Source: Desulfofarcimen acetoxidans DSM 771
GTDB taxonomy: Bacteria; Bacillota; Desulfotomaculia; Desulfotomaculales; Desulfofarciminaceae
NCBI RefSeq assembly: GCF_000024205.1
Contig: NC_013216.1
Location: 4,278,001 to 4,342,000 of the forward strand
Direction: 5' to 3'
DNA length: 64,000 nucleotides
Shown: positions 1 to 64,000 of the stretch, one piece after another
How positions within the stretch are numbered: the first letter of the stretch is position 1
How the letters are laid out: each line of letters begins with the position of its first letter
The notes under the pieces: model-generated
The model's database searches: none
The model's input: only the letters and a program-made list of their open reading frames with translations
Told to the model about the DNA's origin: nothing
Made by a program: the position numbers and the translations under genes

Positions 1-624
1 CAAATACCGGTTGATGTCTTCGTTGGTTTTAATTGTCTGGTCTAAAAACTCCAGTAAAAATACCAGCCCTACGGCTGCCATCAAACCAATAACACCCGCC
101 AGCAGGATGTTCATTTTTTTGTTCGGCTTCACCGGTGCCGGAGCAGGCACTGCCGGATCTACAATGTTAACATTATCCAGCTTCATAACCTCAACAACTT
201 TTTTCATAAATACCTGTCCGGAAATATTAGCCAGGCGCGCCGCTTTGTCCGGACTGGCATCTTCAATGGAAATTGAAATTAATTGCGTGTCACGCACCGG
301 CTCCACATTTATCTTAGCGCTGAATGCCTCCGGAGTAATATCCAGCTTCTCCTGTTCAATTATTTTCTCGGCCACAGTCCGGCTCTTGGCAATCTGGCTG
401 TAGGTTTTAACTAACTGGTTAGCCGTCAGGATATCATTATACTGCAAAAGCGGCCCGTTTTCGCCGGCATAAGTCTTGCCAACCATAAGAGTTGTGGAGG
501 ACTTATAAATCGGGGTTATCAGAAAATAGCTGACGATTCCGCTGGTCAACATGGCTGCTATGGGCAAAATAATCAGGAACCACTTGCCTTTCTTCAATAT
601 TCCAAGGATATCCCTCAGTTCCAC
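1..624 (-). CDS. Wzz/YveK-type polysaccharide chain-length determinant, partial
   Basis: Membrane co-polymerase that sets chain length of an exported polysaccharide, normally paired with a BY-type tyrosine kinase. The gene runs off the left edge; only the first 208 codons are present. Visible parts are a membrane segment at about residues 15-36, an extracytoplasmic domain, a proline-rich stretch at 157-167 (PAVPAPAPVKP) and a second membrane segment at 171-194, which is the standard Wzz layout. GTG at 624 is preferred as start because GGGGAG lies 8 nt upstream; an in-frame GTG three codons earlier falls on the Shine-Dalgarno itself. The cognate kinase is not in the window and may lie beyond the left edge. 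The CpsB phosphatase gene is immediately upstream. Confidence 0.85.
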   Translation of the reverse strand, partial: MELRDILGILKKGKWFLIILPIAAMLTSGIVSYFLITPIYKSSTTLMVGKTYAGENGPLLQYNDILTANQLVKTYSQIAKSRTVAEKIIEQEKLDITPEAFSAKINVEPVRDTQLISISIEDASPDKAARLANISGQVFMKKVVEVMKLDNVNIVDPAVPAPAPVKPNKKMNILLAGVIGLMAAVGLVFLLEFLDQTIKTNEDINRYL

Positions 625-758
625 TCTTTTCACTCCCCAAATATAATACAATGCAATTTATTATATAACATGACAACAACCTATAAATTCTTCTACAAAG
701 TTTAGAAATGTCCTGCTGTCAGCGGAAAAAATAAATTTTTACAATAAGACAGATTATG

Positions 759-1559
759 TTAATACGTTTTTCTTTTTCTGACTACAATTTGCCGTAATTT
801 CCCCAGAAATCCTTTCTTGGCTTGCAGCATATCTAGAGGCCCGACATTTATATCCGCGTTATTTATTAATAATTGCGGGTTTTTCCTAATCCATTCTGTT
901 TCTATTTGTAATATCTTTTCTATGTAATCGCTGGCTTTAACCAGTGAAGCCAGTCTCCTTCCCGGTGAATGGGCATCAGTGGCTAAAAAATGAACCCACC
1001 TTAATTTCAAAAACTGCAGGGCGGCAGCTTTTACCGATTCTCCGTACTCACCCAGCAGACTGGTGGCATTTACCTGTGCCAGTACCCCATTGCTGACCAG
1101 CTTGTACAAAAAAGACGGATCGGAAGCTATCCCCTTGTTGCGTTCGGGATGAGCAATAACAGGAGTTATTCCCAGCAGTTTCAACTCGTATATTACATGT
1201 TCCGTATACTGCGGAACAGTGGCCATGGGAAGCTCCATCAATAAATATCTGCCGCCGTCATTGACAGTCAGCACTTCCCCGCTTTTTACCAGAGCGGGCA
1301 GGGCGATATCACAGTAGGCCTCAGTACCGGGAAGGATGCTCAGGGGGAGCTTCTCCCTGTCTATGTGAGACTGCAATGCCCTGACCGCCTCAAGCACCTT
1401 GTCTCTCCTGTTTTCCATAACACCCGGTATAAAATGCGGGGTGGCTACTATCGTACCGATACCGTTTTCCACAGCGGCAGAGGCCATGGCCAGAGAGGTC
1501 TGCAGGTCCGGTGAACCGTCATCCAGGCCCGGCAAAATATGCGAATGCACATCTATCAT
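759..1559 (-). CDS. cpsB: CpsB/YwqE-type tyrosine-protein phosphatase (PHP domain)
   Basis: Manganese-dependent phosphatase of the PHP fold that dephosphorylates the capsule/exopolysaccharide tyrosine kinase. The metal-binding PHP motifs are all visible: HSH at residues 5-7, ATPHF (His42), HPERN at 137-141 and the TDAHS motif near 194-198. Length (266 residues) is normal for the family. It sits directly upstream of the Wzz-like gene, the usual kinase-modulator-phosphatase context, and downstream of the phosphohexomutase gene. Start at ATG 1559. Identification by family motifs is firm; the target kinase is inferred. Confidence 0.9.
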   Translation of the reverse strand: MIDVHSHILPGLDDGSPDLQTSLAMASAAVENGIGTIVATPHFIPGVMENRRDKVLEAVRALQSHIDREKLPLSILPGTEAYCDIALPALVKSGEVLTVNDGGRYLLMELPMATVPQYTEHVIYELKLLGITPVIAHPERNKGIASDPSFLYKLVSNGVLAQVNATSLLGEYGESVKAAALQFLKLRWVHFLATDAHSPGRRLASLVKASDYIEKILQIETEWIRKNPQLLINNADINVGPLDMLQAKKGFLGKLRQIVVRKRKTY

Positions 1560-1609
1560 AGCATTTTCCTTTCCTGAAATAAATAACCCGCCTGAGGCGG
1601 GAATAATTT

Positions 1610-3022
1610 CTAGTCAAGCCCTAACACGCCTTTTATCTCCGCCTGCAGTTTACGCATTTCTTCTATTGAGTTGGCTTCCACATACACTCTGAACAGCGGT
1701 TCCGTTCCGGAAGGACGGATTAAAACCCAGGCACCGCTTTCCAAAACCAGCTTAAGTCCATCCACAGTCACTTTACCGGTAATTTTTTGCCCGGCCAGGT
1801 TATCCGGAGCAAGTTTACCCAGCATATCCATGATACGCTCTTTTTCCGCGGGTGAAGTTTTAATGTCCAAACGCTCACTGTATAATTTGCCGAACAGGTC
1901 AGTTATTTTCTCCATCATTTGAGTCAGGCTTAATCCGTGATGCGCCACAATCTCTGCCGCCAGCATAGTAGCCAGGATCCCATCCTTTTCGGGTATATGT
2001 CCTTTGATGGAAAGACCGCCGCTTTCCTCACCGCCCAGCACAGCGTCTTTTTCCATTAGGCACTGTCCTATGTATTTAAAACCAACCGATGTTTCTTCCA
2101 CCTCCAGATTATAATGCCGCGCCATGTGATCCAGCAGGTGAGTGGTTGCTACCGTTCTGGCCACCGGCCCGCGCCATTGCCTCACTGCCAGCAGGTGATA
2201 ATACAAAATAGGCAAAAACATATTGGGGGTTATAAATTCACCGTTGCTGTCAATAATGCCAAAGCGATCCGCGTCACCGTCCAGGGCCAGCCCCAGATTG
2301 GCCTTGCCTGCCAGTACCCTGTCCTTCATTTCAACCAGGAGTTTTTGTGAAGGCTCAGGCATACCGCCGCCGAACAGGGGATCCCGGTTATTATGTATTA
2401 CCTCCGGCTGCACGCCTGCTTCACGCAAAATAGCCTCCAGGTAACCGATGCCGCAGCCAAACATGGGGTCAATCACAACTTTTAGACCGGCCCGGCGGAT
2501 TATATCAAAATCAATAATTTCAGCCAAATGTTTCTTATAGGCAGGAAAAGGGTTGATTTTTTTAATCTCCGCCCGCGACTTGTTTTCCGGGTTCATTTTT
2601 TCACTTGTTTCCAGGCTGCGAATGTTCTTTTCGATTTTTTCCGTAATATAAGGCAGGGCAGGTCCCGCATACTCGGGAATAAATTTGATGCCGTTATACT
2701 CCGGGGGGTTATGGCTGGCTGTAAGCATGACAGCACCCGCCGTCCGGCACTCTTTAATGGCAAAGGCAGTCAGCGGAGTAGGGGTAAAAGTCTCCGTCAT
2801 ATAAACGGGAATGCCGTTCTCGGCCATTGTTTCCGCTGCGGCTTCAGCAAATTTATCCGATAAAAACCTGTTATCATAGCCTATAACCAGTCCTCTTTCA
2901 GCTATGCCCAGGGAATTGACATAATCAGCTACGGCCTGGCTAACCAGCCTTACATTATCGAAGGTAAAATCACGGGCTATAATACCCCTCCACCCGTCAG
3001 TACCAAATTTTATCTTACTCAT
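1610..3022 (-). CDS. Phosphoglucomutase/phosphomannomutase family enzyme
   Basis: Interconverts hexose 6- and 1-phosphates, supplying sugar-1-phosphate for nucleotide-sugar synthesis. The phosphorylated serine motif TASHNPPEYNG (Ser103), the metal loop DGDADR (248-253), the sugar-binding EESGG (332-336) and the C-terminal phosphate-binding RPSGTEP are all intact. Length of 470 residues is typical. It is about 50 nt upstream of cpsB and probably co-transcribed. Whether glucose, mannose or glucosamine phosphate is the main substrate cannot be decided from sequence alone, although galU nearby favours glucose 1-phosphate. Confidence 0.9.
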   Translation of the reverse strand: MSKIKFGTDGWRGIIARDFTFDNVRLVSQAVADYVNSLGIAERGLVIGYDNRFLSDKFAEAAAETMAENGIPVYMTETFTPTPLTAFAIKECRTAGAVMLTASHNPPEYNGIKFIPEYAGPALPYITEKIEKNIRSLETSEKMNPENKSRAEIKKINPFPAYKKHLAEIIDFDIIRRAGLKVVIDPMFGCGIGYLEAILREAGVQPEVIHNNRDPLFGGGMPEPSQKLLVEMKDRVLAGKANLGLALDGDADRFGIIDSNGEFITPNMFLPILYYHLLAVRQWRGPVARTVATTHLLDHMARHYNLEVEETSVGFKYIGQCLMEKDAVLGGEESGGLSIKGHIPEKDGILATMLAAEIVAHHGLSLTQMMEKITDLFGKLYSERLDIKTSPAEKERIMDMLGKLAPDNLAGQKITGKVTVDGLKLVLESGAWVLIRPSGTEPLFRVYVEANSIEEMRKLQAEIKGVLGLD

Positions 3023-3104
3023 GAAGGGAACCTCCTGTCATCTTTTAAATTTTTCAACATAGCTTATATTATTGCCGCTATAAACGCTAAAAAAACCATA
3101 TACC

Positions 3105-3133
3105 ATTACAATTCACTAAATACTGAATATAAT
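3105..3133 (+). promoter_or_regulatory. Candidate sigma-A promoter for the two tiny ORFs
   Basis: ATTACA at 3105-3110 and TATAAT at 3128-3133 are separated by 17 nt, a good vegetative promoter, followed about 38 nt later by the strong Shine-Dalgarno AAGGAGG at 3171-3177. It points away from the minus-strand genes on both sides, which supports an independent plus-strand transcript. Confidence 0.5.
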
Positions 3134-3185
3134 ATATATTTTATGGCAATAATTATAACAGCTTTTATGTAAGGAGGACAACAAA

Positions 3186-3299
3186 ATGACAACAACTTTG
3201 ATCAAAAGCCTAAAAGAAAAACAAAAGAGCCTGAAGGATTACCTGCAGCAGATCAGGCCGGATAAATACTCTGCCGAAAAGGGCAAAAAGACTGAATGA
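3186..3299 (+). CDS. Tiny basic hypothetical protein (37 residues)
   Basis: A 37-codon ORF with ATG at 3186, preceded 8 nt upstream by a near-perfect Shine-Dalgarno (AAGGAGG). The product is hydrophilic and Lys/Gln/Glu rich (for example KSLKEKQKSLKDYL), likely a short amphipathic helix, with no signal peptide or known domain. Its stop codon overlaps the start of the next ORF in an ATGA arrangement, which indicates translational coupling. It lies on the plus strand in an island between minus-strand genes, with its own candidate promoter and a terminator hairpin after the second ORF. I do not recognise it and assign no function. Confidence 0.6.
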   Translation: MTTTLIKSLKEKQKSLKDYLQQIRPDKYSAEKGKKTE

Positions 3300-3391
3300 G
3301 ATTTTTTAAAGGCCTGATTAACGGCACCCTGCTGAGCATCCCGCTATGGGCTGTGATTATATTAACTCTATTATGGTTTATAAAACACTAA
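3296..3391 (+). CDS. Tiny single-pass membrane peptide (31 residues)
   Basis: A 31-codon ORF starting at the ATG that overlaps the previous stop codon (ATGA). It begins with a basic MRFFKG and then one hydrophobic span (about residues 9-28, containing PLWAVIILTLLWF), ending in KH. Its stop codon lies inside the left arm of the terminator hairpin, so the transcript ends right after the gene. The pattern of a small soluble helix followed by a membrane peptide resembles small membrane-regulator or type I toxin-like architectures, but nothing proves such a role. No known family is recognised. Confidence 0.6.
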   Translation: MRFFKGLINGTLLSIPLWAVIILTLLWFIKH

Positions 3392-3426
3392 AGCCGGCAT
3401 ATCAGCAGCACCGGCTTTTAGTGTTT
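3383..3426. terminator. Long hairpin, probably a bidirectional terminator
   Basis: A 15-nt arm at 3383-3397 pairs with 3411-3426 with a single bulged T. T-rich sequence follows on both strands (GTGTTT on plus, GTGTTTTAT on minus). It closes the plus-strand tiny-ORF transcript and could also stop galU transcription arriving on the minus strand. Confidence 0.7.
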
Positions 3427-3487
3427 AAGATTCAGTCACATCACAAGATGCCAATTCCACATTATTGCCATTAAAGCAGCATTTAGT

Positions 3488-4357
3488 CTATAAATTTTCT
3501 GCAATACCCCTAATATATTGAGAAAATACTTCCTTTAAATCCTTCCTGCCCAGAGCAAATTCCACCGTAGCTTTCAGATATCCCATTTTATCTCCCACAT
3601 CATATCTCCGGCCGTCAAAAACCAATCCGTACATGCCCTCTGCCTGTCCCTGCACCCGTAAGGCGTCTGTAAGTTGAATCTCTCCTCCGGCTCCCGGTTT
3701 GGTATTCTCCAGAATATCAAAAATGCCCGGGTTAATAATATACCTGCCCATAACGGCCAAGCGTGAAGGAGCCTCGTGGGGCTCAGGTTTTTCCACCAGA
3801 TCACTGACTTTATATACTTGGGGCCTGACCGGCTCAGCCTCTAAGATACCGTACTTATCAACATCTTCCAGTGGCACTTCTTTTATTCCCAGCACCGGCG
3901 CCTGCACTTCTTCATACAACTCCATCAACTGCTTGAGACAGGGTTTTGTACTGCTGACAATGTCATCACCCAGCAGCACGGCAAAAGGCTCATTTTTAAT
4001 AAAACTGCGGGCACAGTATACAGCATGCCCTAAACCCAGCGGTTCCTTCTGGCGAATATAATAGATCTCCGCCAGGTTGCTGATGTCCTGAACCGTTTTT
4101 AACAAATCAGTCTTGCCCTTTAGCTGCAGCTGCATCTCCAAAACATGGGATTTGTCAAAATGATCCTCAATAGCCCTTTTGTTGCTTCCGGTAATAATCA
4201 ATATATCCTCAATACCGGAGGCTACTGCCTCCTCAATGATATATTGGATAGTCGGCTTATCAACAATCGGCAGCATTTCTTTTGGCTGCGCCTTGGTAGC
4301 GGGAAGAAATCTCACTCCCAAACCGGCTGCAGGTATAATTGCTTTTTTTACCAGCAC
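3488..4357 (-). CDS. galU: UTP--glucose-1-phosphate uridylyltransferase
   Basis: Makes UDP-glucose from UTP and glucose 1-phosphate for cell-wall polymers. The nucleotide-binding N-terminus KKAIIPAAGLG, the ATKAQPKEMLP loop, LGDDI and VEKP motifs match GalU/GtaB across the full length. The usual GLGTRF is GLGVRF here. The reading frame is open from a TTG at 4372, but GTG at 4357 is the better start: a run of seven G lies just upstream at proper distance, and the protein then begins VLVKKAIIPAAG like its relatives. It is downstream of the TagO/WecA-like gene and upstream of the phosphohexomutase gene. A decayed second galU lies at 16.9-17.1 kb. Confidence 0.92.
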   Translation of the reverse strand: MLVKKAIIPAAGLGVRFLPATKAQPKEMLPIVDKPTIQYIIEEAVASGIEDILIITGSNKRAIEDHFDKSHVLEMQLQLKGKTDLLKTVQDISNLAEIYYIRQKEPLGLGHAVYCARSFIKNEPFAVLLGDDIVSSTKPCLKQLMELYEEVQAPVLGIKEVPLEDVDKYGILEAEPVRPQVYKVSDLVEKPEPHEAPSRLAVMGRYIINPGIFDILENTKPGAGGEIQLTDALRVQGQAEGMYGLVFDGRRYDVGDKMGYLKATVEFALGRKDLKEVFSQYIRGIAENL

Positions 4358-4404
4358 AAAAAGCCCCCCCAAAATCCTAATATATATCTACAAAAAACGA
4401 CATT

Positions 4405-4438
4405 AAAAAACGGTCCTATATTTCCGAGGACCGTTTTT
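4405..4438 (-). terminator. Rho-independent terminator overlapping the TagO-like stop codon
   Basis: AAACGGTCCT and AGGACCGTTT form a perfect stem with a 9-nt loop, followed by a run of T on the minus strand. The hairpin contains the last codons of the transferase gene at 4416. Confidence 0.8.
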
Positions 4439-5516
4439 CCATTTCGACCGCCCCAGACGAAATTTGATACGCAGGCTGTCTTTTATGTCCGATAATGCCT
4501 ATTTTATTGGCTGCGGTAATAATCACAACTGCCAGTACAACCAGAACCAGTATTGCCTGGTTAGTCGTTATTAAATTCAACATGACCGCACTCAATCCTA
4601 AAAAAGCACTCACACCGTAAATAGCCAAAACAGCCTGCTTATGGCTCAGTCCCAGGGCCAGCAAGCGATGGTGCAGGTGCTCCTTGTCCGCCTTAAAAAT
4701 AGGTTGATGCATATTGTAGCGCCGCACAACGGCAAATACTGTGTCCAGCAGGGGAATACCCAGAATAACCAGAGGTATAATTACGGAAATAGCCGTAGTA
4801 CTCTTGGTCAAACCCATGACAGACATAGCAGCCAGGCAAAAACCCAGCATCATTGAGCCTGTATCGCCCAGAAATATCTTGGCCGGATTAAAGTTGTAGC
4901 GCAAAAATCCTAACAGCGAGGCTGCCAATATCAACGCCATCAAAATTACCTGCATTTGTTCCGGCAGGCCAAAAACCCGCCACTGGGTCCATGATACCAC
5001 AGCTAAAGTAACAGCCGAAATAAGTGAGGTACCGCCGGCCAGACCATCCAGGCCGTCTATCAGGTTAACAGCGTTGGTGACGGCTACCAGCCAGAAGACG
5101 GTTACCGGGATACTCAAAAAGCCCAGATGCAGAATATCTCCGTTTATAGGATTTGTTATAAAATCAACACTTATACCAAACGGGAGTACTGAGAAAGCCA
5201 CCAGCACCTGTCCCAATAATTTTACTCGAGGTGAAATTCCTTTGATATCATCGACAATACCCAACAAAACAATCAAGGTTGACCCTATTATAAGTCCTAT
5301 CACCGGAGAGGTGAGCTGCCCCATTAACAAAATACCCGCAATAAAACTTAAATAAACTGCCAGACCACCCAGTCTTGGCATAATCTTCCGGTGAACTTTG
5401 CGCGGATCCGGCTGATCCAGAGCCCCCCAGCGATAAGCCAGCTTAATTACTTGAGGAGTTGCCAGCAGAGAAATAAATAAGGAAGCCAGAACAAGCAATA
5501 CCGGCTTAAGCACCAT
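4416..5516 (-). CDS. tagO: TagO/WecA-type undecaprenyl-phosphate GlcNAc-1-phosphate transferase
   Basis: Polytopic membrane enzyme that starts glycan assembly by moving GlcNAc-1-phosphate from UDP-GlcNAc to undecaprenyl phosphate. Family motifs are visible: the VHRKIMPRLGG loop (41-51), Asp pair DD at 89-90, NLIDGLDGL at 151-159, GDTG at 217-220 and the basic HLHHR at 280-284 typical of the TagO/WecA branch. About ten membrane helices fill the 366 residues. With tagA and csaB in the same cluster it most likely starts the secondary cell wall polysaccharide. ATG 5516 is preceded by GGAGGG. The stop codon lies within a terminator hairpin. Confidence 0.9.
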   Translation of the reverse strand: MVLKPVLLVLASLFISLLATPQVIKLAYRWGALDQPDPRKVHRKIMPRLGGLAVYLSFIAGILLMGQLTSPVIGLIIGSTLIVLLGIVDDIKGISPRVKLLGQVLVAFSVLPFGISVDFITNPINGDILHLGFLSIPVTVFWLVAVTNAVNLIDGLDGLAGGTSLISAVTLAVVSWTQWRVFGLPEQMQVILMALILAASLLGFLRYNFNPAKIFLGDTGSMMLGFCLAAMSVMGLTKSTTAISVIIPLVILGIPLLDTVFAVVRRYNMHQPIFKADKEHLHHRLLALGLSHKQAVLAIYGVSAFLGLSAVMLNLITTNQAILVLVVLAVVIITAANKIGIIGHKRQPAYQISSGAVEMEKRSSEI

Positions 5517-5548
5517 AATCCCTCCAATAATACGAATAGCAAGAAAGT

Positions 5549-5567
5549 CACCATAAGCATAATTTCC
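5549..5567 (-). repeat. 19-bp direct repeat, copy 1 (upstream of tagO-like gene)
   Basis: The minus-strand sequence GGAAATTATGCTTATGGTG occurs here, 33 nt before the tagO-like start, and again at 6285-6303 before fabZ. The identical copies sit in equivalent upstream positions and in the same orientation, which suggests a shared regulatory element rather than chance. Confidence 0.55.
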
Positions 5568-5734
5568 TAGAGCAACACAAAAGTCTAAACTTATTGTAAC
5601 GCAGGATTATGTTAATAACAATAACTGAAAAGCTATTCAGTCAGCTAAATCATATAACTAACTCTTTATAGGACAGGCATTCTCCTTCTTTCGCCGTTTA
5701 AAGCAAATATTTTACCTTTTTAGCCGCTAAAGCC

Positions 5735-5769
5735 GCACAGGAAAGCCGCCATAAGCGACTTTCCTGTGC
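5735..5769 (-). terminator. Hairpin downstream of fabZ
   Basis: An 11-bp perfect stem (GCACAGGAAAG with CTTTCCTGTGC, loop 13 nt) lies 30 nt past the fabZ stop codon. There is no clean T-run, so it may be a terminator or only an RNA-stabilising hairpin. Confidence 0.5.
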
Positions 5770-5799
5770 GAAGGAATTACAAAAATTATGACAGACTCT

Positions 5800-6225
5800 T
5801 TATTTGCCTATAGCAAACATCAGCTCCGCTTCAGCCGCTACCGCTTCATCAACATAGGCCACGGCAGTGCTCTTGCCTATAGTTTTGCGCAGGTTGGTTA
5901 CTTCCACCACAATGCGCAGCCGGTCTCCCGGAACTACCTGGCGGCGAAAGCGGGCTTTGTCTATGCCGGCAAAAAACGCTATTTTGCCTGCGTATTCAGG
6001 CATGCTTAAGATTGCCGCGGCGCCTACCTGGGCCATGGCCTCAATTACCAAAACACCCGGCATTACCGGAAAACCGGGGAAATGCCCTTGAAAAAAAGGC
6101 TCATTTATTGTTACATTTTTGTAACCGACTACCCGCTTGCCGGCTTCCATTTCTTCAATTTTATCAACCAGCAAAAAAGGATACCGGTGAGGCAAAACTT
6201 TCATAATCTCATTAATATCAAGCAT
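5800..6225 (-). CDS. fabZ: 3-hydroxyacyl-[acyl-carrier-protein] dehydratase FabZ
   Basis: Dehydrates 3-hydroxyacyl-ACP in type II fatty acid synthesis. The hot-dog-fold signatures [11 protein letters not shown] and [13 protein letters not shown] are present, with catalytic His48 and Glu62 counted from ATG 6225. That start gives the family-typical beginning [17 protein letters not shown]; the frame is open six codons further to a TTG. At 141 residues it has normal length. It stands alone among polysaccharide genes; other fab genes are not in the window. A 19-bp repeat shared with the tagO-like gene lies about 60 nt upstream. Confidence 0.93.
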
Positions 6226-6284
6226 TTTCCAGACAACTCCCAATTTTTCAACTTTTTTTTAAAACAATGACTCATCCACAAATC

Positions 6285-6303
6285 CACCATAAGCATAATT
6301 TCC
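6285..6303 (-). repeat. 19-bp direct repeat, copy 2 (upstream of fabZ)
   Basis: Identical to 5549-5567 over 19 bp and in the same orientation. It lies between the DUF4330 gene stop and fabZ, about 60 nt ahead of the fabZ start. Confidence 0.55.
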
Positions 6304-6324
6304 ATGGGTGCAGGCACCGGATTA

Positions 6325-6822
6325 TTACTTTGAAGTTTTCAGGCCGTAGATAACTCCGGAAGAAGCCGCCCTGTTTGTTTTGATATCCACCTTTTGACCG
6401 ATTTTTATTTCTTTGTTGGAGACCATAATATTATTCTCTGACACCACGGCAGAGGCACTCACAGTGAGCAGGAGATCATATTTGCCGGGAATCTCCGCCA
6501 GTACCAAACGCCCGTCTGAAGTAGGCACATCATCAGTGGCAGGTAAAGTTTCCTTATTAATTACCGTGCCCATGACCACATTACTTTTTAAATCCTGCAC
6601 CGTTTGACCGTTCTGGAAGGCTTCCACAGTCGGCTGGCGCACCTCAGATACCAGAATCTTGTATTCTATTTGCTGCTCCTGTTGGGCCAGCTGTTTGTTG
6701 GCCACAAAAACCTTGTAATATCCTCCTATAGCCAGGGCCAGAATCATGACGATGATCAAAAAATCAATGATATTAAATCTTGCCTTAGAATCACTTTCCC
6801 TGTCCTTGCGGATTTTCACCAT
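6325..6822 (-). CDS. DUF4330-type membrane-anchored protein
   Basis: A 165-residue protein with a basic N-terminus, one membrane span (IIDFLIIVMILALAIGGYY, about residues 21-39) and a mostly beta extracytoplasmic domain, matching the DUF4330 family as I know it. ATG 6822 is chosen because AAAGGAG lies 9 nt upstream; this makes it overlap the end of the O-antigen ligase-like gene by 32 nt, so the two are co-translated. Function is unknown; in this setting a helper role in polysaccharide polymerisation or attachment is plausible but unproven. Confidence 0.75.
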   Translation of the reverse strand: MVKIRKDRESDSKARFNIIDFLIIVMILALAIGGYYKVFVANKQLAQQEQQIEYKILVSEVRQPTVEAFQNGQTVQDLKSNVVMGTVINKETLPATDDVPTSDGRLVLAEIPGKYDLLLTVSASAVVSENNIMVSNKEIKIGQKVDIKTNRAASSGVIYGLKTSK

Positions 6823-8434
6823 CAAATACCGCTCCTTTCTCCCGCGCGTTAAGTTTCTCCAGCACAATATATACGCCTATCAAAATCCAGAACAGAACCC
6901 CCAGCTTATAATACCAGAGACCGTAGTCAAACAGCGACTGCAGCAAAAAGCCGGCCATGGCACCGGCTATTCCGGCATTCAACCACTTTATATAACTTAA
7001 CTTGCTCGACACCAGACGGAAAACAGTCTGGTATATTTTGTACATCAATAAAAGAAAAGCAGCCAGCCCGAAGATGCCGGTTTCGCTGAGAAGCTGGAGA
7101 TAAAGGTTATGCGCGTGCGGCATAATGGCTGAATTCATCATATAGACATAATAAACCCTCATAAAAGCCTCTGTGCCCACACCGACTCCGGTCAGCCAAT
7201 AATCCTTGATCATCATAAGCGTGGACTTCCAGATGTCAAAACGGTAAACTACCGAACTGTCATTCAAATTATCCGCCGTAGCCAGGCGGTCTATGACTGT
7301 GTGAGGCAAAAAGAAGGCTCCGATTACAGCTGCCGCAAAAAACAGGGGTAAAAACTTGGGACCCCTGATCATAGCCAGAACCGCCATGGCAAAAACAAAC
7401 CCGTATAAACCGCCTCTGGAATAGGTGAGCACCAGTGCCGTACCGGCCAGGCAGGCTATGGCCAGGAGCAAAAATTTATAGCCGATTCTTTTGACCACGG
7501 CAATTAAAGAGGCGGTAATGGGTATCACCAGAACAAAATACTGCGCCAGCAAATTGGGATTTTCAAACACTGCCGAGGCGCGGTTTTTAATATCCGGGTT
7601 CAGCTCCGGATCAACCCATCCCTTATGCAAATCAACAAAGGTGACCCCGAAATAATAATCATATATGGCGTCAGCCGCAACCGCCGCGGCTGACAGTGCC
7701 AGGCAGCCTAACAGGAGGCTCAGCTTTTGTTTATTGTCAATCATATTTATAATTAAAAACAAATATATCACGGCCGCCACATAAATAGAAAATTCATAGG
7801 CACTGCTCCGGGGCAGCACTGAGGTCACAGTGCCATATACCAGAACAGCAAAAAAAATCAGCACCGGCAGCAATATGGAGCTGCGGCAAAGCTCAACCTT
7901 GCCCCCGGCAATAACCCTGGCTGAATAGGCCAGTGCAGTCAATACACCGAGCAGGGCCAGGTTATTAAAAGATGTGAAGGGCAAAAGCAGTGCGGCCAGG
8001 TAAAGGCCCGACTCAGGTATGGCGAAAACCACGGCCATAGTTAAAACACCCGCCGCTATCGTCAAGGCTGCCTGCCGGTCAATAAAGGCCGCCGGTATAG
8101 CTGTTAAAAGGACAATGCCCGCAATCAAATACCAAAAAACCGGCCTGGTTATCATACCGGGGCCGTTTTGCCAATAAAACCCCCTTACGGCCAGAGCAGT
8201 TCGCGGCATCAGCTGCTCTATTTTACCGGTCAGGCGGTTGAACTGCCTGTACAAAAAGCTTTGAGCCACCACATCCGCAGCCACGGTATGGTAAACAAAA
8301 CCGGACTGCCAGCAGCCGGTCACAGCCAGCCAGAATGCAGATAAAAGGCGCGCTGTTAAACTAGAGTTCCACAAGTACAGGCAAGAATTTATAATACAAC
8401 TACGCTTAAACAAACCTATCCGCCTTTCCGCCAA
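6791..8434 (-). CDS. O-antigen ligase/polymerase (Wzy/WaaL-like) membrane protein
   Basis: Large polytopic membrane protein (547 residues, about 12 helices) of the O-antigen ligase family, which polymerises or transfers lipid-linked glycans outside the membrane. The C-terminal third carries the family hallmark, an extracytoplasmic loop ending HAHNLYLQLLSETGIFG before the last helices. The start is uncertain: TTG 8434 gives the longest frame but has no clear Shine-Dalgarno; a TTG seven codons in has AAAGG upstream. It is followed by an overlapping DUF4330 gene and preceded by three glycosyltransferase genes. It could be a polymerase or a ligase to the wall polymer. Confidence 0.8.
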   Translation of the reverse strand: MAERRIGLFKRSCIINSCLYLWNSSLTARLLSAFWLAVTGCWQSGFVYHTVAADVVAQSFLYRQFNRLTGKIEQLMPRTALAVRGFYWQNGPGMITRPVFWYLIAGIVLLTAIPAAFIDRQAALTIAAGVLTMAVVFAIPESGLYLAALLLPFTSFNNLALLGVLTALAYSARVIAGGKVELCRSSILLPVLIFFAVLVYGTVTSVLPRSSAYEFSIYVAAVIYLFLIINMIDNKQKLSLLLGCLALSAAAVAADAIYDYYFGVTFVDLHKGWVDPELNPDIKNRASAVFENPNLLAQYFVLVIPITASLIAVVKRIGYKFLLLAIACLAGTALVLTYSRGGLYGFVFAMAVLAMIRGPKFLPLFFAAAVIGAFFLPHTVIDRLATADNLNDSSVVYRFDIWKSTLMMIKDYWLTGVGVGTEAFMRVYYVYMMNSAIMPHAHNLYLQLLSETGIFGLAAFLLLMYKIYQTVFRLVSSKLSYIKWLNAGIAGAMAGFLLQSLFDYGLWYYKLGVLFWILIGVYIVLEKLNAREKGAVFDGENPQGQGK

Positions 8435-8469
8435 TTTACAGCGGGCTGATAATGCCCGGCCTCATTATA

Positions 8470-9654
8470 TTATCCGGTCTCGGCCAGCAATTTTAGAATT
8501 GTGCCAATTCTGGAAGACCAGGAATATTCCTCAGCCGCAGCCAGCTGTAATGACTGTTTTTCCTCATTCCACTCGGACAATGCCCGATCTGTAAGCTTAA
8601 TAAAATCTTCTCTGCCGGCAGCCGCATAAACAAAAGCGGCAAATTTTTGTACCGCCGGAATCCCTACCGCCACCACAGGCTTACCGGTAGCCAGGTACTC
8701 GTAAAGTTTCAGCGGGTCGGAGGCCAACGAGTGTTCATCCCTGGTTCTGGGCAGCAGGAGTACCGAAGCATGTTGAATATAGTGAGGCAGCTCGGCAAAA
8801 GGCCTGCTGCCCAGCCACAGCACGCCGCTCATTTCCTTCAGGCTGTTCCAGACAGCCAAATCAATGCTGCTTTCGTAACAGGGGCCGATTATCACCAACT
8901 TGTAAGCAGGTCTCTTTTCGGCCAACTCCTTAAGCAGCCCTATATCAATCCAGGAATTAACCGCTCCGATAAACAGGAGCACGGGTTCTGAAATTCCCGC
9001 CAGTTCCGGCGCCTCCGGCCAGGCCTTGTTTTCCGGACTGAAGTGCTCCACATCAACCCCGTTGCCCAGCAGATATATTTTTCTGTTATACATTTCACTG
9101 TATTTGCCCACCAATTCCTGTGAAACCGCCAGCACCAGTGAACTGTGCAGCAGCATAAAATCCATGAATGCTTTATTTTCTTCCCAAACCCTGCGGTCAT
9201 TCTTAATAATGGGAAAGGCAAAGTTATCATCCAGCAGGTGAAAGACCATGTGCTTGGGAGCCAGCATATCAATAAAACCGGTTATCGTATAGCTGCCGGA
9301 AGAAACATAGAACAGAGTATGCTCGCGCCAATCAGCGCCATAATTTCTTTTCAGCCTGCGAATTAGGCCGCAGGCCGCGCAGCGGTTGGCGCGCTCCCTC
9401 AGACCGAGCTTTACCGGCAGAAAACCCAGAGGCGGGACACCCACGGCCACCTCACCGTCCTGTGACCATTGCCAGCGCGGGGATTTTAAAACATAGGACA
9501 TATTGCCTTTCAAGGCTCTCAGACCTTTGGGCGGGTCGATATAGTAGCGGTCAAAACCCTCGAAAGCACGCGCCAGACACCTAACCGTATCATTGATCTC
9601 CCGGTCATGCCACTCGTACATTCCCACCAAAACCACAGCCCGGAACTGTTTCAT
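8470..9654 (-). CDS. Glycosyltransferase, TuaH-like GT-B
   Basis: GT-B-fold glycosyltransferase similar in layout to the TuaH-type enzymes of teichuronic acid synthesis. The C-terminal donor-binding part shows LLLPRTRDEHSLASDPLKLYEYLATGKPVV, in which the KLYEYLATGKPV block is diagnostic. It is a paralogue of the next gene (9736-10887), sharing GADVEHF/GNGVDVEHF and KLYEYLA segments, so the pair probably adds consecutive sugars to one glycan. ATG 9654 is one codon after an in-frame GTG; GGGTG lies about 10 nt upstream. Sugar specificity cannot be inferred. Confidence 0.8.
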   Translation of the reverse strand: MKQFRAVVLVGMYEWHDREINDTVRCLARAFEGFDRYYIDPPKGLRALKGNMSYVLKSPRWQWSQDGEVAVGVPPLGFLPVKLGLRERANRCAACGLIRRLKRNYGADWREHTLFYVSSGSYTITGFIDMLAPKHMVFHLLDDNFAFPIIKNDRRVWEENKAFMDFMLLHSSLVLAVSQELVGKYSEMYNRKIYLLGNGVDVEHFSPENKAWPEAPELAGISEPVLLFIGAVNSWIDIGLLKELAEKRPAYKLVIIGPCYESSIDLAVWNSLKEMSGVLWLGSRPFAELPHYIQHASVLLLPRTRDEHSLASDPLKLYEYLATGKPVVAVGIPAVQKFAAFVYAAAGREDFIKLTDRALSEWNEEKQSLQLAAAEEYSWSSRIGTILKLLAETG

Positions 9655-9735
9655 CACAAATAAGCACCCTTTTCTCTATAACCTTTAATTAGGCATATTA
9701 TAACCAGGTATTTCCCATAACATATATAACGGTAT

Positions 9736-10887
9736 TCAATGACCGCGAGCAGCTAAGATCTTTCCGGCCGCGGCTTCCGCCCTGGCTTCCCAGGAGTTTT
9801 CCAACGCAGCCCTCACCCTGCGGGCCGCCTTTTCCCTGCTGTCAGTCCTTATTTCTTCCTTGACTAAATCTACAAACCGCTGACTGTTTTCGGCTATACT
9901 CACCAGTGCGGCAAACCCACGCACCTCCGGCAGAGCCGTGGAGACCACCGGCTTGCCGGCTGCCAGATATTCATACAGCTTGACGGGGTTAACCCCTACG
10001 GTTAAGTCATTAATCTTAAAAGGAATGACGCAAAGATTAAAGGCTTTAATGTATCCCGGCAAATCCCTGTAATCTTTTTTGCCCAGGAAATAAATATTGC
10101 TGTACTGCTTTAACAGGGCCACATCTGTATCCACCGGCCCGATTAAAACAATAGACCAGCCGGGCTGCGCTCCGGCCAATGCAGCCAGAGCCTCCTGATC
10201 CAGCCAGCTGCTGACAGCCCCGACATAGCCGATAACCGGACCGGGCAAATGCGCAACTTCCTCGGCTGCCGGCAGCGATGCTGACAGGGCCTGTCCGAAG
10301 TGCTCCACATCCGCCCCGTTAGGTATAAATTCGATATCAGGAGCATATGTTTTTTTACGTTCCAGCAGTTGCCTGGCCGTAACCAGATTAACGGAGGAGG
10401 CGGCAAAAAGCTCTCTCTCCATCTTATCCACTACAGCGGCATCAATTAAGCCCGGGAAGGCCGAGTGCTCGTCAGCACAGTCATAGCATACCATAGCTCT
10501 TCCCGGCAAATAAGGCAGCAGATCCACACTGTTGACCAGGTAAGTCCACCAGAGCGTGGGGGACCAGCCGATTTTTTTTAAGGTCTTATTTACTGCGCAG
10601 GCCAGGCGTCTCTGGTTTATCTTATTAATCCGGCGGCGCATGTTTCCGAACGGCAAAAAAACCGGGGGTCTGAAAATATAAGTATTTTCCCCTACCCGGT
10701 CAAGCTGTGTAGTTAATCTTTTGCGCAGTTCTGGATTTTTTATAGGGGAAAGCAGGGTAACCGGGGGGTCTATGTACAATACCCGACAGTCATGCCGGGC
10801 ATAAACAGCCATTAATTGCTGGGCTCTGGCCCACATGCCGTGGTAATCGGCGGCTGCCAGGCAGACTATGGTTTCACCTTTCAGCAA
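9736..10887 (-). CDS. Glycosyltransferase, TuaH-like GT-B (paralogue)
   Basis: A 383-residue GT-B glycosyltransferase, paralogous to the gene at 8470-9654. It has FIPNGADVEHF in the middle and the donor-site block NPVKLYEYLAAGKPVV near residue 310. Translation starts at TTG 10887, with GAGGTG at proper spacing upstream, and overlaps the last 7 nt of the preceding GT4 gene, so the genes are coupled. No signal peptide; it should act on the cytoplasmic face on a lipid-linked acceptor. Confidence 0.8.
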   Translation of the reverse strand: MLKGETIVCLAAADYHGMWARAQQLMAVYARHDCRVLYIDPPVTLLSPIKNPELRKRLTTQLDRVGENTYIFRPPVFLPFGNMRRRINKINQRRLACAVNKTLKKIGWSPTLWWTYLVNSVDLLPYLPGRAMVCYDCADEHSAFPGLIDAAVVDKMERELFAASSVNLVTARQLLERKKTYAPDIEFIPNGADVEHFGQALSASLPAAEEVAHLPGPVIGYVGAVSSWLDQEALAALAGAQPGWSIVLIGPVDTDVALLKQYSNIYFLGKKDYRDLPGYIKAFNLCVIPFKINDLTVGVNPVKLYEYLAAGKPVVSTALPEVRGFAALVSIAENSQRFVDLVKEEIRTDSREKAARRVRAALENSWEARAEAAAGKILAARGH

Positions 10888-12014
10888 GGATCACACCTCA
10901 TTACTTTTTGGTAGGTTAACTCTGTTTTTCTGGCCATCCCTTTGGAACTGAATTGCTGACTAACAATTTGCCTGCCGTTTTCGGCCATCTGGGATGCTTC
11001 TTTGGGGTGCTGCAGCACCCAGATAATCCCCTTGGCTAAAGACGGTACATCTGACGAAGGAACCAGGATGCCTGTTTCTCCCGGTCTCACTACTTCCGGC
11101 AATCCACCCACCTCGGTAGCAACTACCGGCAAACCGACTGTCATAGCTTCAATGGCCGTAAGCCCAAAACCTTCCCATAGAGACGGAATCACCAGCACAT
11201 CCATGTCAGCCATTAAATCAGGTATCTCCGTGATAAAACCGGTAAAATTAACAACCTCCTGCAGGCCAAGCTTAGCAGTCATTTCCTTTAATACAGCTTC
11301 ATCAGGCCCGGTACCGACTACCAGAAACCTGACTCTGGGTATGACTTTCAACACTTCGGCAGCTGCTTGCAAAAAAAAGCTGTGTCCTTTGACCGAATGC
11401 AGGCGGGCTACTATGGCTACCAGCGGAACACCCTCTTCATAGCCCAGCCAGTGCCTGTAGGTACCGGGAGGCAGGCAAGGCCTGAATCTGTCCAAATCAA
11501 GCCCGTTATAAATCACCGTAATCTTATTCTCCGGTATACCGTCTGCAATAAGAGCGTTTTTCAAACCCTGCGATACAGCAATAAAGTGGTCGGTAAGTCC
11601 TCTTGTCAAGCGCTCTGTCCAGGAGTTGGCCAGGCGGCTCCAAAAATCAGGGTAATCGCGAACCAACAGGCTGTGCACAGTTGTAACAATTCTATTTACT
11701 CCGGCCATTTTGGCGGCCAGACGACCTAAAAGATTGGCTCTTACACCGTGTGTGTGCACTAAATCAGGCCGATTTTTTTTAATTACCTCGGTGAGTCTGG
11801 AAAGAGTTCCTATATCAAGTTTATGCCGCATGGGCATAACCAGAACATTGACCCCAATTTCTTTGGCCATACGGGCAAAAGGTTCCTCAAACAGACAAAC
11901 AACGGTTATGGCTACCTTCCGGGAATCCAGAGAAGCGCACAGGTTTAATATATGGCGTTCCGCGCCGCCGAATTCACCCCCGCCAATTATATGCAAAACC
12001 CGCAATTGATTCAC
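10881..12014 (-). CDS. Glycosyltransferase family 4
   Basis: Retaining GT4 glycosyltransferase. The N-terminal glycine-rich loop GGGEFGGAERHILNL, the VHTHG motif and the C-terminal donor-binding block SLWEGFGLTAIEAMTVGLPVV (EX7E) are complete. GTG 12014 is preceded by AAGGAGG at 8 nt, so the start is well supported. It is the first of three glycosyltransferase genes that run into the O-antigen ligase-like gene, and is separated from the LCP gene upstream by a hairpin. Confidence 0.88.
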   Translation of the reverse strand: MNQLRVLHIIGGGEFGGAERHILNLCASLDSRKVAITVVCLFEEPFARMAKEIGVNVLVMPMRHKLDIGTLSRLTEVIKKNRPDLVHTHGVRANLLGRLAAKMAGVNRIVTTVHSLLVRDYPDFWSRLANSWTERLTRGLTDHFIAVSQGLKNALIADGIPENKITVIYNGLDLDRFRPCLPPGTYRHWLGYEEGVPLVAIVARLHSVKGHSFFLQAAAEVLKVIPRVRFLVVGTGPDEAVLKEMTAKLGLQEVVNFTGFITEIPDLMADMDVLVIPSLWEGFGLTAIEAMTVGLPVVATEVGGLPEVVRPGETGILVPSSDVPSLAKGIIWVLQHPKEASQMAENGRQIVSQQFSSKGMARKTELTYQKVMRCDPC

Positions 12015-12098
12015 CCTAAAAGCCTCCTTGGCCTAACTAGCTTCATTTTATCAATTTCCCTGTCTTTCGACAAGGCAGTGACAAAAAATATTGTTGAA

Positions 12099-12124
12099 GC
12101 CGTGCGTGAGAAATCACACACGGC
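12099..12124 (-). terminator. Hairpin after the LCP gene
   Basis: GCCGTGCGTGA pairs with TCACACACGGC with one mismatch around a GAAA loop. The T-tract on the minus strand is weak, so it may be only a partial terminator between the LCP gene and the glycosyltransferase operon. Confidence 0.5.
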
Positions 12125-12135
12125 CTGATTATTTG

Positions 12136-13473
12136 CTACCCCCCGCTGGTGTTATCAGTGCTGCTCTCAATTATTTTTTCTATATCGGCAGGGGTACCGG
12201 CAGTATCAGTAAGATTATCTTTGGTCGATTGATCTTCCTTATCAGTCGGCTCAGGCACAGTAACGGGAGTAATAGACACATCTACTTCAACCGGAACACT
12301 GCTGTGTGTGGTACTATGGGCATTTTTAGTGTCTGTGTGATTAGCGCCATCCTTTTTCGCTGCACCAGTCTTGCTGTTTCCGGAATTTTTAGTATCTGTC
12401 CCGGTTTCCGAGTCATAAACTTCCTTTGTGATCCGGTCATGCTCTTGCTCTTGATTCACAGAAAGGGAGTTCTTATCATCATCCTCCGCCTGGCTTGTTT
12501 GGGAGGAGCCGGTCTTTGAGGCAACATTAGTCGATGAATTCTCCAACACCATGGAAGCAGCCTTTTCACCCCTGAACAAATCCGCAACCGCCAGCTTGGC
12601 CTTTTGCGAGTCAACACCCCAGTAGCTGACACCGTCTATATCCAAAAAATTACCCGGCAGTGTTTCGCTGATAATATTCATATTATCCAGATCTTTGGCC
12701 GCTCTGGCTAAGGCCAGCATATCCATTAGCCCCAGGTTTGTCTCAACATTCCGGTTAATCTGGGGAATCAGCTTGGGCAGCTTAGCAATAGTCGAAGGCT
12801 GCAGCATTTCTTTAGCCAGCGCCTCTAAAAACTTCTGCTGGCGTTGGGTGCGGGATATATCCCCAAGAGCATCCATACGGAAACGGACATACTGGATAGA
12901 CTTATCGCCATCCATGCGCTGAACACCCTTCTTTAAATTGATTAAAAATTTGTCGGTAGGGTCGTAGTAGTACATATCTTTTTCAACATCTATGGTTACT
13001 CCGCCTAAAGTATCGACAATATCTTTAAAACCGTTAAAATTAGTCACTACGTAATAATCCATAGGAACACCCAGCAGGTCTTCCACGATGTCAACAGTAG
13101 TTTCCGGCCCGCCATAAGCTATAGCGGAGTTTATCTTATCCATACCGTGTTTGGGTATCCTCACCCTGGTATCACGGGGAATAGACAGCATGGAAGCCTG
13201 CTTGGACTCAGCGTCCACACTGGCTAAAATTATAGAATCGCTGCGGGAAGCTGTTTCACCCTTACGGGCATCTATACCCAGGAGCAAGAAATTTACTCTT
13301 CCGCTAATTGTCTGAGTTTGTTCTTCACCGTCAGGTTTACTGGGAACGATAGGAGACAATAACAAGTACTTAGCATACAGGTAACTGCCGCCCAGCGTAC
13401 AAAGTACCAGAACAAGCAAAACCATTACCGGCCATTTTCTTTTCAAACGGTACCTGCGATTATCCTTTGCCAT
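12136..13473 (-). CDS. LytR-CpsA-Psr (LCP) family cell-wall polymer ligase
   Basis: Membrane-anchored enzyme that moves lipid-linked anionic polymers onto peptidoglycan. One N-terminal membrane helix (about residues 15-33) is followed by the LCP domain (about 60-215) with the conserved blocks LLGIDARKGE, RSDSIILASV, SIPRDTRV, DKINSAIAYGG and the arginine-rich YVRFRMDALGDISRTQRQQ. The last 140 residues are Ser/Thr/Lys/Pro rich and probably a flexible wall-spanning tail. ATG 13473 is preferred over GTG 13482 because AGGCGGTG lies at correct distance only from the ATG. With csaB and tagA next door it likely attaches the secondary cell wall polysaccharide. Confidence 0.92.
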   Translation of the reverse strand: MAKDNRRYRLKRKWPVMVLLVLVLCTLGGSYLYAKYLLLSPIVPSKPDGEEQTQTISGRVNFLLLGIDARKGETASRSDSIILASVDAESKQASMLSIPRDTRVRIPKHGMDKINSAIAYGGPETTVDIVEDLLGVPMDYYVVTNFNGFKDIVDTLGGVTIDVEKDMYYYDPTDKFLINLKKGVQRMDGDKSIQYVRFRMDALGDISRTQRQQKFLEALAKEMLQPSTIAKLPKLIPQINRNVETNLGLMDMLALARAAKDLDNMNIISETLPGNFLDIDGVSYWGVDSQKAKLAVADLFRGEKAASMVLENSSTNVASKTGSSQTSQAEDDDKNSLSVNQEQEHDRITKEVYDSETGTDTKNSGNSKTGAAKKDGANHTDTKNAHSTTHSSVPVEVDVSITPVTVPEPTDKEDQSTKDNLTDTAGTPADIEKIIESSTDNTSGG

Positions 13474-13536
13474 CCAATTCACCGCCTAATACAATTCAAA
13501 TATACTATATGACTGTATAAATAAGTATATGATCCG

Positions 13537-13974
13537 TTACTTAACATTTACTGAACCCTTATGCATTACCCAAACCGTATCGACAGCTTTTACACCTCTC
13601 CCGTCACTGCGAGGCACTATGCACAAATGATTTTTGGGCACCGCCTGACCGGACAGGATGTTTGTCCCATCCGTAAGATCGGGAATTCCACTGCCGGTAG
13701 AATCCACAGTAACAGCCTTGCCCGAGCGAACAATAAACTCCGCCCCGGCGTCACAGCTAAATACTTGTCCCGGCGTAAGCTGCGTGGTCTGCCAATCACC
13801 GGCAGTCCCCTTAAAAAAATCACCTACATATTTCTCAACATAACTCTTAGTTACCAGTGGATCACTGTCAGAACCGGGACTTCCCGTTACCGGTGCGTCG
13901 GCAAACACCGCGTAACCGCACAGCGTTATACCGGCCAGTGAGATGGCTGCTATGATAATTTTTTTCTTCAACAA
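13537..13974 (-). CDS. Small secreted protein of unknown function
   Basis: About 145 residues with a clear signal peptide (KKK, then a hydrophobic run ending CGYAVFADA). The mature part begins with a DSDPLVTKSYVEKYV segment, has a small beta-rich core (GAEFIVRSGKAV) and a VPRSDGRG stretch. I recall similar unnamed proteins next to polysaccharide genes in Clostridia, but know no function. AGGAG directly touches the ATG at 13983, so translation more likely starts at TTG 13974, nine nt further on. It sits between csaB and the LCP gene and is probably co-transcribed with them. Confidence 0.65.
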   Translation of the reverse strand: MLKKKIIIAAISLAGITLCGYAVFADAPVTGSPGSDSDPLVTKSYVEKYVGDFFKGTAGDWQTTQLTPGQVFSCDAGAEFIVRSGKAVTVDSTGSGIPDLTDGTNILSGQAVPKNHLCIVPRSDGRGVKAVDTVWVMHKGSVNVK

Positions 13975-14005
13975 AACAAACATCTCCTAACAATTGTTAC
14001 GTAAT

Positions 14006-15109
14006 CTATTTAAAATCATAATTTCCCAACATAGCCACAACCAGCTCCGCACCGCGAAGGGCTTCCTTGCGCAAAGAGCTCACATTTTGTTTCAATTTTT
14101 CGCGTATCTCCTCCGGCTGCTCCATAACCTTTCGTACAATCTCCGACAACTGCTCATATTCTAATGACTCCACATAGCCGCCCAGTGGCATACCCACCAT
14201 TTCCAGGAAACTGCTGACCTTGGGATCATAGGCAACCCCCACCATCGGCACATTCATCAAGGCTCCAAAAATTAAAAAGTGCAGCCTCATACCGACCAAC
14301 ATATGCATATTAGCTATGATTTCTAATAAATCAAGGAAATTATGCTCCTTTTCCAGTACAACACAGCCGCCGCCGGCTTCCAGAGCAACTTCGCGGCTTA
14401 CCTGCAAGTCCGCCGAGTGGTGCATGGGCACCATCAATACCTGGTAACCCTGGCCGGTAAAATCCCGCACCAAGTCAACCATTACCTGCCGGTAACCGGT
14501 CAGGTTTTTCCACGGTCTAACAGATATACCCACTACAGGGTTTTCCAGCAAACCTAATCCCTTTAAAACAGCTTTTCCCCGCTCTTTATTGATAAAGGCG
14601 GGATCCAGACCAAGCACCGGATCAGCGGTAACGTAAACCGGCGGTTTATCCACTCCCAAGGAATGCAGTTCAACCCGAGAAGAGGAATCACGCACGGTTA
14701 TAAAATCCACCCGGTTGACTATAAACTTCATCATGGCACGTCCAAGCGCAGTACGCACAGGGCCGATACCCTGGCCATAAAAGAAGACCGGCTTGCCCAT
14801 CAGCTTGGCCATGAGCACGATGCCCAGGTAATAGAGAATACTGTTCGGGCCGGTCACATCCTGCAGCAGCCCGCCGCCGCCGCTAATCAATAGGTCCGCC
14901 TCTTTTAAGGCGCGCCAAATTTGGGCAGGGTTATCCCTATGCACTGTTTTTACCTGAAACTGCTTTGCTGTATAGGCCGGATCCATCGACAGAACTACGA
15001 TTTCCAGTTCGGGCAGGCGATCACGCAAACAGTTGACAATAGCATAAAGCATTGCCTCGTCACCCTCGTTATGAAAACCGTAATATCCTGATATTACCAC
15101 CTTAGGCAT
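14006..15109 (-). CDS. csaB: Polysaccharide pyruvyl transferase CsaB
   Basis: Adds a ketal-linked pyruvate from phosphoenolpyruvate to the secondary cell wall polysaccharide, which makes it a ligand for SLH domains. The protein begins with the family block VVISGYYGFHNEGDEAML and has the central SGGGGLLQD and FFYGQGIGPV motifs; length 367 is typical. ATG 15109 is chosen because GAAGGG lies 5 nt upstream and the extra 12 codons upstream are not conserved in type. Several SLH proteins in the same window (41.6-44 kb, 54.6-62.6 kb) are its expected beneficiaries, and tagA is next to it. Confidence 0.93.
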   Translation of the reverse strand: MPKVVISGYYGFHNEGDEAMLYAIVNCLRDRLPELEIVVLSMDPAYTAKQFQVKTVHRDNPAQIWRALKEADLLISGGGGLLQDVTGPNSILYYLGIVLMAKLMGKPVFFYGQGIGPVRTALGRAMMKFIVNRVDFITVRDSSSRVELHSLGVDKPPVYVTADPVLGLDPAFINKERGKAVLKGLGLLENPVVGISVRPWKNLTGYRQVMVDLVRDFTGQGYQVLMVPMHHSADLQVSREVALEAGGGCVVLEKEHNFLDLLEIIANMHMLVGMRLHFLIFGALMNVPMVGVAYDPKVSSFLEMVGMPLGGYVESLEYEQLSEIVRKVMEQPEEIREKLKQNVSSLRKEALRGAELVVAMLGNYDFK

Positions 15110-15300
15110 GAAAACCCTTCTTCCCCAACACATAAACTGATACAATATCTATTTTACCTTAAACCGCGGAACAACTACAAAGGTTTTTTATGTAAGAAAC
15201 TTTTTATTAATAAATAAGATTAAAAAGTTTGAGCTGTATAGTCTTAATTCTATATACGCTGCGTGCTTGGTATTTATGGTGCTTATTACAGCAGCGGAGC

Positions 15301-16029
15301 TTATTGTTTTAATTTGTGTCTCCTAATAACTAATAGTGCGAACTTAGGCAAGACCAGCATTCTTCTCCAGCGGCTTGGCTCCCTGATTAAGCGGCCCAGC
15401 CATTCTAATTTTAAACGCTGCAGCCATAGCGGAGCACGAGGAACCCTACCGGCTATTACATCTAAACTGCCGCCGATACCCATAGCCGCGGGTACTTTTA
15501 AGTCTTTCAAGTGGGCATCAATCCAAAGTTCCTGCCGGGGAGCACCTAACGCGACAAAGAGCAAATCAGGCTTGCTCTCCTTTATTCTGTTCAACAAATC
15601 TTTTTCCTCTTCGGGTTTAAAATAGCCATGGCATGTCCCTGCTATCTGCAGCCCGGGATATTTTTCCACGAGTTTATCAGCGGCCTCGGCCGCCACTCCC
15701 GGAGCGGAGCCCAGGAGGAAGATGCGCCAGCCTTCGCGGGCCGCTCTTTCTGTCAGATATAATAAAAGATCAATTCCGGTAACACGTTCCGGCACCGGAC
15801 ACCCGGCAACCCGGCAGGCCCACACAATACCAACCCCGTCAGGTGTAACCAGGTCAGCCCCGCCGATTAAATCCAACAGGCGATGCTGAAACTGAGCCTG
15901 ATACAAAAACTCCGGGTTTAAGGTAATGATAAAATGTGGTTTGCTGCTTTTAATAAACTCTGCTGTCCTCTCAACGGTCTGCTGCATGTCCAAAGCATCT
16001 ATAGCTGCACCAAGCAGGTTTACTTTCAT
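15301..16029 (-). CDS. tagA: WecG/TagA/CpsF family N-acetylmannosaminyltransferase
   Basis: GT26 enzyme that adds ManNAc to undecaprenyl-PP-GlcNAc, the second step of wall-polymer linkage synthesis. The hallmarks LNPEFLYQAQ, TPDGVGIVWA, ERVTGIDLL, FLLGSAPGVA and the ALGAPRQELW loop are all present. The 242-residue length is normal. It is upstream of csaB with a 191-nt gap. TagO, TagA and CsaB act consecutively in SLH-binding polysaccharide synthesis in Paenibacillus, which supports the same role here. Confidence 0.92.
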   Translation of the reverse strand: MKVNLLGAAIDALDMQQTVERTAEFIKSSKPHFIITLNPEFLYQAQFQHRLLDLIGGADLVTPDGVGIVWACRVAGCPVPERVTGIDLLLYLTERAAREGWRIFLLGSAPGVAAEAADKLVEKYPGLQIAGTCHGYFKPEEEKDLLNRIKESKPDLLFVALGAPRQELWIDAHLKDLKVPAAMGIGGSLDVIAGRVPRAPLWLQRLKLEWLGRLIREPSRWRRMLVLPKFALLVIRRHKLKQ

Positions 16030-16278
16030 TGCCTAAGGTACCCCTTTACAATTCACTCTTATGCTAATCATGATATTTACATACCTAATCAGTATTCTAT
16101 CATATTATCGTTATATTCTCCACAATTTACGACATCCAGAATAAAAAATAAGCTGCTTTTTGTTGTGATTTTTTGGGAGAAATAAAAAAGCTGCCCCCTT
16201 AAGGCCGGATATATCAAGGGACAGAAGCTCTCGAATTTTGTGATTCCATATATATTATTAAAAACGCACCCGCGCTAC

Positions 16279-16327
16279 TTGCCTTTTCTCTCAATATTAT
16301 GCTATATTATATGTATAGATATTGAGA
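16279..16327 (+). promoter_or_regulatory. Toxin-antitoxin promoter with palindromic operator
   Basis: TTGCCT (16279-16284) and TATATT (16303-16308) are 18 nt apart. A perfect 9-bp inverted repeat, TCTCAATAT at 16289-16297 and ATATTGAGA at 16319-16327, flanks the -10 box. Phd/YefM antitoxins repress their own promoters through such repeats, so this is the likely autoregulatory operator. The Shine-Dalgarno AAGGAGGG follows at 16330-16337. Confidence 0.7.
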
Positions 16328-16343
16328 ATAAGGAGGGCATATC

Positions 16344-16616
16344 ATGCCGAACATTCGGCCCATTTCAGATTTAAGGAACAAAGCCAATGAAATCTCCGAA
16401 TTTTGCCACAGGGAGCGCGAGCCGGTTTTCATCACTAAGAACGGAGTAGGTGACATGGTGGTTATAAGTATTGAAGTTTACGAGCAGCAGCAGGCTCTTA
16501 TTGAGCTTTATTGCAAGCTGTCTGAAGCTGAAGCGGAAATAGCAAATGGCGCGGCTAGTGAAGATTTTTGGGAGGTAACGAAGAAACTACGGAGCAGCAT
16601 TCATGGAAAGATATAA
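16344..16616 (+). CDS. Phd/YefM family antitoxin
   Basis: A 90-residue antitoxin that binds its own operator through the N-terminal half and neutralises the toxin with its C-terminal helix. The N-terminal pattern IRPISDLRNKANEI, followed by EPVFITKNGVGDMVVIS, is the standard Phd/YefM fold. It overlaps the toxin gene by 14 nt. ATG 16344 has AAGGAGGG 6 nt upstream. It is on the plus strand, opposite to its neighbours, in a region of gene debris. Confidence 0.92.
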   Translation: MPNIRPISDLRNKANEISEFCHREREPVFITKNGVGDMVVISIEVYEQQQALIELYCKLSEAEAEIANGAASEDFWEVTKKLRSSIHGKI

Positions 16617-16905
16617 GCTACTCATTTTTCCTCAGTCCAAACAGGATTTGCAGGATATAGTCGACTATATCAATGAGCTTTCGCCGGACGCCGCATTTAA
16701 GCTGTACGATGAAATAGTGGAAGGCATCGGCTCGCTTGCGCAAATGCCCATGCGGTGTCCGCTACTGAGAAGCTCTGTGCTAAGGGCGAAAGGCTACCGT
16801 GTACTGGTGGTTCACAACTATCTAGTGTTTTATGTTGTAAATGGCAAGACCGTGGAAATTCGCCGCATTCTGTATAGGCGCAGACAGTATGACTTTCTGC
16901 TATAG
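16603..16905 (+). CDS. RelE/ParE family toxin
   Basis: A 100-residue toxin of the RelE/ParE superfamily, encoded 14 nt inside the antitoxin gene. The features are an N-terminal FPQSKQDLQDIVDYI helix, the central PLLRSSVLRAKGYRVLVV strand pair and the C-terminal IRRILYRRRQYDFLL motif, where the final basic-aromatic cluster is typical. The frame is intact with no premature stop. RelE toxins cut ribosome-bound mRNA and ParE toxins poison gyrase; sequence alone does not tell which applies. Confidence 0.9.
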   Translation: MERYKLLIFPQSKQDLQDIVDYINELSPDAAFKLYDEIVEGIGSLAQMPMRCPLLRSSVLRAKGYRVLVVHNYLVFYVVNGKTVEIRRILYRRRQYDFLL

Positions 16906-16915
16906 CCTTGCCCTC

Positions 16916-17143
16916 CAAACTACTCCCAATTCCAGAGAATGGTTAAAATAATCGACTATCGGCCACTTCCCTCTGCCGGTAATGATTAAGATATCTTCTA
17001 TTCTGGAACTTACCGCCTCTTCAATTATATACTGAATTATTGGTTTATCGACTATAGGTAGCATTTCCTTAGCAGAGCTTTTGTTACCGGTAAAAAACGT
17101 GTGCCTAGGCCTACAGTCGGAATACAGCCTTGCGAACTTTCAC
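16916..17143 (-). pseudogene. Frameshifted 5' fragment of a second galU
   Basis: Reading the minus strand from GTG 17143 (GAGGGG upstream as Shine-Dalgarno) gives VKVRKAV, then after frameshifts GLGTRFLPVTKA and AKEMLPIVDKPIIQY, IEEAVSSRIEDILIITGRGK and a last piece like the galU ADP-loop region. This covers about 75 of 290 codons; the rest is missing where the toxin gene ends. Two single-base losses break the frame. The fragment is closer to consensus GalU (KVRKA, GLGTRF, TGRGK) than the intact gene at 3.5-4.4 kb, so it is not a recent copy of that gene. Confidence 0.8.
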
Positions 17144-17233
17144 AACTATAACCCCTCGTACATCTCGTTAATGCCTGCTATCTACCCAGGTTTCGCACTA
17201 AGGGATCATTAAACTGGGAACCACTGCCAAACC

Positions 17234-17752
17234 TTATTTTCTAAAATTATCCTTAAACCATTTCTCAATATGATAAGAAAAATTGATTGCTGAATTAATA
17301 ACTTCTATTAATTCAAGTGGATGTGGTAAGTTAAACAGATTAACCAATACATCAATAGTATTAGGAATATTCGTCCCATTCCAATGGCGTATACCAATAG
17401 GCTGCAACCTTTGTTCTGAGATAGTTAGGTCGCCAAGTTCTCTCTATAATTTTTGGGGAGACATCTTTTTGCCATTTTTAGCCAACAGCCAGGCTGCTAA
17501 ATTAAGCACAAGCATAGCCAATACTTTTAAAAAGCAATAGGCATCTACTCTTTCAGGATTGCGCAGGAATACTTGTTGTAAATCAAGAGAACCCTTCAAA
17601 AACCTAAAACTGATTTCGATGTCGTTCCTACCGATAAGTACTGCACCTGAGGGATTTGCCTTCGGAACTTCTACTTTTAATTCGGGCATTATCTTCATCA
17701 ATATTTCGGGGGGTAATTTAGCTAGTTGTTCTAAAATAGGTTGTAAGTCCAT
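17234..17752 (-). pseudogene. Transposase remnant with in-frame amber stop
   Basis: ATG 17752 opens a frame that shows ISFRFLKGSLDLQQVFLRNPERVDAY followed by a hydrophobic helix, the usual C-terminal end of IS4/IS1634-type DDE transposases. A TAG after KKMSPQKL stops it at 102 codons, but the same frame continues for about 70 further codons to TAA at 17234-17236 with plausible protein sequence. The catalytic core is missing between the first 37 residues and the C-terminal part, so there is probably also an in-frame internal deletion. Family assignment is tentative. Confidence 0.6.
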
Positions 17753-17761
17753 GACGATCCC

Positions 17762-17787
17762 TCACTAATATTTATTCTTATTAGTGA
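17762..17787. repeat. 9-bp inverted repeat before the transposase remnant
   Basis: TCACTAATA (17762-17770) and TATTAGTGA (17779-17787) form a perfect stem with an 8-nt loop, directly ahead of the transposase remnant start codon. IS elements often carry such hairpins to limit transposase translation from read-through mRNA. Confidence 0.5.
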
Positions 17788-18060
17788 TAATTCGACACAA
17801 AAAACAGAGATCCTTCCAGTTTATGGATCAGTTTTCTATGATTGTAATTAATATTACTTATGCTCCACTATTTTACAGGTTTAAATTTTTATCTTGCGGA
17901 AGGTGGGATAAAACATTGATAAAATTGCCATATATTTCGCCTTCCCATATATATTATAGCCAATTTTCAAAGAAAAAGCACTGTCTACCTCTCAAGCTAT
18001 TATACCATAAATAACCGGCACAAATGTTTACGAACATTCCGGTATTCCAGTTTAGACAAA

Positions 18061-19119
18061 TCATTTTGAATACCGATACATTTTCTCGTAATATTTCACA
18101 TAATCACCAGACACAATGTTCTCTATCCACTCGGTGTTATTCAAATACCATTCGATAGTTTCTTTCATTCCCTGTTCAAATTTATATGCTGGAGCCCATC
18201 CAAGCTGAGTTGTAATTTTAGTATTATCAATGGCATATCGTCTGTCATGTCCCGGTCTGTCTTGGACATATTTGATTAGGTCTTCGGATTTTCCGAGAGT
18301 AGATATGATAAGCTTAACTATTTCGATATTAGACTTCTCATTATTACCGCCGATATTGTAAACCTCACCAACTACCCCTTTATTCAGAACTGATTCTATT
18401 GCTGAACAATGATCATATACATGAAGCCAATCTCTTACCTGCATTCCATCCCCATATATTGGCAATTTCTTCCCCTTCAAGCAATTTTCAATCATAAGAG
18501 GAATCAATTTCTCAGGGAACTGATAAGGCCCATAGTTGTTACTGCAGCGTGTGATGTTAACTGGCATGCCAAAGGTTTCATGATAAGATCTCACAATCAT
18601 ATCCGCACCTGCTTTAGATGCAGAGTATGGGCTATTTGGCAAAAGTGGCATGGTCTCGACAAACATTCCTGTTTTACCTAATGCGCCATATACTTCATCC
18701 GTTGATACCTGCAGGTATTTCACTCCCGGCTTGTATTCCTTACAGTATTTATCATCGGGATTGACTTTCCAGTAATTCTTTGCAATATCAAGCAATACTT
18801 GAGTTCCGAGGATATTTGTTGTAAGAAATATCTCTGGCTCAACGATACTCCTGTCAACGTGAGATTCCGCTGCAAAATTCACTACAGTATCAATGTTATG
18901 TTTAGAGAATATCTCATCTATTTTTACTCTGTCCCTGATATCTGCTTTGATAAAGGTATGGTTTGAATTCTCCGCTATGCCCTTCAGGTTTTCCAGATTG
19001 CCGGCATAGGTCAGAGCATCTACATTGATAATCTTGTATTGCGTATCTCTGTCCAGTATAAACTTCACAAAATTGCTGCCAATGAATCCGGCACCGCCTG
19101 TTATAAGTATATTTTGCAT
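18061..19119 (-). CDS. rfbB: dTDP-glucose 4,6-dehydratase (set 1)
   Basis: Second step of dTDP-L-rhamnose synthesis: oxidises, dehydrates and reduces dTDP-glucose to the 4-keto-6-deoxy sugar. The Rossmann motif GGAGFIGSNF at the N-terminus, STDEVYG with catalytic Thr-Asp-Glu, and the YSASKAGAD (YxxxK) motif are all intact, in a normal 352-residue protein. It is the last gene of the first rhamnose set (rfbA, rfbCD, rfbB). A second, distinct copy lies at 31919-32911. The IS remnant ends 7 nt beyond its stop codon. Confidence 0.95.
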   Translation of the reverse strand: MQNILITGGAGFIGSNFVKFILDRDTQYKIINVDALTYAGNLENLKGIAENSNHTFIKADIRDRVKIDEIFSKHNIDTVVNFAAESHVDRSIVEPEIFLTTNILGTQVLLDIAKNYWKVNPDDKYCKEYKPGVKYLQVSTDEVYGALGKTGMFVETMPLLPNSPYSASKAGADMIVRSYHETFGMPVNITRCSNNYGPYQFPEKLIPLMIENCLKGKKLPIYGDGMQVRDWLHVYDHCSAIESVLNKGVVGEVYNIGGNNEKSNIEIVKLIISTLGKSEDLIKYVQDRPGHDRRYAIDNTKITTQLGWAPAYKFEQGMKETIEWYLNNTEWIENIVSGDYVKYYEKMYRYSK

Positions 19120-19204
19120 TTTAAATACCTACCTTCTTACCAATCACAATAAATGTAGTTTATTTATTATTCAGAGTTTTGTCCCCGTCAATCTATCATT
19201 ATTC

Positions 19205-20590
19205 CTATAATTCATCCAAATATCTTTTCAATGCATCCTTCCATTCCGGCAACCTATTAAAACCGTTCTTATCAAGCTTTTCTTTTGATAATCTTGAATT
19301 GAGAGGTCTTTTTGCTCTGGTTGGATACTCAGATGTCGGTATTGAGTTCACTTTTATATTTATCCCTGCCTGTTTAAAAATCTCTACCACAAATTCATAC
19401 CAACTGCAATAGCCTTCATTAACAACATGATATGTTCCGTATTTTGTAGTCTGAAGCATATCACATATTGAAACAGCTAAGTCTGGCGTATATGTTGGTA
19501 CCCCAACCTGATCATTGACTACACTGATTTCATCTTTGGTCTGTCCAAGCTTCAACATGGTCTTCACAAAATTATTGCCATTCTTGCCATATACCCATGA
19601 AGTTCTGATGATGAAGTATTTCTCTAAAAGTTCTTTTACAAGCAGCTCGCCCTGTTCTTTTGAGTAGCCATAATAATTAGCTGGAGCAGTCGGCTTATCT
19701 TCCTTCTGAGCCTCAGTTCCCTCACCATCAAATACATAGTCAGTACTAATATATAACATTTTTGCATCAATCTTTTTGCAGGCTTCAGATATATATCTGG
19801 TGCCGTCAACATTTATTGCATAACACAGCCCTTGCTCCTCCTCAGCTTTGTCTACAGCGGTATAGGCAGCACAATGAATGACAACATCAGGTTTGCAATC
19901 AAAAATATAAGCTTCTGTCTGTTCTTTATCTGTTATGTCAAAATCTGTTCTATCAACACCTATATTTTCGATTCCGAGTAGATTCAATCTCTTGACAACA
20001 TCATAACCCAACTGACCCTCCACTCCAGTTACCAGGACTTTAATGCTAAAATCCGCATCACTGTCTTTTAATAACGGTGCATTCAAGTCCTTCTGAGACA
20101 GCACAGGGTTTTCTATTCCCCAATCTATTCCAATTTCTGGGTCGTTGAATTTTATGCTGCGGTCACATTCCTTTGAGTAATACTCATCCACTTTATACTG
20201 TACTTCCACATCTTCTGTTATTGTCAAGAAAGCGTGTCCAAATCCCTTTGGAATATACATTTGCTTTTTGTTCTCTGCGGAAAGCTCAATACTGTACCAC
20301 TGCTTATATGTATCTGAGCCTTTTCTCAAATCTACAACCGTATCAATAATTGCCCCTCTGGTACATCTAATCATTTTAGTCTGGGCCATAGGATTAGTCT
20401 GAAAATGAATGCCACGCAAAGTTCCTTTTTGCGCTGAATATGACTGGTTATCCTGTACAAAGTCGGTGTCTATTCCTTGTGCGGCGAATTTGCTCTTCGT
20501 GTAGGTTTCTGTGAACCATCCTCTATTGTCGCCGTGTACGTTTGTCTCAATTACGAATAAACCTTTGAAATTAGTTTTTGTTACATTCAT
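19205..20590 (-). CDS. Fused dTDP-4-dehydrorhamnose 3,5-epimerase / dTDP-4-dehydrorhamnose reductase
   Basis: One polypeptide of 461 residues carries two consecutive enzymes of dTDP-rhamnose synthesis. Residues 1 to about 180 are RmlC-like (GWFTETYTKSKF, VQDNQS, LRGIHFQ with the catalytic His, IPKGFGHAFL). From about 184 a Rossmann domain begins (KVLVTGVEGQLGYD) with STDYVFDG and YGYSK, as in RmlD. ATG 20590 is preferred because GGGAGGT lies 7 nt upstream; 13 further codons upstream look non-coding. The fusion ensures one-to-one supply of the two activities. The second locus at 32.9-34.3 kb encodes the same enzymes as separate proteins. Confidence 0.93.
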   Translation of the reverse strand: MNVTKTNFKGLFVIETNVHGDNRGWFTETYTKSKFAAQGIDTDFVQDNQSYSAQKGTLRGIHFQTNPMAQTKMIRCTRGAIIDTVVDLRKGSDTYKQWYSIELSAENKKQMYIPKGFGHAFLTITEDVEVQYKVDEYYSKECDRSIKFNDPEIGIDWGIENPVLSQKDLNAPLLKDSDADFSIKVLVTGVEGQLGYDVVKRLNLLGIENIGVDRTDFDITDKEQTEAYIFDCKPDVVIHCAAYTAVDKAEEEQGLCYAINVDGTRYISEACKKIDAKMLYISTDYVFDGEGTEAQKEDKPTAPANYYGYSKEQGELLVKELLEKYFIIRTSWVYGKNGNNFVKTMLKLGQTKDEISVVNDQVGVPTYTPDLAVSICDMLQTTKYGTYHVVNEGYCSWYEFVVEIFKQAGINIKVNSIPTSEYPTRAKRPLNSRLSKEKLDKNGFNRLPEWKDALKRYLDEL

Positions 20591-20685
20591 GTTCACTACC
20601 TCCCATATGTAGGGTTCTATCTTTATCACTTATTTGTGTCTTAGCTACAGCAAAGCTATATTTTATAAGCTTTTACTACTTAATT

Positions 20686-21570
20686 TTAATACCTAATCTT
20701 TCCTTCGGCTACTCGTTTGAGATGCCCTCCATACGGGGATTTTCCATAACGCTCAGCGGAAGCAAGAAGTGTCTCTTTATCTATCCAATTATGTTTATAT
20801 GCTATCTCTTCCGGGGCAGAAATCTTGATACCCTGTCTTTTCTCAATCATCTGTATAAAGTCTGCTGCTTCTACCAAGCTGTCCATTGTTCCGGTATCAA
20901 GCCAAGCATAACCACGCCCTAACAGCTTTACATTAAGAGTACCGTCATCTAAATACATACGGTTTAAGTCCGTGATTTCCAACTCGCCTCTCGCACTGGG
21001 CTTGACCTGTTCGGCCAACTCTGCTACTCGGTTATCGTAGAAATATAACCCTGTGATACAGTAATTTGACTTTGGCTGTTTCGGCTTTTCTTCTAATGAC
21101 ATGACTTTGCCATTCTCATTAAACTCTACGATACCAAAACGTTCGGGATCATTAACATAATATCCAAAGATAGTAGCTTCACCCTTTTCTGCATTCTGAA
21201 CAGCCTCATTAAGCAATAAACTGAATCCATTGCCATAAAAGATATTGTCGCCAAGCACCATGGCACAGCAGTTATCTCCGATGAACTCTTTACCGATGAT
21301 AAAAGCCTGAGCTAGCCCGTCTGGCGATGGTTGCACTTTATATGATAATTTAATACCAAATTGGCTGCCATCACCAAGTAGTCTCTCGAAATTTGGCAAG
21401 TCATGTGGTGTTGAGATTATTAATATATCTCTTATCCCCGCTAACATCAGCACAGACAGTGGATAGTAAACCATCGGTTTGTCATAAACTGGCAGCAGCT
21501 GTTTACTTGTAATCAATGTTAATGGGTAAAGGCGAGTTCCACTACCACCTGCTAAAATTATGCCTTTCAT
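20686..21570 (-). CDS. rfbA: Glucose-1-phosphate thymidylyltransferase (set 1)
   Basis: First step of dTDP-rhamnose synthesis: dTTP plus glucose 1-phosphate gives dTDP-glucose. The motif [11 protein letters not shown], the [11 protein letters not shown] block, LGDNIFYG and [11 protein letters not shown]-type sequence (here [11 protein letters not shown]) mark the long RmlA form; 294 residues is the standard length. It heads the first rhamnose set. The paralogue at 34368-35129 is shorter and of a different subtype. Confidence 0.95.
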
Positions 21571-21675
21571 TTTTTCACACCTCTATCTTTATAAATAATA
21601 ATTAACCGGTTTTTTCTCCAAATCATTTATTATCATACAAGGCCAGGTCCAGTACCTTAAATAAATCGATTTCCT

Positions 21676-23559
21676 CTATGGTAAATGAATTTCATATAAA
21701 GATGGATATTCAGGATACAAATTATAAAATTTATTCCTCAAATAATTTATAGATTGCTGGTTATAAGGATTAATTTTTTTATAAACCTTAGCTTCTACAT
21801 TATTTTCTAAGTAAAAACTTTTTAAATATTGATAATGAACTCCAATTCCTTCTCTTTGTAAAATTTCGTCTGCAAGTATTCCGATAACTCTTTGATCACT
21901 AGGCCTTAAAATATATTGAATTGGATTTCCAACAACTACAATATCGGCTATTAAAAATTGGTTTGGAAAACCGTCACGTTTGTCAACATGACTTGCTGAA
22001 TAAATATTAGGTACAGCATTCTTTTGTTCTGGTAAGTTAAAATTTCTTAAAATATCATCACTTAAAGTAATAGAACTTGATAAAACATATATTTTTTTAT
22101 CTGTACCTTCGGTTAATTGATTTAAGTAAGATATAAGATTATGAACAGCCTCTAAATCCTGCCTAATCCGACAATACATTGTTGCATGACTAAGCAATGG
22201 ACTGAAAGAATTAATAATTTTAATATTAGTTTTTATATAAGCCTGGGTAAAATTAACTACTATAATAAAAAGAATCAATGCCAACAAACAAGTTCTATAT
22301 TTTTTATTCTCAAAGAAACTAATAATTTCAATAATACCCATTATAAAAAAGAAAAGTATTTGAAAACACAATAAGTAATAATGCTGCAACCCAAAATTAT
22401 TTACTCTTATAAAACTAATAAAAATAATAATGGACTGAATTAGCAAAAATAGCGAAAACTTTCTTGTTTTATAATTTCTAATTCCTATAAATAACCCAAC
22501 TAATGCTATGGTAATTATAATTATTCCAAAATGTAATATTAATGCTTCCGCATTCTGTGCCATATTACCGCTTCTATAAGCTGAATAGATATCATGATAA
22601 TTATTAAAGATACTTTTAATTAAAAAGGTTTTAAAAAATACTAGTAGTATTAAGAAACTAGATAAGCCAACAACCGAAATGCTACAAAAAGATTTTACTA
22701 CTTTTATTTTATTATCTTTAATAAAGAACATTATTAGGTACATTAAGTATAGTGTAATAAAAAACGAAGCAATCCAAAATCCATACCACCTCCTGGTAAG
22801 GGCTAATGCGGTAATAGATAGTATTAAGAATACAAGTGTACTGTATTTTAAGTTATATAATTCAAATTCACTACAATATAAAATAACATAAATTAAAACT
22901 ACAAATAATAAACCTATTGAATCTAAATATCCATACAACAATGGTGATATAATAGGCGGAAACAAAATAACTGCACTACAAAAAACTATTATATTTGTAT
23001 AAGAATTAATTTTATAATCTGATATAACTTTTGTTATAAACATAATAAACAAAATATAAAAAGGTATTATATACATATTATACACAGCTATAGTATAACT
23101 ACTATGGCTGTAGCCTAGAATTTTAAGTGGGAGGGATAATAAAATTGTGGGTGCGAGTGAATATTCTTGATACAGTATACTAGAATATAATTGCTTTATA
23201 ACTGTTATGAAATCCGTCTGAAGCAGCAATTTTGAAAATTCTATCGACATTTCCCAATACAAAGCAGAATCCCAAAAATAGATATACTTTTCTCTTTGAG
23301 TAAAAGAGTATACAAATACATTTCCCAGGATAACTATAACTAAAAATATGTGCCAATTACTAGTATGTTTTTTGAAATTTGATAAAATATTAAAATCACT
23401 ATATATTTTAGTTATAATATAATAAAGTGTAATTAAAATATTTAAGTTAAATATAATACCAATATATATTTTTACTTTAATAAATGCCACAAAAATAAAG
23501 AAAACCCATAATATCATAAGAAATTTAATGAACTTCGAATCATGCCTTATTTGATACAC
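21676..23559 (-). CDS. Large polytopic membrane protein, probable GT-C glycosyltransferase
   Basis: A 627-residue protein with a dozen or so hydrophobic helices, then a soluble C-terminal domain from about residue 460. The first extracytoplasmic loop contains YFWDSALYWEM, an acidic motif at the place where GT-C enzymes hold their metal/lipid-phosphate site. It overlaps gtrA by 20 nt and follows a GtrB-like GT2 gene. In Gtr systems the third gene is a variable membrane transferase that decorates the finished glycan, so this is the GtrC-like member by position. The DNA is strikingly AT-rich compared with flanks, a sign of transfer. No named family is claimed. Confidence 0.65.
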   Translation of the reverse strand: MYQIRHDSKFIKFLMILWVFFIFVAFIKVKIYIGIIFNLNILITLYYIITKIYSDFNILSNFKKHTSNWHIFLVIVILGNVFVYSFTQREKYIYFWDSALYWEMSIEFSKLLLQTDFITVIKQLYSSILYQEYSLAPTILLSLPLKILGYSHSSYTIAVYNMYIIPFYILFIMFITKVISDYKINSYTNIIVFCSAVILFPPIISPLLYGYLDSIGLLFVVLIYVILYCSEFELYNLKYSTLVFLILSITALALTRRWYGFWIASFFITLYLMYLIMFFIKDNKIKVVKSFCSISVVGLSSFLILLVFFKTFLIKSIFNNYHDIYSAYRSGNMAQNAEALILHFGIIIITIALVGLFIGIRNYKTRKFSLFLLIQSIIIFISFIRVNNFGLQHYYLLCFQILFFFIMGIIEIISFFENKKYRTCLLALILFIIVVNFTQAYIKTNIKIINSFSPLLSHATMYCRIRQDLEAVHNLISYLNQLTEGTDKKIYVLSSSITLSDDILRNFNLPEQKNAVPNIYSASHVDKRDGFPNQFLIADIVVVGNPIQYILRPSDQRVIGILADEILQREGIGVHYQYLKSFYLENNVEAKVYKKINPYNQQSINYLRNKFYNLYPEYPSLYEIHLP

Positions 23560-23959
23560 CCCCTAATTTATCTTTTATATTAAAGGTCCAAAACTTATTT
23601 CCCCAGAAGTTAATCATTAAAACAAGTAGAGTAACAAAGAATTGCGATAATAATAAATTAATATTAAATTTAGAAACAAATATATATAGCAACATAGAAT
23701 TTATACTTAATGTAAAAATATTTACTATAATAAATTTAATAAAATAGTGTTTATGAGTTGTACTTTTCTTTATAAAAACCCAGTATTTATTTAATAAAAA
23801 ACTATTAATCATACCGATAGAATAAGATAAAATACTTGAAATTAGATAGTTAATATTTATACTAATAAGAATATAATATAGTATAAATGAAATAATGGTA
23901 TTTATCACCCCTACAATAGAGAATTTTATAAACTGTAAATTTTTATGAATTATTCTCAT
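23540..23959 (-). CDS. gtrA: GtrA family membrane protein (candidate flippase)
   Basis: A 139-residue protein with four membrane helices and the GtrA signature start FIKFSIVGVINTIISFILYY, plus the LLNKYWVF block after helix 2 and NFWGNKFWTF near the end. GtrA proteins are believed to flip the undecaprenyl-phosphate sugar made by GtrB. It sits between GtrB-like and GT-C-like genes, overlapping the latter by 20 nt. AT-rich like its partners. Confidence 0.88.
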   Translation of the reverse strand: MRIIHKNLQFIKFSIVGVINTIISFILYYILISININYLISSILSYSIGMINSFLLNKYWVFIKKSTTHKHYFIKFIIVNIFTLSINSMLLYIFVSKFNINLLLSQFFVTLLVLMINFWGNKFWTFNIKDKLGGVSNKA

Positions 23960-23986
23960 ATAACATAACCTCTACCAATATTATTA

Positions 23987-24919
23987 TTAAAAGTTAACCT
24001 TTTTGTCTATTATATACAAAGGTCTATTCTTGCTTTCATCATATATCCTACCAACATATTCACCTAATACGCTAACGGAAAGAAGTTGAACACCCCCAAA
24101 AAAAATAATTGTAGTCATTAATGATGCCCACCCACTTATTACATCATTATTATTTAGAAACTTAACTGTAATAGTATATAATAACAGCACTAAAGATATA
24201 GATACCGAAGAAAATCCTAATATCCCCAGTAATTTTAGTGGCTTAGCCGAAAATGATATAATTCCATCAAGAGCAAATTTAACCATTCTTTTTAGTGGAT
24301 ACTTTGTATCACCAGCAAATCTCTTGTCTCTCTCATACTCAATGGCTATCTGTTTAAAACCAATCCAGCTAATCATCCCTCTAATAAATCGATTTTTTTC
24401 TGGCATTTTTTTAAACTCTTCTATTACTTTTTTATCTATCAATCTAAAATCACCAGTATCGATAGGAATACTTACTTCTGTCATTTGTGAAAGAATCCTA
24501 TAAAAATACTTTGCAGTAATTAATTTAAACCAGTTTTCACCTTTTCTTTTTTTTCTTTTTGCATAAACAACTTCATAACCATTTTCCCAAAGATTTATCA
24601 TTTCTGGAATTAACTCAGGGGGATCCTGCAAGTCTGCATCAATAACTACAACAGCATCGGCAAAGGAGTTTTCAATACCAGCAGTGACTGCCGCTTGATG
24701 TCCAAAATTTCTTGAAAAATTTATTATTTTAACTCGACTATCCTTTATAGCAAGAGTTTCAAGTATTTGCAATGTATTGTCAGTACTACCATCATTAATA
24801 AAAATAATTTCATAGTTAATTTTATTTTGTTCTAAAACACTAGTTAAACGCATATAACATTCATTTACCACTTTTTCTTCGAAATACATCGGTACTACTA
24901 TTGAAATGAATAACCCCAT
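23987..24919 (-). CDS. GtrB-like polyprenyl-phosphate glycosyltransferase (GT2)
   Basis: GT2 enzyme with an N-terminal catalytic domain and two C-terminal membrane helices, as in GtrB/CsbB, which charge undecaprenyl phosphate with one hexose. Key motifs are SIVVPMYFEE, FINDGSTDNT, the DADLQDPPE metal site and the KRMVKFALDGIISFS segment before the helices. Start at ATG 24919 (GGGGGA upstream); an upstream in-frame ATG at 24955 is less likely. First gene of the AT-rich three-gene cassette. Confidence 0.88.
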   Translation of the reverse strand: MGLFISIVVPMYFEEKVVNECYMRLTSVLEQNKINYEIIFINDGSTDNTLQILETLAIKDSRVKIINFSRNFGHQAAVTAGIENSFADAVVVIDADLQDPPELIPEMINLWENGYEVVYAKRKKRKGENWFKLITAKYFYRILSQMTEVSIPIDTGDFRLIDKKVIEEFKKMPEKNRFIRGMISWIGFKQIAIEYERDKRFAGDTKYPLKRMVKFALDGIISFSAKPLKLLGILGFSSVSISLVLLLYTITVKFLNNNDVISGWASLMTTIIFFGGVQLLSVSVLGEYVGRIYDESKNRPLYIIDKKVNF

Positions 24920-25024
24920 ATATTTTTTCCCCCAATTAAACTTAGATTCTAACAAAATGGAAATTAATTACTTAGATATCTCTGCCTCGATTATTGATTA
25001 GCCATCAGCTGTCTTACTTAATAA

Positions 25025-25389
25025 CTAGCGTGAGTTTCCTACGTATATCGTAAAACCATTGTGAAATAAGGAAATGAGAGCAGTTTTATGTATGGACTAA
25101 AAAATTATGCTCTAATTTCCCTATTTACAAGAGTTAACGAGTTGTAGTATAAACTAAATATAGAAACTAATTGCAAACAATATGAAGAAGAAGTTTTCTT
25201 GTAATAAATACACTTAATATAGAACATTGATCCACCATATAGTGGCAACTAAGGCAGTATGATTCTGCTAATTGGATGTAAATTGAGCTTTAGTCTATAC
25301 AAGAAGTTGCTATTTTTGTATCTTTGAGCTCTTACATAAAGCGGGTTTAAAGGCTTTTTATTTTAATTGGCGTAGGAAACTCACACTAG
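25025..25389. mobile_element. MITE-like element with 19-bp terminal inverted repeats
   Basis: CTAGCGTGAGTTTCCTACG at 25025-25043 and the reverse complement of 25371-25389 match at 18 of 19 positions. The 365 bp between them are AT-rich and contain no credible gene, only a larger internal imperfect hairpin at about 25058-25125 (arms around GGAAAT and AGAGCA). This is the form of a miniature inverted-repeat transposable element or a shrunken IS. CTAG is itself palindromic and could be the target site. It lies between the GtrB-like cassette and cysC. Confidence 0.65.
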
Positions 25390-25415
25390 GATCAATCCAC
25401 CCCAAAAACTCAATT

Positions 25416-25961
25416 TTAATCTTTTGCGACTTCCTTCTCAAGAAAACCCTTCATCTCCAGCATGTATATTACCTTCGCTAAGCTTTTTTCAGGTGTCTCA
25501 CAAGAAGTGTCAACAACAAGATCAGGGGTTTCCGGTTCCTCAAAAGGATCAGAAATGCCGGTAAAAGCAGGTAGTTCACCGGACAGTGCTTTCTTGTACA
25601 AACCTTTAACATCCCGTCTAATCAGTGTTTCCAATGGGCAACGGACATATATTTCAACATAACGACTAATCTGTTCCCGACAAAAACGACGCATACTATT
25701 ATATGGAGTAATAAAAGATGCTATTGCACAGATGCCGTTCCTGTTTAAAATTTGTGCGGCAAAAGCCATACATCTGATATTTTTCTCCCTGTCTTCCACT
25801 GAAAAACCAAGATCCCGGCAAAGACCCTGTCTAACCACGTCTCCATCCAATCCATCCGCTTTAAAACCTCTAAAGCGCAATTCTTTAACCAACTTTTCCC
25901 CTAATGTTGTTTTACCTGCACCACTCATTCCAGTGAACCAAACAGTAAAACCCTGATACAT
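25416..25961 (-). CDS. cysC: Adenylylsulfate (APS) kinase
   Basis: Phosphorylates adenylylsulfate to PAPS, the universal sulfate donor. The P-loop GMSGAGKTTL (11-20), the DGDVVRQGL and DLGFSVEDREKNIR blocks that bind APS, and the FTGISDPFEEPETPDLVVDT C-terminal signature are all conserved, in 181 residues. No sulfate adenylyltransferase, PAPS reductase or other assimilation gene is near. It lies 31 nt downstream of a gene whose N-terminus is a sulfotransferase, so its likely job is to feed PAPS to that enzyme and not general cysteine synthesis. Confidence 0.93.
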   Translation of the reverse strand: MYQGFTVWFTGMSGAGKTTLGEKLVKELRFRGFKADGLDGDVVRQGLCRDLGFSVEDREKNIRCMAFAAQILNRNGICAIASFITPYNSMRRFCREQISRYVEIYVRCPLETLIRRDVKGLYKKALSGELPAFTGISDPFEEPETPDLVVDTSCETPEKSLAKVIYMLEMKGFLEKEVAKD

Positions 25962-25992
25962 TTTATAATTGAACCTCCATTAAGTGAAATAT

Positions 25993-28900
25993 TTAGTTTA
26001 CTTTATACATCTGATTAGAAAGAACTTCTCGATAAACCTCTTCATAACTATGGAGCAATGCTTTCGGATCAAATTTTTTTGCTGTATCAGGAACTCTCTT
26101 GAGATGTTCTAAATATAAATCTCTGTTCTTTGCATACTCCGATATAATCTCCGCAACACATCCAACAGGAATTCTCCAATTGTTTAATGGGAACACGCTT
26201 CCTGCCAATCCTGATTCACTTTCAAGCATTTTAGAAACCTCTCCAAGATCACTGGCCAGCATTGGACGATTAGACTGAAGGCATTCAATAATTACTAGCG
26301 GAAAGCTCTCACCACGAAACTTAGATGGAAGAAAGCCCAAATCAGAAGCTGCAAAAAAATCACGAACATTAGATCTAAAACCCAAGAGGTGGACATAACT
26401 ATATCTAACATTTCCTTTCAATCTTTCATATTCAGGGCCATCCCCAACTAACAGCAAGTGAATTTCTTTTCCACTAAGTTGGCGTGCTAATTTAATTGCC
26501 TCTATGCCTTCTTGCCAGCCCTTATCCGGGATAGCTCGACTAACCAAACAGAGAACAAAAGCATCTTTACTTATTCCTAGCTCTTCTCTCGAAACAGGTT
26601 CATATTCCAACTTTTCAAGTGCATTGCCTATTTTAACAAAACGATTCTTGTCTATCACGCTGGATTCAAATGGTTCAAGATTCTTATCTGCGATATAAAC
26701 AATCTTGTCAACTTTTTTATCAAGCAAGGGAATAATCCTATCTAAATCAACTGGCGGCATCATCTCATACATTCCATGTGAAGTAACAATAATCTTACAA
26801 TTCGGATTATCTTCTAATAACGCACATATGGTCCCGTCAACCCAACCATGGTGAGAATGCACAATTTCAATGCCCATATCACCAACAACCGCATTTAGTT
26901 TATGCAGATAGTCCAACTCTAACAATGGTATATCTCCACGCAACATATTCCTGACACCGATCTCCGTAGGTTCTTGATGGCAATTCAATAAAGTAACAGA
27001 GTATCCTACCGACTTTAATAAATTGGCCAGTCTAATTGGGAAAGTTTCACCACCACCTGTCGCCAGTGCATATGTAATCATAAGTAAATTTGCTTTACGG
27101 TTTTTGGCTAGTAGACTAATTCGTTTCCGATCATAGCATTTCCTGAAAGAACCCTCATCAAAATTCTCGCGGCAGGAACACCAATGGGCTTCAAGAACAC
27201 GCTGCTGTTTTTCCAGAACCCTCTCTTCTAAGCGATAGAGCTTAATTAACTCTTTGGCAACCATTTCATGTTCGCGATAATAAATATCCTGCTTGTATGT
27301 GCCAACTGAGGTATTTTTGTTGTGAATTCGATAATAATTAGTTGTATTCGGTGAATAGGCTACCAATCCTCCACGAATAACATGTAAATAGAAGACCCAA
27401 TCGCCACATATTCTCATTTGCTTCCATCCATCGTCTTCTAATAGCTCTAATTTTCCAGGATTGCGAAATATCGCACTACTTACGTTGGGCACTATGTTTT
27501 TTATCCCCCATGAAGTATTTACCAATTGATGAGCGGATTTAATAAATGGCTTAAGCCATAATGCAGAATTTAATTCAGATAGGTACTCCTCTAAACTCCA
27601 GATCTGCTGGGATGAATCTCCATCAACAAAAACTGTTCTGCAATACGCTAACATTACAGCTTCATTCTTAAAGTACCTAACTAACTCTTCTAACAAATTT
27701 TCCGAACAGTAATCGTCACTCTCTGCAATCCAGATTAATTCCCCTGTTGCTAAATTAAAGCCTCGTTTCCATTGATAGAAAACACCGCCAGAGTTATCGC
27801 TGTTAAAGCAGCATCTTGTTTTGCTTGGGTAATTGAATTGAAATTCCTTTAGTATCTGAATACTTTCATCACTTGAAGCATCATCAAGCAGAATTACTTC
27901 ATAGTTCTGGTATGTTTGACGATAAATAGACTCAAGCCGCTGCCTCAAGTATCGAGCATGGTTATAATTAGGAACTATAACCGACACTTTCGGGTAGTAT
28001 TTTTCATTCTTAACTATCTTCGGAAAAGAGTATAACTCTGTCGAAGCATCATTGGAAACATCACCGCTACCACCTAACCACTGCTTTTGCAAATATTGTT
28101 TAAAATCCACGAATAAATTATTATGAAGTACCGGAAACCATGGTTGAACAAGTTTTTCTGATACAGCCTTTATTGCGGCAAAACATCGTCGAGATAGAAC
28201 ACTAGAATAATAATGAGACACCAATTTCCGTGCTATACGACTCCTAGATGCTTGGTTATTCTTTTGGTTTGTACGCCCATCAAAATGAATATAAGATCGC
28301 AAACCTGCCAGAACATTTTCTCTTTCACCCCGCATCACCCTGCCCAAAAACCGCATAGGCTTGGTAACCCTCCATGAACGTGAAGAAAAAACCTCGGCAA
28401 ACTGTTCTTCGCACTCGGCCATAGCTTGGTTAAGACCAACAATCTGCTCATCACGCTCGCCCACAGACTGGGTTAGGCTGATTATCTGAACATCCTGCTT
28501 AGCTACAACTTGATTGAGGGTACTTATCTTAACGTCCCGCTCAGCTAGAACTTGATTGAGGGTGCCTATCTGACCATTCCTCTCAGTTATAAGCTGATTG
28601 AGACTGTATATCTGATTATCCTGCTCAGATATAACCTGGTTATAAACTGTTATTTGCTCGTCTCTTCCAGCTATATCTTGATTGAGTTTTAATATCTGTC
28701 CGTCTCGCTCGCTTACAACCTGATTGAGGTTAGCTAACAGGATATCCCGATCAGCTATGGCTTGGCTCAATTCGTTGATCTGAAAATCCCGCTCATTTAC
28801 TGTCTGGTTAAGAGTTACTATCTGTTCGGAAAACTTATCGGCCAGACGCAAAAATGATTTAATACGGTAGAATTCGCTACTCCAAAGCGAAATCTGGTTC

Positions 28901-29712
28901 TTTAGCTCTATATCGTCTATCCGTCTCTTACCCGCACAAACATCGTTTAGAGCAGTATAGATTTCATATGCGATAGGGGGAATCGTATCATCCAGCAACA
29001 GATCCTTCAAATCGTAAACCGTATGTCGTAACCCTTCGTCTAAAAATTCAGTTTTGTATCGCAGCAACTCATCTGCATCAATTTTTAATTCAAGACCAAT
29101 GGCAATTCGTTGCAATTCCCGTTCAGGTACATGCATCAGTCTGTCGTAATCAACAGGTACACATCTATATCCCTCAATACCTGAAAGACTAGTAAGAATA
29201 TGCTCCAACCATAGCATATAACTTTTTTCAGAAGTAAAACCATCACGTTTCTCCAGAGACTTGAATACGCTTAAAGGGTGTCGTACAGCCAGGATATAGC
29301 CCAGTTCAAATTGGCAGTGTATAAATACCTCTTTCCAAAATGGTAGTAGTTTCGCAACACGCGGATCTTTAAAGCCAAAGACAGGGACATCACAAACTTT
29401 TTGACGAAGCAATTCAGTTGCACGAAGAAAATATCCTTTTTTACGAAGCACGTCAACATCACTTGCTTCGACAGGGGCAAGGTAATGCCAATCTATTCCA
29501 AGTGATTGTAGCATTTCTACATTAAGTGCGTATAAATCCATGTCTTCGAAAAAACCTTTATCATTATTGCCCTCCAGAGGCGGCATTAATCTGTTACCGA
29601 GTTCCACTCCGAGAACCTGAAGACCACGTGTTACAGCGCTGGTACCACTCCGGTGCATTCCTAAAACTACGATTAATTTTTTATTTTTCGTGTCTTTACC
29701 TTCTTGACTCAT
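25993..29712 (-). CDS. Giant sulfotransferase / coiled-coil / GT2 / GT4 fusion protein
   Basis: A 1239-residue cytoplasmic protein with four parts. Residues 1 to about 270 are a sulfotransferase: VVLGMHRSGTSAVTRGL is the 5'-phosphosulfate loop and AVRHPLSVFKSLEKR the 3'-phosphate-binding segment. Residues 297-436 are ten 14-residue coiled-coil repeats of the form QIxxLNQxVxERDx. A short SSRSWRVTKPMR motif follows. From about 574 is a GT2 domain (VSVIVPNYNHARYL, LLDDASSDES, IAESDDY) and from about 873 a GT4 domain (GGGETFPIRLANLL, LLLVGDGPEYERL, FRGESFPLVIIECLQ). ATG 29712 has GGAGG 9 nt upstream and overlaps the Wzt gene. With cysC next, it should sulfate and extend a glycan that the Wzm/Wzt pair exports. 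The order of reactions is inference. Confidence 0.88.
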   Translation of the reverse strand: MSQEGKDTKNKKLIVVLGMHRSGTSAVTRGLQVLGVELGNRLMPPLEGNNDKGFFEDMDLYALNVEMLQSLGIDWHYLAPVEASDVDVLRKKGYFLRATELLRQKVCDVPVFGFKDPRVAKLLPFWKEVFIHCQFELGYILAVRHPLSVFKSLEKRDGFTSEKSYMLWLEHILTSLSGIEGYRCVPVDYDRLMHVPERELQRIAIGLELKIDADELLRYKTEFLDEGLRHTVYDLKDLLLDDTIPPIAYEIYTALNDVCAGKRRIDDIELKNQISLWSSEFYRIKSFLRLADKFSEQIVTLNQTVNERDFQINELSQAIADRDILLANLNQVVSERDGQILKLNQDIAGRDEQITVYNQVISEQDNQIYSLNQLITERNGQIGTLNQVLAERDVKISTLNQVVAKQDVQIISLTQSVGERDEQIVGLNQAMAECEEQFAEVFSSRSWRVTKPMRFLGRVMRGERENVLAGLRSYIHFDGRTNQKNNQASRSRIARKLVSHYYSSVLSRRCFAAIKAVSEKLVQPWFPVLHNNLFVDFKQYLQKQWLGGSGDVSNDASTELYSFPKIVKNEKYYPKVSVIVPNYNHARYLRQRLESIYRQTYQNYEVILLDDASSDESIQILKEFQFNYPSKTRCCFNSDNSGGVFYQWKRGFNLATGELIWIAESDDYCSENLLEELVRYFKNEAVMLAYCRTVFVDGDSSQQIWSLEEYLSELNSALWLKPFIKSAHQLVNTSWGIKNIVPNVSSAIFRNPGKLELLEDDGWKQMRICGDWVFYLHVIRGGLVAYSPNTTNYYRIHNKNTSVGTYKQDIYYREHEMVAKELIKLYRLEERVLEKQQRVLEAHWCSCRENFDEGSFRKCYDRKRISLLAKNRKANLLMITYALATGGGETFPIRLANLLKSVGYSVTLLNCHQEPTEIGVRNMLRGDIPLLELDYLHKLNAVVGDMGIEIVHSHHGWVDGTICALLEDNPNCKIIVTSHGMYEMMPPVDLDRIIPLLDKKVDKIVYIADKNLEPFESSVIDKNRFVKIGNALEKLEYEPVSREELGISKDAFVLCLVSRAIPDKGWQEGIEAIKLARQLSGKEIHLLLVGDGPEYERLKGNVRYSYVHLLGFRSNVRDFFAASDLGFLPSKFRGESFPLVIIECLQSNRPMLASDLGEVSKMLESESGLAGSVFPLNNWRIPVGCVAEIISEYAKNRDLYLEHLKRVPDTAKKFDPKALLHSYEEVYREVLSNQMYKVN
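28405..28824 (-). repeat. Ten tandem 42-bp units encoding coiled-coil repeats
   Basis: Each unit encodes a 14-residue variant of QIxxLNQxVxERDx. The units differ at many positions, so they are old repeats, not freshly amplified ones. They are coding and form the linker between the sulfotransferase and GT domains. Confidence 0.85.
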
Positions 29713-31102
29713 GATCACTGGCCTCCTGGATACCTATTTCCGGAAAACATTCAAAGTCAACAATTCCGGTAGCCAAATTTTCTGTATCAGGCATTACTCG
29801 AAACATGGCTATATCAATCAAACGGTGCAAAAAGGTTTCACTGCCATTAACTATGCCGACCACACCTGCGTTTAGAAAATATACGCCTGGGTTCAAAGCA
29901 CATCGAAAGCGAAACTCTACTCGATAAATGAAACCGGCTTCCACATAAGGCAAGCTGTCTCTGAGAGAACCGGCAGATACTCCCCCCCCTAATTCAACAC
30001 CTGAGGTTGTCTTGATTAACATGCCGAAGCGAACATTACTTGCACCTTTAGTGAATATCACCGTATATGTGTAGCGGTAAACCTTCCCGCGTATTAGATT
30101 ATTGACTCTCTCTCCAGCCAAAGTGTAAATTGACGGAGATTCTATATAAGCTCCATGAGATTCATATTCTATAGTGCTGCTGGGTTTGAGATGGGGATCA
30201 AAAATCTCTTTCAATGATTGTTTGCCCACTGATGCTAGGTTAGACTCCGTCAGAGTAACCTGTTCTATGTTCCCAGAGATTACTAACTGCTCATCCATTC
30301 GGCGAATCTGATTTCGAATATCACCCTGCTTGTCTATCGGCGCATAAAGCAATTTTTGGTAACGACCAACTATTTGTTTAGGTGATCCAATCGCCAGTTT
30401 TTCACCGGTATCCATAAGCACCGCCCGGTTACATAACTCAACAATAGTACTTCCAGAATGGGAAACAAAAAGGATCGTTGCACCATTTTTTCGAATAGCT
30501 TCGATACGGGAAAAACATTTTCGTTGAAATAGCTCGTCACCCACCGACAAAGCTTCGTCTACAATCAATATATCAGGATCAACATTAATAGCTACAGCAA
30601 ATGCCAATCTCACATACATCCCACTTGAATATGTCTTTACCAACTGATCGATAAACTCGCCAATACCTGCAAATGCAGCAATATCTTCAAAGCGTTCGTC
30701 AATTTCCTCTCTACTGAGACCTAGCACAGCACCGTTCATATAGACATTCTCACGCCCCGTAAACTCGGGGTTAAAACCGGAACCAAGTTCAAGCAAAGCT
30801 GCAACACGCCCTTTAGTCTCCACAGTACCACTAGTCGGTGTAAGGATGCCACAAATAATCTGCAATAGAGTTGATTTACCTGAGCCATTACGACCAATAA
30901 TACCAACAGTCTCACCTTTTTTAACCTCGAAGGATACATCCCGCAAAGCCCAAAACTCTCGAAAATAGTTTTTAGATTGTCTACCAACAAGCCTCTTAAG
31001 ACACGGAATGATATATTGTCCAAGTCGGTCTTGCGGCCTATCATAAATATGGTAGCACTTAGAAAGATTCTTAATACTAATAACAATGTTCTCAGAGGAC
31101 AT
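29696..31102 (-). CDS. wzt: Wzt-type polysaccharide ABC transporter ATP-binding protein
   Basis: ATPase of an O-antigen/teichoic-acid ABC exporter with an added C-terminal glycan-recognition domain. Walker A GRNGSGKST, the TYSSGMYVRLAFA signature, Walker B DILIVDEALSVGD and the H-loop FVSHS are complete in the first 240 residues. From about 300 to the end (468 residues from ATG 31102) lies the extra beta-sandwich domain (FGMLIKTTSGVELGG, LRDSLPYVEAGF) that in Wzt proteins reads the non-reducing-end modification of the glycan. ATG 31102 has GGAAGGGG 7 nt upstream and overlaps the permease gene by 11 nt. Here the modification recognised could be sulfate; that is a guess. Confidence 0.93.
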   Translation of the reverse strand: MSSENIVISIKNLSKCYHIYDRPQDRLGQYIIPCLKRLVGRQSKNYFREFWALRDVSFEVKKGETVGIIGRNGSGKSTLLQIICGILTPTSGTVETKGRVAALLELGSGFNPEFTGRENVYMNGAVLGLSREEIDERFEDIAAFAGIGEFIDQLVKTYSSGMYVRLAFAVAINVDPDILIVDEALSVGDELFQRKCFSRIEAIRKNGATILFVSHSGSTIVELCNRAVLMDTGEKLAIGSPKQIVGRYQKLLYAPIDKQGDIRNQIRRMDEQLVISGNIEQVTLTESNLASVGKQSLKEIFDPHLKPSSTIEYESHGAYIESPSIYTLAGERVNNLIRGKVYRYTYTVIFTKGASNVRFGMLIKTTSGVELGGGVSAGSLRDSLPYVEAGFIYRVEFRFRCALNPGVYFLNAGVVGIVNGSETFLHRLIDIAMFRVMPDTENLATGIVDFECFPEIGIQEASDHESRR

Positions 31103-31922
31103 CAGCAAACCCCTTCCGAGTTTTCTGAAACCACCAAAAGCCAACGGCAGCTATAAACAGTCCAACCAACAATGAGATAACCAAGGATGACCAATCAGGC
31201 AAACTACCGAATATCAATACTTTGCGGTTTTCTTCGATGATAAGTGTAAGCGGGTTTAACAGCATCCAGGTCTTATATGCCTTCGGTAGCGCCGACACAG
31301 GGTAAAATACGGGTGATAAAAACATTAATATTGTTGTGAAAACACCTGTAATTTGCCCTATATCGCGCACAAAAACACCCAGTGCAGCTAAAAACCAGCC
31401 AAAGCCCATACTGGCAAAAATAAGCGGCAGCAGTACCAGCGGAAAAAAAATGCTGGTCCAGGGCAAGGTCTGGTTTATAAAGAGTTGTGCTATCATGAGC
31501 ACCAATAGGCTCACTAAGCTATGGAAAAACGCCGATCCCAAAACCACCCAGGGCAGTATTTCAAGGGGGAAAACTACTTTTTTTACATAATTGACATTGG
31601 AAATAATCAGTCCCGGCGCCCGATTGACACATTCAGCTAAGAGACCGTGAACGATCATTCCCACAAACAAAATAATAGCAAAATCAGACTTACTTGCTTC
31701 CCCACCAACACCCCAACGGGACTTAAATACAGTGGAAAAAACAAAGGTATATACAAAAAGCATCAATAGCGGATTAAAAAATGACCAGGCTATGCCCATG
31801 ACCGATCCGCGGTAACGCCCCACAATTTCGCGCCGAGCCATCTGCCAGATGAGATGACGATTTCGCCAAAAGCTCGTAAACATTGCTACGGGTGAGGAGG
31901 GGTGAACTTGATGGGAATTCAT
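31092..31922 (-). CDS. wzm: Wzm-type polysaccharide ABC transporter permease
   Basis: Six-helix ABC-2 permease (276 residues) that carries lipid-linked polysaccharide across the membrane. The N-terminal cytoplasmic REIVGRYRGSVMGIAWSFFNPL motif, APGLIISNVNYVKKVVFPLEILP loop elements and the conserved FLSPVFYP are typical of Wzm/TagG. It overlaps wzt by 11 nt and rfbB2 by 4 nt, so all three are one transcript. Confidence 0.93.
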   Translation of the reverse strand: MNSHQVHPSSPVAMFTSFWRNRHLIWQMARREIVGRYRGSVMGIAWSFFNPLLMLFVYTFVFSTVFKSRWGVGGEASKSDFAIILFVGMIVHGLLAECVNRAPGLIISNVNYVKKVVFPLEILPWVVLGSAFFHSLVSLLVLMIAQLFINQTLPWTSIFFPLVLLPLIFASMGFGWFLAALGVFVRDIGQITGVFTTILMFLSPVFYPVSALPKAYKTWMLLNPLTLIIEENRKVLIFGSLPDWSSLVISLLVGLFIAAVGFWWFQKTRKGFADVL

Positions 31923-32911
31923 CCTCTCACCTCCACATTTTGTCCTTTACGTATTTTCCCCATCCAATCTTTATTGTCAAGATACCATTTAATCGTATCT
32001 TTTATACCTTTTTCAAAACTATAGGATGGCACCCATCCAAACTCCATCTTTATCTTTGTCGCATCAATTGCATAACGCCTATCATGCCCGGGTCTATCTT
32101 TTACAAACTTTATTAGTGATTCCGGCTTATTAAGACTTTCAATAATTAATCTTACTATTTCTATATTCTTCTTCTCATTATTTCCCCCAATATTATATAC
32201 TTCCCCCAGCTTTCCTTTATGGAGCACAACATCAATTGCACAACAATGATCTTTCACATGAAGCCAATCACGTACATTAAGACCATCTCCATAAACAGGC
32301 AACTCTTTATCTTCTTGAGCGTTGGCAATCATTAGAAGAATTAATTTCTCAGGAAATTGATACGGTCCATAGTTGTTTGAACATCTTGTGATATTAACCG
32401 GTAAATTAAAAGTCTCGTGATAAGCTCTCACCAACGTATCTGCCCCAGCCTTGCTGGCTGAATAAGGGCTGTTGGGAGCCAAGGGGGTATCTTCCGTAAA
32501 ATAGCCTGTCTCTCCCAAACTCCCATATACTTCATCAGTTGAAATCTGGACAAATTTATTAATCTGATTTCGTTTTACCGCATCAAGAAGCACTTGGGTT
32601 CCCATCACATTAGTACGTACAAAAGCCCCCGGATCTTCTATGCTACGATCAACATGTGACTCAGCGGCAAAGTTGATTACATACTTAACTCCCTCTGAAA
32701 CTAATTGATTAACCAATATCGCATCACAAATGTCGCCCAATACAAAAGTATAGTTTGGATGATTTTCTACATCTTTCAGATTTTCTAAATTACCGGCATA
32801 GGTCAGCAAATCAAGGTTTATTATTTTATATTCCGAATATTCGTCCAGCATATATTTTATAAAATTGCTGCCAATAAACCCTGCACCACCGGTTACCAAT
32901 ATTTTCCCCAT
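31919..32911 (-). CDS. rfbB: dTDP-glucose 4,6-dehydratase (set 2)
   Basis: Same reaction as the gene at 18061-19119, 330 residues. GGAGFIGSNFIKY, STDEVYG and YSASKAGAD are intact. It resembles the set 1 enzyme over the full length, but substitutions are spread throughout, so the two sets did not arise by very recent duplication. It overlaps the permease gene start by 4 nt (ATGA-type), fixing it in the export operon. Confidence 0.95.
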   Translation of the reverse strand: MGKILVTGGAGFIGSNFIKYMLDEYSEYKIINLDLLTYAGNLENLKDVENHPNYTFVLGDICDAILVNQLVSEGVKYVINFAAESHVDRSIEDPGAFVRTNVMGTQVLLDAVKRNQINKFVQISTDEVYGSLGETGYFTEDTPLAPNSPYSASKAGADTLVRAYHETFNLPVNITRCSNNYGPYQFPEKLILLMIANAQEDKELPVYGDGLNVRDWLHVKDHCCAIDVVLHKGKLGEVYNIGGNNEKKNIEIVRLIIESLNKPESLIKFVKDRPGHDRRYAIDATKIKMEFGWVPSYSFEKGIKDTIKWYLDNKDWMGKIRKGQNVEVRG

Positions 32912-32941
32912 ATAGCACCTCTTGTGATTTGCTTTATTACT

Positions 32942-33490
32942 CTAATGAGTATCCTTTAAACCTTTCCATTTTTGGTCCTTTTCCGAAAGAATAATATCAT
33001 CTATTCTGTCCAATGGCCATGCAATTCCTATTGCGGGGTCGTTCCACAGTATACCGTCTTCATCCTCAGGATGATAATAATCCGTACATTTGTATACAAA
33101 TTCAGCTTCATCTGAGAGTACGAGAAAACCATGAGCAAAACTTTCAGGTATATAAAACTGTTTTTTATTTTCTTCCGAAAGAATTACCCCGAACCATTTG
33201 CCATAAGTCTTTGAGTCCATTCTTAAATCCACCGCAACATCAAAGACTTCCCCCTTAATAACTCTAACTAACTTACCCTGGGGATATTTGCGCTGGAAAT
33301 GCAGTCCTCTGAGTACACCTTTTTTAGACTTGGACTGGTTATCCTGTACAAAGGCCATATTAAGTCCGGCTTCAGAAAATTCCTTCAAATGATAGGTTTC
33401 CATAAAATATCCCCTATGATCGCCAAAAATCATTGGTTCAATGATATAGAGACCTTGTATACCTGTGTTAATAAAATTAAATTTACCCAT
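32942..33490 (-). CDS. rfbC: dTDP-4-dehydrorhamnose 3,5-epimerase (set 2)
   Basis: Stand-alone RmlC of 182 residues, normal length. MIFGDHRGYFMETYH, FVQDNQSKSKKGVLRGLHFQ (split motif with catalytic His) and IPESFAHGFLVLSD mark the family. It overlaps rfbD2 by 8 nt. Counterpart of the N-terminal half of the fusion at 19205-20590. Confidence 0.95.
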   Translation of the reverse strand: MGKFNFINTGIQGLYIIEPMIFGDHRGYFMETYHLKEFSEAGLNMAFVQDNQSKSKKGVLRGLHFQRKYPQGKLVRVIKGEVFDVAVDLRMDSKTYGKWFGVILSEENKKQFYIPESFAHGFLVLSDEAEFVYKCTDYYHPEDEDGILWNDPAIGIAWPLDRIDDIILSEKDQKWKGLKDTH

Positions 33491-34346
33491 TAATCAGATC
33501 CTCGCTTTTATAGTTAACCTCTATATATTCCTTAACGGCTTCTTTATAACTGCGCAAAACAGGAAAACCTTCCAACTGCCAGAGTCTATTCTCAAGAACT
33601 GAAAATTTTGGTCTCGGGGCCGGACGGTTAAACTCTTCAGTACTAATTGGATCAACTGTAACTTTACACCCGGTAAGCGAAAATATATACCTGGCATAAT
33701 CACACCAATTGGTATAACCACTGTTAGTAATGTGATATATACCGTAACAGTTCTTTTCAATAAGCTTCGCTATAGCCTTAGCCAGATCCTTGGTATATGT
33801 TGGGGTGCCAAACTGGTCGTTAACAACAGTTAGGCGATCCTTTGATTTTGCTAATTGCAGCATAGTTTTAATGAAGTTGTTTCCGTTTTCACCGAATAAC
33901 CAGGATGTCCTAACAATATAAAATCTGTTGGTAAGAGCAACAATATAGTCCTCTCCCAATGATTTTGTTTCCCCGTAGATGCTTAAAGGACTCTTAATAT
34001 CATTTTCTAAGTAATTTTCACCCTTTAGACCGTCAAATACATAATCTGTGCTTATATGCAGTATCGGTATATTGTGTTCATTGCCAATAATCGCAAGATT
34101 CCTGGGTCCAATAGCATTAACTTTATAAGCCAGTTCTTTTTCTTCTTCGCACTTATCAACTAAAGTATAAGCCGCACAATTTATGATTAATTCAGGTTTT
34201 TCATTGATAATATAATCTTCGCATTTTATATAGTCAGTAATATCCAGCTCATTTTTATCTGTCAGTTTAAGACAGTACTTATCTTTTAGTACTTCTATCA
34301 AATCTTTTCCCAGCATACCATTAGCGCCTGTTAACAATATATTCAT
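33483..34346 (-). CDS. rfbD: dTDP-4-dehydrorhamnose reductase (set 2)
   Basis: NADPH-dependent last step of dTDP-L-rhamnose synthesis, 287 residues. LLTGANGMLGKDL, STDYVFDG, and the RTSWLFGENGNNF and VNDQFGTPTYT blocks are characteristic. Co-transcribed with rfbC2 (8-nt overlap) and rfbA2 (21-nt gap). Confidence 0.95.
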   Translation of the reverse strand: MNILLTGANGMLGKDLIEVLKDKYCLKLTDKNELDITDYIKCEDYIINEKPELIINCAAYTLVDKCEEEKELAYKVNAIGPRNLAIIGNEHNIPILHISTDYVFDGLKGENYLENDIKSPLSIYGETKSLGEDYIVALTNRFYIVRTSWLFGENGNNFIKTMLQLAKSKDRLTVVNDQFGTPTYTKDLAKAIAKLIEKNCYGIYHITNSGYTNWCDYARYIFSLTGCKVTVDPISTEEFNRPAPRPKFSVLENRLWQLEGFPVLRSYKEAVKEYIEVNYKSEDLING

Positions 34347-34367
34347 ACTTTTTTTATACGTCCCTCC

Positions 34368-35129
34368 TTACATGCCTGCTGCAGGTTCCCCAAGTATTTT
34401 CGAGATTTGATTATCCAGATTATATTCTATAGCCTGTTTGTTTGCCATAGACAAAGAATTAAAAGTGCCTGCATCTGTCCACCATTCTTTTAAAACATCA
34501 AAACACAGTGATCCTCGTTGTATGTATATATTATTAACATCTGTAATCTCCATTTCTCCCCGGTGGGAAGGTTTTATGGTTTTAATCATTTCAAAAACCT
34601 GTTCATCAAACATATAAACTCCGGTTACAGCATAGTTGCTTTTGGGCTGTGTCGGTTTTTCAACTATCCCTATAATCCGGCCTTCATTTATTTCTGCTAC
34701 TCCATAGCGTTGAGGATCATGAACCTCTTTTAATAAAAGCCTGGCTCCGGACTGCTGTTTTTTAAATGCTTCCACATAGGGTGAAATGCTGTCATAAAAA
34801 ATATTATCACCTAAAATTACCACACAGCGATTGCCTTTGGCAAATTCTTCAGCCAGCCCTAAAGCCTGGGCAATACCACCGGCTTCATCCTGAACACGGT
34901 AAGTAAAGGAAAGCCTCATTTGCTTACCGCTGCCCAACAAATTCACTACATCCCCCATATGCTCTTTACCCGTAACAATAAGGATATCGGAAATATCAGC
35001 CTCTGCAAGCTTGCTAATGGGATAATATATCATAGGATACTTACCTACAGGCAACAGGTGTTTATTGGTTACCTTTGTCAAGGGAAACAGTCTCGAACCT
35101 GTACCGCCAGCTAAAATTATACCTTTCAC
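34368..35129 (-). CDS. rfbA: Glucose-1-phosphate thymidylyltransferase, short form (set 2)
   Basis: A 253-residue nucleotidyltransferase with GGTGSRLFPLT, KHLLPVGKYPMIYYP, LGDNIFYD and VEKPTQPKSNYAVTGVY motifs. It lacks the C-terminal stretch of the 294-residue RmlA at 20686-21570, matching the short RmlA subtype. It heads the second rhamnose set, in order A-D-C-B. Confidence 0.9.
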   Translation of the reverse strand: MKGIILAGGTGSRLFPLTKVTNKHLLPVGKYPMIYYPISKLAEADISDILIVTGKEHMGDVVNLLGSGKQMRLSFTYRVQDEAGGIAQALGLAEEFAKGNRCVVILGDNIFYDSISPYVEAFKKQQSGARLLLKEVHDPQRYGVAEINEGRIIGIVEKPTQPKSNYAVTGVYMFDEQVFEMIKTIKPSHRGEMEITDVNNIYIQRGSLCFDVLKEWWTDAGTFNSLSMANKQAIEYNLDNQISKILGEPAAGM

Positions 35130-35214
35130 TTTTTTGTCTCCTCTTTATTATTATACAATTCATCGAATTAATTGGCTCCAATTATCAAACAGTAATGTCT
35201 CATGGATTTGATTA

Positions 35215-36156
35215 TTAACACTTATTCCTCAACTGCCTGTCCCAATAATTTTTATTTAGGCCCAGATACTTCTTCAAGCCCATTGGAATACAGTTATTTT
35301 TCTCACCGAGCTTATATCCTGCATACTTAAAAATAGCTTCCAAAGAGGCCTGAAAAATAGCTAAAAATCTATTATTCTCTCTAAGAAACTTAAATTGTTC
35401 TATCAAAAAATCATATCCCTTAGCCTCTGCCCTTCCTACATTTTTAATAATTGGCTCGTGCTCAAGAGAAGCTGCTATATCAAAATATCTTTTAAATAAA
35501 TTTATATAACTGTAATTATGTGAATGCAAGACCAAAGCATCCGCAGCATAAACAACTTTATAACCGGCCATAATGGCTTTAGCGGCAAACAGCATATCCT
35601 CATTTGACACAACCGGGTTAGGAAACCCACCCAGTTTATTAAATTCGAGTCTGCGATAAGCAGCACAAACATTGCTGTTTTGAAAAGTTTTAATGCCCAT
35701 CGCGTTTATGTCTTTTTTATCTTTTGTCAAGCTTTGTTGAGGGTAGTTATACAATCTGAGAAATTGATCTGTTATTTTGGTCCCGGGCTTGGGTATCTGT
35801 CTGCCATATGAAACTATCGTTTCTGGATTTGCCAGGGGCAACAGCAAATTTTCAATTGTATGGTTATTATAAGGAACAGCATCCTGGGTCATAAAAACCA
35901 ATATGTCGCCAATAGCCTTTTTAGCAGCAAAATTTCTCGTACCTCCATGATCAAAATCATGCTTTGGTATTTGAAGTACCTTAGCCCCCAATTGAAGAGC
36001 TTTTTGAACTGTATCGTCTGTCGATTGTGAATCTATTACAATTACTTCATCTATTTCAGTTGTCTGCACTTTTATTTGGTTAAGCAGTTTCGACAAATCA
36101 TTTGCCCCATTGAGTGTCGGTATTATTACTGATATTCTGAGTTTAATTAATTTCAC
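35215..36156 (-). CDS. GT2 glycosyltransferase, rhamnosyltransferase-like
   Basis: GT2 enzyme of 313 residues. The N-terminal ISVIIPTLNGANDL, DSQSTDDTV, and the HDFDHGGTRNFAA segment, which is common in bacterial rhamnosyltransferases, are followed by MTQDAVP as metal site and SNEDMLFAAKAI. The dTDP-rhamnose genes are directly downstream, which agrees with rhamnose as donor. It overlaps the next upstream GT2 gene by 4 nt. Confidence 0.85.
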   Translation of the reverse strand: MKLIKLRISVIIPTLNGANDLSKLLNQIKVQTTEIDEVIVIDSQSTDDTVQKALQLGAKVLQIPKHDFDHGGTRNFAAKKAIGDILVFMTQDAVPYNNHTIENLLLPLANPETIVSYGRQIPKPGTKITDQFLRLYNYPQQSLTKDKKDINAMGIKTFQNSNVCAAYRRLEFNKLGGFPNPVVSNEDMLFAAKAIMAGYKVVYAADALVLHSHNYSYINLFKRYFDIAASLEHEPIIKNVGRAEAKGYDFLIEQFKFLRENNRFLAIFQASLEAIFKYAGYKLGEKNNCIPMGLKKYLGLNKNYWDRQLRNKC

Positions 36157-37190
36157 CCCCTGGGAAGATTAAGAAAATATCTCAGTTCTTTATACTTGCT
36201 CTTCCATAGGGATATTATAAACTTATTTGATAAAAAGGGCGTGAGCTGTTGAAATACCAGTTTTCCATGTTTGTTTATCTTCTTTTGCATTTCACTTCGC
36301 GCAGTGATAATATTTTTTAAATTTCTAACAATATACCATTTAGCTTTTAAATAGTCTTTAAGCCTGTGGTGAATTATTCCCAGATAAATAAGAGAAGCCA
36401 GATCGCTTATTACTTTCTCCGGAATCGTAAGAAATAAAAAATGACCGGGCATATTCTTTAGCCAAACCATATCCGAATTTTTGACTGAATGATATACGGC
36501 CAAAGGTGTTTTATAGCCTATTGAGGAGCTAACTTTATGCTCTACCATAGCATTATGAACATACATGCATTTCCACCCGGCAAGCCTGGCCCGAAAACAC
36601 AAATCGGTATCCTCATGCAGCAGAAAAAAGCTATTATCAAAAAATCCTATCTCCTCAATCATTTTCCGCCTGTACAAAACAGCTCCTCCACAAGCGGCGA
36701 AAACCTCCCTGGTTTCCTGATAAAATTTTGCCGGTTGATCATTCCCTATTTTAAAACCCTTGCCTGCCCTGGTACAGCCGTCACCGGCGGTATCTATCAG
36801 TTGAGTTCCCCACTTCAGCATTAGGGAAGCGCAAATACCACATTCATCATCACGTTCCATAACTGTTAAAAGGTTGCCCAGCCATTCTTTATCCGCTCTA
36901 GTATCCGGGTTAAGCAGCGCTATATATTTTCCTTTCGCAATAGAATAGCCAAGATGAACCCCACCTGTAAAACCTAAATTTTGTTGGGACTCAACTAGCC
37001 TAGCCCAACTAAAACCGGTTTTTATCAGGTTAACAGTGTTATCATTTGAGGCATTATCCACTACGATAGTTTCAAAACAAGTATAATTTTGCTTATTGAC
37101 TGAAAGCAAACAATCTGCAATAAATTTTTCTGCGTTATACGTTACAATTATTAAGCTAACATTTGGATTTATGATATCTTTTCTTAACAT
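36153..37190 (-). CDS. GT2 glycosyltransferase, WbbL-like
   Basis: A 345-residue GT2 enzyme. VSLIIVTYNAEKF, VDNASNDNT, NPDTRADKEWL and the FLLHEDTDLCFRARLAGW acceptor/catalytic block are the pattern of WbbL-type rhamnosyltransferases, with a C-terminal tail of about 90 residues beyond the domain. Stop codon overlaps the next gene by 4 nt. A probable second rhamnosyl or related transferase for the same repeat unit. Confidence 0.85.
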   Translation of the reverse strand: MLRKDIINPNVSLIIVTYNAEKFIADCLLSVNKQNYTCFETIVVDNASNDNTVNLIKTGFSWARLVESQQNLGFTGGVHLGYSIAKGKYIALLNPDTRADKEWLGNLLTVMERDDECGICASLMLKWGTQLIDTAGDGCTRAGKGFKIGNDQPAKFYQETREVFAACGGAVLYRRKMIEEIGFFDNSFFLLHEDTDLCFRARLAGWKCMYVHNAMVEHKVSSSIGYKTPLAVYHSVKNSDMVWLKNMPGHFLFLTIPEKVISDLASLIYLGIIHHRLKDYLKAKWYIVRNLKNIITARSEMQKKINKHGKLVFQQLTPFLSNKFIISLWKSKYKELRYFLNLPRG

Positions 37191-37262
37191 ACATCACCCG
37201 CTACTTTATTTAGAACTGTTGCCGGTTATAATTACTGATTCTAAATTATTAAAATCCTGTTA

Positions 37263-38783
37263 TTAATAAGCCCCATCGCGCTTCAAAACCACTTTAAGCG
37301 TTTTCAAAAGCATAACAATATCCAGCCACAATGACCAGTTTCTAACATACCAAACATCAAGCTTAAGTCTTCCCTCAAATTCAATTTCATTGCGACCGCT
37401 TACCTGCCAAAGCCCCGTTATACCGGGTTTTGCCACATGTATATCGAAAACCCAGTTACCCATTTGCTTTTTCTCTCTCATTAAATATGGCCTGGGACCC
37501 ACCAAGCTCATGTTGCCAAATACAACATTTATTAGCTGAGGCAATTCGTCCAGACTAAATCTTCTTAAGACTGCGCCAACTCTGGTAACGCGAGGATCAT
37601 TATCTTTAATTTTATTGTATTTCAACCACTCCTGCCTTGCCTGAGGGTTCTTCCTCAGGTGCTTCTTTAATAAGCTCTCACCCTCTAAATACATAGTTCG
37701 AAATTTATAACAGGTAAAACATTCACTCCCCTGCCCCATACGTTCGTGAGCAAAGAATACCGGTCCTCTGGAATCAATTTTTATGGCAATGGCTATCATA
37801 CAGAGTAAGGGAATACATAATAACAAAAGTATTGAACCGGTCAAGACGTCAAAAAGTCTCTTTATGCTTCTGTTAAGTGTTGACTTAAGCCTGTTTTTTA
37901 CATTTAGCAGCAGGGCCTGCTCCTCAAAAAAATACTCTACTTCTATGCCGTTCATAGATAAACCGAACAGGTCCGGTACAACCATCACATTGTTCACCAA
38001 AGGCTGCAGGCTATTAGTCAGCTCAACCAATTTCTTAGACGGCATACCGGGTGCAGCGACAATTACTTCCTGTACCCTGGTTTGCGAAATAATCTTCTCC
38101 GCTTGCACAAATGTTCCCAGTACGGGCATGACCTTCTTAGATTTTGCATTATAAATACCTGTAAGATTAGGGTTGTCATCCAACAAACCTATAATCTCAT
38201 AGCCCATAGTCTTTTCTCTGCTTAAAGCGCTTGCTATCAATTCCGCGGTTTTTCCCGCACCGATAACCAGCACAGGTTTACTCCAGACACCGGCCTTAAC
38301 CAGCAGCAGTTTTCCCGTATAGCGAAGCAGCGGGATAGACACTGCCGTCATAAACCAGGTCATCATCACCAGAGTTCTGGACATTTCACCGCTCAGCTTG
38401 GCCAGGTAGAGCAAGGCTATGGAGAATATTACGGCAAGTGTACAAGCCTTTAATATTTTCTCTACTTCTTTCCAGTATGGCAATCTTTTCTGGTACAGCT
38501 CTTCATAAATCATGCAGGCAACCAAAATAAAAGGCTGCCACCATAAGTTTTGCAGGGAACTGGACAGCAATCCCGAGTGAAAAAATCCCGGCAGCAAAAC
38601 CGGTAAAACATATGTCCTGATCAGATAGGCAATTCCCAGGCTAAAAGCAATAGCCAGCATATCCAAAATTATTAAAAGTGGTACAGCCAGAAGACTGCGC
38701 GAAAATATGACAGTCTCATCCAAACTTGAGCAAGTCCTGTTTTTCATATCCATAAGTACCTTTACTGCCGGATCGCCGGACAA
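37263..38783 (-). CDS. wbaP: WbaP-type undecaprenyl-phosphate glycosylphosphotransferase
   Basis: Starts a glycan by moving a sugar-1-phosphate (galactose or glucose in known members) to undecaprenyl phosphate. Residues about 30-150 hold four to five membrane helices, 165-300 a Rossmann-like domain (VLVIGAGKTAELIA), and the last 200 the catalytic domain (KRLFDVLTGSILLL, SRGPVFFAHERMG, YKFRTMY, RRFSLDELPQLINV, VGPRPY, KPGITGLWQVSGR). TTG 38783 has GGGGGTG 5 nt upstream. Being different from the TagO-like enzyme at 4.4 kb, it implies a second, independent glycan. Confidence 0.93.
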   Translation of the reverse strand: MSGDPAVKVLMDMKNRTCSSLDETVIFSRSLLAVPLLIILDMLAIAFSLGIAYLIRTYVLPVLLPGFFHSGLLSSSLQNLWWQPFILVACMIYEELYQKRLPYWKEVEKILKACTLAVIFSIALLYLAKLSGEMSRTLVMMTWFMTAVSIPLLRYTGKLLLVKAGVWSKPVLVIGAGKTAELIASALSREKTMGYEIIGLLDDNPNLTGIYNAKSKKVMPVLGTFVQAEKIISQTRVQEVIVAAPGMPSKKLVELTNSLQPLVNNVMVVPDLFGLSMNGIEVEYFFEEQALLLNVKNRLKSTLNRSIKRLFDVLTGSILLLLCIPLLCMIAIAIKIDSRGPVFFAHERMGQGSECFTCYKFRTMYLEGESLLKKHLRKNPQARQEWLKYNKIKDNDPRVTRVGAVLRRFSLDELPQLINVVFGNMSLVGPRPYLMREKKQMGNWVFDIHVAKPGITGLWQVSGRNEIEFEGRLKLDVWYVRNWSLWLDIVMLLKTLKVVLKRDGAY

Positions 38784-38965
38784 ACTAACACCCCCGCCAG
38801 GAAAAACTGACTGATATACAAATAGCGGCTATATCTCGAATCAAAAGTGAAAATAAATAAGTATTAGCCAGAGCAAACTATTCTCATATAAGCTCCGGCA
38901 TTAACCACCTAAATATCCAATCGAATTAATTGCCGCAGTAAATACTGCTTATCAGTAATCATATT

Positions 38966-41365
38966 CTACTTAAGGCTTATTGAGGACAGCCCTGAAAACT
39001 GCTCCCGAATTTTCTCATTGTCTTTTTCCCCAACCCGCAAGAATTCCTGAGCTTTTTCCGGGTAACCAAGCTTTTCCGCTACCAGTGCCTGCCAGAGCAG
39101 AACTTCTGATTTTAGATTTTCATCAGTGGCAGCAAAATTCAGGTTTTCCTCTGCTTCTTTATACTGGCCCAAAAAGTAGCGCGCTGCTCCCGTTTTTGAG
39201 GCCATATTTGTGGTAAGAGCCAACATCGGCCCATCTTTCCACATCTTCTTCTGGTAATCGGTTAATCTGTCTACTCTGTTTTGAATTTCCATTGAAATAT
39301 CAATAACTTTCTTAAAGCGTTCAGCCGCCGCCTCTTTGTTCTGATTAGATATTTCGTTATACCCCAATGTATAATACAATTCAACAAGGTTATCGTACAT
39401 CTCTATCCTATACGGAGCCAGTTCGACAGCTTTTTCCGCAAATTCAGCGGCCTTCTCCTTATCACCCAAACCATAATATAAACGGGAAATGTTTACATAC
39501 TTGGTGGGGTCATATTTGCTTAGCTCCAATACTTTCTTCGCTTCGGCAATAGCCTGGTCTTTTAAGCCGCTGCTGCTGTATATCTGCGCCAAAGCATAAT
39601 TATTGGCCGGATTGAAGGGATTAGATTCAACCGCTTGCTGCAAATACATGACTCCGTTAGTCGCATCCTTTGCCGAAAATCTTTCATTCGCAGACTTAGC
39701 GTATTTATCCGACAATATCAAACTGCTGTCAGCAGCAAAAATAATAACAGCCATAATCACCGCTATATACAGGCAACCGGCGGAACCGGCTTTATTGTCA
39801 ATCGGATTTCTTTCAACAGTTTGCGGGGACAATCTCCACATCCCAACCAGTATCCCCAAAAAGGTACTCAATACCATGGTCAAAGCAGAGAGTGAAAGAT
39901 TGAAATCCATCGCAGCATGACCGGCTATAAACAACACCGCCGCAGCAAGGGTAAATACAACCTGAAGCTTAGTCTTATTTTCTTTATGCTCACAATATAA
40001 ATTATAAACCAATATAATGAAGCTGCCAACAATTCCAAGCAAGGTTAAAATACCCATAATGCCTGTCTCCACAGCTACTTGTACATAATAGCAATGTACC
40101 TGGGTGGAATTATAAAGATACTCCTGGAATGAGCGATAAGCCTCTTCCCAGCCACCCCCACCCCAACCCAGCAAAGGCCGCTCTTTTATCATCTTCACAG
40201 CATCGTCAACAAAGTACATTCTCTCCAGCGCGTTTCGCAAATAGCTAAAGGATAAAACCCTGTTCTCAACATTACTATAGTGGGCCAAAAACAACCCGCC
40301 TGCGACTGCAAGCAAAGCAATCAAAGCAAAAAAATATTTCTGATTCTTTTCATCGGCAAGACCTAATTGTCCTATTTGCCTGTCATACAAAATAAATAGC
40401 AACTGCCCGGCCACTGCCAAAATTACACCTGTCGCCACCCAAAGTACAGCGGAAATCATTTGATGAGCCACCATACAGCTTAAAAACTTTTCCGCGGCGA
40501 TATATGCAGGTACAGACATTAACAACATGTATACTGCTGCAGCTACCCTATCCTTGCCTAAAACCACCAAATAAAGCAGCAATACAGCGGCAAAAAATAA
40601 TATACCGCCTCGTGACTTGGCTGCCCAAAAAACTGTTAAAATCAAAAAATTTATTTTGGTATAAAATATTAACTGCGGATTTAAACGCACAAACCAGCCG
40701 GGTAAAAATGCGAGTTTACTCGACAATACCGGCTCATCACGGGTTGACCTGGTTTTGTTCCAAAAGTATAAACCCAGGAACAAGGCCGCACCGAGATAAC
40801 TGGCAAAAGCATTGTGGTATTGAAAAGATGAACTTATCCATACCTTAGGCGCCAGAGCTATGCCATCTTGAATATCAATAAGTCCTATCCCCGCCGCCAA
40901 ACCTGCCAGTGCCGTACCCAGAGCGGCAAAATATATAGCATGCAGGATTAGGCTTCTGTCTCTTTCATTTTGTATAGACTGAACCACAGTCCAATAAACC
41001 AGGAAGTATAATAAATTTTTAACTATTTCATTAATTGACAGGTTGTAATTTACAGCATTGAATGTCGCAATTATATATACTACCGGAAGCGCCAGCAAAA
41101 AGTAATCCATCGGATGATAAAATATTTTTGTTTCTTTCCTGATTAACTTCCCTATGCAAACCACAAGAAAAATTAACAGCGCCAGGAGCAATGCCGTTTT
41201 TTGTTCTGTCGCAAAAAATAGGCCTCGGGAAAAAGGCGAAAAAAACAGCAGCATAGATAAACCTGCAAGAATAACCATGCCCGTTAATGATGCGCCATTC
41301 TCTTTATTTTGTACGTTTGCACCGGTTTCCTTTTGGAATTTCCTTTTCTCTGACTTTTTAGCCAT
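38966..41365 (-). CDS. O-antigen ligase-like membrane protein with C-terminal TPR domain
   Basis: A 799-residue protein. The first 570 residues hold about 13 membrane helices with the Wzy_C loop (ERPLLGWGGGGWEEAY ... HCYYVQVAVETGIMG). After a last helix at about 555-575, tetratricopeptide-type repeats follow (NPANNYALAQIYSSSGLKDQAIAEAKK, DPTKYVNISRLYYGLGDKEKAAEFAEK), placed outside the membrane if the helix count is right. The role would be transfer or polymerisation of the glycan, with the TPR part binding partners. ATG 41365 has AAGGAG 7 nt upstream. It starts the operon that continues into wbaP. Confidence 0.85.
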   Translation of the reverse strand: MAKKSEKRKFQKETGANVQNKENGASLTGMVILAGLSMLLFFSPFSRGLFFATEQKTALLLALLIFLVVCIGKLIRKETKIFYHPMDYFLLALPVVYIIATFNAVNYNLSINEIVKNLLYFLVYWTVVQSIQNERDRSLILHAIYFAALGTALAGLAAGIGLIDIQDGIALAPKVWISSSFQYHNAFASYLGAALFLGLYFWNKTRSTRDEPVLSSKLAFLPGWFVRLNPQLIFYTKINFLILTVFWAAKSRGGILFFAAVLLLYLVVLGKDRVAAAVYMLLMSVPAYIAAEKFLSCMVAHQMISAVLWVATGVILAVAGQLLFILYDRQIGQLGLADEKNQKYFFALIALLAVAGGLFLAHYSNVENRVLSFSYLRNALERMYFVDDAVKMIKERPLLGWGGGGWEEAYRSFQEYLYNSTQVHCYYVQVAVETGIMGILTLLGIVGSFIILVYNLYCEHKENKTKLQVVFTLAAAVLFIAGHAAMDFNLSLSALTMVLSTFLGILVGMWRLSPQTVERNPIDNKAGSAGCLYIAVIMAVIIFAADSSLILSDKYAKSANERFSAKDATNGVMYLQQAVESNPFNPANNYALAQIYSSSGLKDQAIAEAKKVLELSKYDPTKYVNISRLYYGLGDKEKAAEFAEKAVELAPYRIEMYDNLVELYYTLGYNEISNQNKEAAAERFKKVIDISMEIQNRVDRLTDYQKKMWKDGPMLALTTNMASKTGAARYFLGQYKEAEENLNFAATDENLKSEVLLWQALVAEKLGYPEKAQEFLRVGEKDNEKIREQFSGLSSISLK

Positions 41366-41572
41366 TTCGTTTCTCCTTAAAATATTATCAAAGAGTAAAT
41401 ATTATACCTTTATTTACCACTATGAGATAACACTCTTATTTATTTTAAATTTCTACAGAAATTATTCTTCTCCTTTATTTTTCTCTTAATTTTGCGTAAA
41501 GAATTGCTGGTCTTGTTGGTATAAGTTTTGCAGGCCACAAAACATGGACTATCCATACTTATTTTAACAACT

Positions 41573-41612
41573 AAAAATAGCCGGTGGTTTTGTATTAACC
41601 CCAGGCTATCTT
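41573..41612 (-). terminator. Terminator after the first SLH gene
   Basis: On the minus strand AGATAGCC(T)GG pairs with CC(ACC)GGCTAT and is followed by TTTTT. It lies 50 nt beyond the stop codon of the SLH gene. Confidence 0.65.
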
Positions 41613-41662
41613 TAATCAATAACTTATTCACGGATTCATCATAAAAAATACCTTTAGTTACC

Positions 41663-42694
41663 TCAATGCACCGGTTCTCCGTGTGTAAGCACCCATTTGC
41701 CGTCCCTTTTAATGAAGTACTGGCTGCCCTTATAATCCAATTCATCGTATAATTTGTTGCCGGCTTTATCATAATTCTGCACTCTGCCGGATATCTCAAT
41801 TATTGCGGTTGTCCGGTGCATTTCTACAGGTTTTGCGGAATAAGAAAGCTTATCCTCCGCCCAGCCGTAATTAGGCTTTAACTTTTGGTACTCCACTTCA
41901 GCCAAAGCCAGCCACTTTAAATTCAAGCTGGATTCATATTCCTCCGCAGGGGTATAATTGGGGGTTTTTGTCTTTGCCTGTACCCAGGCCTTTCTGGCAA
42001 TTTGTTCTTGCTCATAAGCTTTTTGGGCAATATTACTCAAGTCAGTTTCATTTGGCAGCGGTTTGCTGTTCAAAGCCTCTGCCAGGCGTACCAGCATCAA
42101 AGCAGCATGTACTCTTTGAGCATTATCCTTGGGTTTAAAAGAACCGTCACTATAACCGCTGATTATACCTGCTTTTGCCGCAGTTAATATATCACTGTCA
42201 ACTGTATCGGTAAAGCTGATACTATTTATCTTAATATCAGCCTTGTACTTGCCGGCAGCCCTACCCGTCCACTGCCCCATTTCACCCCTGGTAATCGGAG
42301 ATGACCAGTCACCGGTTTTTCCTTTTAGAATGCCTTCAGCCACCAGGGCATCTAATCTGTTAGCGTACCAAGTGCTGCCCCCATCTTTGCCGGTATCAAG
42401 AACCCTGGCCAGGGCAACAGCAAACTCTGCTCTGGTTATGTTATCCGTCAGTTTCAAAGTTTGATCCGGGTAACCGGTATATAATTCAAATTTTATTGCC
42501 TTTGCCACATTTTCTTTATCCTGCGCATTGTCTTCCAGCCAGGCAGGATAACCGGACGGCAAGACCTGATTGCTCTTACCCTGGCACCAGTCATTAAAAT
42601 AAAGCGGGTTTACTGCATGAGCCGGAGTAGTGACTGTCATTAAAACCAAAGCCACTGCCGCGTATATGCTTAACTTGTATAGATACCTCCACAT
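41663..42694 (-). CDS. Secreted protein with three SLH domains
   Basis: A surface protein of about 343 residues with signal peptide ending TTPAHA, then three S-layer homology motifs: YTGYPDQTLKLTDNITRAEF, the weaker GILKGKTGDWSSPITRGEM, and GIISGYSDGSFKPKDNAQRV. The last 100 residues form a small alpha/beta domain ending DGKWVLTHG, similar in layout to the end of the next SLH protein (DNKWVIYAI). SLH domains bind pyruvylated wall polymer, linking it to csaB. ATG 42694 is the likely start; the frame opens at a GTG five codons earlier that directly abuts the G-run. Confidence 0.85.
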   Translation of the reverse strand: MWRYLYKLSIYAAVALVLMTVTTPAHAVNPLYFNDWCQGKSNQVLPSGYPAWLEDNAQDKENVAKAIKFELYTGYPDQTLKLTDNITRAEFAVALARVLDTGKDGGSTWYANRLDALVAEGILKGKTGDWSSPITRGEMGQWTGRAAGKYKADIKINSISFTDTVDSDILTAAKAGIISGYSDGSFKPKDNAQRVHAALMLVRLAEALNSKPLPNETDLSNIAQKAYEQEQIARKAWVQAKTKTPNYTPAEEYESSLNLKWLALAEVEYQKLKPNYGWAEDKLSYSAKPVEMHRTTAIIEISGRVQNYDKAGNKLYDELDYKGSQYFIKRDGKWVLTHGEPVH

Positions 42695-42724
42695 GAAAGT
42701 TTGACACACCCCCGATTTTAATTG

Positions 42725-42769
42725 TTAAGCTGCTTAATTAATTTTACATGGATTAGCTTTTTTTAACAA
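42725..42769 (-). promoter_or_regulatory. Promoter of the first SLH gene with TTAAG-N3-CTTAA palindrome
   Basis: On the minus strand TTGTTA (42764-42769) and TAAAAT (42741-42746) are 17 nt apart. The palindrome at 42725-42737 (TTAAG, 3 nt, CTTAA) begins 3 nt past the -10 box and covers the expected start of transcription. It is nearly the same as the one at the TolC-like promoter (48484-48500). Confidence 0.5.
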
Positions 42770-42795
42770 CCTATTTTTTTTAGGAAATATAATAC

Positions 42796-42830
42796 AAAAA
42801 CCCGGGAACCTCCTCAGAGCCCCGGGCTTC
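42796..42830 (-). terminator. Terminator after the second SLH gene
   Basis: Two CCCGGG arms separated by 14 nt form a GC-rich stem that is followed by TTTTTGT on the minus strand, 65 nt after the stop codon. Confidence 0.75.
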
Positions 42831-42894
42831 TTTGATATGTCTCTCAACAAACATGTTTTTTGGGGTTCCTATTTTCTCATAACTGTTTAACTTG

Positions 42895-43989
42895 TTATTC
42901 AGTATTTGCGGATATCAAGTCAATAGCGTAGATTACCCATTTGTTATCGATTTTAGTTAAATAAACTTTCTCGCTTATACCCGACTTTATATTCGCAGAA
43001 TCATCATCCGGAGATATACTCACACTTACACTGTAATTGACCACTGCCAGTCGATCGCTTTTGCTGGCTACCGAGGCTGCACCAAAGGGATGCCTTATGG
43101 TCACAGAAGAACCTTCCCAGGGAATCGACTCCCATATGCCGGCACCGCCGTTTCTTAAGCCAAGTTCTGCTTCACCGGTTGTCATCGCCAGTAAATCCTT
43201 GTCACCTTTGTTCCTATTATACATATCCTTCAATTGGTCATGAAAATCTTTTACCGTGTCAACTATATCACTGTCCGGATCGGCCCTGGATATGTCTTTC
43301 TCTAAAAACCTGGACAATATAGCCATTACCTCTACTCTTTTTGCCGTACCATTAGGAACAAAGGTACCGGCAGTTCGTCCTGAGACAATTCCCAGCTTGT
43401 TGGCTGCTAAAACATTTTTATAATACCAGTCATTCTCATGCACATCTTTAAAGGGATTGGTTACCTCACTTTCTTGCTCGGAATTTAACGCTCTGGAGAC
43501 CATGGCTACTATTTCTGCTCGCGTCACATTTTCCTGTGGCTTAAAATAAGGTTTGCCGGTAAGGCCGCTTTCACCCTGCACTATCTTTTTCTCATAGAGC
43601 GCCCCTACCGAACCCCTGGCCCATTCGGGAATGCTCTTGGAGTCTTCAAACGGCAGTTCACCGGTTTTATCCGGCAACCCGATGCTGCGGGCCAGCAGAG
43701 AAGCAAACTCTGCCCTGCTAATAAGTTTTTCCGGTTTGGCGTAAAAAGAGTTGTTCTCACTGTAACCCTGCAGTATACCCAGGCGAATCATTTTCTGCAT
43801 ATCCGCGGCCCCCCAAGGGTGGTTCGCCACATCAGCAAACTGGCTGGTGAAGGCCTTGGCCGGTACCGCTTCCGCTGCTGTTAAAAAGCTGTCCTGCTGC
43901 ACCATTCCTCCAAAAGTAAGAATTGCTGCCGCGCTTATTGCCGCAGCGGTCTTATTCACATATTGCTTGATATAACGCATGTTCAGCAA
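42895..43989 (-). CDS. Secreted protein with three SLH domains
   Basis: A 364-residue surface protein. The signal peptide (about 1-40) is followed by three good SLH motifs: RLGILQGYSENNSFYAKPEKLISRAEF, the ENVTRAEIVAMVSRAL unit and LGIVSGRTAGTFVPNGTAKRVEV. The C-terminal 110 residues resemble those of the preceding SLH protein in fold pattern (IDNKWVIYAID). TTG 43989 has AAAGGGGG 6 nt upstream; an ATG three codons later is too far from it. It has its own terminator and is probably monocistronic. Confidence 0.87.
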   Translation of the reverse strand: MLNMRYIKQYVNKTAAAISAAAILTFGGMVQQDSFLTAAEAVPAKAFTSQFADVANHPWGAADMQKMIRLGILQGYSENNSFYAKPEKLISRAEFASLLARSIGLPDKTGELPFEDSKSIPEWARGSVGALYEKKIVQGESGLTGKPYFKPQENVTRAEIVAMVSRALNSEQESEVTNPFKDVHENDWYYKNVLAANKLGIVSGRTAGTFVPNGTAKRVEVMAILSRFLEKDISRADPDSDIVDTVKDFHDQLKDMYNRNKGDKDLLAMTTGEAELGLRNGGAGIWESIPWEGSSVTIRHPFGAASVASKSDRLAVVNYSVSVSISPDDDSANIKSGISEKVYLTKIDNKWVIYAIDLISANTE

Positions 43990-44139
43990 CTGAGCCCCCT
44001 TTGCAAAAGAACTGTCTTAAATAGTAATTCAATACAACGCGGGACTCCTCCTTTTGGTAACTTTTACGAGTCGGGACTAGTTATCGAACGTTACTTTTAT
44101 GTTTTAAGTGACAAAACCTGTTAAGGAACCAAAAATAAT

Positions 44140-44688
44140 TTAAACCTCAAATATCTTTGTTACAGGAAGTTCAAAACCGGGCAATAAATCCGAAACTAGG
44201 ACATCCTCTGAGTCGAAAACACCACCCCAGCGCCAGCCCATATCGTTTAAATAAAAAATCTCTACCAGGCTGGCCTCAGGATCAACCAACCAGTATTCCT
44301 TTACGCCATACCGGCAATACAATGCGCTTTTTTTCTTTTTGTCATTGACTCTGGTGGAGGGGGATAATACTTCTATTACTAAATCAGGCGCACCCAGCAC
44401 ATTTCGTTCACCGATAATATTTGTTCTATCCTGAGAAATGAACACTATATCCGGCGCCACTACGTTATTACCCATAATTACATCCACTTCCTGATAAAAC
44501 TCCCCAGTATGATTCTGCTTAATATAAAGCCCTAATTCAAAAATAATATTAAAAACTATTTTCTGGTGTCTTGGGACAGGTCTCGGAACCACTAGCAAAT
44601 CCCCCTCTATTAGCTCATACCGCTCATCATTAGGCAAATTCATATAATCATCTACATTAAATTTCCGCTCAGGCATTAGAATAGACAT
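44140..44688 (-). CDS. Uma2 family (DUF820) putative endonuclease
   Basis: A 182-residue protein of the Uma2/DUF820 family, predicted PD-(D/E)XK nuclease fold, widespread but without known function. The pattern RYELIEGDLLV, APDIVFIS, PDLVIEVLSPSTR and KKKSALYCRYGVKEYWLVDP gives the core residues Asp, Glu and Lys. It stands alone between SLH and efflux genes. Its Shine-Dalgarno region is AAGGTGGGG before ATG 44688. Confidence 0.9.
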   Translation of the reverse strand: MSILMPERKFNVDDYMNLPNDERYELIEGDLLVVPRPVPRHQKIVFNIIFELGLYIKQNHTGEFYQEVDVIMGNNVVAPDIVFISQDRTNIIGERNVLGAPDLVIEVLSPSTRVNDKKKKSALYCRYGVKEYWLVDPEASLVEIFYLNDMGWRWGGVFDSEDVLVSDLLPGFELPVTKIFEV

Positions 44689-44838
44689 AAAAACACCCCA
44701 CCTTTTCCATGTAAAGAAATTATATCAGAAGGCAATTCTCATAAATTATCTCTACATGCTATTGATGAGGTAATTATAACATAAATCCATTTTATTACAA
44801 GACATTCAATGTATACTCCATCTTTTATAAGGCCAAGC

Positions 44839-45495
44839 CTACTGCAAATGCACCCTCACTATCGTATTCATCCCCGGCAGCAGATGCTGTCCTTTGAAAT
44901 CATCGATCTTAATCTTTATCGGTATGCGCTGAACCACTTTTGTAAAGCTGCCGCTGGTATTCTGTGTCGGCAGCAATGAAAAGGTAGCAGCTGTAGCTTC
45001 TCCCAGAGTAGTTACTTCTCCTGTAAACCTGTGACCGGGTATGCTGTCAATTGTAAAGTCAACTGCCTGACCAACTTTTAGCTTGTACATGTCGGTTTCT
45101 TCCATATTAGCCTCAACATACAAATCATTAAGATCAGCCATCATGGCTATAGACTGCCCGGCTGCTCCCACTTCACCCACATGGGCCAGTTTCTTAAGAA
45201 TCATGCCGCCAATTGGTGCTCTGACCAGCGTCAAATCAAGATTAAGATCCTCTGAGAGAGTTGTATCATCCTGCCTGGCCAATACCTGTCCCTTTTGAAC
45301 AATATCTCCCTCCTCAAAATTCAGTTCCAGGAATTTTCCCGCCACCTGAGGGCTGACTTTATATAAAGTACCGGTCACCCTGGCATCCTCGGTAATTACA
45401 TAGTGATTGCTCTGATACCAGTAGTAAAGAGCTACCCCGGCCAGACTTACAATCATCAGAATGGTGACCAGGATAAATATCATCTTCTTCTTCAC
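44839..45495 (-). CDS. HlyD/EmrA-type membrane fusion (adaptor) protein
   Basis: A 218-residue adaptor with N-terminal membrane helix (about 6-24) and a barrel-sandwich domain (DARVTGTLYKVSPQVAGKF, FEEGDIVQKGQVLARQD, VRAPIGGMILKK) followed by a beta-barrel region. The coiled-coil hairpin usual in EmrA is almost absent: only about ten residues (TTLSEDLNLD) separate the two lipoyl halves, as in the short adaptors of Gram-positives. Last gene of the marR operon. No MFS or ABC pump gene follows; the next gene is a Uma2 protein. Confidence 0.87.
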   Translation of the reverse strand: MKKKMIFILVTILMIVSLAGVALYYWYQSNHYVITEDARVTGTLYKVSPQVAGKFLELNFEEGDIVQKGQVLARQDDTTLSEDLNLDLTLVRAPIGGMILKKLAHVGEVGAAGQSIAMMADLNDLYVEANMEETDMYKLKVGQAVDFTIDSIPGHRFTGEVTTLGEATAATFSLLPTQNTSGSFTKVVQRIPIKIKIDDFKGQHLLPGMNTIVRVHLQ

Positions 45496-45516
45496 AATAC
45501 CACCTCTTAACGGCCC

Positions 45517-46710
45517 TTATTTAGATTTGTTTTGAAGCACAATCTTCATACCGTCCTGCAAAGAGTCAACTCCGCTTGCGACAATAACCTCGCCTTCGTT
45601 TAAACCTGAGATAACAGCAATGTTCTTACCGTCCGAACGGCCGGTTTTGATTTCTTTGCGCTGCAGCTTTTGTCCATCGGTTGTGAATACAAAGCTGCCT
45701 TTATCGGTATTCAATACAGCCTCACGTGGTACCAGGAGAAAACTTTCTTTATTTCCTTCCAACTTAACCTCGGCAAACATACCCGGCTTTAACTTGTGCT
45801 CCGGGTTGTCAATCTGTATTTTGATAGGGTAGGCTTTTGTCGCAGTGTCAGCTGCATAGGAAATGTTGGTTATCTCTCCCTGAAAAGGCTTGTCTGAAAC
45901 AGCCTGCAATAAAACAGGGATTTTTTGACCAACTTTTATTTTATTAACAATATTCTCACTAATGTTGGTCACCACTACCACTTTATTCAGGTTCACAATA
46001 CTTACTAGCGGTTTATCTGTAGGAGTTTTTTCACCGATGTTGACGTTTTTAGCAGTGATCACACCACTGATAGGAGCGGTAATGATCATGTTGGAGTAAT
46101 TGGCCCGGGCCTGAGCCAGAGCCGCCTCACTTACCTTGATCGTATTAGGAATAGTGCCGTTTTCTATGGTGTCAAGGTTCTGTTTGGCCAAATTATACGC
46201 GCTCTCCGCCAGTTCATAGGCTTTTTGCGTCTGTTCAAATGACTGCTGGGACACAGCTTTCTGCTCATAAAGCGCTTTTGCCCGGTTATAATCTGCCTCG
46301 GCATTTTTTAAGGTGGTTTCCGTTGTAGCAAGATTTGACTGTGCCTGGTTTTTCATTGTTATCAAATCAGATTGTCTGGCCTTTTCCAAATTGGCCTCGG
46401 CCTGCTGCACCGCGGCCAGCAGCTCAGGAGCATCAAGGGCTGCCAATAAATCTCCCGCGTGAACCTCACTGCCTATATCTACCGGGATTTTATTTACCTT
46501 GCCGGCCACTTTAGGCACTACATCGGCTGAGGCAAGCGCCTCCAGCTTGCCGCTGACAGTTGTGGAATCATCCAACTGACCTCTGACTGCTTTAGCGGTA
46601 TTCACAGAGACAGCGGAATTTTTATTCGCCGTACTCTTGGTGGACTGGCAACCCGTTAAAATAAAAAGTCCGACTGCCAGGCATGCTATTATCACAACTA
46701 ACTTCCTCAA
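45517..46710 (-). CDS. RND/MacA-type efflux adaptor lipoprotein
   Basis: Membrane fusion protein of about 397 residues with lipobox LTGC (Cys near residue 20), lipoyl halves SADVVPKVAGKVNKIPVDIGSEV and IITAPISGVITAKNVNIGE, a long coiled-coil hairpin between them (about 90-190) and barrel plus membrane-proximal domains (PYRIKIQI-like, VLNTDKGSFVF). Start: AAGGAG abuts GTG 46719, so TTG 46710 eight nt further on is more likely. It lies between marR and the HlyD-type gene. The usual partner transporter is missing here. Confidence 0.87.
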   Translation of the reverse strand: MRKLVVIIACLAVGLFILTGCQSTKSTANKNSAVSVNTAKAVRGQLDDSTTVSGKLEALASADVVPKVAGKVNKIPVDIGSEVHAGDLLAALDAPELLAAVQQAEANLEKARQSDLITMKNQAQSNLATTETTLKNAEADYNRAKALYEQKAVSQQSFEQTQKAYELAESAYNLAKQNLDTIENGTIPNTIKVSEAALAQARANYSNMIITAPISGVITAKNVNIGEKTPTDKPLVSIVNLNKVVVVTNISENIVNKIKVGQKIPVLLQAVSDKPFQGEITNISYAADTATKAYPIKIQIDNPEHKLKPGMFAEVKLEGNKESFLLVPREAVLNTDKGSFVFTTDGQKLQRKEIKTGRSDGKNIAVISGLNEGEVIVASGVDSLQDGMKIVLQNKSK

Positions 46711-46722
46711 ATTATTCACTCC

Positions 46723-47178
46723 TTACTTATCCCCGGCATCCTCAGCCTGCATTATTTTTAATAGCTTCTCATAAATGTCCAGGAGCTTCTCAATATCCTC
46801 TTCCGGCAACTGTCTCAGATACCTTTGAACCACCTGCCTTCTGGCACTAAGGCAAGTCCCCAGGATATCATTGCCCTTTGGCGTTAACTCCAACCAAACC
46901 AAGCGGCGGTCATTATCATCTCTCTGGCGGTTCACATAATCGAATTTACACAGCTTATCCACCAGAGACGTAACAGCACTTAATGAAACACATAAATCTT
47001 CCGCCACTTCTGAAACTGTAGAGCGACCCCGTTCATGTATTTTTTTCATAACAAAAACCTGGCTGCCTGTAATACCTTTCACAAGATTTTTTCCTAATTC
47101 ATTATGTAGCCTGCGAATGATGCTCTGAAAAACATCCTCCCACCTCTTCATGTATATTTCTAATTTATCTCCCGCCAT
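46723..47178 (-). CDS. MarR family transcriptional regulator
   Basis: Winged-helix dimeric repressor of 151 residues. TGSQVFVMKKIHERG, TVSEVAEDLCVSLSAVTSLVDKL (recognition helix region) and the wing VNRQRDDNDRRLVWLELTPKG are textbook MarR. ATG 47178 is 7 nt after GGAGG; the frame opens one codon earlier at GTG. It heads the operon with two efflux adaptors, so it most likely represses it in the absence of a small ligand. A TTAAT-AG-ATTAA palindrome lies between promoter and gene. Confidence 0.93.
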   Translation of the reverse strand: MAGDKLEIYMKRWEDVFQSIIRRLHNELGKNLVKGITGSQVFVMKKIHERGRSTVSEVAEDLCVSLSAVTSLVDKLCKFDYVNRQRDDNDRRLVWLELTPKGNDILGTCLSARRQVVQRYLRQLPEEDIEKLLDIYEKLLKIMQAEDAGDK

Positions 47179-47205
47179 CACTTTTCCTCCACCATAAATA
47201 TATAA

Positions 47206-47263
47206 TTAATAGATTAAATGATTTACATTATTAAGTATAATGCTGCCTTTCCTCCCGTGTCAA
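47206..47263 (-). promoter_or_regulatory. marR promoter with candidate operator
   Basis: TTGACA (47258-47263) and TATACT (47234-47239) are 18 nt apart on the minus strand, near consensus. A palindrome TTAAT-AG-ATTAA at 47206-47217 starts about 16 nt after the -10 box. The same arrangement (palindrome 13 nt after a TATACT box) is found at the TolC-like gene. Confidence 0.65.
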
Positions 47264-47291
47264 GGATTGACTTAGAAAAAACACTAACTAA

Positions 47292-47322
47292 TAAAAGAGA
47301 GTGTTAATAACACCCTCTTTTA
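47292..47322 (-). terminator. Terminator after the TolC-like gene
   Basis: TAAAAGAGAGTGTT pairs with AACACCCTCTTTTA, one mismatch, loop 3 nt; T-rich tail on the minus strand. It separates the TolC-like gene from marR. Confidence 0.8.
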
Positions 47323-47353
47323 TTTAGATAATATTAATTATTTTAATATATTA

Positions 47354-48454
47354 TTAGCTTCCGGAGCTATAAGCCCAGGGCTTTTTAAAGGCCATAACCT
47401 GGATTTCATGCTGACAGCTGATATTTAACAAGCTCTGTTTAGCCTGAGCCAAACCCAATTCAGCTTCCAATAATTCCGTATTGGTAGCCATACCTACCTC
47501 AAATTTCACTTTCGCCACCCGCTGTGATTCTTCCGCCAGCCGGAGTGATTCCTGAGATCCGGCATACTGCTCTTCCAACTGCTTAGCGGAATAATACAAT
47601 GTGCGCACCAGTTTACTTACACTGTCTTTAGTATCAGTTGCAGCTACCTCGGCTTTCTCCACATCTATTTGCTTGACTTTGTAGGGTTCGGAATTAGAAT
47701 CAGTAAAGTCATATAATTGTTTAGTCAACTTAGCTAAATCAATTTTTCTTTGAGCAGACCAGACCGTTGGGCTGACATCAAGAGCTTTAGCTACTTCATA
47801 ATCCAAATTGGCAACCTCCAGAGGAGTTATCTCAGGAATGGTTACAAGTACCGGACGGTCATCGGGCCAGAGTCCCACCAGTTGGTTAAATTTCTGGTAA
47901 TCATCATCCAATGCTTTTTTTGCCGCTTCCAGCGAGGATTTTGCCGACTCATAGTTGGTTGTTGCCTGAACAACGGCCATAATATCCACTGTACCTACCT
48001 TTTGACCAACCAGAGCCATGCGCTTGAGCCAATCCTTTTGTTTAAGAGTAAGCTCGGCTACCTTAACTTTTTCCTGCGCCTGCAAAATAGTGTCATAAGC
48101 ATTGTAAACAGACATTACCACGCTGTCTTGTTGAACCATAAGGTTTTTCTTAGCCATGCTGGCGTTGATTCCCGCCTGAACATCACTTATAACTAAACTT
48201 TCCGCTTTAGAATTGGGTGCCGGACCGGTGGCGTTATATTCGACTTTGTCCGATACATAATCGCGCACTTCTTCGCTGCGGTCGGCATCATACTGAGAAC
48301 TTTTCAGACCTTTATTCAGAAACATTGCTTTTTCCACAGCCTGCTGCATTGTAAATTCAGGCGTGGCAGGTTCTCTTTCCGCGGCCTGGACAGGGATTAT
48401 CGCCATCATTAGGGTCAGTAAAACCAGAACCGGTATCAAGGTGAATCTACGCAT
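47354..48454 (-). CDS. TolC-like (outer membrane efflux protein family) protein
   Basis: A 366-residue secreted protein with signal peptide (cleavage after VQA, about residue 24) and long alpha-helical hairpins with the family pattern VMSVYNAYDTILQAQEKVKVAELTLKQ, VGTVDIMAVVQATTNYESAK and its repeat VGMATNTELLEAELGLAQAKQ. TolC proteins form trimeric outer-membrane channels, but this one is shorter than the usual 420-470 residues and I see little room for the beta-barrel strands. In a host with SLH/CsaB wall and endospores, an outer membrane is unlikely, so it may be a wall-spanning helical tube or adaptor partner. A strong promoter with palindrome precedes it. Confidence 0.8.
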   Translation of the reverse strand: MRRFTLIPVLVLLTLMMAIIPVQAAEREPATPEFTMQQAVEKAMFLNKGLKSSQYDADRSEEVRDYVSDKVEYNATGPAPNSKAESLVISDVQAGINASMAKKNLMVQQDSVVMSVYNAYDTILQAQEKVKVAELTLKQKDWLKRMALVGQKVGTVDIMAVVQATTNYESAKSSLEAAKKALDDDYQKFNQLVGLWPDDRPVLVTIPEITPLEVANLDYEVAKALDVSPTVWSAQRKIDLAKLTKQLYDFTDSNSEPYKVKQIDVEKAEVAATDTKDSVSKLVRTLYYSAKQLEEQYAGSQESLRLAEESQRVAKVKFEVGMATNTELLEAELGLAQAKQSLLNISCQHEIQVMAFKKPWAYSSGS

Positions 48455-48483
48455 TAATCAACCCCCTCAAAAACATCACAATT

Positions 48484-48542
48484 AGTTAAGTAGCTTAACT
48501 GTCTACTATCATAAGTATAATTTCCCTGTCCTGGTTTGTCAA
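48484..48542 (-). promoter_or_regulatory. Promoter of the TolC-like gene with palindromic operator
   Basis: TTGACA (48537-48542) and TATACT (48514-48519) are exactly 17 nt apart. The perfect palindrome AGTTAAG-TAG-CTTAACT at 48484-48500 begins 13 nt after the -10 box, so a bound dimer would block the start of transcription. Its likely ligand is the MarR protein encoded downstream. Confidence 0.7.
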
Positions 48543-48562
48543 CAATATAATCATGACTTTTA

Positions 48563-49663
48563 TTAATCCTGTTTCTGTAAATAATCTGCATTTTGCTTTG
48601 TTTTTATAGTTATTTCTTTGCCGGACTCATCCCACTGCACGTCTGCGCCCAATGCCTCCGCCAGAACCCGCAGCGAGACCATGGCTCGACCTGGTGTCAC
48701 TATTTCGGGAACTGCATCAACAGTTACCGGATTGTCATTAATATATATCTTAGTACTCCCTATGATCATTTTAACAACCTGTTCTTCCTTGCTTATTACA
48801 ACACTCCGCTCTTCCTCATTCCATTTAATATTTGCGTCATTAATACCCAGCGCTTGCGCCGCATACTTGACAGGCAAGTATACACGGCTGCCCTTTATGT
48901 AAGGTACGGCATCCATGGATATCTTAGACCCGTTAAGAGTAAATGAATCCTGACCGACAACAAAGATTGATTTCATGGATTCATCATTCGGGGGTTGAAC
49001 AGACTTTTCCTCATCATTTTGCTGAGATTGTGAAATCTTTTTTACATCACTGCCTGACTTATTTTCGGAAACAGTTCCGCCGACAAACCCAGAGGAGGAG
49101 GGTGAGTCAAACTTCAAAGGTATTTGACCGGAAAAGCCGCTGGGTACAAAGATACGCTTATAATAAATGTAGAAGCTGCAATCCTGGCCCGGAGTAGGTG
49201 TCCCTATTACCTGCATCCTTACTTCTTCATCATTGATTCTGGTAAAAGCCAGTACTTTGGTGGTACCTTGATACAACCCATTGCTATCCCCTGAGTAGGA
49301 TGCAGGCACCTCAACATAGTTAGCAGTCCCATAACGCACATAATAGGCCGCGCTCACAACACTTGCGTTCCATTCGGAAGTAGTTTGCGCGGCTGCCTGT
49401 GCACTGTTTTTACCCGCACCTATAGCTGCTGTAGTCCAAATAAAATTATCCGGCAAAATAAAATTGACAATATCCCCTTGTTCCAGTTGGTTGGCTGTGA
49501 AATGGGCAAATATAACCCCCAGTTCTCTTACTCCGTTATCAGCCACATTCGGTGATTTTAAGGAAGTATAGGGACTGGCGGCCAGGACAGGTGATGATAA
49601 AAGCATCACTGCAACCAGCATGATTGCTAATATGAGCGGAATTGATTTTTTACTTGCTAGCAT
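48563..49663 (-). CDS. Secreted protein with C-terminal copper-amine-oxidase-N-type domain
   Basis: A 366-residue secreted protein (signal peptide to about residue 28). Residues 30-200 form an unnamed domain shared with the 781-residue protein upstream (LKSPNVADNGVRELGVIFAHF, LPDNFIWTTAAIG, YVEVPASYSGDSNGLYQG, GTPTPGQDCSFYIYY). After a charged linker, residues about 235-360 contain two copies of the copper amine oxidase N-terminal domain motif (GSRVYLPVKYAAQALG, GRAMVSLRVLAEALGADVQWDE). In these bacteria such domains are wall or surface modules, not oxidases. ATG 49663 has GGAGGG 6 nt upstream. Same strand as its paralogue, separated by a terminator. Confidence 0.85.
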   Translation of the reverse strand: MLASKKSIPLILAIMLVAVMLLSSPVLAASPYTSLKSPNVADNGVRELGVIFAHFTANQLEQGDIVNFILPDNFIWTTAAIGAGKNSAQAAAQTTSEWNASVVSAAYYVRYGTANYVEVPASYSGDSNGLYQGTTKVLAFTRINDEEVRMQVIGTPTPGQDCSFYIYYKRIFVPSGFSGQIPLKFDSPSSSGFVGGTVSENKSGSDVKKISQSQQNDEEKSVQPPNDESMKSIFVVGQDSFTLNGSKISMDAVPYIKGSRVYLPVKYAAQALGINDANIKWNEEERSVVISKEEQVVKMIIGSTKIYINDNPVTVDAVPEIVTPGRAMVSLRVLAEALGADVQWDESGKEITIKTKQNADYLQKQD

Positions 49664-49761
49664 TTCTATCCCTCCATAAAATTACACATTCTTTGGCAAG
49701 ATGTAATATTACGATTAATTGTATAATTCAAACATATAAGGTAATATATTAAATAGTTAAT

Positions 49762-49791
49762 AAAAACCGGGCTCATGTGAGCCCGGTTTTT
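49762..49791. terminator. Strong terminator after the 781-residue protein gene
   Basis: AAAAACCGGGCTCA and TGAGCCCGGTTTTT form a perfect 14-bp stem, with T-runs on both strands; it lies 20 nt beyond the stop codon. Confidence 0.92.
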
Positions 49792-49810
49792 ATATTTTTT
49801 CAACAGCTAA

Positions 49811-52156
49811 TTACAGAGTTTTTACGGTTACAGTTTGGGTAGCTGCATCCCACTCTACGCTAGCGCCAAGAGCTTGAGCAACCCAACGCAACGGCAGCAT
49901 GGTGCGGCCCGGGTCTACGATTTCAGGAGCAGTGTCCATAGTGAACGCTACACCGTTTACAAGCATGGTGGTGCTTCCGATGGTCAGTTTAACCACGCGG
50001 TCACCCTTGATGATTACAACACTCTGGTCAACAGCATTGTACATAATGTTAGCATCGTCTACACCCAGAGCATTAGCTACAAAACGAACAGGCAGGAAGG
50101 TGCGGTCGTCTTTCAGGTAAGGAGCAACGTCCATAGTCTTCTCTACACCATTCATTGTGAAGGTGGTCTGGCCGATTACAAAGGCTGCATCTGCTTTATA
50201 ATTGCTATCGCCAGGAGTTACGCACTTGGCATTAACGGTCTTAGCAGCAGTGGTGGTTTTCGGGAAGATTTGCTTGTCGGATGAATCAACATCGAAAGCA
50301 TGGATTGAGTCAACATATACAGCACCACCGGTGATGGTACCATAGTAATCTTCAACTTCAGACTTATCGTTAACTTCTGCTACTGCATCACCCTTAATCT
50401 TGAAGACTACGTCTCCTTCAGGAACAGTGCGGTCAACGATTAACCTAATACCGGTAACTTCTATCTTACTTGCTGTGCTGCTGTCGCTATCAATGGTGAT
50501 AGATACTTGGTTGTCATCTTCTTCGCCGTCTTTCTGAGTCTTCACGCTGCCAGAGGCGATTTTCAGGTCACCTTCAACAACTTCTACGTCAGGAGTGCTT
50601 GCGAAACGAACACCCTGCGGCAGATCAAGAATTAAATAGTTGTTATCTTTGATTGCACCAGCTTCATTTTCAGTGATGGTTACATCACCGGCATCTGCCA
50701 CAGCACCGATTTTCACTTCCGGAGCAGCAGAAGCTTCAACTGTTATAGGAGCAACAATCTTAGCTACGGTCAGTTCGCCTGTCAAACCGGCGGTACCGGC
50801 CACAGTTACTGTCAGGTCACCGGTGTAGCCCGGCTCAAGAACAACTTCCATATCTTCCAGTGTCAATTCTGCAGCATCGCTGGAAGGTCCGTTAAACTTA
50901 AACTTGGCGGTTTTGCCGTCAGTACCGGGGAAAGATTCGGGTTTAACGTCTAAACTGCTGTCGTTGTCAGAGTCTAATTTACCCCATTTAGCATTGTCAG
51001 GCAGTTCCAAGGTCAGGGTACGACCGTCAGAAATACTTTTTGCAACTGATTCTTTAATCACGATATCACCGATTTTTTGTTCGAGCATACCGGCAATAAC
51101 GGTAGGAGCTTCAGTGCATTCAATGCTGGTTTCATAGTCGCCATATTTTCCAACTACCAGTTCGGAAGGTGTAACATCGGTATCGCCATTAATCTTCATA
51201 GTAACGTCACCGGTTTTGGCGTCAGTCTCATCATCTACGCTAATATCAATGGTAATTTCTACGCTGGTTGCCTTGGTGGTAGCATAACCCTTCGGCAGGT
51301 TGATTACAAACTCATCATCATTAATACCTTCATAATTTGCAAGTATTTCGGTTTTAAGACCAGCATCACCCCAAATAGTTTCGACTGTAGGGGTACCGGA
51401 CCATACAAAACCGTTAGGAAGCTTAAATTTCAAGGAATCATTTCCATCTTCTAAAGAACCTTCGCGGTCTTCAGTAATACGCAGCTTGATTTCATCGCTA
51501 TCGCTGAAGGAATCAGTACTGCTGACACTAACAGTTACAGCACCGTCACTAACAGTACCAACGGCTACGCTGCCATCTGAGAAACCGGAACCTGGCGGAG
51601 AATCAATTATTACAGGGATTTCACCGGTATGTCCGCTGGCTACAAATGCGGTTTTTACATAGAGATAAATCCAGCAATCTTGACCGGAAACAGGTGTACC
51701 AACAACTTCCATTTTTACTTCTTTGTCGCTTACAGGGGATAATTTAAGCATTTGAGTTCCGTCATACAAACCGTTGTTGTCGCCGGAATAAACTGCAGGT
51801 ACTTCAATATAGTTTGCAGTACCATATTTATCGGAACTTGCTGTGTGGTTAAATGCCCATGTTGCTTGATAAGCTGCCTTAGCAGTTGTCTCGTTAGATC
51901 CTACTCCCGCTGTGGTCCAGATAAAATCGGACGGCAAACGGAAAGTAACTGAGTCACCATTTTCTAACTGACCTGCAGTGAAGTGCATAAATACTGTACC
52001 TAATTCTCTTACAGCGTTATCATCCACAGTGGGAGCTTTTAAGGATGAATAATCATCTGCTGCTGCCGCCGGAGAAGCTAAAGGCATCAACATGGTTACC
52101 ATCATAGCCAATGTCAGCAGAACAGACATAAATTTTCTACTTTTCTTGTTCCTCAC
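49811..52156 (-). CDS. Large secreted modular surface protein with copper-amine-oxidase-N-type domain
   Basis: A 781-residue secreted, Asp/Thr/Val-rich protein. Signal peptide ends around PAAAA (residue 33). Residues 35-200 are the unnamed domain shared with the next gene (YSGDNNGLYDG, GTPVSGQDCWIYLY). Three repeats of about 120-130 residues follow, each starting with a pattern like IxITExxxGxxxDGxxLxLxLPxG. The end (665-781) has two copper-amine-oxidase-N motifs (DRTFLPVRFVANALG, GRTMLPLRWVAQALGASVEWD). GTG 52156 has AGGAGGG 6 nt upstream. Strong terminator, strong ribosome site and long leader suggest an abundant surface protein, maybe S-layer-like; that is inference. An ECF-type promoter lies upstream. 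Confidence 0.87.
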   Translation of the reverse strand: MRNKKSRKFMSVLLTLAMMVTMLMPLASPAAAADDYSSLKAPTVDDNAVRELGTVFMHFTAGQLENGDSVTFRLPSDFIWTTAGVGSNETTAKAAYQATWAFNHTASSDKYGTANYIEVPAVYSGDNNGLYDGTQMLKLSPVSDKEVKMEVVGTPVSGQDCWIYLYVKTAFVASGHTGEIPVIIDSPPGSGFSDGSVAVGTVSDGAVTVSVSSTDSFSDSDEIKLRITEDREGSLEDGNDSLKFKLPNGFVWSGTPTVETIWGDAGLKTEILANYEGINDDEFVINLPKGYATTKATSVEITIDISVDDETDAKTGDVTMKINGDTDVTPSELVVGKYGDYETSIECTEAPTVIAGMLEQKIGDIVIKESVAKSISDGRTLTLELPDNAKWGKLDSDNDSSLDVKPESFPGTDGKTAKFKFNGPSSDAAELTLEDMEVVLEPGYTGDLTVTVAGTAGLTGELTVAKIVAPITVEASAAPEVKIGAVADAGDVTITENEAGAIKDNNYLILDLPQGVRFASTPDVEVVEGDLKIASGSVKTQKDGEEDDNQVSITIDSDSSTASKIEVTGIRLIVDRTVPEGDVVFKIKGDAVAEVNDKSEVEDYYGTITGGAVYVDSIHAFDVDSSDKQIFPKTTTAAKTVNAKCVTPGDSNYKADAAFVIGQTTFTMNGVEKTMDVAPYLKDDRTFLPVRFVANALGVDDANIMYNAVDQSVVIIKGDRVVKLTIGSTTMLVNGVAFTMDTAPEIVDPGRTMLPLRWVAQALGASVEWDAATQTVTVKTL

Positions 52157-52420
52157 TTATTTCCCTCCTAAATAGATTTAATAATTTTGCTTAGGGGCTT
52201 TCTTAGGCACCGGTCACTTTACCCCATTAATACAACCGGCTTTAATACTCGCATCACCTCCTAATAAACTTTACTCTACAGCAATCGTGTCAGATGAACA
52301 GCCACTTTTGCCGTTTCTTTAATAACTAGCCCATACGGTGGTGCAATCGGGCCAAATAACATATTCTACATCGGCATTCAAATTCCTGCCGTGTAAAATA
52401 TTCGCCCTTTTTTGCTACCT
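52157..52420 (-). promoter_or_regulatory. Long 5' leader of the 781-residue protein mRNA
   Basis: If transcription starts about 7 nt past the ECF -10 box at 52427, the mRNA has a leader of roughly 260 nt. It contains AGGAGGTG directly touching an 11-codon ORF (52221-52256) and a second Shine-Dalgarno AGGAGGG before the real start. No known riboswitch was recognised. Confidence 0.4.
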
Positions 52421-52426
52421 GATTAG

Positions 52427-52455
52427 TTAGACAGCCCTAACTCTTTAAAAGTTCC
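52427..52455 (-). promoter_or_regulatory. ECF-type promoter for the 781-residue surface protein
   Basis: GGAACTT (52449-52455) and GTCTAA (52427-52432) are 16 nt apart on the minus strand. The promoter in front of the ECF sigma gene has the same two boxes and the same spacing on the plus strand. Confidence 0.7.
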
Positions 52456-52817
52456 GTCAATCTTAAAATTTTTTTCGTTTTAATAATTTTCTGTCTGAAA
52501 ACATTGCATTTGACACGATAGCTCTATACATTTATAATTGCGTGGAGGCTTTTTATCTACATATAGATTGCATGCTTTATGCAAAAGTTCTTCTAACAAA
52601 TAAACAGTCTTACAGACATATGGCAGATTGCTTGATTCGTACAAGTTTTAGCCGCACACAACTAACCAAGATAGATATATTGCTAATAGTATACAACTAA
52701 CTATAACCCGAATATGTGCTATAATAGAAGCTACATAATTATAATATGCCAATCAATTATTTAACACAAAACCTTCCTTAATTTTTCAAACATTTTTTTG
52801 CAGAGCCTCCCTTGGCT

Positions 52818-52846
52818 GGAACTTTAGCCGGCCTACCTGTGTCTAA
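52818..52846 (+). promoter_or_regulatory. ECF-type autoregulatory promoter of the sigma gene
   Basis: GGAACTT (52818-52824), 16 nt, GTCTAA (52841-52846). This is the classic extracytoplasmic-function promoter form, 45 nt before the start codon of an ECF sigma factor, as expected for autoregulation. AGGAG lies 9 nt before the GTG start. Confidence 0.8.
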
Positions 52847-52890
52847 TTAGGTAAAACGGGGAGTTTCTGCTTTGTTAGGAGTGGCTTTCC

Positions 52891-53502
52891 GTGACCGATA
52901 CCAGGATTCTGGTAAAAAAAGCTCAAAGAAACGATTTGGCTGCTTTTGAAGAACTGGTGCACATTTACCAGAACAAGGTTTTTGCTCTGTGCGTCAATCT
53001 GGCCGGAAATCGTGATGATGCCCAGGATTTAGCTCAGGAAGCCTTTATCAGGGCCTACAAAGCTCTGGCGAGCTTTCGCAGCGAAGCTAATTTTGGAACA
53101 TGGCTGCACCGCATTGCCGTCAATGTTTGGCTGAATCACAAGCGCAAAAAAAGCTCTCATCAGCTTTTGTCTCTGGATGAACACTACCAGAGTGAGGACG
53201 GTGATTCTCTAAAGCGCGAGGTAGCTGCGGGGGACGGAGATCCGTTGCAGCTGCTGGAGGAAAAAGAGTTCAGCAGTATGGTTTACAGTGCGTTGAGAAC
53301 ATTGTCGGAGGAACACCGGGCTGTCCTGGTACTGCGCGAAATTGAAGGCTACAGTTATGAGGAAGTGGCACAAATGTTGGGTTGCAGTCTTGGTACTGTT
53401 AAGTCAAGACTCAGTCGGGCCCGTGAAGCAATGAGGCGGAGTTTAAAGAATATGGCGAGTGACACCGTAGTAAAAACAACTGCAAGTGCAGGGAGAAGGT
53501 GA
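52891..53502 (+). CDS. ECF-family RNA polymerase sigma factor
   Basis: Alternative sigma factor of 203 residues, SigW/SigE-like. Region 2 (VFALCVNLAGNRDDAQDLAQEAFIRAYKAL, FGTWLHRIAVN) and region 4 (LRTLSEEHRAVLVLREIEGYSYEEVAQMLGCSLGTVKSRL) are complete. GTG 52891 has AGGAG 9 nt upstream. The anti-sigma gene follows 6 nt after the stop codon, so both are co-expressed. Own promoter plus two matching promoters in the neighbourhood point to a cell-envelope regulon. Confidence 0.95.
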   Translation: MTDTRILVKKAQRNDLAAFEELVHIYQNKVFALCVNLAGNRDDAQDLAQEAFIRAYKALASFRSEANFGTWLHRIAVNVWLNHKRKKSSHQLLSLDEHYQSEDGDSLKREVAAGDGDPLQLLEEKEFSSMVYSALRTLSEEHRAVLVLREIEGYSYEEVAQMLGCSLGTVKSRLSRAREAMRRSLKNMASDTVVKTTASAGRR

Positions 53503-53508
53503 TGATTT

Positions 53509-54609
53509 ATGGACTGCCAAAAAACAATGAATTTATTATCACTCTACGTAGACGGCAGTCTCGACAATAAACCAGACGACCGTGCTATAAAAGATCACCT
53601 GTCGGCTTGCAAAGCCTGCAGCAGCGAGTTTGCTTTGCAAAAAAGGCTTTCCACCGCTATGAATAGTTTTAAGAGTGAGGATATAACAGCACCGCCTGAT
53701 TTATGCGCCAATATCATGGGGCAACTAAAACAGGAGCGCAAAAAAGTTTTCCACCTGCTTCCTGCCGCCTGGCGCAGAACAATTGCCGCGGTTGCCGCAA
53801 TACTGCTTATGGCAGGCATGTCCTCAGGGATTACAAGCAGCTTGCTGCCGGTAGCCAACAATGATAAGCCGAATGCGGCGCGGCCCTCACAAGTTGCCTC
53901 AACTGATAACGGCGCTGCGGCAGAAGTTAAACCTGAGACGCATGATCCAAACCGGTCCAAAGATGCCGAGCAACAGCCGGACAGTAACGCAAATGAATCA
54001 AAAGTTGATGTTTCATCTAAAGAAACCACGTCAGGCAACGATGTCAAAAAGAACGGCACGGCTATGACAAACACGGAAAGCAACACCGGAGAGGTTCCGT
54101 CAGGCACAACCAAGAAGCCTACAGAAGTTGGTCAAAGTTCCCCTTCTGTTAAAGCAACACCTTCATATGCAGAGAAAACCGCATTTCTCAGTAAAAATAT
54201 GGTGATAACCAGTACCGTCTTAAAAATCTCGGTAAATGACTTGTCCGAAGCCAAGATAAAAGCAGTAGCCTTGGCCGCCGGCGCAGGAGCCTCAAACCAG
54301 CTGTTTCCCGAGGAAGGCGGCTTGCTCATGAGATTGGCTACTCCGGCTGAGCAGGCACAACAGCTCATCAACGGGCTGTCCGGATTAGGCACGACGATGG
54401 ACAGACAAGATGAAAACAGGGACATAACTTCTTCTTACAACAAAGCTTCTGTACAATATGCCGAACTGCAAGCCAGAATAAGTGCATCGACTGATACAGA
54501 AGAGCGCAGGCAATTAGAAAACCAGGCGGCAGGTTTTAAGAGGACTATGGATTCATATGAAGCTGATGCCGGTAAGAGGGTAATAGTTTTATGGATAGAA
54601 AAAAAATAG
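53509..54609 (+). CDS. Zinc-finger (ZAS) transmembrane anti-sigma factor
   Basis: A 366-residue membrane protein that should hold the ECF sigma factor inactive. The N-terminal ZAS domain has Cys3 and the H-x3-C-x2-C motif (His30, Cys34, Cys37), followed by a single membrane helix (about 94-115, AAVAAILLMAGMSSG). The extracytoplasmic part starts with a long Ser/Thr/Asn/Lys-rich linker (to about 220) and ends in a folded domain (NMVITSTVLKISVNDLSEAKIKAV ... SSYNKASVQYAELQARI) that could be the sensor. ATG 53509 follows the sigma stop by 6 nt. A perfect hairpin terminator ends the operon. Confidence 0.9.
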   Translation: MDCQKTMNLLSLYVDGSLDNKPDDRAIKDHLSACKACSSEFALQKRLSTAMNSFKSEDITAPPDLCANIMGQLKQERKKVFHLLPAAWRRTIAAVAAILLMAGMSSGITSSLLPVANNDKPNAARPSQVASTDNGAAAEVKPETHDPNRSKDAEQQPDSNANESKVDVSSKETTSGNDVKKNGTAMTNTESNTGEVPSGTTKKPTEVGQSSPSVKATPSYAEKTAFLSKNMVITSTVLKISVNDLSEAKIKAVALAAGAGASNQLFPEEGGLLMRLATPAEQAQQLINGLSGLGTTMDRQDENRDITSSYNKASVQYAELQARISASTDTEERRQLENQAAGFKRTMDSYEADAGKRVIVLWIEKK

Positions 54610-54612
54610 AAT

Positions 54613-54660
54613 ATAAAATAACTAATACCCCGGCATCTGCCGGGGTATTAGTTATTTTAT
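54613..54660. terminator. Long perfect bidirectional terminator
   Basis: Arms of about 23 bp (ATAAAATAACTAATACCCCGG and its complement) around a TC/GCATCTGC apex. It ends the sigma/anti-sigma operon on plus and the subtilisin gene on minus, whose stop codon is inside it. Confidence 0.93.
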
Positions 54661-57600
54661 ATATAATTCAATCACACGCTCCAAAAGAGTTTCAAATTTT
54701 CTTGCGGTAACCGTCTCGTCCGGTGCAAAGCTGCCGTCGGCATGTCCGTGAAAAATGCCTGAGGCTGTAGTCAAGTCAACAGCAGAAGCAGACCAATGCG
54801 GTATTTCACCAATGTCCGAATAAACCCCGGCAGAAGCAGGCTGGCTTTTAATATTCAAATCCTTTATTAATGCCGCTAAAATCACTGCGGCCTCAGCGCG
54901 ATTCAGAATACCGTCGGGGTGAAAGCTGCCGTCCGCATAGCCTTTAAAGATACCGCGGGCACTGGCTTCGGCAATAGCTGTCCGGTAAGGCAGCGATAAA
55001 TGATTTATATCGGAAAAAGAAAGCCTCCTACTGCTTATATCAGACCAGTTAAACACCTGTGACATTGCAACTGTGGCTTCGCTCCTGGTCAAGGGCCAAT
55101 CAAACAAGGTACCGCTCATCAATGTCGTCTTTTTTTCAGTTGTTGCCCAAGACATTGCATTTATAGGATTGTTATTAAGATTAGCCAGGGTTAAGTGACT
55201 GCCGTTAATTCCCCCGGTTTTTTCGTTTAAAACCACCAGGTTAATAGTTTGGTCCTCTTTTTCCCTTATTGGCATGCTAAAAGTAAACCTTCCCGAGTCG
55301 TCCACAACCGGTGTCCGGATTAAACCATCTTTATTTCTTATATAAAGTTTAGTGTCAGGATCGGTTTTGCCTGACAATTTTAATTTGTTGTCCGCAAATA
55401 AACCGGCGGTTGTCAATAAAGGAGCCGGCACCTTATTTTGAGCGCTTACGGAAAGCAAAACATTGCCGAGCTGCGGAACCGCGGCATATTCCAATTCAAT
55501 CTTCTCACCGGTCAGCAAATCATTCGGCGTAACCTGATACCCGTTTTTGGAGAACCTGGTCGAATCGGAAATCAGATACTTACCGGATTCTTTCATGGTA
55601 ATAATATTGTCTGTCTTATTATAGCCTGCCAGTGTTCCCTGCTCAAAAGCAGTATCCGCTATATCCAAGCGCCACACTTCATTTTGCAGCGGGTCCACAG
55701 TGATCCTGATTCTGAGCCCGACATCAATTGACTCAGCAGAGCCTCTCACACCCCAACGATATATAATTGACTGGGGAGAAAGATCAAACGAAAGATAGGA
55801 ACCACTGTCATCCTGTAAATAGAGCTTGCCGCTTTTTTTGCTGCAGTCAATAACCTTTCCATAAAACACCTTGCTATAGGCTACTAATCCAATAGCTTCT
55901 CCTGTGTCAGGCAAAATTACGGCTGATATGTGGTCGCCTTGTTTCAAACTCCTTACATCAGAACTTTCCTTATCTTTATTTACCGGAGCACCCGGAAAAA
56001 GCCGCAAAAGAGAACCGTTTTCCATTTTAATTTCACCAGCAGCGGTGATTCCGCGCACAGTCCCAAGAATTACCTGCCTCTGCACGGCCAGGTATTGCAC
56101 CTGTCTGGTGGAGGGTGCAAGCCTGAAGGTAACCGGCATACCGGGCAACACGTCCTCCAATTCATCCAGCGCCCCGGTACCAAAGGGCATATCAGCCAGC
56201 TCAGATTTTCCGTAATCATCTTCATAGGAATAAACGGCGCCGGGCATAACCTGATAGGAAGTCTTATCGCCGGCAAGAGATATCTTCTTTAAGCCGTTTT
56301 CATCCTGCACTTCCAAGATTACACCTTTACGCTCGCTGTTGGCAGCACGCGCCCATCTGATTTTTTGGTCAAGCGGGTTGACTACGGCATTGATTTCAAC
56401 TCCCGTGGGAAATTTATCGGGAGAAGACGGACTGTCATTTAACAAAAGGTCCGCTCCGTCCGGAGCTAAATAGAAGCCTCCCAACCTGTTATCAGGATTG
56501 ATTTCCGAAAAAACCGTTCCTTCAGCAGTGTTAAGCACCTTCACAGCATTGGCCCGCCAGACTCGAGATACTAAATAAACCTGCTTTTCAGTCATAAGGA
56601 CTTCCGCTCCGGTAAACAGGTGCGCGTCATCCGCCGCAATAATACCGTCATCTATCAGATTAATAAGCGGTTTTTGGGGCATGCTCAGTGTTTTACCGTC
56701 TTTTTTAATAACAGGTTTGCCGGCAGTCTTTTGCAGCACTCCCTCAACAGGCGCCTGCCCGTAAACAAGCGCATAGTCCTGCGCCGGTTTACTGCTGTTA
56801 TACCCTGTATTCTTAAGCACGGCCGCACCGACCACATGAACTGTATACTCACCCGGCTCGGGTGAGGGCAGAAATACCTGCTCAACATTATTTAACCGGT
56901 CCGGGGTATTGGCACCCAGAAAATGATTGCCATAAAAGACTTTTCCGTCCGGTGTCTTAACAATTAAATCAAGATCGTTAACCAGTGTGCTCCCGCTGCC
57001 CGCGGTGTCAGGCGGATCAGTCCAGTCCAGAGTTACCTTTACAGGCGCCGAAGGATCAGCGACATGGAAGGTATATGTCTTTTCTTCCTCCTGCGCCACT
57101 CCGGCAATTTCATCGGTAAATTGAAAAGCACCGTCCTTTAGGGCAATTGTGCTTGCGGACAAATCAAGCACGCCAAAGCCTTCTTTGGAAGGCCCGCCTT
57201 CAGCAGTTCTGGCCCCGTTAATCAAAATCGCCTTCAGCAGCGCCGCCGACGGATCTGGTATAATCAGATATTTCTTCATATATTCGCGCAGCAGAGCTGC
57301 CGACCCCCCGGCAACCGCCGATGCCATGCTTGTCCCCTGCATGCTCGTGTATTCGGGAAACCCGGTCAAGTTTCCTTCTATCAAACTGGAACGGGCAGAG
57401 ATCACGGCTGAACCGGGAGCCAGCAGTTCGGGCTTGATTCTCCCGTCGCCTGTGGGACCGCGTGAGGAAAACACGGCCTGGGAGGAAGTATCGCCTGCGC
57501 CGGGCACCAGAGCCGGCCGGGGCAAAACGGAGGCCCCTACGGCCAGAGCATTTTTACTGTTGGCCTCAGCAGTAATCGTCCTGTCCGAAGGCCCGCTGTT

Positions 57601-58272
57601 GCCTGCACCAAAGATAACCAGAAAATCCGGATGGCTGCGCACAAAATCATCCACCTGAGAGGATGATTCCCGGTAAACATCCGATCCGCCGCCCCACCCG
57701 TCCACATGAATTCTGGCTCCCGCCTGGTAGGCGGGCCGGAACAGATCCGCCAGATTCTCCGGCGGCTGCGATTCACCATACTTATTTAAAATAGCCTGAA
57801 AGTACAAGCTGGCGCCAGGGGCGATGCCGCGAAATTTGCCTCCGGAAGCGGCACCTGTACCGGCCAACGTAGCAGCCATGTGAGTACCGTGACCAATCGG
57901 GTCATCCGGCACGTCACGGCCTGCCCAGGACTTGAGCATTACCACTTTAGGCATTTTGCCGGGTGTGCTTTTTAAATCGGGGTGAATGTCCTCCAGAGAA
58001 CCTTTATCCAGCCCGCTGTCGGCAATGGCAACTATTTGCCCTTCCCCGCTTAGACCGCCGGGAACTAAAAATCCCGGAGTGTTTACTGCCGTTGCTCCGG
58101 CAATATCCCTGGCCCGGTCATTTAAAAACGAAATCTGCTCCTCTGCTGTACACCGGAAAGGATTTAAAACTATTCCCTGACAAAAAAACAGTGTTAAACC
58201 GGCCAGCAGAACAGAAAACTTTATGTATTGATTCAATAACATCCCCCCAAACATATCCAGAAACATTGACAC
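54652..58272 (-). CDS. SLH-anchored subtilisin-like (S8) serine protease
   Basis: A 1206-residue surface protease. After the signal peptide the S8 domain (about 70-370) has the whole triad: Asp85 (AIADSGLD), His128 (GHGTHMAATLAG), Ser315 (GTSMASAVAGG), and oxyanion Asn225 (GAGNSGPS). A beta-sandwich domain follows (VKVTLDWTDPP), then several repeated small beta modules, and C-terminal SLH motifs (ARGIFKGYADGSFHPDGILNRAE, SGIFHGHADGSFAPDETVTARK). It would be held on pyruvylated wall polymer and process surface proteins. The start is unsure: several ATG and a TTG lie near a GGGGGG run at 58246-58251. An ECF-type promoter lies 108 nt upstream. Confidence 0.9.
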   Translation of the reverse strand: MSMFLDMFGGMLLNQYIKFSVLLAGLTLFFCQGIVLNPFRCTAEEQISFLNDRARDIAGATAVNTPGFLVPGGLSGEGQIVAIADSGLDKGSLEDIHPDLKSTPGKMPKVVMLKSWAGRDVPDDPIGHGTHMAATLAGTGAASGGKFRGIAPGASLYFQAILNKYGESQPPENLADLFRPAYQAGARIHVDGWGGGSDVYRESSSQVDDFVRSHPDFLVIFGAGNSGPSDRTITAEANSKNALAVGASVLPRPALVPGAGDTSSQAVFSSRGPTGDGRIKPELLAPGSAVISARSSLIEGNLTGFPEYTSMQGTSMASAVAGGSAALLREYMKKYLIIPDPSAALLKAILINGARTAEGGPSKEGFGVLDLSASTIALKDGAFQFTDEIAGVAQEEEKTYTFHVADPSAPVKVTLDWTDPPDTAGSGSTLVNDLDLIVKTPDGKVFYGNHFLGANTPDRLNNVEQVFLPSPEPGEYTVHVVGAAVLKNTGYNSSKPAQDYALVYGQAPVEGVLQKTAGKPVIKKDGKTLSMPQKPLINLIDDGIIAADDAHLFTGAEVLMTEKQVYLVSRVWRANAVKVLNTAEGTVFSEINPDNRLGGFYLAPDGADLLLNDSPSSPDKFPTGVEINAVVNPLDQKIRWARAANSERKGVILEVQDENGLKKISLAGDKTSYQVMPGAVYSYEDDYGKSELADMPFGTGALDELEDVLPGMPVTFRLAPSTRQVQYLAVQRQVILGTVRGITAAGEIKMENGSLLRLFPGAPVNKDKESSDVRSLKQGDHISAVILPDTGEAIGLVAYSKVFYGKVIDCSKKSGKLYLQDDSGSYLSFDLSPQSIIYRWGVRGSAESIDVGLRIRITVDPLQNEVWRLDIADTAFEQGTLAGYNKTDNIITMKESGKYLISDSTRFSKNGYQVTPNDLLTGEKIELEYAAVPQLGNVLLSVSAQNKVPAPLLTTAGLFADNKLKLSGKTDPDTKLYIRNKDGLIRTPVVDDSGRFTFSMPIREKEDQTINLVVLNEKTGGINGSHLTLANLNNNPINAMSWATTEKKTTLMSGTLFDWPLTRSEATVAMSQVFNWSDISSRRLSFSDINHLSLPYRTAIAEASARGIFKGYADGSFHPDGILNRAEAAVILAALIKDLNIKSQPASAGVYSDIGEIPHWSASAVDLTTASGIFHGHADGSFAPDETVTARKFETLLERVIELYIK

Positions 58273-58379
58273 TGCTTAACTTATTAATTCTACAACTTTA
58301 ATTAATTTCCCTTTTAATTATCCTATTTGATTATTAAGAGGGTTAACTGTTTTTTAAGCGATTTTCTTGCCTAGAATAA

Positions 58380-58408
58380 TAGACGACATAGAAGCCCGGA
58401 ATGTTTCA
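58380..58408 (-). promoter_or_regulatory. ECF-type promoter for the SLH subtilisin
   Basis: On the minus strand TGAAAC (58403-58408) and CGTCTA (58380-58385) are 17 nt apart. Counted from AAC to GTCTA the distance is 18 nt, exactly as at the sigma gene and the 781-residue protein gene. The -35 box deviates (GAAAC instead of GGAAC). Confidence 0.5.
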
Positions 58409-58417
58409 CTTAAAAAG

Positions 58418-58452
58418 AAAAAAAATACACTCCGCCTAAGCGGTAGTGTACC
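58418..58452 (-). terminator. Terminator overlapping the mbl stop codon
   Basis: TACACT(A)CCGC pairs with GCGGAGTGTA around TTAG and is followed by a run of eight T on the minus strand. The mbl stop codon is in the loop. Confidence 0.87.
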
Positions 58453-59473
58453 TTTTTTTTCTTATCGTCTTCTTGCTCTCAGCCTGCTGCAGTACACTCA
58501 AAGTAGCCAGCGCCTTTCCCGTACCAACTGCCACACAGGAGAGAGGATCCTCAGCTACATAAACAGGCAGCCCTGTTTTATCCGAAATCAGAGTATCTAT
58601 GCCATTTAGCAAAGCACCGCCGCCGGTCAAAATAATTCCCCGGTCAGCTATATCCGAAGACAGCTCCGGCGGGGTCTGCTCCAATACCTCTTTTACGGCG
58701 CCCACCACCGCGTCCAATGCTTCCTGAATGGCACGATAAACGCTGCCGGTAGTAACGGTTATGCTCTTAGGCAAGCCGGATATCAGGTCACGGCCTCTGA
58801 TTTCCATACTTCTGTCTTCCAGCGGGTAGGCAGAAGCCACATCCATCTTGATTTCCTCACCGGTGCGTTCACCTATCAGCAGATTGTATTCCTTCTTTAT
58901 AAAGCGCACTATGGCATCATCAAACTTGTCCCCGCCCACTCGCAGTGACCGGCTGCATACGATACCGCCAAGAGAAAGCACGGCCACATCGGTGGTGCCG
59001 CCTCCGATATCGACAACCATTGAACCGGTTGGCTCAGAAATATCCAGCCCGGCACCCAGAGCAGCCGCAACCGGTTCTTCTATCAGGTAGGCCTGTCTTG
59101 CTCCCGCCTGCAAAGTGGCCTGCCTAACCGCTCTCTCTTCCACACCGGTAACACCTGACGGAATGCAAACCATTACGCGGGGTTTTAAAAATATTTTTTT
59201 ACCGCCGGCTTTTTGTACAAAATAACGCAGCATTCTTTCTGTAACATCATAGTCGGCGATTACGCCATCTCTCAGCGGCCTGATGGCTACGATATTGCCG
59301 GGGGTCCTTCCCAGCATGCGCCTCGCGTCCGCACCCACGGCAATGATAGTGCCGTTATTTTTATCTATAGCCACAACAGATGGCTCACGCAATACAACAC
59401 CGCTGCCTTTAACGTATACCAGTACATTGGCTGTGCCCAGATCTATTCCCATATCAGCGCCAAAGCCACGCAT
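58436..59473 (-). CDS. mbl: MreB-like actin homologue Mbl
   Basis: Bacterial actin that organises wall synthesis along the cell cylinder. The phosphate-1 motif [29 protein letters not shown], the [14 protein letters not shown] and [14 protein letters not shown] phosphate-2 motifs and [11 protein letters not shown] are all intact. ATG 59473 gives 345 residues starting [14 protein letters not shown], the expected N-terminus, with AAAGGGG upstream; the frame is open 42 codons more without conserved sequence. The position just downstream of spoIIID agrees with the Mbl subfamily and not MreB proper. Confidence 0.95.
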
Positions 59474-59618
59474 AATAATACTTGTCCCCTTTCTGATAAC
59501 AACAATTCCCGGCACTGTTTTACTCCGCTCCGGAAAATTATGCTTGTGATGAATCTGTGAATAAATTAAGATTAGCAGCGCATAATTTTCAGTGAACACG
59601 AGTGCCGGGTGGCTGCTC

Positions 59619-59642
59619 GAAAATCGTTTAAAACGACTTTCT
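59619..59642 (-). terminator. Weak hairpin after spoIIID
   Basis: On the minus strand AAAGTCGT and ACGATTTT flank a short loop, followed by TTTTC. It is placed about 75 nt after the spoIIID stop codon. Confidence 0.35.
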
Positions 59643-59718
59643 TAAGCCCAGTCAATTTATAAAATAAGGGTATGTATTCTTCATTTTTTGCCAAAATCCT
59701 TTAAAATTTTTGCCTTTT

Positions 59719-59970
59719 TTATGCCATATCTTTGTATTTTCTGCGCGTGGCCTCTCCACCGCGAAGATGGCGTTCCGATTTATTATATTCCAGTATCTGT
59801 TTAACCTTTTTAGCTAGCTCTTTATTAAGTGAAGGCAATCTCTCCGTCATATCTTTATGTACGGTGCTTTTGCTCACATTAAATAGATTGGCAGCCTGTC
59901 GCACGGTGGCCTGGGTATCCAGGATGTAGGCGCAAATATCCAGAACCCTTTTCTGTATGTACTCCTGCAT
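59719..59970 (-). CDS. spoIIID: Sporulation transcriptional regulator SpoIIID
   Basis: An 83-residue DNA-binding protein that modulates sigma-E genes in the mother cell. The helix-turn-helix TVRQAANLFNVSKSTVHKDMTERL and the preceding RVLDICAYILDTQ are highly characteristic, as is the basic tail. ATG 59970 has GGGAGGT upstream. Located between the large SLH gene and mbl, as in many spore formers. Confidence 0.96.
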   Translation of the reverse strand: MQEYIQKRVLDICAYILDTQATVRQAANLFNVSKSTVHKDMTERLPSLNKELAKKVKQILEYNKSERHLRGGEATRRKYKDMA

Positions 59971-60047
59971 GGCCTTACCTCCCTGGCGCTTACAAAAAAG
60001 CTACTACATATATATGCGGCAGGAAGCAGGAAATGCTTAATTGCAGA

Positions 60048-60078
60048 TAAAAAACGACAGGTAGTAGTTACCTGCCGC
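60048..60078 (-). terminator. Terminator after the large SLH gene
   Basis: CGGCAGGTA pairs with TACCTGtCG around ACTAC and is followed by TTTTTT on the minus strand, 8 nt past the stop codon. Confidence 0.85.
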
Positions 60079-60085
60079 TTAAAAT

Positions 60086-62590
60086 CTAAACTTCATTCAG
60101 ACTCCGAATTTTACCGTCCCTTAACCTTAGCTCAACATCCGTCCCCACATCCAAATCATCAATATCCATATCATCACCGTCTTCATCCTCCAATGAGGCA
60201 TCGCTTTCAAAATAGAGCTTAAACTCATTGCCGCTGGACTGTTCTATTTTTATCGCATCGCTGTAAACTTTCGTAATCTCACCGCTGGTCTCAATGTCCT
60301 CATCGTCTTCGATAATTATCTCAACAACCTCACCGTCTTCTATCTCCAGTTCAACTTCAGCACCAATCAGGAGATCCTCAGGGCCGATTTCATCACCGTC
60401 TTTAGTAATCTTCGCGTCGTCAGCTATATCATAATCATTCTCATCATCATCTTCTTCAATGGCAATCTCTTGATCATCCCAGTTAAAATCAGTAATTACG
60501 CCTGAAACAGATGAGCTGTCACCCTCGGTAATTATTATTTTCGTTACCACATCATCGTCATCAATAGTTAATTCTACTTCATCGCCTTTAGCCAGATCAG
60601 AAAAATCACGCGATTTACTATTTTCTTTTACTGTTACATCATCATCCACTTCATAGTTAGATGTTATTTTGTCCAGTTTTTTTATAGTTATGCCATATGT
60701 GCCCTCATCATCTACTGATGCAACAGTACCTTTAATGACTCTGCTGTCGTCAACAAGCACTATATCGGTCACTTCATTGCTGCCGTTTGTATAGAGCTTA
60801 ACCTCATTTCCCTCTGCCAGATCATCATAATCAAGAGATTTTGTACCTTCTTTTACCTTCACATTATCTTTTACCTCATATTTTTTATATGAGCCGCTGC
60901 TTCGCTCTAAAGTCAAAGAATAGTCCCCTGATGTATCCAGTGTAATGATTGTCCCCGAGATATTGGAACCATACTCGTCAACTACTATAGAATCCACTTT
61001 GCCGCTGTCTGTCAGAGTAATTTCTACTTTATCATCTATATCTATGTCTGTAACCGTAAGATCAATACCGTCTTTATTGGTTATTTCCACATTACTGCCC
61101 ACATCATAATCGGTCTCTACATCGTCATAGTCTTCAACAGTTAAGCAATTATCCACATTAGATATAATTGTACCGAAAATTTTACGGGGTTTTCCGCTCA
61201 TTATTGTTATTGATATTAATTCATCCCGGTTGGAATACCTCTTCACTTCCACTAAATCACCTTTTTTAAGACCACTCATACTTATCTGTTGATTATCCTT
61301 AAAGAAATGAACGTTCTGATCAATATAATAGCCTATTTCCAAGCCGCTCTCAAAATGCAATGTCAAATGATCAAAAGTAAGATTGATTATATAAGCCTTA
61401 TCAGTCTTCTGACTGCCTGTTTCTTCCAGTGAGGCCGAATGCACTCTGATTTCACTTATTTTATTGCCGGTATAATCATATTCGATTATGCTGCCTTTAA
61501 CCAGTGATGCTGTGTCTTTGGTCACGCCGTTAACTGAAATCTTGACAACCGATTCAAGCTCATATAAGTCTGAACCACCTTCACTTTTAGTTATTATAAC
61601 CTTAATTGGATATCCATATATTATGGAATCAATCATACCGCTGCCACTTGAAAACGATGATTGTGAATTATTCACATTTGAGCCAGTATCAGTATTTGTG
61701 CCGGTATTTGTATCAGTATTTGTGCCGTTATTTGCCTGAAGCTGCCCGGTAAATTGGGCTAAATATATTACACGGCCTTTGTCGTTCAAAACTATTTTTG
61801 CATTATCATTTTCCTGAAAGTCCACTAACTCAGCCTTTTTACCGTCCCGATAAATAACGCAATCATCGGCCAGAATATACGGGTGGGTAACAGTATCTGA
61901 TTTACGCAGCGCAATCAACTGGTTAGTTTTATCAATTCCCGCAACTTCATTAATAAAGTAATTGCTGGGATCAGGATTGATTAAACCTTTTTCAAATAAG
62001 CGGCTGATCATGGTAACAATCTCCGCCCTGGTAACCTTATCGGAGGGTGCGAATTTATTGCCCGGTTGACCAACCATAATACCGTTTTTTACAACCCCGG
62101 CCACACTGCTTCTCAATGATTCCGGTATTTCTTCTTTGTCGGAAAAGGACATCTCCGCGGCATCCCCGGATAAATGCAGGGCATTGGCACACATTACCGC
62201 AATCTCAACCCTGGTAGTCGGCGCGTCCTGTTTCAAATTTGCCATTTTCTCTTTATTGATTATAGATTTATCAGCGGCCATCGCGATGTACTCTTTGCCC
62301 CAGGAAACTCCTTGCGGAAAGCTGTAACCCCCTTTTTTTAAATCCAGTGCTTTGGCCTGCTCCTCCAGTCCCATACTTTTTATGATTAAGGCCAGGGCTT
62401 CCAAATGGCTAACCGAATTCTGCGGTTTAAAGGTACTGTCAGGATATCCCTCAACTATCCCCACAGCTGTACACTCACTGATTGACGGTAAGGCCCAGTG
62501 ACTTTTAGCATCACTGAATTCTTTGGCGAAAGCCTGTGTCGGCAGCAGTATTAGCAGACTGGCAATCAATATTAAAATTACTTTACGCAC
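60086..62590 (-). CDS. SLH-domain protein with acidic beta-repeat region
   Basis: An 834-residue secreted protein. Signal peptide ends QAFA (about 22). Three SLH motifs follow up to residue 215 (VGIVEGYPDSTFKPQNSVSHLE, a middle degenerate one, and NGIMVGQPGNKFAPSDKVTRAE). The remaining 600 residues hold seven or so repeats of about 70-85 residues, each with a GTI/GTV strand, Y-V-D-D-V-V-K block, a D-L-x-x-G-D-E-V-E-L step and an I-x-I end. The C-terminal half is extremely Asp/Glu rich, possibly binding calcium. GTG 62590 has GGGGG about 9 nt upstream. Located between spoIIQ-like and spoIIID genes. Function unknown beyond wall binding. Confidence 0.87.
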   Translation of the reverse strand: MRKVILILIASLLILLPTQAFAKEFSDAKSHWALPSISECTAVGIVEGYPDSTFKPQNSVSHLEALALIIKSMGLEEQAKALDLKKGGYSFPQGVSWGKEYIAMAADKSIINKEKMANLKQDAPTTRVEIAVMCANALHLSGDAAEMSFSDKEEIPESLRSSVAGVVKNGIMVGQPGNKFAPSDKVTRAEIVTMISRLFEKGLINPDPSNYFINEVAGIDKTNQLIALRKSDTVTHPYILADDCVIYRDGKKAELVDFQENDNAKIVLNDKGRVIYLAQFTGQLQANNGTNTDTNTGTNTDTGSNVNNSQSSFSSGSGMIDSIIYGYPIKVIITKSEGGSDLYELESVVKISVNGVTKDTASLVKGSIIEYDYTGNKISEIRVHSASLEETGSQKTDKAYIINLTFDHLTLHFESGLEIGYYIDQNVHFFKDNQQISMSGLKKGDLVEVKRYSNRDELISITIMSGKPRKIFGTIISNVDNCLTVEDYDDVETDYDVGSNVEITNKDGIDLTVTDIDIDDKVEITLTDSGKVDSIVVDEYGSNISGTIITLDTSGDYSLTLERSSGSYKKYEVKDNVKVKEGTKSLDYDDLAEGNEVKLYTNGSNEVTDIVLVDDSRVIKGTVASVDDEGTYGITIKKLDKITSNYEVDDDVTVKENSKSRDFSDLAKGDEVELTIDDDDVVTKIIITEGDSSSVSGVITDFNWDDQEIAIEEDDDENDYDIADDAKITKDGDEIGPEDLLIGAEVELEIEDGEVVEIIIEDDEDIETSGEITKVYSDAIKIEQSSGNEFKLYFESDASLEDEDGDDMDIDDLDVGTDVELRLRDGKIRSLNEV

Positions 62591-62629
62591 AACACCATCC
62601 CCCTTTTTATACTCCTACTATAGGATAAC

Positions 62630-62678
62630 AAAAAAAAAGAGCAAATCCCAGCCATTTTATGGCATTTGCTCTTTTTTT
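62630..62678 (-). terminator. Terminator after the spoIIQ-like gene
   Basis: AAAGAGCAAAT pairs with ATTTGCTCTTT with an internal CAT/ATG pairing, followed by a long T-run on the minus strand. Confidence 0.9.
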
Positions 62679-62700
62679 ATCAGGTAATTTATAGCATTTT

Positions 62701-63486
62701 TTAGTTAAAATCAAAAAATGGCGTTGGATTGGTGATTTTTCCAGACAGCAGCAGGCTAAAATGCAGGTGTGTGTCCTTTAAATCACCTGTGCCGCTGCCA
62801 ACAGTTCCGATTAAATCTCCGGGTTTAACTGACTGCCCTTTAACAACTTTTGCCTGGGACAGACAAGAATATCTCGTAGTATAATCGGTTCCTTGCTCAA
62901 TTATGATGGTTACGCCAAAGTCGTCTTCTGTTATCGCCGCAACTGTTCCTTTAGCAGCGGCTTTTACCTGGCTGCCCGGTTTGGCGGCAAAATCCAAACC
63001 GTCATGGAATCGGTAGTCTTGATATAACTCTGAGTAACCTTCTCCATAGCCCGTAATTACAGCTCCTTCCACAGGTCTGGCCAGATTAGTCAGTATTACC
63101 TGCTCATTATTGATTTTGTTTGTCGTCCCTGCCGCCGCAACGGGCTGTTTTTCTTTGCTGTCTATATTTTCTTTATTCCGGCTATTTTCCGCGGTTGTTT
63201 GCTTTTCTTCACCTATTGGTCTCTCAAGAGTGGCTTTTTTATCACTTGATTGTATGGCATTATTCTCTTGCCTGTCTTTGCTGTCGTCTTCTATGACTGC
63301 CGTTAATGGCTGTTTGTTTGATTCTTCCGATACAACTACATTTATCAATCTGTTAATCTGCCACTGGGAGATTTGTCCGCTTATAGCCGGAATCATGACC
63401 ATAGCCAGCAGGATTACTGATATTGCCGCATAGATAAACCAGCCGCTAAGAAACATTTCTTTTAAATTATTGTTAAAAGGCCACAA
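62701..63486 (-). CDS. spoIIQ: M23 (LytM) peptidase, SpoIIQ-like
   Basis: A 261-residue protein with one membrane helix (about 13-35), a charged linker (60-130) and a C-terminal LytM domain. The metal ligands HDGLD (His161, Asp165) and the HLH pair (His240, His242) are both intact, so it should be an active endopeptidase. By neighbourhood (after spoIID, near spoIIID) it is the forespore SpoIIQ that pairs with SpoIIIAH during engulfment. TTG 63486 has GAGGTGA 9 nt upstream. A general wall peptidase remains possible. Confidence 0.85.
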   Translation of the reverse strand: MWPFNNNLKEMFLSGWFIYAAISVILLAMVMIPAISGQISQWQINRLINVVVSEESNKQPLTAVIEDDSKDRQENNAIQSSDKKATLERPIGEEKQTTAENSRNKENIDSKEKQPVAAAGTTNKINNEQVILTNLARPVEGAVITGYGEGYSELYQDYRFHDGLDFAAKPGSQVKAAAKGTVAAITEDDFGVTIIIEQGTDYTTRYSCLSQAKVVKGQSVKPGDLIGTVGSGTGDLKDTHLHFSLLLSGKITNPTPFFDFN

Positions 63487-63540
63487 TATAGCTTCACCTC
63501 TTTGGGCTTATTGTGACCCTTTTATTTCCTTTTTATACAT

Positions 63541-63999
63541 TCAATTAGTCATTTTAACCAGCTTCACTCCGGTATAGTAATGAGTTAAAATTTCTCGATA
63601 GTTTTTGCCTTGCAGCGCAAATTCTCTGGCTCCATACTGACACATTCCAACACCATGTCCGTAACCGGTTGTTGTAATACTCAATTGACCGGCAGCTATT
63701 TCCCATGAGAATTTGGTTGAGCGCAGCTCCAGTTTATCTCTGACTGTTGTGGCCGGTATTTCTTTATCACCTATTCTAAGAACTTTAGGATAACCGGCTG
63801 CTGTTTTTTCCACTACCGCTATGAGGCTTCTTTCTGTTGAAACCGGCATTGTCTGAAGTTCCACTCCCAATCTTTTTCCCGCCTCGGACAGGGGTATATG
63901 AATTGTTCTTTCTGATTTGCTCTCATCGCCCGCGCAGGGCACCGCACGCAAATAAGGAATTTTGAATTTCCAAACATCCTCGGCGTTTTCCGTCCCTCC
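63541..63999 (-). CDS. spoIID: Stage II sporulation protein D, 5' end cut by window
   Basis: C-terminal 152 codons of SpoIID, the lytic transglycosylase needed for engulfment. The frame enters from the right edge with GGTENAEDVW, then PYLRAVPCAGDES, a middle variable part and the C-terminal signature GYGHGVGMCQYGAREFALQGKNYREILTHYY (residues run in two blocks). The catalytic Glu region lies beyond the edge. It is directly upstream of the spoIIQ-like gene, as in Bacillus and many Clostridia. Confidence 0.93.
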   Translation of the reverse strand, partial: GGTENAEDVWKFKIPYLRAVPCAGDESKSERTIHIPLSEAGKRLGVELQTMPVSTERSLIAVVEKTAAGYPKVLRIGDKEIPATTVRDKLELRSTKFSWEIAAGQLSITTTGYGHGVGMCQYGAREFALQGKNYREILTHYYTGVKLVKMTN

Positions 64000-64000
64000 G

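Follow-up and report, generated by a model that had tools for sequence, protein, structure and literature searches.

An ECF sigma factor gene of Desulfofarcimen acetoxidans DSM 771 very probably heads a very small, positively autoregulated switch that controls one surface protein, whereas the neighbouring SLH-anchored subtilisin gene probably uses a separate ECF-class promoter. The 64,000-nucleotide stretch analysed (the window) spans bases 4278001-4342000 of the single-contig genome of 4,545,624 bases. Its genes here encode a TolC-like protein and surface proteins of 366 and 781 residues on the minus strand, the ECF sigma factor and anti-sigma protein on the plus strand, and the SLH subtilisin, Mbl and SpoIIID on the minus strand (Table 1). 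An earlier note on this DNA had proposed one envelope-stress switch for three genes, through promoters before the sigma, surface-protein and subtilisin genes, and had called the surface protein abundant. Control of the sigma and surface-protein genes is strongly supported, 'envelope stress' and 'abundant' being conjectures, but the subtilisin falls outside the switch because its promoter is of a different class.

Table 1 Features of the sigma/anti-sigma locus, in window coordinates
Feature	Position	Strand	Remarks
Strong terminator-like hairpin	49760..49793		Between the surface-protein gene and the gene of its 366-aa paralogue
Surface-protein gene, 781 residues, predicted secreted	49811..52156	-	Beta-rich Ig-like domains, C-terminal Cu_amine_oxidN1
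Shine-Dalgarno-like element AGGAGGTGATG	52252..52262	-	Some 100 nt 5' of the true start
Sigma-H-like second promoter in the leader, GCAGGAATT-N11-GTAGAAT	52363..52389	-	About 35-45 nt past the ECF -10 box
Class A ECF promoter of the surface-protein gene, GGAACTTTTAAAGAGTTAGGGCTGTCTAA	52427..52455	-	Predicted
Sigma-A-type promoter TTGACA-N17-TATAAT	52510..52538	+	12/12 match, aimed at the sigma gene; possible basal promoter of that gene
Class A ECF promoter of the sigma/anti-sigma operon, GGAACTTTAGCCGGCCTACCTGTGTCTAA	52818..52846	+	Predicted; conserved 5' of sigma orthologues
ECF sigma gene, 203 aa, regions 2 and 4	52891..53502	+	Pfam Sigma70_r2, r4_2
Anti-sigma gene	53509..54609	+	zf-HC2 zinc finger, hydrophobic helix at about 88-108, disordered linker, DUF4349-like C-terminal domain
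SLH-anchored subtilisin-like protease gene	54652..58272	-	Neighbour of the sigma/anti-sigma pair in most relatives
Degenerate sigma-H-like site 5' of the subtilisin gene, AAAGGGAAA-N12-GTAGAAT	58287..58314	-	
Third site, other-class ECF-type promoter before the SLH subtilisin, TGAAAC-N17-CGTCTATT	58378..58408	-	

The sigma protein consists of regions 2 and 4 only (Pfam r2 and r4_2/r4 above cut-off; TIGR02937 at 113.6 versus 42.9 bits) and has matches in 55 of the 60 relatives searched. It stays below the cut-offs of both RpoE (TIGR02939, 159.6 against 236.15 bits) and SigW (TIGR02948, 143.2 against 243.1 bits). This domain content, an adjacent zinc-finger anti-sigma gene and, by footprint, an AAC/GT promoter of its own are the features of ECF group IV. 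Adjacency and the zf-HC2 domain suggest that the putative anti-sigma protein is the cognate partner of the sigma factor; zf-HC2 occurs in all 18 of its orthologues and a DUF4349 match in 17. In the structure model of the anti-sigma protein a helical domain at the N-terminus and an alpha/beta domain at the C-terminus (226-366), both predicted with confidence, flank a disordered linker (residues 92-225); the C-terminal domain would be extracellular. A Foldseek search with this model returned nothing at E<=0.001, and its weaker matches were all to ferredoxin-like folds.

A signal peptide and the domain content point to a surface location for the 781-residue protein. It is modelled as a chain of beta domains with Ig-like adhesin domains as the closest fold (PrgB, 8beg, E 2.6e-18, TM 0.2), and a sequence search returned no solved relative. 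The Cu_amine_oxidN1 domain at its C-terminus is the only domain found; a search for an SLH domain or a known S-layer family in the protein, as expected for S-layer anchoring, found neither. The hairpin stands 3' of the gene, which may therefore be transcribed alone.

The case for the switch begins with the two promoters between these divergent genes. As the earlier note had reported, their boxes are identical: GGAACTT-N16-GTCTAA occurs exactly at both, where dinucleotide shuffles of the window predict 0 copies. These are the only two copies of the perfect form in the whole 4.55 Mb genome. The looser GGAAC-N18-GTCTA, for which the same note had suggested a genome scan, occurs six times against three in the control, and just one of the copies beyond the two window sites is intergenic. 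Both sites contain GGAACTTT and TGTCTAA, which we refer to as class A. A promoter of the type GGAACTTT-N14-TGTCTAA (match to the regular expression GGAACTT...GTCWAA) lies 5' of the sigma gene at 32 of 34 loci, the window's own copy counted with those of relatives, and its distance to the start is nearly always 67-92 nt. One exception (G007) has a GGAACTTTT box and a -10 altered to CATCTAA; the other, a Pelotomaculum copy (L038), has no promoter match 5' of sigma. G001, the one relative of the same family and examined separately, shows GGAACTTTT with a drifted -10, GCGACTATA. This phylogenetic footprint across the order strongly supports the predicted autoregulation of the sigma factor. The divergent class A promoter before the surface-protein gene is also kept in relatives, some of which carry two tandem class A sites there. 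On a class A matrix built from 43 relatives' sites (27 bits; the window's genome left out of training) the window sites score 28.7 bits (sigma gene) and 30.3 bits (surface-protein gene), and nothing else in the window exceeds 12.4 bits, the control level. The base before GTC in class A is T in 41 of 43 sites, G in two and never C, and TTT follows GGAAC almost without exception.

Across 60-61 genomes the perfect motif yields 95 distinct sequences, compared with about 21 matches to the reversed pattern used as control. Classification of 94 perfect sites placed 29 before sigma, 43 before a surface-protein orthologue (within 3.2 kb), one inside a sibling sigma gene and 21 elsewhere. Because 72 of the 94 precede sigma or surface-protein genes, often at distant loci, the promoter appears to travel with the gene: many surface-protein genes are separated from sigma, either by distance or by being on another contig, and the promoter is still found about 160-480 nt upstream. 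A promoter that stays with its gene in trans argues strongly for a real regulon and, with the footprint, strongly supports the predicted control of the 781-residue protein by this sigma factor. The 21 remaining sites equal the control number, and hence the regulon seems limited to the two units; further real targets may be among them. A relaxed scan of the window's own genome (<=2 mismatches) gave 31 matches against 74 in the control, so no additional target can be claimed there, and the second full-length homologue of the surface protein (561407-563197 of the genome) has no class A site. In one relative, G052, the surface-protein gene has a class A promoter, yet only a sibling-type sigma was found; another sigma may therefore read class A in that genome. 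A very small autoregulated ECF regulon of sigma, anti-sigma and surface protein is well supported by these conserved sequences.

The leader of the surface-protein gene, from ECF promoter to start codon, measures 270 nt in the window, against a median of 273 nt. The consensus of sigma-H promoters is RNAGGAWWW-N11/12-RNNGAAT, which the GCAGGAATT-N11-GTAGAAT site fits, and the genome has a sigH gene (spore_sigH, 381.3 bits, cut-off 294.8). Of the 43 leaders, 20 contain a sigma-H-like match 3' of their ECF promoter, versus 0.4% expected. The gene could accordingly be mainly under a sigma-H or housekeeping promoter, with the ECF promoter a minor input, which we hold to be a serious possibility though clearly the less likely one, given that no other part of the leader is as conserved as the ECF boxes, which persist where a sigma-H-like box is not recognised. 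The Shine-Dalgarno-like element, which reads AGGAGGTGATG in the window and AAGGGGGGATG in most relatives, occurs in 36 of 43 leaders versus 12.7 after shuffling. By analogy it could be an mRNA stabiliser, or it may belong to a short upstream reading frame. STAB-SD elements are bound by 30S and block 5' decay. That of Bacillus thuringiensis cry3A likewise resembles a Shine-Dalgarno sequence and stands in a long leader at a distance from the start codon (PMC4113751), although it lies near the 5' end, whereas the element described here, known as a sequence, is about 100 nt from the start. No conserved RNA structure was predicted in the surface-protein leader, and all Rfam matches were below gathering scores.

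The third site, TGAAAC-N17-CGTCTA, is present at 58380-58408 on the minus strand before the subtilisin gene, as previously noted, with the AAC-N18-GTCTA distance of the other two. On its own, loose AAC-N18-GTCTA is weak evidence; it occurs seven times in the window against 1.3 expected, and the four others lie in long open frames. The third site is credible because it is conserved in relatives, not because it matches the other two: AAC-N17-CGTC is found in 11 of 23 subtilisin upstream regions (the window's included) versus 0.26 expected from shuffles, whereas no alternative spacing yields more than two such matches and the opposite strand of the 23 regions has none. A variant, or a copy farther away just 3' of mbl, is found in another three relatives. 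The upstream regions in relatives also contain AGGAAA...TGTCGAA sites of sigma-H type, better than the degenerate match in the window.

A single sigma factor reading all three promoters would agree with the identical AAC-to-GTCTA distance, with the protease gene being a conserved neighbour of the sigma/anti-sigma pair, and with its promoter being a real, conserved ECF-type site. We nevertheless consider it improbable, as the third site scores about 3.6-3.7 bits on the class A matrix and 16-18 on other classes, and no perfect class A site was seen before the protease in relatives. The site lacks GGAACTTT and TGTCTAA and has C before GTC, which class A never has, and no TTT after GGAAC, which class A nearly always has; this C is present in 35 of 35 sites of a second class (class B) and in 8 of 8 subtilisin sites. 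The evidence thus lends no support to the SLH subtilisin as a third member of this regulon. Since its promoter is distinct in class and itself conserved, a different ECF sigma probably reads it, and in many species the subtilisin is probably ECF-controlled through this other class. The most likely reader is another ECF such as the sibling at 3.81 Mb, whose own promoters likewise contain CGTC. In relatives, GGAAC-N17-CGTCTATA occurs at scattered loci and more often than its control (37 among the matches listed, against 10). Within the window's genome GRAAC-N17-CGTCWA gave 9 matches against 14 in the control, and a regulon of the third-site class therefore cannot be listed there. Finally, that the shared boxes are chance or another DNA element, such as the binding site of a different regulator, is suggested by the abundance of loose AAC-N18-GTCTA in the window but is extremely improbable, as the strict two boxes stand at fixed spacing around a free spacer, are oriented towards the gene, are confined to two types of gene in many families of the order, and share their -35 with the GGAACTT box of Escherichia coli RpoE (PMC8103513).

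The sibling, the genome's other close ECF (3811457-3811984), appears to be wired differently. In 35 of 37 cases, counted over this gene and its orthologues, GGAAC-N17-CGTC at exactly this spacing falls within the final codons of the sigma gene or overlaps its stop codon, and a zinc-finger anti-sigma gene then follows in all 35; no such site was found upstream of the sibling sigma gene. A coding explanation was rejected: the reading frame differs in 3 of the 35 and the distance to the stop codon varies while the spacing is invariant, and the conservation is therefore at the DNA level. As the only such promoter sits before the anti-sigma gene, the sibling sigma is predicted to drive its anti-sigma and not itself, which implies an anti-sigma-only feedback; the literature searched held no direct precedent for such wiring. 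Speculatively, Desulfotomaculales may thus carry a sibling ECF pair of opposite wiring, one positively autoregulated for one surface protein, whose assembly state the anti-sigma ectodomain possibly senses, and one with anti-sigma-only negative feedback, possibly reading protease-type promoters.

For the switch itself we envisage the following course. At rest, the membrane-anchored zinc-finger anti-sigma, with its DUF4349-like domain outside, would hold the sigma factor, as family knowledge suggests. When the outside domain senses a cell-surface signal, the sigma factor would be freed and, judging from the conserved boxes, would transcribe its own operon from 52818 (+) and the surface-protein gene from 52427 (-), both read through the same promoter type. 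The sigma-H-like promoter may allow the surface protein to be made also at the transition to stationary phase, besides the ECF signal. The subtilisin would be transcribed from GAAAC/GGAAC-N17-CGTCTAT by its separate ECF.

The system shares with E. coli sigma-E/RseA the -35 box, the anti-sigma partner and, as predicted here, positive autoregulation. In E. coli, a sigma-E promoter lies inside rpoE before rseA (rseA P3), in addition to the autoregulated one upstream (PMC8595263); the sibling's embedded promoter resembles P3, and the sibling is without the upstream one. The window's sigma differs from RpoE in its score, its anti-sigma is of the zf-HC2/DUF4349 type, and its regulon has about two promoters, where sigma-E governs a large stress regulon. 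Bacillus SigW/RsiW is likewise an ECF with a zinc-finger anti-sigma. SigW promoters have a -35 of TGAAAC (PMC8103513), which the third site resembles, whereas the class A boxes are unlike the SigW form and the sigma protein is below the SigW cut-off.

In the surface proteome of Desulfotomaculum reducens, the accessible part of the published study lists the TolC-family protein Dred_3141 and PF07833 proteins as detected, and that part contains no regulatory analysis (PMC4137172). In G052, taken as D. reducens, the surface-protein orthologue with the class A promoter adjoins a TolC-like gene, presumably Dred_3141. For control of a clostridial surface-layer gene by an ECF, too, the literature searched held no direct precedent.

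Where genetics is lacking, the regulons of ECF sigma factors in anaerobes are difficult to predict. The footprint obtained here suffices for predicting a promoter, a regulon and the extent of that regulon throughout an order. From its conserved sequences, the locus is a further ECF/anti-sigma pair with an unusually small and well-delimited regulon. The analysis gives a candidate major surface protein two predicted promoters and tells two ECF promoter classes apart, mainly by one base of the -10 box. It also exposes a sibling system whose wiring suggests anti-sigma-only feedback.

A perfect match to the sigma-A consensus (12 of 12 positions) lies between the two divergent ECF promoters, oriented towards the sigma gene at a distance of roughly 350 nt. 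The species has a Gram-positive-type wall and encodes a TolC/outer-membrane-efflux family protein, whose gene adjoins the surface-protein gene in many relatives; PMC4137172 reports a TolC-family protein, Dred_3141, found by surface proteomics of D. reducens. In the relative taken as D. reducens (G052), the surface-protein/TolC-like pair retains its class A promoter although a class A sigma was not detected next to it, and the sole sigma recovered from that genome at the search threshold applied is of the sibling type.

Coordinates of promoters and genes discussed
Feature	Location	Strand	Locus
Embedded ECF-type promoter of sibling ECF	G000:C1:3811414-3811442	-	L156:5415-5443
Near-matches to ECF boxes (n = 2)	G000:C1:2726177 and 2727622		L110, L111
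TolC/outer-membrane-efflux family protein gene	window 47354-48454	-	counterpart L154:6806-7885
Sigma-A consensus match TTGACA-N17-TATAAT	window 52510-52538	+	
Class A promoter of surface-protein/TolC-like pair	L154:10340-10368 (G052)	-	L154

Three contigs of one Pelotomaculum sp. PtaB.Bin104 assembly (L037-L039) each carry a sigma orthologue with a divergent surface-protein promoter, which suggests either that the assembly mixes strains or that the switch has been multiplied. Within DSM 771, two near-matches to the ECF boxes precede another sigma-like gene and a nearby lipoprotein gene, possibly a further autoregulated ECF locus.

The sibling ECF has GGAAC-N17-CGTC within the 3' end of its own sigma gene, directly followed by the zf-HC2 anti-sigma gene. 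This embedded promoter occurs in 35 of 37 relatives (orthologues L168-L200), and none was found upstream of the sibling sigma genes in the 37 examined, an arrangement that predicts feedback through the anti-sigma factor only.
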